Positions 1 to 27,313 of a DNA stretch of 27,313 bases are shown here, piece after piece (the first letter of the stretch is position 1; each line of letters opens with the position of its first letter). Made by a program: the position numbers and the translations under genes. The stretch is from a virus: positions 1 to 27,313 of the IMG/VR virus record IMGVR_UViG_3300025101_000141; one strand, given 5' to 3'. The notes beneath the pieces are model-generated. The model worked only from the letters and a program-made list of their open reading frames with translations, made no database searches and was not told where the DNA came from.

Positions 1-1416
1 CATTGCCAAATCATCATGACATCCATCCTCTGCTTCAAAGGAATTATTTTTTGAAATAAAAGTTGTAAGTTCTGATATGATATCTAAATCATTGAAAAGA
101 AGTTTATTCTCCTCAATCATAGTTTTTAGATTTAATGCTCCAACTTTTTTAACTGTCTTTGACATCTTAACGCCAAGTTGCGTTTTCTTACCAGAAAAAC
201 CTTGTCCTACAACTTGTCCTGCTCTACCTCTCATAGAACACATTAGAACATTTTGATATTCTAGATCATAATGAAGTAGTGATGCTACTTGATCTCCAAC
301 ATCATTAACTTCGCATAGAATATACGCACTATTATAATTTTTTGCTACTTCATATATGATGTTGGGAAATAACATCGGTTTAATGTCATTATTTCTATAT
401 TTTGCAACTATTTTATGTGGGAATGATGTAATATCTGCACATATAAAAGCTGAATAATCTTCTCCAACACCTCTAGCAACGTCAACTGTTATTATGTAAT
501 CATGATCTTTCTGAGGATCTTCATAAACGTCTAATCCAGCGTTTGATTTAAGTGGAGCATCATATATTAAAGATTTTAATTTGCTAGCAGCAATAAGTGT
601 GTCAATAGATCCTAAAAACTCACACTCAAACTCAATTTTGAACTGCTGTTCAGAAGTGTTTGCTATAGTTTGTTCTTTCCATGCCTCATCCCTACCTGGA
701 ACTTCGCTCCAGTGAACATCTGTTGGAATATATTCATTCTTACTTTTTTCTGCATCACTCCACATACGGTAGAAGTGGTTCATACCGTGAGGAGTGGATA
801 CGATAATTACCTTGGTGTTTTTACCAGAAGTAATAGTAGGATAAACAGAGGCAAAGAATGAGTCAGCAATGTGATTTGGGACAAACGCGAATTCGTCGAG
901 AAAGAGGATGTTAAATGACATACCTCGGACAGCACTTGCAGACGTAGAAGCTGCCAATATTTTACTGCCATTCTCTAACTCCAGTGATCCTTTATTCCAT
1001 GCAATAATACCCTGCTGCATCCACTTAGGCAAGTTTTCATATGCAGTTTGTAATCTACCTAAAAGTTCCCTAGCTGTTGCTGCTTTGTTAGCCAATATGC
1101 CGATATTAACGCTGTCATTAAAAACCGCGTAGTGCAGAAGATAAGAAACCACCGTAGTAGACTTTCCAGTCTGACGCGGCATTTTGCAGATGTTAAATCT
1201 ATTTTCATGGAAGTTATTAATTAACTTTTCCTGAAATCGATATGGTTTGAACGGAACAAGTCCTTCATCCAAACTAACAATCTTTACATACTTATTAGCA
1301 AAATAAACTGGATCCCGTTGGCACTGAACAAATTCAATGATTTGCTCTTCGGTGAACTCAATCGGGGTATTTGCTTTTTTTAGATTAGGATTGCCAAGAT
1401 ATACATTATCAGACAT
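1..1416 (-). CDS. 17: Terminase large subunit gp17 (C-terminus cut by window edge)
   Basis: This is the ATP-driven DNA-packaging motor and headful nuclease of T4-like phages, which docks on the portal of the prohead. The 472 codons in the window stay open to base 1. Seen: a Walker A loop MPRQTGKST at about residues 79-87, a Walker B ILFLDEFAF at 170-178, and a coupling motif IIVSTPHGMNHFY at 204-216. The RNase H-like nuclease acidic residues appear as VDVARGVGEDY (Asp312), CEVND (Glu369) and CHDDLAM (Asp468/469), matching T4 gp17 landmarks. T4 gp17 has 610 residues and cyanophage versions are somewhat shorter, so the missing part is probably only the distal C-terminus. The start ATG is 6 bases after the stop of the preceding gene, with no strong Shine-Dalgarno. 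An imperfect late motif AATAAATC lies 28 bases upstream inside that gene. Unlike T4, gp16 is not the immediate neighbour. Confidence 0.97.
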   Translation of the reverse strand, partial: MSDNVYLGNPNLKKANTPIEFTEEQIIEFVQCQRDPVYFANKYVKIVSLDEGLVPFKPYRFQEKLINNFHENRFNICKMPRQTGKSTTVVSYLLHYAVFNDSVNIGILANKAATARELLGRLQTAYENLPKWMQQGIIAWNKGSLELENGSKILAASTSASAVRGMSFNILFLDEFAFVPNHIADSFFASVYPTITSGKNTKVIIVSTPHGMNHFYRMWSDAEKSKNEYIPTDVHWSEVPGRDEAWKEQTIANTSEQQFKIEFECEFLGSIDTLIAASKLKSLIYDAPLKSNAGLDVYEDPQKDHDYIITVDVARGVGEDYSAFICADITSFPHKIVAKYRNNDIKPMLFPNIIYEVAKNYNSAYILCEVNDVGDQVASLLHYDLEYQNVLMCSMRGRAGQVVGQGFSGKKTQLGVKMSKTVKKVGALNLKTMIEENKLLFNDLDIISELTTFISKNNSFEAEDGCHDDLAM

Positions 1417-1422
1417 AAGTTA

Positions 1423-3135
1423 TCAACAGTTCCAGGCTCTTAATGATTTATTGATTCTGCTATCGGGATCGTTAGCAGTTTTCTTAGAGGTAAGTTTTTT
1501 CTTCATACCTTTCATTCTTGCACAGAATGATGCTCTTCTTTTGTTGCCAACTTTTTTTGAAGGTGCTTTGAGATCAGAACCTGGATTTTCTCTTTCATAG
1601 GACTTACGTCCTTTTTCATTAAGTCCACCCTCTTTATTTTTACCTGCCTTTCTTGTCCAAGCAGCAGTCTTTTCAATTAATGCCCCTTCGGTGTCCTCAA
1701 GGATTTCTCCTGATGCTGTTGTGTTAGTTGTAGTAACTTCATCAACTGTTCCGACTTCTCCTGTTCTTTCTTCAGTGACTTTGAGAATTGGTTGTCCTGG
1801 TTCATAGTCCGAGACTCTGAAAAACGTTAGTTTTGCGCCAGGATAAACTTTGTTAATTTGATCAATAACGTCGGATCTACTGGGAATACCAACTTTAGGG
1901 AAGAACATCTTAATCATAAATGTTCTGCCTCTAAAGACAAAATTTACATCAATGATGTTACCAATTTTAGCCGGAAGTCTTACTGCTTCTTCAACCGACT
2001 CTTTTCTAGTTTTTTTCTTTTTGACACAGTTTGGATATCTTTTTCCAAACATAGTCTTCATACCCTTTTTTTCATAACCAGGCCAGCACTTCTCATCGAG
2101 TGATGTCTCTTCTTTAGCGAGATCACCAAATCTTTCGCGATGCTTCCTTAGTTTCATAGATTGATCACGAAACTCTTTCTTGGATTCGTAACCACTCTTT
2201 TTTGATCCGTCTTTGATAGAGGAACCTCTACCAAGAGATTTACGTTCAGATGACTGTGACAGTTTTGTCTTGTCACCATATTGTGTTTTAAACTTTTCAG
2301 TAAGTTCGCCCCAGGTAAGTCCTTCAGACTTATTTCCCCAGTTTGCGGCACCTACTTTTCGACATTTGACTAGTGCTCCTGACGCATATGCACTAGGCCA
2401 AACACTATAACGAGATTTTACTTTATGGTAACAGGCATCTTTAGTTCCACTACCCTTACCTTTTTTATCCGAACCCTCTGATATACCTGCTTTTCTGAGT
2501 CTTTTTGCTTGACTCTTATGCATTTCAACTGCTTTGTCTAATTCTTTTGCGATACCCTTTACATTTTTAGGGTGATCTTTTCCTTCTTTCATTGATTTTT
2601 TCCGAGGGCTGTCGGTACTTACATATGTTGGTTTAGCAGCTCCAGTTTTTTGTGGTTGTCCTGGATCTGCTTTTCTTTTTCTTCTCTGTGCAGACTTCCT
2701 TTCGGCGTCTGTCATAGATGCTCTTTTTGCTGAAGACACACATTTAGGTGTTGACTTCTGTCCTGGTTGACGAGCACAGGGTTTACCGGATACGACTTGT
2801 ACCCATCCTGGTTTTCCTCCTTTTGAACGAGAACCCTTAAACCATTGACGAAGATCTCCGCCCTCATAAACTACTTCTTCACCCATACCCCCGCCAGCAC
2901 CACCATTACCGTTGCCACCGCCGCCGTTGCCACCATTACCATTACCAAGGCCGCTTCCATTTCCGTTGCCATTTCCGTTACCATTCCCATTTCCGTTACC
3001 ATTTTTATTGGTTTCAGATTCAGTGTCGGTGTCTTTTGCAAGCATACCTCTTCCACCCACATGGTATCCCATGGGAATCTTCTTACATTTTTTATCAGTG
3101 AAACAGTAATACTGTCCAGCAGGACACTTTTTCAT
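1423..3135 (-). CDS. Modular Cys/Lys-rich mosaic protein with Gly-Asn linker, function unknown
   Basis: A 570-residue basic protein without a recognised enzymatic fold. It looks like a string of short modules. Residues 1-35 hold three cysteines (KKCPAGQYYCFTDKKC). Residues 45-83 are an Asn-Gly/Gly linker. Residues 90-176 contain EGGDLRQWFKGS and GKPCARQPGQKSTPKC. Residues 234-270 contain ACYHKVKSRYSVWPSAY and ALVKCRKVGAANWG. Residues 349-377 contain KCWPGYEKKGMKTMFGK and PNCVKKK. Residues 386-452 are a small, less basic globular segment. Residues 491-570 end in SFCARMKGMKKKLTSKKT and INKSLRAWNC. From memory, several of these modules recur in cyanophage hypothetical or structural proteins, and the last resembles a domain of unknown function (DUF6321-like; the label is uncertain). 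A late promoter motif 21 bases upstream and its place between virion genes and gp17 suggest a late, perhaps virion-associated or DNA-binding product; that role is inference. Confidence 0.85.
   Translation of the reverse strand: MKKCPAGQYYCFTDKKCKKIPMGYHVGGRGMLAKDTDTESETNKNGNGNGNGNGNGNGNGSGLGNGNGGNGGGGNGNGGAGGGMGEEVVYEGGDLRQWFKGSRSKGGKPGWVQVVSGKPCARQPGQKSTPKCVSSAKRASMTDAERKSAQRRKRKADPGQPQKTGAAKPTYVSTDSPRKKSMKEGKDHPKNVKGIAKELDKAVEMHKSQAKRLRKAGISEGSDKKGKGSGTKDACYHKVKSRYSVWPSAYASGALVKCRKVGAANWGNKSEGLTWGELTEKFKTQYGDKTKLSQSSERKSLGRGSSIKDGSKKSGYESKKEFRDQSMKLRKHRERFGDLAKEETSLDEKCWPGYEKKGMKTMFGKRYPNCVKKKKTRKESVEEAVRLPAKIGNIIDVNFVFRGRTFMIKMFFPKVGIPSRSDVIDQINKVYPGAKLTFFRVSDYEPGQPILKVTEERTGEVGTVDEVTTTNTTASGEILEDTEGALIEKTAAWTRKAGKNKEGGLNEKGRKSYERENPGSDLKAPSKKVGNKRRASFCARMKGMKKKLTSKKTANDPDSRINKSLRAWNC
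2887..3003 (-). repeat. Hexanucleotide-like repeat encoding Asn-Gly linker
   Basis: Within the 570-residue gene, alternating AAY and GGN codons encode about ten Asn-Gly units followed by Gly-rich units (residues 45-83). The DNA is a degenerate 6-base tandem repeat, markedly more GC-rich than its surroundings. It is likely a flexible linker and prone to length change by slippage. Confidence 0.9.
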
Positions 3136-3156
3136 AAGAAACTAGTAGTCTCGTAT

Positions 3157-3164
3157 TATTTAGC
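3157..3164 (-). promoter_or_regulatory. Late promoter motif GCTAAATA
   Basis: Read on the minus strand this is GCTAAATA, one mismatch from the T4-like cyanophage late motif NATAAATA recognised by the gp55-type sigma factor. It lies 21 bases upstream of the ATG at 3135, in the largest intergenic gap of the window (92 bases). That supports a separate late transcript for the 570-residue gene and gp17. Confidence 0.55.
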
Positions 3165-3231
3165 AATCATTGAAGACTGAGCCAACTCTAGATCCTGCTG
3201 CTTCAGACATAAACTGTTTAAAACTTTTTAT
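3160..3231 (-). pseudogene. Vestigial short reading frame with lost start codon
   Basis: In the 92-base gap a reading frame gives KSFKQFMSEAAGSRVGSVF and ends NDC plus stop at 3160-3162. In the position of the start codon is ATA (3229-3231), overlapping the stop of the preceding gene. If this were ATG, the junction would be ATGA, the same coupling used between gp15 and gp16, and the peptide would begin MKSFKQFMSEA. From memory that resembles the conserved N-terminus of many cyanophage proteins. An internal ATG at 3208-3210 could give a 16-residue peptide, but no Shine-Dalgarno is visible. It is either a remnant or chance. Confidence 0.3.
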
Positions 3232-3593
3232 GCGTTCAATGCAGTGTAAATAACGCTAAAGGTTGTTAAACCAGCAGATGCGGGATATGCTAAAAGTCTT
3301 AACTGTCCAGCACTCAAGTCTGCTGAGAAAGTGGCTATACCTGAAGGTGCCTGAAGTGTTCCATACTCAGTAACATGTGCCGAGGTGCCATCATGCATTG
3401 CTCTGACAATGGTAGAGTTGAAATTACTAGATTGAGTCACTTGTACATTAAACTCAACCGACTGATATTTTGGTGCCGAAAGAGATACAAGCGCAGTCTC
3501 ACTAGTAGTGGCAGTTGTAGTCACACCTGACTGAACAATACCACCAACCATATCTAAGTTAGTTTTTGTTAATGAACCTACGATGTATGGCAT
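3228..3593 (-). CDS. Small beta-rich virion protein with HDGT/EYG module
   Basis: A 121-residue protein of predicted beta character, without signal peptide or membrane segment. Residues 42-118 form one copy of a module with landmarks MHDGTSAHVTEYG (66-78) and a run ending LLAYPASAGLTTFSV (100-114). Three further copies lie inside the giant protein at 20764-27313, where the landmarks read VHNGSIAEVLNYG, IHDGTDAQLLEYG and VNDDSRTFITEYG. This indicates a virion component, plausibly a tail-fibre or baseplate decoration made of a single domain. Its ATG is one base after the stop of the upstream gene (TAAAATG), so translation is probably coupled. The exact function is unknown. Confidence 0.85.
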   Translation of the reverse strand: MPYIVGSLTKTNLDMVGGIVQSGVTTTATTSETALVSLSAPKYQSVEFNVQVTQSSNFNSTIVRAMHDGTSAHVTEYGTLQAPSGIATFSADLSAGQLRLLAYPASAGLTTFSVIYTALNA

Positions 3594-3594
3594 T

Positions 3595-3927
3595 TTACGT
3601 TGCTGTCTCTAGGATACTTAAAATACACTTAAGTGTGCTATTTGCACTAGCAGTAACTTTTACTGCATCACTTGTTTCTAAAACCAATTTTCCACTCAAA
3701 GGAACAAAAGCATCATTAATAGGAACATTAGCGTCCTTAATAATTTCAGTGTCAGTTCCTGATCTAGCGTGCTTCATCGTAACGGTGGCATCTGAAGAAC
3801 CAACGTTTGCTACGTGTGCATATAGAAGGATGGCAGTATAACCTGTGGGCGCAGTGTACATTGTCTGCTCATCACTTGTGAGTTCTAACGTAACTGTTTG
3901 GAATCTATTGAGTGCTAATTGTGCCAT
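3595..3927 (-). CDS. Small beta-rich structural protein, function unknown
   Basis: A 110-residue protein with alternating hydrophobic/Thr-Ser segments typical of a beta-sandwich. It begins MAQLALNRFQTVTLELTSD and contains TAILLYAHVANVGSSDATVTM. It resembles small conserved virion proteins of marine T4-like phages that sit next to fibre-like genes (recollection, not a search). The ATG lies one base after the stop of the 1067-residue gene (TAAGATG), and the next gene starts one base after its stop. The three genes therefore form a tightly coupled unit, and the product may cap or accompany the large fibre-like protein. It does not contain the HDGT/EYG landmark of its downstream neighbour. Confidence 0.8.
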   Translation of the reverse strand: MAQLALNRFQTVTLELTSDEQTMYTAPTGYTAILLYAHVANVGSSDATVTMKHARSGTDTEIIKDANVPINDAFVPLSGKLVLETSDAVKVTASANSTLKCILSILETAT

Positions 3928-3928
3928 C

Positions 3929-6900
3929 TTAACTCAGTGCTAAAATAAACGGTGTCATTTCTGTAAATAAACTTCTGGAAAATGCTCTACCACTAATTGT
4001 ACCAGTATTCTGGTTAATTTGTAAGTCATCACCTATTCTAAAGTTACCAGACTGATCGGTGCTGGTATAAACCACGTTTCCTCCGTTTAATTTTTTAACC
4101 TCATTTGCTTGAATAGTAACGCCACCACGTTTTGGAGTTGCCTCTGTAATAGTGTTGCCGGATCCGATATACTCAAAAGTATGTGAACTAGCAATAATTT
4201 TGCTTTGCTGGAAGAAATGAACCGATGTTCCTACACCAACTGCGTTGATCAAGTTTTCTTCAAGAGTTAATGTAGTAATTCCAGATACTATTGGTGTCGA
4301 ACTATTTATTGTATAGTAAATGGGTGCCATTACAGCAGTGGCAGTTGCACGATTATTTCCTACATCGGGGGCACTAATAGTGACAGTTGGTGTTGATTGA
4401 TATTGAGAACCACTACTAATAATGGTAATAGATGCAACACTTTCTCCTTCAAGAGTAGCAAATGCTGTTGCAGTCTCTCCACTTACTCCTGTGGGATCAG
4501 CGACTGTTACTGTAGGAGTAGAAGTGTATCCTGTTCCACCAGAACCAACTGTAATAGACTCTACAGACTCAAATAGTTCTCCGAAGAATACAATCTGTCC
4601 ATCATAAGGACGTGTAGTTGTTGTACCAACGTTGATAGTTACGTTGTCCTGTGCAGCATCAGCAGCAGAAGTACAAGTGCCAATAAACTGCAAGTCACCT
4701 TTACCATCAGCAACTAAACCAAGCGTACCAAAACTACAGTTACTATTAGCAACGTCTGCTTGTCCACCAGCGTGACAGGTTATTGCTTTATCACAACAGA
4801 TAGTAAAGACTGACACTAACTGAGCATAACCCTCATTGGTTACTGCAACACCAACACCACCCTGATTATATTGAGTGAATGCATCAACATTCATTGACTT
4901 AGTTTTGACTGCTAAGGCTCCATCAACTCTAATACCAGTACCCGTGGTAGTGTCACTAGTGCAGTTCTGAACATAGGGCCCTTTCCACTTACCACCACCT
5001 ACGTTTGTAGCGCCACCACTTGGGAATGCTACAGCGGCAGAGGGTGCGAGATGTCCTGAGAACGTCATATTCTGTAACTTGCAACCTTTATTAACATGGA
5101 ATATATCAGAGGTTGCATTGTTCGGTAAAATCTTACAAGTTCTTAAGTCATCACCCACTACTGCACTAAAAGCAGGAAGTTCAATAGGATTATCTTCAAC
5201 ATAGTTGCCAGACATCACTTTAATAACTGAACCCGATGATGCTACAGAAACGGCACTCTTAATAGTGAGTTTAGCATTGTCAATAGACGTTCCGTTATTA
5301 TCATCATTTCCATCTTTTGCAACATAGAAAACATTAGGTGCTGAGTTAATACCGGTTGCACCAGCGTTAATGGTAACATTATCACCAATGGTTACGCTAG
5401 AGTTTGAAATTGTGACAATACCAGTCGTAATGGTATTATTATCACCGTCAATGGTAACAGATGCACTACCAACGGTTAACAGTCCAACAATTCTTGCATC
5501 ACCGTTTACTACTAATGCCGTAGTGGCAGTACCAGTATTAACTATAAGTCCACTACGGAATGTACTTATTCCAAGGGAATCAACGTGAGTAACATCATCG
5601 TATGTGATGGTTCCAGCAACGTTTACGTTAGTAAAGTTACCAGTAGTCACCGTGATAGCGATACCACTGATAAAGTCAGTGCTTGCTACTCCAGTGCCGC
5701 CACCACCACCACCGAGAGCGGTGCTTGCAATACCTACCCACTTATTACCGTTGTAGATAAGAAGTTTATTTGTACCAGTTGATTCATCAAAGGTAACATC
5801 ATCAAGATCTTTGATGAATCCAGCACCACCTCCACCAATTGATGATAGTTGATATTGAACTCTCTCTACAAATATCTTATAGTGTTTTTGAAGTTGATCA
5901 AGAGTTACAAAATTCTGATCAATAGGAGTTAATGGATCTGGATTATTTGTATCTGGGGGATCTTCTCCAAGAGGAACATTAGTCTCTGCAAGTAATTGCT
6001 GTTCTTCTTTTAATTGCTTTTGAGATGACTTAATCTCTTCTACAATTTTGTAAAGTCCTTTGATGTCAGATTTTACGTAGTCAATATCTTTATCATAATA
6101 CTTGACTTCTGGAAGTTCTGAGATCTCTTCTCTTAACTCAGTAAAATACTTTAGGAGTAACTCATCAGTCTTAGTGCTGGTGTAGTTGATCTCCTTAAGT
6201 TCTTTATTAATATTCTGCTTAAGGGTATTATATTCACCAAGAATTTGTTTTTTAAGTTTGCGATCATCATCTTTAAACTCTTTATGATACTCCCACATTT
6301 TGAGAGATGATGATCTGAGTTCTTTCCAAATTTTATCTTTCTCTTCATCAATACGAACATTTACTTTTTTATCAAGATCCTTGACATTTGATTCAATTTT
6401 GATTGAATTATTAAAGTATTTTGTCTCTACATTTTCGGTAAGTTGTTCTATATCAAATTGAACTTTTCCTCTTAAACCATCGATAGTATCATTGACTTTT
6501 ACAAAGTCATCATCAATAACACTAAATGTTTTTCCGATCCAGGAAAAATCTGGAACTTCATTAACCTCATTTACCCATTTAGGGAACTTGGGGATAGATT
6601 CCTTTACCCTCTCAATATCTTCTTTGATTGAGAGTAAATCATCTTCATAATATTTTGGTTCAGGAAGATTTGCTACCTCTTGAATGACAGAATCAATTCT
6701 ATCTTCAATATTTTGAACTTGTTCATCATAATATTTTACTTCTGGAAGTTCATCGATTTTTGATTCGATAAACTCTTTTACTTGATCAATTTGATCACAA
6801 ACTGCTTCGAGTTCGTCATCATAATATTTTACTTCGGGAACCTCAGGAATATCTTCCCTTAACTGATCAATTACTTCGCAAAGTGCTTCAAGTTGATCAT

Positions 6901-7132
6901 CATAATATCTTACTTCAGGAATCTCAGGAATATCTTTCCTAACATCACTGATAAGATGTAAAATTTCTGTAAGATCTACAGTAGATTCCACAACTTCTGG
7001 TTCTACTGCTTCTTCTATTTTTTCTTCGACTTCTTCCTTTTCTACCTCAATATAATCTTCTATAGAGGGCAAATCCCCTTCTACAAGATAGTCATCAAGT
7101 GATGGCAAATTTTTATCTTCAGCCTGCGCCAT
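3929..7132 (-). CDS. Large fibre-like virion protein: coiled-coil N-terminus, beta-helix C-terminus
   Basis: This 1067-residue protein has two clearly different halves. Residues 1-50 are acidic and contain a doublet LPSLDDYL/LPSIEDYI. Residues 55-380 are charged, helical coiled-coil sequence. It is punctuated by PEVKYYD-type motifs at about 70, 97, 128, 155 and 339, with a weak one near 235. After a Pro/Asp linker (385-405) and Gly clusters (433-436, 474-479), residues 490-600 are Thr/Val/Gly-rich with short repeating beta strands. Residues 600-850 contain FYVAKDGNDDNNGTS and GDDLRTCKILPNNATSDIF, resembling parallel beta-helix tailspike-like domains. Residues 853-922 hold two GYTSTPTVTV-type repeats, and the C-terminus is a conserved-looking tail, GNFRIGDDLQINQNTGTISG. 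It is probably a neck/whisker or tail-fibre component; the attachment site is unknown. A GATAAATA late motif lies 44 bases upstream. Confidence 0.9.
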   Translation of the reverse strand: MAQAEDKNLPSLDDYLVEGDLPSIEDYIEVEKEEVEEKIEEAVEPEVVESTVDLTEILHLISDVRKDIPEIPEVRYYDDQLEALCEVIDQLREDIPEVPEVKYYDDELEAVCDQIDQVKEFIESKIDELPEVKYYDEQVQNIEDRIDSVIQEVANLPEPKYYEDDLLSIKEDIERVKESIPKFPKWVNEVNEVPDFSWIGKTFSVIDDDFVKVNDTIDGLRGKVQFDIEQLTENVETKYFNNSIKIESNVKDLDKKVNVRIDEEKDKIWKELRSSSLKMWEYHKEFKDDDRKLKKQILGEYNTLKQNINKELKEINYTSTKTDELLLKYFTELREEISELPEVKYYDKDIDYVKSDIKGLYKIVEEIKSSQKQLKEEQQLLAETNVPLGEDPPDTNNPDPLTPIDQNFVTLDQLQKHYKIFVERVQYQLSSIGGGGAGFIKDLDDVTFDESTGTNKLLIYNGNKWVGIASTALGGGGGGTGVASTDFISGIAITVTTGNFTNVNVAGTITYDDVTHVDSLGISTFRSGLIVNTGTATTALVVNGDARIVGLLTVGSASVTIDGDNNTITTGIVTISNSSVTIGDNVTINAGATGINSAPNVFYVAKDGNDDNNGTSIDNAKLTIKSAVSVASSGSVIKVMSGNYVEDNPIELPAFSAVVGDDLRTCKILPNNATSDIFHVNKGCKLQNMTFSGHLAPSAAVAFPSGGATNVGGGKWKGPYVQNCTSDTTTGTGIRVDGALAVKTKSMNVDAFTQYNQGGVGVAVTNEGYAQLVSVFTICCDKAITCHAGGQADVANSNCSFGTLGLVADGKGDLQFIGTCTSAADAAQDNVTINVGTTTTRPYDGQIVFFGELFESVESITVGSGGTGYTSTPTVTVADPTGVSGETATAFATLEGESVASITIISSGSQYQSTPTVTISAPDVGNNRATATAVMAPIYYTINSSTPIVSGITTLTLEENLINAVGVGTSVHFFQQSKIIASSHTFEYIGSGNTITEATPKRGGVTIQANEVKKLNGGNVVYTSTDQSGNFRIGDDLQINQNTGTISGRAFSRSLFTEMTPFILALS
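6632..6925 (-). repeat. PEVKYYD protein repeats in coiled-coil region
   Basis: Four successive units start with IPEVRYYDDQLE, VPEVKYYDDELE, LPEVKYYDEQVQ and LPEPKYYEDDLL, spaced 27, 31 and 27 residues apart. A fifth clear copy (LPEVKYYDKDID) lies at residues 340-351, and a degenerate one (ETKYFNNSI) near 236. Each Pro-Glu/Tyr-Tyr knot interrupts a helical stretch, consistent with a segmented coiled-coil shaft. Confidence 0.85.
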
Positions 7133-7175
7133 TAAAATATTAGTAAGATTACTTTGGGTTTTCTCACCCTATAGT

Positions 7176-7595
7176 TTATTTATCTTCTTTCTTATTCTGC
7201 TTTAAAAGTTTGGCGAGATCTGCTGTAGAACCAACAAAAAGTGCATTTGTTACATTTGTAGGGCCTTTGGAATTCGACTCCTCTTCAACATCCTTTAGTT
7301 TTTTCTGCAAGTCAAGAAGTTTATCAGTTGCATCAGCAACACTCTTAATCAATTGTCCTGCAACTTCATATGCCCTTGCTTGCTCAGTTTCTTGTGCAAG
7401 TTCAAGTATTCCATTAACTGCTTCTTGCCCCTTTTCGATCAAAGAATAAAGATTACCTCTTGTGTATTCATAATCTTTTCTAGTGTCTGTTTTAATTCCA
7501 TCAACTTCTTTTTGAACAGGTTTTATCTGTTCAGGTTCACTAGAAACAATCTCACTGGATACATCAAACGCTTCATTTAAGCTATCAAAACTCAT
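7176..7595 (-). CDS. 16: Terminase small subunit gp16
   Basis: A 139-residue, mainly helical protein, slightly shorter than T4 gp16 (164). It begins MSFDSLNEAFDVSSE, has a central helical hairpin (residues 42-105, containing NLYSLIEKGQEAVNGILELA and QLIKSVADATDKLLDLQKKL), and ends in a charged Lys-rich tail. Position directly after gp15, size and helical design identify the small terminase, which forms a ring that recognises or feeds DNA to gp17 and modulates its ATPase. Its ATG overlaps the gp15 stop by four bases (ATGA), indicating translational coupling. The family match to the T4 gp16 packaging protein (Pfam DNA_Packaging) is from memory. It is separated from gp17 by four genes, unlike the adjacent 16-17 pair of T4. 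Confidence 0.88.
   Translation of the reverse strand: MSFDSLNEAFDVSSEIVSSEPEQIKPVQKEVDGIKTDTRKDYEYTRGNLYSLIEKGQEAVNGILELAQETEQARAYEVAGQLIKSVADATDKLLDLQKKLKDVEEESNSKGPTNVTNALFVGSTADLAKLLKQNKKEDK
7177..7184 (-). promoter_or_regulatory. Late promoter motif GATAAATA
   Basis: A perfect NATAAATA match on the minus strand, overlapping the gp16 stop codon and 44 bases upstream of the ATG at 7132. The expected leader contains a small inverted repeat, GGGT-GAGAAA-ACCC (7156-7169). No clear Shine-Dalgarno precedes the ATG. Confidence 0.65.
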
Positions 7596-8599
7596 GAGAT
7601 TGTACCATCAAATCCAAAGTCATCTCCAATTTCAATTAAAGCATCATCAGCATCTGTAATTAGATTAACTGCTGTGCCACGAACATGGGATCCTACAATA
7701 GTCTCGTCTTGTCCTCTCTTAGTAAACAGAGTATTACCTTCTTTTCTATCAACGTAGATAGACTCATTATTAATTACAATGAAGGTATTTTCTGATATTC
7801 CAGAAGAATCATTTACTTGAAGAATATTGGTGGTAGTTCCAACGTCCTCTGAAAGATTTGTAATAACGTTGTCTGTATAACTTTTTGTTGCTCTTGGAGT
7901 AACAGTATAAGTAAGATCTCTCGTTGGAGTAGAAGAATCGTCTTGAACATATCCAACACGAACTCTTTTGATAAGATCTCTGGACGCCGTTGAGGTATCT
8001 CCAACAGGGCCAAAGATATATGTTTTTGCAGTGAATCTTATTGTATAAAGAAGGGAGCGTCTAGTATTATAATTACCTTCGTAATCATCCTGCATTGTTA
8101 CATTTTCAATAACTATTGGAATATCTCTTTTTTCCCCAATAGTATCAACTAGATTTACAGATAATGTGTATGCTGGTTGAAAATATGGTAAAATTTGTTC
8201 AACTATTTGAAGCATATCATCATTCAACTTAGTGAAAATAGATAGTTCAAATGACATGTTATAGGGCACAGGCATGTAGGTTTTTCTAATTGCAGTTGCA
8301 ATACCTACACTCTGTGATTTGAAGGTTTGAGTTGTGGTTACTTTTCTAGTACCATCATATTGAAGTCCCGTGAATTCAAACGACATTCTTGGGAGAGTAA
8401 TCGATGTGGGTTTATTAAGATCTGCCGATTGTTCAAGTCTTGCTAAAAATTTCTGAGTAGGCCCATATGCTAAAGGAACCTTGATAACTTCATCAACACT
8501 TCCATTGGAATCTAAATGTTTGATTTCAATTCCATTAAAAAGACTTCCGAACGAAATAATCGTTCGTCTCAGAATTTCATGGTAAAAGTATTCAAACAT
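7592..8599 (-). CDS. 15: Tail sheath stabiliser and completion protein gp15
   Basis: gp15 forms the ring that caps the tail tube and sheath and contacts the neck. This 335-residue version begins MFEYFYHEILRRTIISFGSL, matching the T4-like gp15 N-terminus, and contains FLARLEQSADLNKPTSITLP (51-70) and AKTYIFGPVGD (191-201). T4 gp15 has 272 residues. The excess is largely residues 255-314, an inserted module (NNESIYVDRKEGNTLFTKRG followed by a GSHVRGTAV segment) also found in the 2491-residue and gp7-position proteins. The final residues ALIEIGDDFGFDG look like the ordinary gp15 tail. A late promoter motif precedes it by 20 bases, and the stop overlaps gp16. Confidence 0.94.
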   Translation of the reverse strand: MFEYFYHEILRRTIISFGSLFNGIEIKHLDSNGSVDEVIKVPLAYGPTQKFLARLEQSADLNKPTSITLPRMSFEFTGLQYDGTRKVTTTQTFKSQSVGIATAIRKTYMPVPYNMSFELSIFTKLNDDMLQIVEQILPYFQPAYTLSVNLVDTIGEKRDIPIVIENVTMQDDYEGNYNTRRSLLYTIRFTAKTYIFGPVGDTSTASRDLIKRVRVGYVQDDSSTPTRDLTYTVTPRATKSYTDNVITNLSEDVGTTTNILQVNDSSGISENTFIVINNESIYVDRKEGNTLFTKRGQDETIVGSHVRGTAVNLITDADDALIEIGDDFGFDGTIS

Positions 8600-8619
8600 A
8601 CAGTTGCCTTAGTTATGTT

Positions 8620-8627
8620 TATTTAGG
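8620..8627 (-). promoter_or_regulatory. Late promoter motif CCTAAATA
   Basis: One mismatch from NATAAATA on the minus strand, in the 28-base gap between gp14 and gp15 and 20 bases before the gp15 ATG. An AAGG element nine bases before the ATG is a weak Shine-Dalgarno. Confidence 0.55.
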
Positions 8628-10025
8628 TTAAGGATTCCCAAAGGGATTAGATTCTGAGAAATCTAAGATTCCATCCCTAGCGGAAAGTTTAATTTCATCA
8701 TTATCGGGATAATTATTAACAGTATTATCATCCTCTATAACTCTAATTTTATAAGAGGCGCTGCTTTCGGATCCTGTAATTGTCTCTCCAGCAACAAAGT
8801 CACCAGAAACATTAGAATATGTAAGAATGTTTGTAACAGAATTCCAAGTTTTGACAATTCCAGTAACACCACTTGTAGAACCGGTTATGGTTTCTGTAGG
8901 TATAAAGTCTCCACTTCCGCTTAAATCTGGAGCAGAAAGGGTAATAGTGGGTGCTACAGTATATCCAGCACCAGCATTTGTTAGATAGATTGCAGAGACT
9001 GTTCCTGCAGCAGAGACAACGGCAACACCTTGTGCAGTTGTTCCAATTCCAGGACTACTGAATGTAACTGTTGGTGCAGATACATATCCACCACCACCAT
9101 CACTTATAGTTACAATACCAACCGTATTGTCGGATATCCTAGTGGTGGCAGCAGCACCAACTCCAGGATTAGTACTGACTCCAACGAATACTATACCTGG
9201 ATTCGCAGTATATCCTGCTCCAGGATTTACAATGAAGACACCTTGTACTTTCTCTCCAATTAAAGTTCCATCACAATTAACAATGTCGTTACGTAAGGTT
9301 GAAATTCCTGTGGCGCGGGTACCACCGGTAGGTGCAGATGAAATCGCAACAGTGGGTGGATGATTGTATTTTTCACCTCTAGAGGTAACGATAATTTGGT
9401 TGACGGCACCACTAATAATTCTTCCAGAGAAAGCGGTTGCGGTGGATCCAGATCCGACAAGTGTGAGAGATCTGATATTTCCTTCCACATTGAAGGTATC
9501 ATCGATTTCCTCAACACCAGTATCCAGAATTTCATCTTCTCCTCTGAACAGTTCGCAAGTTAATTCGTATACGTAATTTTTTTGTAACTGATAAAAAGGT
9601 TTTTCGTGCTCGACAAATTTAATTTCAAAAAGTCTATCACCAAGTGGAAAATAAATTAGATCTCCCTCTTTTGGACGTGTTGCAAGTTCAATATTAGGTA
9701 AATTTTTAATTAATGGTGTAATATAACTTGAAAATCTTTCTTGAGAAATAATTAACTTTAATTCATTAGTTGCTTGAACACCAAATTTTGATAAGAGAAC
9801 GGTATTATCTCCATATCCATCAAAATTATCAACATATGCCTCAATGGGATACGACTGATTAAATTCTGACGTAATTACTTCACGAATTATTTTATTTTTG
9901 GTAACATACTGTCTCGGTAAGTAATAAACTTCGACACCATACATTCTCAACTGTTCGTTGATTAAGTCTTGAACAAGACTTTGCTCTCCTTGAGAACCTT
10001 GTAAGAAAAAAGGATTTAATGCCAT
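8628..10025 (-). CDS. 14: Neck protein gp14 with repeat insertion
   Basis: gp14 forms the neck ring, with gp13, that seals the filled head and accepts the tail. Residues 1-175 (MALNPFFLQGSQGEQSLVQD, YGVEVYYLPRQYV, YVYELTCELFRGEDEI) match the T4-like gp14 core. The short C-terminal tail DGILDFSESNPFG is also typical of marine T4-like gp14. Between them, residues 200-430 hold four repeats of the type GAGYTVAPTITLSAP (landmarks near 218, 270, 313 and 353), then a GETITG/FVAGETITG module (376-425). The total of 465 residues is nearly double the 256 of T4 gp14. The gene shares one base with the gp13 stop (TAATG), so the two are translationally coupled. The insert probably forms a surface-exposed beta domain; its function is unknown. 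Confidence 0.94.
   Translation of the reverse strand: MALNPFFLQGSQGEQSLVQDLINEQLRMYGVEVYYLPRQYVTKNKIIREVITSEFNQSYPIEAYVDNFDGYGDNTVLLSKFGVQATNELKLIISQERFSSYITPLIKNLPNIELATRPKEGDLIYFPLGDRLFEIKFVEHEKPFYQLQKNYVYELTCELFRGEDEILDTGVEEIDDTFNVEGNIRSLTLVGSGSTATAFSGRIISGAVNQIIVTSRGEKYNHPPTVAISSAPTGGTRATGISTLRNDIVNCDGTLIGEKVQGVFIVNPGAGYTANPGIVFVGVSTNPGVGAAATTRISDNTVGIVTISDGGGGYVSAPTVTFSSPGIGTTAQGVAVVSAAGTVSAIYLTNAGAGYTVAPTITLSAPDLSGSGDFIPTETITGSTSGVTGIVKTWNSVTNILTYSNVSGDFVAGETITGSESSASYKIRVIEDDNTVNNYPDNDEIKLSARDGILDFSESNPFGNP
8928..9395 (-). repeat. Four GxGYxxxPTVTIS-type repeats in gp14
   Basis: Protein-level repeats in gp14 at residues 211-229, 263-283, 305-325 and 346-366, each a short strand, a Gly-Gly/Gly-Tyr turn and a PTVxxSxP strand. 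The same unit occurs at about 4328-4570 in the fibre-like protein and at 21331-21543 and 22576-22803 in the gp7-position protein. A looser copy is present in gp8. Confidence 0.85.
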
Positions 10026-10870
10026 TATCCGATGAAATCAAGTGGAGGAAGTTCATAAGTGTTGGACATTTTCTCTATGATTTTGTCTAAATCATTTTGT
10101 CCATCTTCATAAATTTGTCTACCATTAAGTTCAACTCCACCTGGAAGTTTTACTCCTTGAAACTTCATCAGGTTTTGTCCCCATTGACGTTTAATCAATG
10201 CAGTAAGGTATGGTTTAATAAAAGAGTCGTTATATACTCTTGAAAAATCATTAGGATCAACTGTTCTAAAACAATCAATAATAATATATTCACCAGCTCT
10301 GACTGAACCCCAATCAATGTCTAGGTATAACCTATCCATCCGCTGGTTAAATCTAATTTGTTTATGTGTGTTTAGTAAGAAGTCTAAATCTTCAAGATAC
10401 GTCTTTGTCATAGCATATGACAACAACTCAGTATTTCCAAAGAAATAAACATCATTTAAAAATAACTGATACTTAACACTAAACATATTATTGGTAACAG
10501 TGTTAGCACCAGCAAATTGAAATATTTTATTAACTCCTATAACAGAAGGAGGAACCTGTAAATAATTACTATTTTCAGTATAAGAAAATGTCGTAGATGC
10601 ACCATCAATTGTAGATGAAGCGGTTGTTGTTACAATACCTGCTTGAGTTACTGATGAAGATGGACTTCTACCCCTATTAATATCTTCTTGAGTTATTTGA
10701 TATTTTAAAAATACTTGTCCGACACCATCGAAGTGTCTTTCATGAAAGTATTGAATCGCATCATCAACTAAGTCCTCGATTTGCTCATCAGCAACGTTAA
10801 TCTCAAGGACGGGAGCACCTAACTTTCTTTTGCAGTAGTCTACTAACTCCGCTCTAGTTGATGGTTGCAT
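10025..10870 (-). CDS. 13: Neck protein gp13
   Basis: gp13 joins gp14 in the neck that closes the DNA-filled capsid and docks the tail. The 281 residues compare with 309 in T4. The N-terminal helical segment STRAELVDYCKRKLGAPVLE (4-23) and DEQIEDLVDDAIQYFHERHF (28-47) is the most recognisable part. It is followed by LNDVYFFGNTELLSYAMTKT (138-157), DIDWGSVRAGEYIIIDCFRT (184-203), PYLTALIKRQWGQNL (220-234) and the terminal ELPPLDFIG. These agree with cyanophage gp13 as I recall it. A CATAAATA late motif ends 18 bases before the ATG with no visible Shine-Dalgarno. The stop codon overlaps the gp14 start by one base. Confidence 0.95.
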   Translation of the reverse strand: MQPSTRAELVDYCKRKLGAPVLEINVADEQIEDLVDDAIQYFHERHFDGVGQVFLKYQITQEDINRGRSPSSSVTQAGIVTTTASSTIDGASTTFSYTENSNYLQVPPSVIGVNKIFQFAGANTVTNNMFSVKYQLFLNDVYFFGNTELLSYAMTKTYLEDLDFLLNTHKQIRFNQRMDRLYLDIDWGSVRAGEYIIIDCFRTVDPNDFSRVYNDSFIKPYLTALIKRQWGQNLMKFQGVKLPGGVELNGRQIYEDGQNDLDKIIEKMSNTYELPPLDFIG

Positions 10871-10888
10871 CTATCTACACTTTTTAGG

Positions 10889-10896
10889 TATTTATG
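10889..10896 (-). promoter_or_regulatory. Late promoter motif CATAAATA
   Basis: A perfect NATAAATA match on the minus strand, overlapping the stop of the upstream structural gene and exactly 18 bases before the gp13 ATG. The gp8 promoter has the same spacing. Confidence 0.65.
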
Positions 10897-11311
10897 GAGA
10901 TGTCGCTATACCAGCCTTGACTAAGGCATCTCCGTTGATAATATTATATACAGTATTACCAGAACTCACTAAAACATCATAAACATATCTACCAGGTTTA
11001 AGATTTCTTGTTTCAGTAGATCCCAAAGATAATGTAATAACACCACCTGCTGCACTTGTAAATCCAACGGTGAAAGCTTGAGTTACACCAAGTGTGGCAC
11101 CTATGGCAACACTTTTTGATATTGCAGCAGATCCAGTCCAAGTAACTGCTAATCCAGCAGTTGTACCAGCACCAGTGTCAAACCTAAATGCAGATCCGTT
11201 AGGATTAGTAATTGTGAATTTATCACTAAAGGTTGCTCCACCGTATATATTTAAATTTACGGCATACGGTGCAGCAGATGCTACATCATAGGTTACGTTC
11301 TGATTAGCCAT
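10892..11311 (-). CDS. Beta-rich virion structural protein upstream of gp13
   Basis: A 139-residue protein, all-beta in character. It begins MANQNVTYDVASAAPYAVNL, contains GATFSDKFTITNPNGSAFRF (25-44) and an alternating strand region, and ends LKPGRYVYDVLVSSGNT (103-119) followed by INGDALVKAGIA. The final pattern (polar strand, turn, PGxYvYDv strand, then a GxxxVxxG strand) resembles Ig-like/BppU-type domains of phage baseplate and fibre proteins; this is inference from pattern. It sits where T4 carries wac (fibritin) but has no coiled coil, so it is not fibritin. Its start overlaps the end of the 58-residue gene by eight bases. There is no late motif directly before it. Confidence 0.82.
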   Translation of the reverse strand: MANQNVTYDVASAAPYAVNLNIYGGATFSDKFTITNPNGSAFRFDTGAGTTAGLAVTWTGSAAISKSVAIGATLGVTQAFTVGFTSAAGGVITLSLGSTETRNLKPGRYVYDVLVSSGNTVYNIINGDALVKAGIATSP

Positions 11312-11480
11312 TTATGTTTATTACTGATAAAGTCTCTTGTTGTTTATAATAAAGTTTTACAAATGACTTTGCGATATTTCTCAAAATATCTCTATCATCA
11401 CAACTATCTATCTCAGATGCTAATTTAGTATATTCAAAACTTTTAGATAAATTGTTGAGTTTAATTGATTCGGGATCCAT
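11304..11480 (-). CDS. Small conserved phage protein, 58 residues
   Basis: A short gene reading MDPESIKLNNLSKSFEYTKL, then a helical segment rich in Asp/Arg and LYYKQQETL near the end. A near-perfect Shine-Dalgarno (AAGGAGG at 11487-11493, six bases before the ATG) is the strongest in the window and decides the start. It overlaps the upstream 78-residue gene by 20 bases and the downstream structural gene by eight, so the three are coupled. I recall very similar small proteins of unknown function at the same place in Synechococcus and Prochlorococcus T4-like phages, which supports it as a real gene. Predicted helical and soluble, with no known domain. Confidence 0.88.
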   Translation of the reverse strand: MDPESIKLNNLSKSFEYTKLASEIDSCDDRDILRNIAKSFVKLYYKQQETLSVINING

Positions 11481-11697
11481 AAAGTGCCTCCTTGAGAAGT
11501 AATTTTAATTCAGTAATTTCATTATTAATATTAGCAAGATCTCTCTCTACATTCTGTATCCTAATACTCTCCTCATTTTTGGCATTCTTACTCATCATAT
11601 AAGAAGAGAAACCAGATCTATCGTTGTTAATGATAGCTCCGGTTTCACTATCTCTTAAAAGATTATTATGCCCTTCTACTTTTAAATGTTTCATCAT
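11461..11697 (-). CDS. Small conserved phage protein with C-terminal helix, 78 residues
   Basis: The N-terminus reads MMKHLKVEGHNNLLRDSETG and continues with AIINNDRSGFSSYM. The C-terminal half (residues 44-72) is a heptad-like helix containing VERDLANINNEITELKLLLK. The KxEGHxxLxRDxxTGAIxN pattern is, from memory, typical of a small protein of unknown function encoded in many T4-like phages. Two starts are possible. The first ATG (11695-11697) overlaps the preceding TGA as ATGA; the second (11692-11694) shares one base with it and would give MKHLKVEGH, closer to homologues. It may act as a dimeric assembly factor, but nothing in the sequence proves that. Confidence 0.87.
   Translation of the reverse strand: MMKHLKVEGHNNLLRDSETGAIINNDRSGFSSYMMSKNAKNEESIRIQNVERDLANINNEITELKLLLKEALYGSRIN
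11487..11493 (-). promoter_or_regulatory. Strong Shine-Dalgarno AAGGAGG
   Basis: A perfect anti-16S complement six bases upstream of the ATG at 11480, located inside the 3' end of the overlapping 78-residue gene. It is exceptional here because most starts in the window lack a clear ribosome-binding site. Confidence 0.85.
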
Positions 11698-14600
11698 GCA
11701 AGTGCTATCACTCTCAGGTTTCTAATTCTAGGTGGATTTGCTTGATTAGTTGAGGTAAGTGAAAGTTTGATTCTATATGATCTAAAGGATGAAAGTTCCT
11801 CAATTGTAAATGTATGTTCTCTATAGTCTTCAACAGGGGAGACAAAAGTGTCACTAGAACCATCATTATTTGCAATATCAATAATTTGTCCTCTTTCATC
11901 AATATTATTAAATCCAGGGAATGCCTCATAAATTGGAGTAAAGTTTTGATGATCAGCAATTGCAAAGAATCCTCTAATATCAGCGTCTCTATCCTTGAAA
12001 ACATCAACAATTACTTTTATTGAAGTTGCAGGATTTTCCAAAGAAATCTCTTTAGAGAGATACTGGAAGGCGGTAGGATCGGTATCAATACCGTTGACTC
12101 TACTATCAGTGACATAATCAGTAATTACACTATTGACTCTATTTGATGTAGCAATAATACTCATTCTCTGAGTATCGATTACTGGAGAGACTCTTGCATC
12201 AGTTGTTCCTAAGTTAAGTCTCAGAGTCATAGACTTATTACCTGGAGTACTACTAAGTTTTGCATCTTCATTAACTTTAGAAGCAATAATTCTAGGAGTA
12301 CTAAAGTAGTTTGGATTTTGTATTGAAATTTCTTCAAATCCTTGATCAATGTACGGAATTTCATTGCCACTAATTGAAGAACCAGAGATTGTTCTTACCT
12401 GAGCATCAATATTTGTACCTCTAACAGTCATGTGTTGAATTTGAGGTGTCAAGATTTCAAAAGGAATATTCTGAGATGCCTTGATCTTATTACCACCAGC
12501 AGACTTTGTTTCTCCCATATAAAGGATTGGGAAACTTTCGCCTGTAGAACGTCCTACTCCACTTTCACCCATGTTAAGTTTGATTTTATATGTATCAAAT
12601 GTGCGAGGATCAGCAGCAGTCACACTATCAAGATTATGCGTTTTGTTGATTCTTCTCAACGATACATCACCAAGTTCATACTTAAATACTTGTGTACCAG
12701 CAATATAATCCTTAGCAATCGTGCTATCAATTCCTCTTTGAACCAGTGTGATACTGTTAGAAGTTGCTGATTCATAAGAAATAATTTCACTTCCAATCTT
12801 GAGATAACCCAAGTTAGTTGAACCTACACCTACATTTTCAAAAATATTAAATCCAGTGGTAGAATCAACAGAAATTGGTGAAGTTGATGATGAATTAATC
12901 GCTTCAGTAAGTTTTATTGGAAGAATATCAGATTCAACATCAGTGATTTCAACTCTATTATCTTCAAAATACATTCCATGATTTTTATGGTTGACAGTGA
13001 AGTGAACACCATCAGTAATTACTTCATTAATTCCATCAATAAGAACACCGCCGCCAGCAGGTAAAGTCTGATCATTATTTAAATCAGTTCTAAGTCCTGC
13101 ATTGTTAATAAATTGAACTGTGTTACCTGCTCCAGTAATAAAATCACCCTGAACGTTATCTAGAAGAATTTCATTTGTATTGGCGATTGATACTAAAGAT
13201 AATCTAAGATTTCTACCCAGATTATTGTTTCCGATAGTCGATACACCTAGTACATCACCGATAACATATCCTTGTCCGCCACTATTTGCAACGGCCTCGG
13301 AAATAGTAGCACTAGCAACAATACCGTTAGTAACGGTGATATCCGCTTTAGCGTTTCTACCACTACTTGTAATGTTGACTAATTCAACTGCCTCATATTC
13401 AAGGGTACCACTATGGGGAGTAAATCCTATACCAGCATTGATAACATTTAGACTGCCAGTGGCAATACCTGCTTCACCAACAAAGTTACCAGAGGCATTG
13501 CTACCATGTTGAACAATAGTATTTCCTAATGTAAGATCATTATCCTGGAGTGTTGAACCAATACCAATACGAACAGATCTAGAATTAAGACTAATTGAGT
13601 TGGGAAGTAGAGATGCAATTTGCTTGTTACCCAAGCTTAATTTTGGACTGTATACTTCGATTGATCCACTATCTACAAAGTCTGCTCTGTAAAGAGTAAA
13701 TTTGAGATCTTCCCACTGACTTGGTTCCCAAACAGATCCATTCTGTGATTTGTAAAGTGAACCAAGATAAGGTTGGTTAGAAACAAATGTTTGACGGAGA
13801 AGATCATTTTCTCCAACTCTTGAAATAAAGACTCTATATCTCGCAGATGCAGAACGCATCACCATTGCATATTGAACACCTGGTTCTAAGTAAACAGGAG
13901 CCTTTAGATTGAATGTATGAGCAACAGATCCATCATCACTGACGGCAATATCCTTAGGAAAAGCAATTACTTGAGAAAGTGGCAGAATCTTGGTAGTTGG
14001 TACTCCATTATCACATGTTCTAAGTTCAAATATAACAGGAATTCCAAGATTGTCTGTTTGCTCGAAGAATACATCACACTTAGTGATGAATATACCAGTA
14101 TCATCCTCTACAAGGAAAGTCTGTGCAAGAGGATCTCCTCTTCGCTCTGTTCTACGAGTAAAGTTCTGAGTTAAAACTTCAGTTGAAATGACTTCAGTGC
14201 CAAAAGTATCATCTTGTCTTCTGATATCCCTTTCTTCAGCAACTTCTTCAGACTGAACATTAGCATTTCTAACAGAAACAATATTTTCTTGAACTGTCTC
14301 GATAACTCCACTAATCAAGAATGTTGATGTTGCACGAGTAGATGCTTCATTAAGATTATTATTAATATCATCTATGAAAGTAAGAACTTTTGTTCCAACT
14401 TCAAATCGTGGATTATTTGTAATATTGGGATCAGGTATGAAGAAACTTCCAATTAATGAAGAAGAGAAGTCTGCAACCAATCTTACTTGAGTAATAGTTG
14501 CTTGAGCACCACTAGTTTCTCCTACAAGAACCATTCCCTGAGCAACATATCCAATAAAATCACCTTGAGGTTGATCACATAACGAGAAAGTATCTACGTT

Positions 14601-17600
14601 AAGGATAGTTGATGTAGAAGAATACGCTCTAGGAATTGTTCTATCCTTATTATAAGGATTGATTGTGAATACTTCTGTGGCGTTATCAAATGCTCCCTCT
14701 TTATGATTTGATTGTGCTGCTCTAAAAGTTATTTGAGGATTGCTATCTGTTGAAGGTGCATTTCCAACAGATCTCATTGTACCAGTTATGGTTTCTCCAA
14801 CTTGGAAAGTTCCTGAAACCATACTAATTTCAAGAAGTTTGGGAATGCAATAATCTGTTATTGCAACACCATCAAAAAATCCGTATAATTGTGAATAGGG
14901 TTTGAGTGAATTAATATTAAATTCAATATTTCTAGAGCGAGCAAATGAAATTAAATCTCTACTTACAACTCTATCTCCAAGAGATTCATTATCAAATTGT
15001 TCACTAATAACTGTTCTTGCTCCAGATCTAGTTGCAACACCAGTTTCAAATATTTCTCTAGTTGTATCTCTGAAGGTAGTATTTGTAGTTGTGATAATAT
15101 CACCCCACCATCCAGCACGTCTTACACCCACTTGTCTACTAGTGGTTGAGGTTTGCCTATCAACAGTATCAATTACCTCTTCTCTACCAGTCCAATTATT
15201 AACCCAAGAGTTCCAAACTGCAGGAGCAAATCCTGTCTGAGGATCTACATTGAGAGTTCTAGTTGCCCTCTCAAGGGTTTCTGTAAAGTTACCCTCTGCT
15301 TGAACAATATTTGCCTCAAGTCTTACTTGATCAGTCCAAGAATCAGATGCTGGTGTAAGATTGAGAGCTCCGATCCAAAATCCAATAATAAATGGTGTAA
15401 CACTTTCAGATCTTGTAGCGAATTGTTGACTCAACCACTCTACATCAGAATATTCTAGTGTTACAATATCATCGGTTTTCCTGATGTTATTTCCATCAGG
15501 AACAGCAACTTTTAAGTCTCCACTTCCAGAAAGACTTTGTGTTAAATCAACCTGAGTTGTATAGTGTTTTGGACGTGCTTGCTTATTAGTAAAATCAACA
15601 CTATTCTTAAGATCAACAGATTCTTCCTGAGCGAGGAAAGAAGTGAAGTTATCTACAAAGAATCCAGATTTAAATCTATTAAGTCCATTTGCATCGGGAA
15701 CAAAGAGATTAGCAGTATTTGTTTCAAGAAGCGAAAGTGAAGTAAAGAATTCAAGATTTTTAATTCTATTTTCAAGTTGTTTAATATCAACCATTCTATA
15801 ACGTTTATGCTCTAAGAATTTCTTAGATGCATCTGAAACCTTGTATAAGAAAGGAGGAAGTGAGATGGTTGCAATTTCTAAAGCATCATCTACAGAGGTT
15901 GGTTTTTCTGGATTTTCTGCTGGAGTGCCGTATTTAACCTGGAATACTCCATCTTTTGTCAAATAAACTCTATCAATTCTACCAAGGTAATAAGAGAAAT
16001 CTGTTAAAATTCCTTCATTTGAAGCAAGAATATTTGTAGCAGAATTTCCAGAAACATTAAATGTTCTTCCCTTAAATTCTAAGGGAGATCTATCACCTTC
16101 CGATACAGATTCAATATCAGAAACTTTTGGACGAATATCAATTATATCAGTGTTTCTGAGTGAGTTAACACTAGGAATTTCACTACCATAGTCAAAATTA
16201 GAGTATGAATTTACAGTGGTAATATCACCATCATCAGTTGACTCATAGTAACCATTTGAATAGTATACGACTACTTTTCTCTTAGGTGCTTCTTCACCAT
16301 TTTTTCTATTAAGGACACCATAACCATAGAATTCTCCATTTTGTCCATTTGTAAATCCATATTTAAAAGAAATATCTTTACTTGGAGTATCTAAGGTAGT
16401 AACTATAGCTTTTATTCCAGATTCAACAAATTCAACAGTTTCACCCTCATTAAAGTTTATTTGATTTTTAGGAAGATATAAAATCTTTGCATCAGTTTCT
16501 TTTCTACCAACAATAGCACGAGAATTAGTGGTTAGTCCTTTAATTTCCTCTCCAATAACCAAATCTGAGGTTTTTCCTGTAGGCCCTGATAGATTTGACA
16601 GCACCATCGAAGGAGCCGTAGGATCAGTGTTATTAACAGCAGGATCTGTTGCTAGTTCATAAATGCCATGTACTTCAATAATATCTGCACGATTGAGTGA
16701 GATACTTTCATCTTGTACTCTAGTTCCAAATGGATAATTTCCATGTGTTAATCCATCATTTAATGTAGTAGATCCAATTCCTGATGCAGCTTGAGTAGAT
16801 TTATCAATTACAATAGAATCAACTCTATTTCTAATTTTATTTTTTGCTTTTGGTTTTATTTTAGTCAGAGTTGTAACTAAAGTTGCTTCATCATCATTTC
16901 CAAGATTAAATATCTCTAATTGATTTGATCCTGCGTTAATCTGTACTTTATCAGAAGTTAGTTCTTCAGTTGTGCCATCACTTCTAATTAATAGATATCT
17001 CTCTGGAGTAAATGGTAAGAATGTTTCATTAGATTCTGTTACTACTGCAGCAGTTAACTTATTATCAAGAATGTTAACCTGCTGAGTTTTTCTAATAACT
17101 AAAGATGCATCATCAAGTTTTACCTCTGAAATGTGACGCCTTGGCATTTCAGTATAGAGAGTATTATCATTAGATGCTCCAAGATCACCAGCAATAACTT
17201 TTACATCATTCAATGTTGCTGCAGAAGTTGGAATAGCACCACTTGCTACACCTTCAACAGTAGATACACCTGTAATAGTTACTGAAGATGTTGCAACGCT
17301 AACAACTGAGGCAAAAACAGGATCTTGAGATAAATCACCACTAAAAGAAATGATATTTCCTGCTTTAATTTGTCCAGGGAAACGTGAATTTGTAGATCTA
17401 ATAACTGATGTAAAGTTAGCAGCAGCAGCGGTTACAGTGGCAACACCAATGTTAAATTTAGGGGCAAGAACTACATCAGCAGAGAAAGTTCTTGCTGCTC
17501 CAACTTCAGCACCATTAAGACTACCAAATACTGATAATACATCACTGATACCATATGAAGTAACGGCAGTTGCAACTCTTGGATTTTCAATACCATCAAT

Positions 17601-19169
17601 GATAAAATTTTCGTTTTTGATAAACTTACCAGAAGTTTCATAAAGTACAAGAGACTTGGTATTTGTTGCTGTCTCTTTTAAGAATCCAGTAGCACCACTA
17701 TTCTTTCCTTTGATGAAAGTAGGAACAGGAAGGGTAATATTTTCGTTTAAAGTAATTTCAGTAGTAGTCTGAACATCATATAGTGATAATCCCCACTCAT
17801 TAGTATCCGAGTTTGGTGCATTATAAGATCCAGAGTCAAGATTAAAATCATAAACCCTTGCTAGTCCGATTTCTTTTCCTGCAATTGCAGTTGAATTAAC
17901 TCCAACTCTTGTATCACGTAAACTTAAAACATATGTATTTCCAATTCCAATGGTAGGTGATCCATAAACACGATTTAATTTAAGAGTCTTACCAGTCTCA
18001 TAATTAATTTGCTGTTGAGTAAGAGTTTTTGTTGTTCTAGGTTTTGCAACATCAAGATAGGTGGGTGCTGTTGTCTCAACATCATAACCCTTTACAAACG
18101 CTCTACCTGGAGAAATTTGATATAATGCTAAATCTTCATCTGGAGTTGATCCACTATATGTGGTTTGTCCTGCATTAAAAATTCCTCTATTTCCTTTAAA
18201 ATTATTTAAAGATTCTTTTACGCCAAGTCCAAAAGACTTAACATAATAATCACCAGATTCTGCAAATGTTCTTTTTGCTAACTCATCACCAAACTGTGTA
18301 GAGTTACTTATAACTTTTTGTCTTAAAATTCCACTATTAACAACTCCAAGTTCAACAAAATTACTATCATCAAGATCAGTAAGATCTTTTTTATGCAATG
18401 AAGTAGTAATTTGAAGTCTATCTGCTCCAGGTGCTCCAAAGTTATTAAAACCGGAGGAGTTATCAGTTAATGATGAATCAAGATCAGCGTTAACAATTTT
18501 TTCTTCAATTAGTAAACCAACTCTGCAGTTTGCAACGTTAGAATACTGATTTAATATTAAAGTTTGTTCGGCAACATTAAGAAAGGTTCCTTTTCCAAAA
18601 TATACACCATTACTTATAAAATAAGCAGATCCCACTGCTGTGGCGTTCTCTTGAACGGTAGAGGCAAATGGAGATCCCTGTCCAATTAAAGTATTAGCAG
18701 TTGAAATTGTAACGTCACAGGTTAAAAGTTCACCATCTCTAAAAATAGTTTCTTGATTATCTGTTCCAGATCCTGAATAGTTTACATATAAAGTAACTTG
18801 ATTTCTCTCGGATTCTGCATCCGTAATATATTTGTCAACAATCGCTGTAACACCAGAATCTTGTCCGGTAATTTGTGCTCCAACTATTTGATCCAAATAA
18901 TCAAAGAGAGGAACTCCCAGATAGTTATTTTCCAGAATAACACATTTATAATTAGTAGAATATGTTGTGTTTCCTGGAATAACCTTAGCACCTTCTTTAA
19001 AAAAGTGCTGTCCAAATTTCTCTACTTGATTTTGCAGGATCGACTGAAGAGACGTTAATTCTCTTGCTTGTACGGGATAACCTGGCTTGAATAAAACCTT
19101 GTAATAATCTTTTTGGGGATCAAAGTCGTCAAAGTAAGGAGCGACATTGAGATTGGTTTCCTGTGACAT
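11694..19169 (-). CDS. Giant baseplate/tail structural protein, DUF4815-type N-terminus
   Basis: A 2491-residue virion protein. Its N-terminus (residues 10-60) contains FDPQKDYYKVLFKPGYPVQA and RELTSLQSILQNQVEKFGQH, the signature I associate with DUF4815 proteins of marine T4-like phages. Residues 300-400 hold QISPGRAFVKGYDVET. Residues 1110-1250 hold a helical segment around KQLENRIKNLEFFTSLSLLE. Residues 1679-1800 contain DPLAQTFLVEDDTGIFITKC and GVQYAMVMRSASARYRVF. Residues 2093-2166 carry the RG module shared with gp15. The C-terminal 300 residues are a beta domain ending PPRIRNLRVIALA. It fills the space where T4 encodes gp9-gp12 and fibritin, so it probably provides baseplate-periphery or fibre-attachment functions (inference from synteny). 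The start follows gp8 by six bases, with TAAGGA overlapping the gp8 stop. Confidence 0.92.
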   Translation of the reverse strand: MSQETNLNVAPYFDDFDPQKDYYKVLFKPGYPVQARELTSLQSILQNQVEKFGQHFFKEGAKVIPGNTTYSTNYKCVILENNYLGVPLFDYLDQIVGAQITGQDSGVTAIVDKYITDAESERNQVTLYVNYSGSGTDNQETIFRDGELLTCDVTISTANTLIGQGSPFASTVQENATAVGSAYFISNGVYFGKGTFLNVAEQTLILNQYSNVANCRVGLLIEEKIVNADLDSSLTDNSSGFNNFGAPGADRLQITTSLHKKDLTDLDDSNFVELGVVNSGILRQKVISNSTQFGDELAKRTFAESGDYYVKSFGLGVKESLNNFKGNRGIFNAGQTTYSGSTPDEDLALYQISPGRAFVKGYDVETTAPTYLDVAKPRTTKTLTQQQINYETGKTLKLNRVYGSPTIGIGNTYVLSLRDTRVGVNSTAIAGKEIGLARVYDFNLDSGSYNAPNSDTNEWGLSLYDVQTTTEITLNENITLPVPTFIKGKNSGATGFLKETATNTKSLVLYETSGKFIKNENFIIDGIENPRVATAVTSYGISDVLSVFGSLNGAEVGAARTFSADVVLAPKFNIGVATVTAAAANFTSVIRSTNSRFPGQIKAGNIISFSGDLSQDPVFASVVSVATSSVTITGVSTVEGVASGAIPTSAATLNDVKVIAGDLGASNDNTLYTEMPRRHISEVKLDDASLVIRKTQQVNILDNKLTAAVVTESNETFLPFTPERYLLIRSDGTTEELTSDKVQINAGSNQLEIFNLGNDDEATLVTTLTKIKPKAKNKIRNRVDSIVIDKSTQAASGIGSTTLNDGLTHGNYPFGTRVQDESISLNRADIIEVHGIYELATDPAVNNTDPTAPSMVLSNLSGPTGKTSDLVIGEEIKGLTTNSRAIVGRKETDAKILYLPKNQINFNEGETVEFVESGIKAIVTTLDTPSKDISFKYGFTNGQNGEFYGYGVLNRKNGEEAPKRKVVVYYSNGYYESTDDGDITTVNSYSNFDYGSEIPSVNSLRNTDIIDIRPKVSDIESVSEGDRSPLEFKGRTFNVSGNSATNILASNEGILTDFSYYLGRIDRVYLTKDGVFQVKYGTPAENPEKPTSVDDALEIATISLPPFLYKVSDASKKFLEHKRYRMVDIKQLENRIKNLEFFTSLSLLETNTANLFVPDANGLNRFKSGFFVDNFTSFLAQEESVDLKNSVDFTNKQARPKHYTTQVDLTQSLSGSGDLKVAVPDGNNIRKTDDIVTLEYSDVEWLSQQFATRSESVTPFIIGFWIGALNLTPASDSWTDQVRLEANIVQAEGNFTETLERATRTLNVDPQTGFAPAVWNSWVNNWTGREEVIDTVDRQTSTTSRQVGVRRAGWWGDIITTTNTTFRDTTREIFETGVATRSGARTVISEQFDNESLGDRVVSRDLISFARSRNIEFNINSLKPYSQLYGFFDGVAITDYCIPKLLEISMVSGTFQVGETITGTMRSVGNAPSTDSNPQITFRAAQSNHKEGAFDNATEVFTINPYNKDRTIPRAYSSTSTILNVDTFSLCDQPQGDFIGYVAQGMVLVGETSGAQATITQVRLVADFSSSLIGSFFIPDPNITNNPRFEVGTKVLTFIDDINNNLNEASTRATSTFLISGVIETVQENIVSVRNANVQSEEVAEERDIRRQDDTFGTEVISTEVLTQNFTRRTERRGDPLAQTFLVEDDTGIFITKCDVFFEQTDNLGIPVIFELRTCDNGVPTTKILPLSQVIAFPKDIAVSDDGSVAHTFNLKAPVYLEPGVQYAMVMRSASARYRVFISRVGENDLLRQTFVSNQPYLGSLYKSQNGSVWEPSQWEDLKFTLYRADFVDSGSIEVYSPKLSLGNKQIASLLPNSISLNSRSVRIGIGSTLQDNDLTLGNTIVQHGSNASGNFVGEAGIATGSLNVINAGIGFTPHSGTLEYEAVELVNITSSGRNAKADITVTNGIVASATISEAVANSGGQGYVIGDVLGVSTIGNNNLGRNLRLSLVSIANTNEILLDNVQGDFITGAGNTVQFINNAGLRTDLNNDQTLPAGGGVLIDGINEVITDGVHFTVNHKNHGMYFEDNRVEITDVESDILPIKLTEAINSSSTSPISVDSTTGFNIFENVGVGSTNLGYLKIGSEIISYESATSNSITLVQRGIDSTIAKDYIAGTQVFKYELGDVSLRRINKTHNLDSVTAADPRTFDTYKIKLNMGESGVGRSTGESFPILYMGETKSAGGNKIKASQNIPFEILTPQIQHMTVRGTNIDAQVRTISGSSISGNEIPYIDQGFEEISIQNPNYFSTPRIIASKVNEDAKLSSTPGNKSMTLRLNLGTTDARVSPVIDTQRMSIIATSNRVNSVITDYVTDSRVNGIDTDPTAFQYLSKEISLENPATSIKVIVDVFKDRDADIRGFFAIADHQNFTPIYEAFPGFNNIDERGQIIDIANNDGSSDTFVSPVEDYREHTFTIEELSSFRSYRIKLSLTSTNQANPPRIRNLRVIALA
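12672..12893 (-). repeat. RG-type module copy in the 2491-residue protein
   Basis: Residues 2093-2166 contain LGYLKIGSEIISYESATSNS and ITLVQRGIDSTIAKDYIAGT. The pattern (strand, IG/NNE-S-I-x-Y/V turn, LxxRG, then GT) is repeated in gp15 (7658-7837) and in the gp7-position protein (23341-23550). Confidence 0.7.
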
Positions 19170-19172
19170 AAT

Positions 19173-19178
19173 TCCTTA
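19173..19178 (-). promoter_or_regulatory. Shine-Dalgarno TAAGGA overlapping gp8 stop
   Basis: The TAA stop of gp8 is the first half of TAAGGA, three bases before the ATG at 19169. A ribosome terminating on gp8 would sit on the initiation site of the giant gene, which suggests coupled translation. Confidence 0.6.
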
Positions 19179-20735
19179 GAACTGCAAGATAATTTTGATA
19201 TCTTCTTTTTGACTGGACGATCTTGTAATAGAAGGCCTATTATCTACGTAAATAATGTTGCCTGTATACTTTTCAACCTCTGGTTGAGCAACGCCACTAT
19301 TAAATGATTGTCCCAAATAATAAGTACGACTATTTATTTCAGTTGAGACACCCGTAAATGAAGTTTGAATGGCTAAAGTTGATGATCCACCTAAAATACT
19401 AAAATTACCACCATCAACAATATTTGGCCCAAATCTATTCATTTTGAATCCATATTCAGGACTCGTATTTTTAGATCCATCAGTATTAAATCCTGCAGTT
19501 GATCTATCTTGCCAATATTTCAATACTCCAGTTACCTGATCATAAGAAACAACTCTTCCAACAGCCGTAGAACCAAATCCAACTGTTTGAGTAATAAATG
19601 AGTCTGGTGTAAATGTTGCTGAACTATATCCAGCACCTGTTAGTTTTAAAGCATATGTTGCAGATGCTTTATCAAGTGTTAGATTTGATGATGTATTATA
19701 TGCCTTGGGATTTTGTACTAATCCAATTCTAGCAATTTCGTTACCTGTAATAAAATCTGGATTTTCTGAATCATTCTCAATTCTAGAATAAATTAGAGCA
19801 TTTCTTGCTCCAAGTTCCCTGTATATGTCAGATCCATGTCCACCTTGAGGTGGAATAATTACATCGAATATAGGAGCAGTTGATCCGGTAGGGACATTAC
19901 CAGCGACAAGATCTATAGTGCCAAAAGAATAACCAGATCCACCTTTAGAAATAACTACAGATTCAACTTTTGAATTATTATTGATAGAGATGGTGCATTC
20001 TGCTCCATTTCCATCACCTTTAATCGGAACTCGTGTATAAGTTCTATTTGCAGTTCCTAATCCAACACCTCTATTACTAATTTTAACAATCTTTAGTTGT
20101 CCACTCGTAACAGCATTGTTTCTAACTGCTGCTATATTTGAATCTGTGCTAGTTGTCCAGTCTTTTGGTACTGGCATAAAATTAGTAGCATCAAATTTTA
20201 CAATATCTCCAGGTTTTATTGTGTAAAGATATTTCCAAATATAACCATCACCACTAGTTCCTGCTTCTCTTGGTTCTAAATCAGTAAAAGTTGGTTCATC
20301 AAGAGATGCTTTACCACTTGGATTTTCTGGATTAGTTCCATTCTGCAAGCAAACATAAACTCTAAAATCAGAGTTCATTACATAATAATTTGCCTCATAG
20401 AGAGTAATAGAACTTGAGGGTTGTGAAGGATTCTCTGCTTTAATGTCTGGACGATACATATCATATGTTGTACCAGACGCCCAAGTTACTTTTCTGATAA
20501 CTTGTTTAACATCATCAGAATCAATTTTTTTGAGAGCAATCATTGTATCCCAATAATCATTCTCTTGATTAAAGTTATCCCTTGGATCAGGAGGACTGCT
20601 ATCCCAACTTACATCAACATCAGTAGGATTGGGAAGTCCAACAAAAGAATACAAAGTGCTACTAGTGGAAGCCACACTAGCAACAAAATCTTTTGCATTT
20701 AATATACGAAGTTGATCAGTTATAATCGCAGCCAT
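19176..20735 (-). CDS. 8: Baseplate wedge protein gp8
   Basis: gp8 is a dimeric structural subunit of each baseplate wedge, bound to gp7 and gp10 in T4. Landmarks match T4 gp8: DGYIWKYLYTI (163-173; T4 has DGYVWEYLFEI) and the C-terminus YVDNRPSITRSSSQKEDIKI (496-515; T4 has YMENRPPIIMAMDQTEEINI). At 519 residues it is much longer than T4 gp8 (334). The extra length lies mainly in residues 200-470 and includes a GGSGYSFGTIDLV unit resembling the beta repeats of gp14. The start MAAIITDQLRI is preceded at 18 bases by a perfect GATAAATA late motif and lacks a Shine-Dalgarno. The next gene starts six bases after its stop. Confidence 0.94.
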   Translation of the reverse strand: MAAIITDQLRILNAKDFVASVASTSSTLYSFVGLPNPTDVDVSWDSSPPDPRDNFNQENDYWDTMIALKKIDSDDVKQVIRKVTWASGTTYDMYRPDIKAENPSQPSSSITLYEANYYVMNSDFRVYVCLQNGTNPENPSGKASLDEPTFTDLEPREAGTSGDGYIWKYLYTIKPGDIVKFDATNFMPVPKDWTTSTDSNIAAVRNNAVTSGQLKIVKISNRGVGLGTANRTYTRVPIKGDGNGAECTISINNNSKVESVVISKGGSGYSFGTIDLVAGNVPTGSTAPIFDVIIPPQGGHGSDIYRELGARNALIYSRIENDSENPDFITGNEIARIGLVQNPKAYNTSSNLTLDKASATYALKLTGAGYSSATFTPDSFITQTVGFGSTAVGRVVSYDQVTGVLKYWQDRSTAGFNTDGSKNTSPEYGFKMNRFGPNIVDGGNFSILGGSSTLAIQTSFTGVSTEINSRTYYLGQSFNSGVAQPEVEKYTGNIIYVDNRPSITRSSSQKEDIKIILQF

Positions 20736-20753
20736 TTTGCGTAGTTTTTTACT

Positions 20754-20761
20754 TATTTATC
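20754..20761 (-). promoter_or_regulatory. Late promoter motif GATAAATA
   Basis: A perfect NATAAATA match on the minus strand in the 28-base gap before gp8, 18 bases from its ATG. The spacer continues AGTAAAAAACTACGCAAA, giving a very short A-rich leader. Confidence 0.68.
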
Positions 20762-20763
20762 AG

Positions 20764-23700
20764 TTAAGTTGTGGAGTATCCCACTAATTTTAGAGGTTGA
20801 ACTCTGTTGATAACAGCACCAGTTGTAATACCAGCGGTACCTTTGAGAAGATACGCATCAAATGCAGTTGCATTTAATCTACCTCCAAGGGTAATTTTAC
20901 CCCAAGAGAATTGTCCATAGAATTCAGTCAATCCAATACCAGTGCGATTTCCATAATCTTCGACACTAACAGTTACTCTCTTAACGTATGTGATGCCAAC
21001 ACCAGCAACTGCAGTTGTTCCCACAGAAACTGCTGCAACTTCATAAACACTATCAAGGAATTGTGTTGTAATACCTAATGTTTCACCAGTTTGATATAGT
21101 GAAGTTACGCCACTTCCAACATTACTATTCTTAACTGTAAAGTAATCTCCAACTGATATATCACTTAGAGTGACAGCAGCCCCGACAACTTTAGTATTAC
21201 GTAAGAATGAGTTAATTGGAATGAATAAATCCATGACATATCCTGTGGTTGCTACACCAACAGAAGTGGTGTTCAATCCGACAATATCGCCAAAATCACC
21301 CTGATAGAGAGAGGTTCTATTTTGTTCTCTTTCTAATTTAGGTGCTTCAATAAGAACTTGAGAAGCAACGGTTCTTGTATATCCAATACCAGGTGTGGAA
21401 ACAGTAATCGAAGAAACCGTATCACCTGTAAGAGTTGCAACTGCAGTTGCTCTTGCAGTTGTACCAAATCCTACTGGATTTGAGATTGTAACAGAAGGAG
21501 CGGAAGTATATCCTGTTCCTCCATATCCAATAGTAATAGATTCGACAGTATTGGCGATGGAAACAACTGCTGTCGCAGCAGCGGCCACAATATTATTTTG
21601 AGAAACGATACTTATGGTTTGCTGATTTTTAACAGTTTGATTCTCATCATCTGGATTAAAGAAAGGAATTACACTTTCAACGTAAATTTGAGTGGATCCA
21701 ACACCAACCGATTGAATCAAGTGTGTTCTTGGATTAATTAAAGCAGCGTTTAATTCTCTTGCCTTACTGACAATTTTACCGTTAATTACTTTGTCAGAGG
21801 TTTGCTGACATAGTGTAACTACACGTTTATGATCTGGGTTCGAGTCAATACCTGCTTCATAATATGGATTAGTCTCGACAGTATCGGAAGAAATAATCTT
21901 AGTTGATAATCTACCTGTCTGATTAATCGAATTTGGAACCAGTGTTTCACTAGTTCTGATTGTTAACTCATCACCAGCTTTGACAGATTCTAGGACATCA
22001 CGGAAAGTAACATCAATATCACCAGATCCCTTATAGAAAAGAATTTTGGATTTATCACCAGGGAATGAACCATCTGCAGATCTTCCTTTAGGTGGTTCAG
22101 AGAAGTTTATTACACTTCCACCATCAAAAGTATATGATTCACCTGGAATTTGTAATATATCATTAATAAAGATAAGTAAAGTTGCTTGAACATCTATATT
22201 TGAACCAACGGCTGATCTGATTGTAACAGGAGCACCATTTCTCTTAACAGTAAACTGTCTAGTGTTACCATCAAATTCATCATGAATGTTATCAAGACGC
22301 TCTAATTCACCAAAATGCCATCCAGAGAATTTATCTGAATCGGTTTTTTCAACTGTAATCTGGAATTCTTTAAAATTAATGTTTGTATCGGTAGGAATAC
22401 CAGTTGCTCCACCAGTTGCCACAGTCAGAATTTGTTTTTGTCCATAACGATATCCAAAGTTTTTGACTTCAAAATCAATGACACTTGATCCTTGTCCAAC
22501 AACAATATCAATAGTTGCCTCAGTACCAAATCCTGAAGGAGAATCGTCAGAGTAGATTAGAGGAATATCAGAATATGATAAAGGTTCATCAAAGACGACA
22601 ATTGGTTCAGATCCAATTAAATATCCAGATCCAGGGTTAGTAACAGCAACACTTACTACATTACCATTACTTACTGCAGCAGTACCAATAAACTCAATAC
22701 CAGTTTTTCCAGTTGATGAGGTATAAACACCAACATTTACTGTTTGAGATCCTTGTCTGTAACCAGAACCAGTATTTCCAATGCTAATTGATACAATTGT
22801 TCCTCCTGCAGATACAATTGCAGTACCCCCTGCAGAGATAAGTGGTTGATAACCAAGTCCTGCGGTTGAACCAACTGATACAATTAATCCTCCAACAGGG
22901 ATGTTTGCATTATTTGGATCATAAGATACAGAAGTAGCAGTTCCTGTAAAAGTAACACTACTAATTCCAGAACCTTCACTTAATGAGTAATCTTGAGGAA
23001 CTAAATCACCGGTTGGCCCTTGGAATACCCCGTTGATCAGAATCACTCCATTATTTGTGGAGAATCCAACAACATCTTCTTGCTCAGATTTAAGGGTGAA
23101 TGTCTTAGTAGTTGCATCAAATTGATCCGCAATACTATCAAAAACATAATTGGAGTGATATGCAGCCTTTGTGCTACCTTTAGATTCTGATCTAAGGAAT
23201 GTTCTTCCCTGGAATTTAGAATGAGTAGTAATTCCAGTAAAGTCTCTAGAATCAGGTGGATTAGTAATTGAACTAATAGGTGTTGCACCTTGAGGTGCAA
23301 TGTAGAAGTTAATGGTATTATCAATAATATTATAAGCACCATCAACTTTAGTTACAGCAACACCAACTGGGTGTGTCGTAATTCCAGTGCCCATCCACCC
23401 ACGATCAACTAATATACTATTGGTTAATCCAAAACCAACAGTGTTAATTTTCATAATTTCGGATTCAACTTGAATCAAATCTGCAGCAAAAAATGAAGTA
23501 ATTCCGATGGTTTCTATCGTGGCATCTGCTATACCAATTTTTTTGTCTAAAGCAGTTGTTGTAGCAGTAGAAACAATTGGATTTTGAATGAAATTATCAA
23601 GGGCAATCAAACACTTAGAATTTTGTTGATTAGAAGTGAGTTTGTGGAATGTTCCAATTCCTATACTTGTAAAATCAATCGCTGTAGGTTCCAATGCATT

Positions 23701-26700
23701 AGCATCAGTGGCAGATCGAGCTAATTTTATAGTAGAATCATTAACTTTAATTGCAAAGACAAAGGCGTTAGTAGGAAGAAAATCAGTGCTACCCACTCCA
23801 GCAAAAGTAGTTGTTGCAATACCAACACGAACATGTGTAGCAACTCCAACGGAATAATTAAGAGGTTCTCCAGTAGTGAAGAAGTGATTTGGAACAGTAA
23901 TTTGATTATTAGTTAGATCTACAACATTTGTATCACCACCATCAAAAGTTCTTTGGAAAATAGGCCTTCCTTTGTGATTTAATTCAAATTGCCTTCTAAC
24001 ATCAATGGCAGTACCTTCATAGAAACCATAACCTGCTGTAATAGATGCATTGTTTAAATCAATTTCATGATCAAGAGTATCGTCAACAGATACTAACTGA
24101 ATTGCTTGCTGATATACCTTTGTTTGAACATCAGTATTAGCAGGAGGTGTAAATTGAAGATGAGTTTCGGTACCATCAGTGAGAGATCCAATTGTACCGA
24201 TACCACTTCCTGTAGTTAATACACCATATTCAGTAATAAATGTTCTAGAGTCATCATTAACAACAATGATCTCAGATAATTGATATTCATCATTTGTAGT
24301 ATCTTCTATACTTACAATGTAATATGCTGCTTGATAGTCATTTGTGCCCGCACAAGTATAAGAAGCAATAGTATGGATTCCAGGATTAGATGATGATGCT
24401 AGTGTAGTGTGGAATGATTGAAGTTCTGAAATATTTTGTCCAGCAAGTCCAATAACTGTTGTTCCAACACCAACAGATTCAGTGCTTGATAAAGAAACTC
24501 TTACTGTGTTAGCAGTGAGAGCAAGTCCAACTGCAGGGGTGAATTCAACATTTACATCACCTCCAGACATGTCGATTGAATATGTTCCAAGTCCAGTTAC
24601 AGTTGATCCAAAATCAGTTGAAACATCGCCATATTCAAGAAGTTGAGCGTCAGTTCCATCATGAATAATATTAAGTTCATTAAAAGCAGTAATTCCTCTT
24701 TGATCTTGCAATTCAACTAGAACTTTTGATGATCTATATGTTGATGCTATCCCTACAATTGTTGTTTTTGTTGCTGCAGGTACTACAACTTGAGAAGATT
24801 CAATATTGCAGATTTCACCCAGTGAAAATGATCCAATACCAGAGATAGTATTGTCAAGATCGAAACTACAATATGATACATTGTAGTTTTGTGTTCTAAA
24901 TTTTGTGGGGAAGAATAAAAGTTGTCCCTCAGATCCTGCAATACTGAAGTCAAAAGATCCCAAATCCAACGTTGATTCTACCCTGCCATAATTTAATACT
25001 TCAGCGATTGATCCATTATGAACTAAAGTTACAAGTGACGCCTGTATTTCGGAAGTAATTACTTTATCACGAACATAAGTTAAAATTTTCTTAGATTTTT
25101 GATCAACTGGGAATTTTTTAACAACACTAAACTTAGTGGGACGTTCTACACTATTAAATTGCTTACTGATGTCGTCAATTATTAAGGCTCTATTACCTAC
25201 AGACTCAAAATAATCAGTTAAAACTCTATTTTCTAAGAAAATTCTATCGGAATAGATGGTTCCAGAAGCAATTTTTGAGTTTTCAGTTACTAAATCAAAT
25301 GCTGGATAGCAATTTAAGCTAATTCCTCCACCAAAATTGCCATTTCCATACGTTGTAGTAGGAAGAATATCAACGACTAGTGATACTGTTGAAGAAGAAT
25401 CAGTAAATACTGTTCCTCCAACTCTATCATCAGCAGATTCAATGACTAAATCACTAAATTTCAAGAACCCTGCAGTATGAGTTAAAGAACTTACAGCATC
25501 ATCCCAATTTTGTAGAGGAATTTTAGATTTAATTGCATAAGAAAAGTTTTGATAATAGAAATTATCAGGAATTCTTTGCTGATTATCATTGAAGAATCCA
25601 GTCGTTTTATTCCAACCCTTCTCTACTATAGATGAAGATGCTGTTTCTATATCGGAATTATAATCAATTTTAGATTTAACGGTGCCTTGAGTTCCTGAAG
25701 TTTGTCCAGTTACAATATCACCAACTACAAAGTCTCTTGATGTCGAAACTTTCAAAAGTTCAATTCTATTATTCCAACTATCAACCTTTCCTTCACCACC
25801 GTTTGATACAACTGTTTCACCAAGTAAGAAATTATTCTTTTTCAGTTTAATATTAAATTGTGGGAAAGAACTTTGATTTATTATTCTTCCAGCAGAATTT
25901 ATTGTATCGTAGTTTCCTGCATGAATATTATCATTAAGAACTTCATCCATACTAAATGTAACAACACCAACATTACCACCTACAGGAATGTTTACATCAG
26001 TTAGTGTGAACAGATGATATCCATAGTCAGATGAATTAAATCCTGTTCCTGTGGAACCAACACCAACACTAACATTCTCAATAAGTACTTTATCACCTAC
26101 GGCAAACGGGGACTTATCGGAGAATCCAGTGTCAAAACCAACAGTCGCTAACTTAGTTGAAGTATTATATGTTATTCTTTCAATAGGAACACCGTTTGAG
26201 TTACTTATAGGAATAATTGTTGGAGTTACATTATTAAGTCCTTTGGTGTTATTTCTGATGGTGACTTTAGAATCACCTAAACTATAGAAAAGATCAACAT
26301 CATCAATATGTTTACCAGTTAATCCATCTAAAACAACTAAATTTGGAGCAAGTGAGTAATTTCTACCAACGGATGAAATTCCAATTTCTTCAAATGAAGT
26401 TAGAGATTCAAGTAAAAGAACCTCTGGTAAATTAGTAGTTGGACGAATAGTAAAATCGGTTGGATAGTCAAATCCAATATTTGAAATTTTTGTTGAAAGA
26501 ACTTTTCCGATTGTATTACTAAAGGGTTCAAGAACAGCACCAGATCCTGTTATAGTTCCCTCAACAGTGGATACTCCAACAATCTCGTTATAGTTTGCTC
26601 CTTTAAAAGAAATAATGATATCAGAAATTCCACCGTATGCATTGATTGAACTAGTATCGTAAGATAATCCACCATTAAACTTATTATAAGAACTTCTCTC

Positions 26701-27313
26701 TGGAAGTTTTTTAACATCATATTTAAAGGTGGTGGTTGTACCAACACCGACTACAGAAAATTCTCCTGTATAAACGCTGTTTATAACATTAATCTTGTTA
26801 AATCCATCAATTTCTTTGTCAATGACGATATTTTTCTTTGATTCTGTAGTGTAGTCGGTATTGATCGGTGAGAATTTATAGAAAATATTCTTGGGAACAT
26901 CATCATTAACTACTAAAGTAAGTTTTGCGTTCGCATCAATACCAACTTTACCTAACTTAGTAACTTCAAACTTACTGCTTGTTAATGATCCACTAAATTC
27001 ATCAGTAAAATTGTAATCTGTGTAAAGATGGAGATCAAATGCAGAATATAACGAAGAATTATTGAGTGAAGAAAGTGAAGAATCACTTAAGTCAAATACA
27101 ACAGTGTTACCTGAGTATACATTTAAAGATGGATTAATTGGTAGTAAAGTTCCTTTTCTTGCAATATCAATTGAAATGAAACTTGGATTGAACTGTTCAG
27201 ACTGATATCTTGAATTGCAAAGTCTAATTTTATCTTTAGAAAGTTTATTAATGTAATAGATTTTTTGATCCTCAAGTCCAGTAGGAGCTGGATTAGAATC
27301 AAGAATTACTTTA
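20764..27313 (-). CDS. Giant structural protein in the gp7 (baseplate wedge) position, N-terminus beyond window
   Basis: The frame is open from the stop at 20764-20766 to the window edge, at least 2182 codons. A Met at 25950 is internal: the 454 codons above it have no stop and read coherently (for example YYINKLSKDKIRLCNSRYQS near the edge, and SSDYGYHLFTLTDVNVPVGG just before the Met). Position immediately before gp8 equals that of T4 gp7, the wedge initiator (1032 residues), but I see no clear gp7 motif, so the assignment is positional. The protein carries three HDGT/EYG modules (24091-25026) and one RG module (23341-23550). Two paired units begin FDATTKTFTLK and FDGNTRQFTVK, followed by INGVFQGPTGDY and INDILQIPGESY type strands. 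GYTSAPSVTIS repeats sit near the C-terminus. It is probably a baseplate wedge or peripheral component. Confidence 0.88.
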   Translation of the reverse strand, partial: KVILDSNPAPTGLEDQKIYYINKLSKDKIRLCNSRYQSEQFNPSFISIDIARKGTLLPINPSLNVYSGNTVVFDLSDSSLSSLNNSSLYSAFDLHLYTDYNFTDEFSGSLTSSKFEVTKLGKVGIDANAKLTLVVNDDVPKNIFYKFSPINTDYTTESKKNIVIDKEIDGFNKINVINSVYTGEFSVVGVGTTTTFKYDVKKLPERSSYNKFNGGLSYDTSSINAYGGISDIIISFKGANYNEIVGVSTVEGTITGSGAVLEPFSNTIGKVLSTKISNIGFDYPTDFTIRPTTNLPEVLLLESLTSFEEIGISSVGRNYSLAPNLVVLDGLTGKHIDDVDLFYSLGDSKVTIRNNTKGLNNVTPTIIPISNSNGVPIERITYNTSTKLATVGFDTGFSDKSPFAVGDKVLIENVSVGVGSTGTGFNSSDYGYHLFTLTDVNIPVGGNVGVVTFSMDEVLNDNIHAGNYDTINSAGRIINQSSFPQFNIKLKKNNFLLGETVVSNGGEGKVDSWNNRIELLKVSTSRDFVVGDIVTGQTSGTQGTVKSKIDYNSDIETASSSIVEKGWNKTTGFFNDNQQRIPDNFYYQNFSYAIKSKIPLQNWDDAVSSLTHTAGFLKFSDLVIESADDRVGGTVFTDSSSTVSLVVDILPTTTYGNGNFGGGISLNCYPAFDLVTENSKIASGTIYSDRIFLENRVLTDYFESVGNRALIIDDISKQFNSVERPTKFSVVKKFPVDQKSKKILTYVRDKVITSEIQASLVTLVHNGSIAEVLNYGRVESTLDLGSFDFSIAGSEGQLLFFPTKFRTQNYNVSYCSFDLDNTISGIGSFSLGEICNIESSQVVVPAATKTTIVGIASTYRSSKVLVELQDQRGITAFNELNIIHDGTDAQLLEYGDVSTDFGSTVTGLGTYSIDMSGGDVNVEFTPAVGLALTANTVRVSLSSTESVGVGTTVIGLAGQNISELQSFHTTLASSSNPGIHTIASYTCAGTNDYQAAYYIVSIEDTTNDEYQLSEIIVVNDDSRTFITEYGVLTTGSGIGTIGSLTDGTETHLQFTPPANTDVQTKVYQQAIQLVSVDDTLDHEIDLNNASITAGYGFYEGTAIDVRRQFELNHKGRPIFQRTFDGGDTNVVDLTNNQITVPNHFFTTGEPLNYSVGVATHVRVGIATTTFAGVGSTDFLPTNAFVFAIKVNDSTIKLARSATDANALEPTAIDFTSIGIGTFHKLTSNQQNSKCLIALDNFIQNPIVSTATTTALDKKIGIADATIETIGITSFFAADLIQVESEIMKINTVGFGLTNSILVDRGWMGTGITTHPVGVAVTKVDGAYNIIDNTINFYIAPQGATPISSITNPPDSRDFTGITTHSKFQGRTFLRSESKGSTKAAYHSNYVFDSIADQFDATTKTFTLKSEQEDVVGFSTNNGVILINGVFQGPTGDLVPQDYSLSEGSGISSVTFTGTATSVSYDPNNANIPVGGLIVSVGSTAGLGYQPLISAGGTAIVSAGGTIVSISIGNTGSGYRQGSQTVNVGVYTSSTGKTGIEFIGTAAVSNGNVVSVAVTNPGSGYLIGSEPIVVFDEPLSYSDIPLIYSDDSPSGFGTEATIDIVVGQGSSVIDFEVKNFGYRYGQKQILTVATGGATGIPTDTNINFKEFQITVEKTDSDKFSGWHFGELERLDNIHDEFDGNTRQFTVKRNGAPVTIRSAVGSNIDVQATLLIFINDILQIPGESYTFDGGSVINFSEPPKGRSADGSFPGDKSKILFYKGSGDIDVTFRDVLESVKAGDELTIRTSETLVPNSINQTGRLSTKIISSDTVETNPYYEAGIDSNPDHKRVVTLCQQTSDKVINGKIVSKARELNAALINPRTHLIQSVGVGSTQIYVESVIPFFNPDDENQTVKNQQTISIVSQNNIVAAAATAVVSIANTVESITIGYGGTGYTSAPSVTISNPVGFGTTARATAVATLTGDTVSSITVSTPGIGYTRTVASQVLIEAPKLEREQNRTSLYQGDFGDIVGLNTTSVGVATTGYVMDLFIPINSFLRNTKVVGAAVTLSDISVGDYFTVKNSNVGSGVTSLYQTGETLGITTQFLDSVYEVAAVSVGTTAVAGVGITYVKRVTVSVEDYGNRTGIGLTEFYGQFSWGKITLGGRLNATAFDAYLLKGTAGITTGAVINRVQPLKLVGYSTT
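23341..23550 (-). repeat. RG-type module copy in the gp7-position protein
   Basis: It encodes ADLIQVESEIMKINTVGFGL then ILVDRGWMGTGITTHPVGVA. This is the closest partner of the gp15 insertion (VDRKEGNTLFTKRG followed by a HVRGTAV strand) and is related to the copy at 12672-12893. Confidence 0.72.
24091..25026 (-). repeat. Three HDGT/EYG modules in the gp7-position protein
   Basis: Copies lie at about 24865-25026, 24484-24669 and 24091-24264, with cores VHNGSIAEVLNYG, IHDGTDAQLLEYG and VNDDSRTFITEYG. Each core is followed by a Gly-Ser/Thr turn, a GTYSIDMSGG-like hairpin and a FTP/FPT strand. The free-standing 121-residue protein at 3228-3593 is a fourth copy. Confidence 0.78.

Follow-up and report, generated by a model that had tools for sequence, protein, structure and literature searches.

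The window, by which we mean the whole stretch of 27,313 nucleotides that was analysed, is a 27-kb IMG/VR virus contig from a T4-like marine cyanophage, for whose terminase and neighbours Bellamy, SynMITS9220M01, S-SCSM1 and S-SM2 are the closest. An open reading frame encoding 570 residues was found on the minus strand exactly as a sequence-only reading of the same DNA had called it; it sits between gp17 on one side and two small genes and a fibre gene on the other (Table 1), and its placement before gp17 by that reading is correct, as gp17 starts at 1416. It is not a chance frame, as 488 phage records, most of them from phages of Synechococcus and Prochlorococcus, contain relatives, as do 80 IMG/VR loci retained for the analysis, and its C-terminus matches DUF6321 (PF19846; 80.5 bits against a gathering cut-off of 28.5, residues 498-568). 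DUF6321 is the only Pfam match of the window protein; PHROGs cover the remainder solely with families of unknown function, the NCBIfam search gave no match, and the PDB sequence search returned low-complexity Gly/Asn matches only. The late promoter proposed earlier is plausible, as 21 of the 22 relatives inspected have ATAAATA 26-36 nt 5' of the start; the window itself carries CTAAATA there, and the full core is absent 5' of its gene.

Table 1. Features of the locus and of the encoded protein (residues numbered in the 570-residue protein; a slash marks a predicted cut)
Feature	Position	Strand	Basis
Large terminase gp17; only the 5' part, as the contig ends within the gene	1..1416	(-)	PHROG "terminase large subunit"
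Putative polyprotein gene, 570 aa	1423..3135	(-)	T4-GC 119 / PHROG 727 / 3477 relatives; C-terminal DUF6321
M6 = DUF6321, residues 489-570; two invariant Cys, net +18	1426..1671	(-)	Pfam, HMM, alignment
Acidic disordered spacer, residues 456-488; candidate cuts 455, 466, 480 and LIE/K (488/489)	1672..1770	(-)	
M5, residues 384-455; bbab globule (pLDDT 89-96) with a free paralogue in relatives that bears a capsid-targeting sequence (CTS)	1771..1986	(-)	
Predicted cut VEE/A (383/384)	1984..1995	(-)	junction motif
M4, residues 349-374; KCWPGYEKKGMK...NCVKK beta hairpin	2014..2091	(-)	HMM, AlphaFold2, alignment
Predicted cut LDE/K (348/349)	2089..2100	(-)	junction motif
M3b, residues 281-342; KFKTQYGD..., largely low confidence	2110..2295	(-)	HMM, AlphaFold2
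Predicted cut LTE/K (280/281)	2293..2304	(-)	junction motif
M3, residues 229-271; ACYHKVKSRYSVWPSAYASGALVKCRK	2323..2451	(-)	HMM, AlphaFold2
Helical M2b, residues 185-220; KNVKGIAKELDKAVEMHKSQAKRLRKAG, ends in predicted cut ISE/G (220/221)	2476..2583	(-)	HMM, AlphaFold2
Predicted cut MKE/G (184/185)	2581..2592	(-)	junction motif
M2, residues 93-175; DLRxWF, DUF5872-related; predicted fragment 92-184 net +18	2611..2859	(-)	HMM, AlphaFold2
Asn-Gly linker, residues 37-91; disordered (pLDDT < 50), ends in predicted cut VYE/GG (91/92)	2863..3027	(-)	
M1, residues 1-36; CPxGQYYC, three invariant Cys, four short strands, pLDDT 85-90	3028..3135	(-)	HMM, AlphaFold2, alignment
Late-promoter-like CTAAATA upstream of the putative polyprotein gene	3157..3163	(-)	sequence motif
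Relic: KSFKQFMSE (capsid-targeting-like), then AAGSRVGSVFNDC-stop	3202..3228	(-)	no in-frame ATG, GTG, TTG
121-aa neighbour without known function, next upstream of the putative polyprotein gene	3228..3593	(-)	ORF list, PHROG search
110-aa neighbour, PHROG 1276	3595..3927	(-)	similar by eye to S-SCSM1_27, an annotated virion protein
Fibre gene neighbour	3929..7132		matches tail-fibre PHROGs

Profile HMMs of the modules were built from 80 relatives and then used to map architectures. Ten modules are distinguished, namely M1, M2, M2b, M3, M3b, M4, Z, DUF192, M5 and M6 (DUF6321), with the signatures CPxGQYYC in M1, DLRxWF in M2, ACYHKV..WPSAYASGA..CRK in M3, CWxGYE..NCV in M4 and C-x-H..C-P-x-H in Z. 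Over the 80 relatives and the window protein there are 37 architectures, some of them truncated by contig ends, and the modules are shuffled among the relatives by insertion, loss, duplication and transposition; the window protein reads M1-M2-M2b-M3-M3b-M4-M5-M6. Each piece of the Cys-containing mosaic that had been claimed from the sequence proved to be a conserved module that is ordered in AlphaFold2. Moreover, the cysteines that had been paired from the sequence, C4/C11/C17 (M1), C120/C132 (M2), C235/C258 (M3), C350/C370 (M4) and C538/C570 (M6), stand in columns that are Cys in all distinct rows or in all but a few gapped ones: 40/40 for each of the three in M1, 64/66 for both in M2, 37/40 and 40/40 in M3, 34/34 for both in M4 and 64/64 for both in M6. 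These cysteines may be either disulfide partners or metal ligands.

In the AlphaFold2 model of the window protein, run with 64 sequences, M1, M2, M3, M4, M5 and M6 are mostly ordered units, and the pLDDT falls below 50 in residues 37-93, 161-189, 219-231, 270-272, 288-315, 337-344, 377-389 and 458-503. The Asn-Gly linker that the sequence-only reading had described is there, at about residues 37-91, and so is its central globular segment, which is the Cys-free module M5 and is modelled as bbab with a pLDDT of 89-96 over residues 390-450. The check that this reading had proposed, for disorder throughout and no conserved cysteine geometry, thus came out against disorder, with the modules ordered and their cysteines conserved.

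A whole-model Foldseek search against the PDB gave nothing with E below 0.9. When the whole model and M5 alone were compared with known folds by VIA-align, the best matches, at Z 5-6, were ribosomal LX/L18a, T7 Gp2 and YkzG. The bbab arrangement of M5 recurs in T7 Gp2, RNA polymerase epsilon (YkzG) and ribosomal LX at best Z 5.0-5.8, with an rmsd of about 2.1-2.4 over 49-55 residues and 6-10% identity; as Z stays below 8, this may be just a common arrangement from which no function follows, and a function for M5 from its fold was accordingly rejected. M2 has no Pfam match, remaining under the gathering score of DUF5872 (PF19197), and Foldseek aligns a DUF5872 phage protein with it at 50% identity. 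M6 is DUF6321, M2 is DUF5872-related and DUF192 is a module in many relatives, whereas the Pfam entries bear names for domains or families of unknown function and the fused layout separated by cut sites is absent from their names. Inside the chain DUF192 lies between M2 and M3, in L006, L018, L019, L022 and about 30 other loci, and Pfam confirms it in L006 and S-SM2_109. Another module that is absent from the window protein is Z, of 23 residues (C-x-H..C-P-x-H..C), found in L006 and about 40 other relatives; all five of its C/H positions are invariant in 32 distinct rows, and by its sequence it looks like a tiny metal-binding knuckle.

The junctions between the modules read hydrophobic-x-Glu almost everywhere, for example MLDE/KCW, KPMSE/AVRIP, LHTE/GAAWT, VSEE/GLRDWF and IEE/GKKDACY. 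The pattern [LIVM]xE is present in 281 of the 335 distinct junction windows, against 127 ± 8 in shuffles; when the windows were reduced to those less than 50% identical, it is present in 99 out of 115, against 46.3 ± 4.9 expected, and none of 1000 shuffles reaches 99. The offset of -2 stands far above every other offset, the next best reaching 65 of these 115 windows. Inside M2, M3, M2b and M3b the pattern does not occur at all. The main exceptions are one conserved LNE inside DUF6321 and several sites inside DUF192, so that folding must protect them if the cleavage reading holds. At the junctions P3 (L/I/V/M) uses 14 codons, the Glu is written as both GAA and GAG in a ratio of about 2:1 and P2 is variable; the use of so many codons for P3, and of both for Glu, therefore points to a constraint on the protein and not on a DNA word.

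In the window protein the predicted sites follow residues 91, 184, 220, 280, 348, 383 and 488, with 455, 466 and 480 as further candidates, and they are mostly within or beside the disordered linkers of the model. The predicted products would be 1-91 (M1 with the linker, net charge +1), 92-184 (M2, +18), 185-220 (M2b, +5), 221-280 (M3, +6), 281-348 (M3b, +7), 349-383 (M4, +8), 384-455 (M5, +5) and 489-570 (DUF6321, +18), and the spacer pieces between M5 and DUF6321 are acidic. All but the first of these products are clearly basic, and five of the eight contain conserved cysteines. In S-SCSM1_29 the predicted sites are VSE/G (E63), MTE/G (E198), IEE/S (E364) and VSE/G (E436).

The junction pattern resembles the motif of the T4 prohead protease gp21, which is L/I-x-E (PMC9026906); P3 at the junctions is often V or M, and the P3 class used here is thus widened from the L/I of T4 to L/I/V/M. 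At the cleavage site of gp23, T4 has FLTE/AEIG, and the matching place reads FLAE/APTN in S-SCSM1 and MIAE/QPTN in S-SM2. Peptidase_S77 (gp21) is present in each of the seven fused-protein records tested (Bellamy, S-SM2, S-SCSM1, S-SM1, Syn9, P-SSM2 and S-B43), and T4 has the protease and no DUF6321. The gp21-gp23 region is not included in the 27 kb of the window contig, so that a protease is attributed to this phage from its relatives.

Several modules are also found as separate genes of 47-86 aa, and Peptidase_S77 is absent from all seven phages with such single-module genes (HTVC115P, HTVC035P, P-SCSP1i, Pra-JY27, CRP-7, CRP-207 and P-SCSP2). DUF6321 stands alone in HTVC115P (83 aa), HTVC035P (84), Pra-JY27 (81), P-SCSP1i (84), where it adjoins the major capsid gene, and P-SCSP2 (85), and M3 stands alone in CRP-7 (47 aa) and CRP-207 (61). 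In CRP-7, DUF6321-like, M3 and M2-like genes lie in a row before the terminase, which is the place of the 570-residue chain in the window, while in P-SCSP2 genes like M3 (recognised by eye), M2 and DUF6321 lie between the scaffold and major capsid genes. The link of M2 to the free genes is weak by HMM (E 0.048 to P-SCSP2) and depends in part on CRP-7 gp63, which matches P-SCSP2 and scores 27.3 bits for DUF5872, just below the cut-off of 27.5. Thus what protease-less phages make as single genes is, in the protease-bearing group, a chain with cut-site motifs at its seams. In P-SCSP2, a T7-like cyanophage, the interval between scaffold and major capsid genes holds a run of five tiny basic genes (L111:2088-3066), of which at least one is DUF6321-like and others are M3- and M2-like.

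The genes that flank the chain often begin with MK[STN]FKQF[LMV]xE/, like the capsid-targeting N-termini (CTS) of T4, where IPII and IPIII have MKTYQEFIAE/A and IPI has MKTFKEF. For T4 IPIII, positions 4 and 7 have been assigned to targeting and positions 8 and 10 to processing (PMC9026906), and all four are kept in the cyanophage N-termini. Three kinds of flanking gene carry them: one of 41-51 aa with another basic Cys module (CSNPKGFSQKAHCAGRKKR), one of about 144 aa which, beyond the cut, repeats the N-terminal sequence of mature gp23 (QPTNxVGNGGYT..VAGFD), and one of about 105 aa that is a free relative of M5 (HMM E down to 7.6e-7). In the loci of the chain, the strict CTS pattern is found in 22 ORFs on the coding-oriented strand and in 0 on the opposite strand. 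A CTS gene lies within 1.5 kb upstream in 13 of 60 loci and downstream in 14 of 66, so the association is common and not universal. The window protein carries no CTS of its own and begins MKKCPAGQYYC. Just upstream of its gene stands the KSFKQFMSE relic, which is missing in the close relatives L005 and L021.

Copies of the gp23 N-terminus after the CTS Glu (QPTNxVGNGGYT..GGQTVAGFD) were seen in small proteins, namely S-SM2_108 (L083:6377-6805) and in upstream genes of L009, L013, L030, L039, L051 and L066, and a similar stretch occurs in S-SCSM1_97, an annotated virion protein; judging from these sequences, such proteins are possible mimics of the capsid N-arm. At annotated starts of S-SCSM1 the strict pattern is found only in NMNAT and the M5-like neighbour, and most virion proteins of this phage are therefore not CTS-tagged. 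For NMNAT, MK[SN][FLY]xxFLxE/[AGS] is present in 47/47 IMG/VR copies with the start available (L114-L161; S-SCSM1_91, L087:40819-42048). NMNAT was found in S-SCSM1 virions by authors who could not tell it from carry-over, and a T4-type CTS would explain its presence in cyanophage virions.

The evidence for virion association is taken from published annotation and proteomics. S-SCSM1_29, which matches residues 2-570 of the window protein, carries the annotation "virion protein"; the authors of that record examined CsCl-purified particles by mass spectrometry and detected 45 proteins of the virion. This supports the head-associated cargo suggested by the sequence-only reading. The scaffold is also on that list, and the proteomics as described has the same outcome for an intact or a cut polyprotein. 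In S-SM2, the homologue S-SM2_109 (T4-GC 119) has the note "similar to S-SM1 protein", which is common to gp13, gp14, gp15, gp18, gp19, gp20, gp21, gp23 and gp3 of this phage and is not given to gp16, gp17 or uvsY; presumably the note marks the virion set of S-SM1. Two further annotated virion proteins, S-SCSM1_89 (L087:38357-39328) and S-SCSM1_92 (L087:42061-43623), are basic and contain numerous hydrophobic-x-Glu sites; one of the two shares a segment of SPQE.ALQKRK type with inserts in the polyproteins of L021 and L044; from their sequences, both may be further polyproteins.

Considering the modules, their shuffling, the junction motif, the free genes in protease-less phages and the CTS-like N-termini of the neighbours, all of which were obtained by computation, the 570-residue protein is probably a prohead polyprotein of T4-like cyanophages, which would be cut in trans by a gp21-type protease into basic mini-proteins retained in the head. 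The chain would be expressed late and enter the core of the assembling prohead, where the protease would cut it after the hydrophobic-x-Glu sites between the modules, and we strongly infer that the seams are where cleavage takes place. The window protein would thereby give about eight products with the acidic spacer (456-488) trimmed away, and by analogy with the T4 internal proteins, the basic Cys mini-proteins would most likely remain inside the head in association with the packaged DNA, along with which they may enter the host. The sequence-only reading is supported in what it saw of a modular, Cys-conserved and head-associated protein, and it missed the protease-type seams, the free-gene counterparts and the CTS on the flanking genes. 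A more speculative extension, which we regard as possible though doubtful, is that the capsid protease serves as a general release mechanism for swappable injected mini-proteins, with modules gained by way of their flanking hydrophobic-x-Glu and products, including M5 with its Gp2-like fold, acting early in the host.

Parts of this scheme are already known, namely the cutting of head proteins by gp21 and the CTS-borne cargo in T4, and protease cutting in phiKZ and SPN3US. The gp21-cut proteins of T4 (gp22, gp67, gp68, Alt and IPI-III) likewise have sites of L/I-x-E type and belong to the late head gene region; the T4 core and internal proteins yield small basic products inside the head, and the CTS consensus of T4 is common to the cyanophage flanking genes. 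However, each internal protein of T4 comes from a gene of its own, and IPI, IPII and IPIII all carry a CTS, whereas the cyanophage has one chain of several exchangeable modules with sites between them, the chain being without CTS. In phiKZ (gp175) and SPN3US (gp245), many head proteins are cut after x-Glu by a gp21 homologue, but in the passages of PMC5694885 consulted this is mostly propeptide removal, with no string of interchangeable small modules that are free elsewhere. The polyvalent proteins of phages and conjugative elements (PMC5512222) are also mosaic multi-domain chains with proteolytic release of domains; they differ in their embedded peptidases and biochemically diverse effector domains, while the cyanophage chain has tiny basic Cys modules and, as proposed, a protease in trans. 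Pfam detects no embedded peptidase or effector, its only matches being DUF6321 here and DUF192 in the relatives.

The alternative that deserves most attention, though we hold it to be unlikely, is an uncut multi-domain head protein whose modules act on one chain, for instance as a basic DNA-condensing tether or a capsid lining, and whose hydrophobic-x-Glu linkers are mere flexible acidic spacers. The order M2-M3-M4-M5-M6 is fairly conserved, acidic linkers make Glu common and virion association is silent on cleavage, all of which would suit such a chain; against it, the motif is commoner than in composition-matched shuffles and is tied to the offset of -2, the modules are separate genes in phages without the protease, and the same motif is used at the gp23 and CTS sites of the same phages. 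Somewhat less probable again is a component of the prohead core or scaffold like T4 gp22, gp67 or gp68, which would be cut by gp21 mainly for clearance and serve in core assembly or head size. The T4 core proteins are indeed cut by gp21 into several pieces that are mostly removed (PMC9026906), and genes like gp67 and gp68 are not annotated in the cyanophage head clusters examined. However, its annotation places the homologue among the virion proteins detected by mass spectrometry (a list that includes the scaffold too), the folded, Cys-conserved and exchangeable modules, DUF192 included, look like cargo, and the occurrence of free copies in other phages, some of them T7-like, hints that the products have a function of their own.

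The idea that module shuffling left the junction motif behind as a recombination seam in the DNA, with no meaning for a protease, seems very improbable. The modules clearly do shuffle and some linkers are alike (KKEEFELDEK and KKEEVEQIDEK), but the codon usage described above, with P2 variable, indicates that a property of the protein is kept. We give still less credit to an external virion protein, such as an adhesin with disulfide knots associated with fibre or baseplate, which the neighbouring fibre gene might suggest. The modules are strongly basic, the flanking genes bear CTS, and the free DUF6321, M3 and M2-like genes lie beside the scaffold and capsid genes (P-SCSP1i, P-SCSP2) or the terminase (CRP-7); moreover, P-SCSP1u, taken from its name as a relative of P-SCSP1i, has an icosahedral capsid without external decoration (PMC10575957).

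In the open-access literature searched, a chain of interchangeable mini-proteins with cut sites at the seams and free counterparts was not found described; DUF6321 is not named there, DUF5872 appears for an algal virus, and "cyanophage" together with "capsid targeting" led to a T4 review only. The relatives of this protein, which are present in hundreds of cyanophage records, have so far been labelled "hypothetical" or "structural protein". The polyprotein reading would turn such a hypothetical gene into about eight defined peptides, whose ends could be sought in existing virion proteomes. If it is true, the head cargo of cyanophages becomes predictable from sequence, and the polyprotein together with the CTS suggests how these phages may load other cargo, such as NMNAT.
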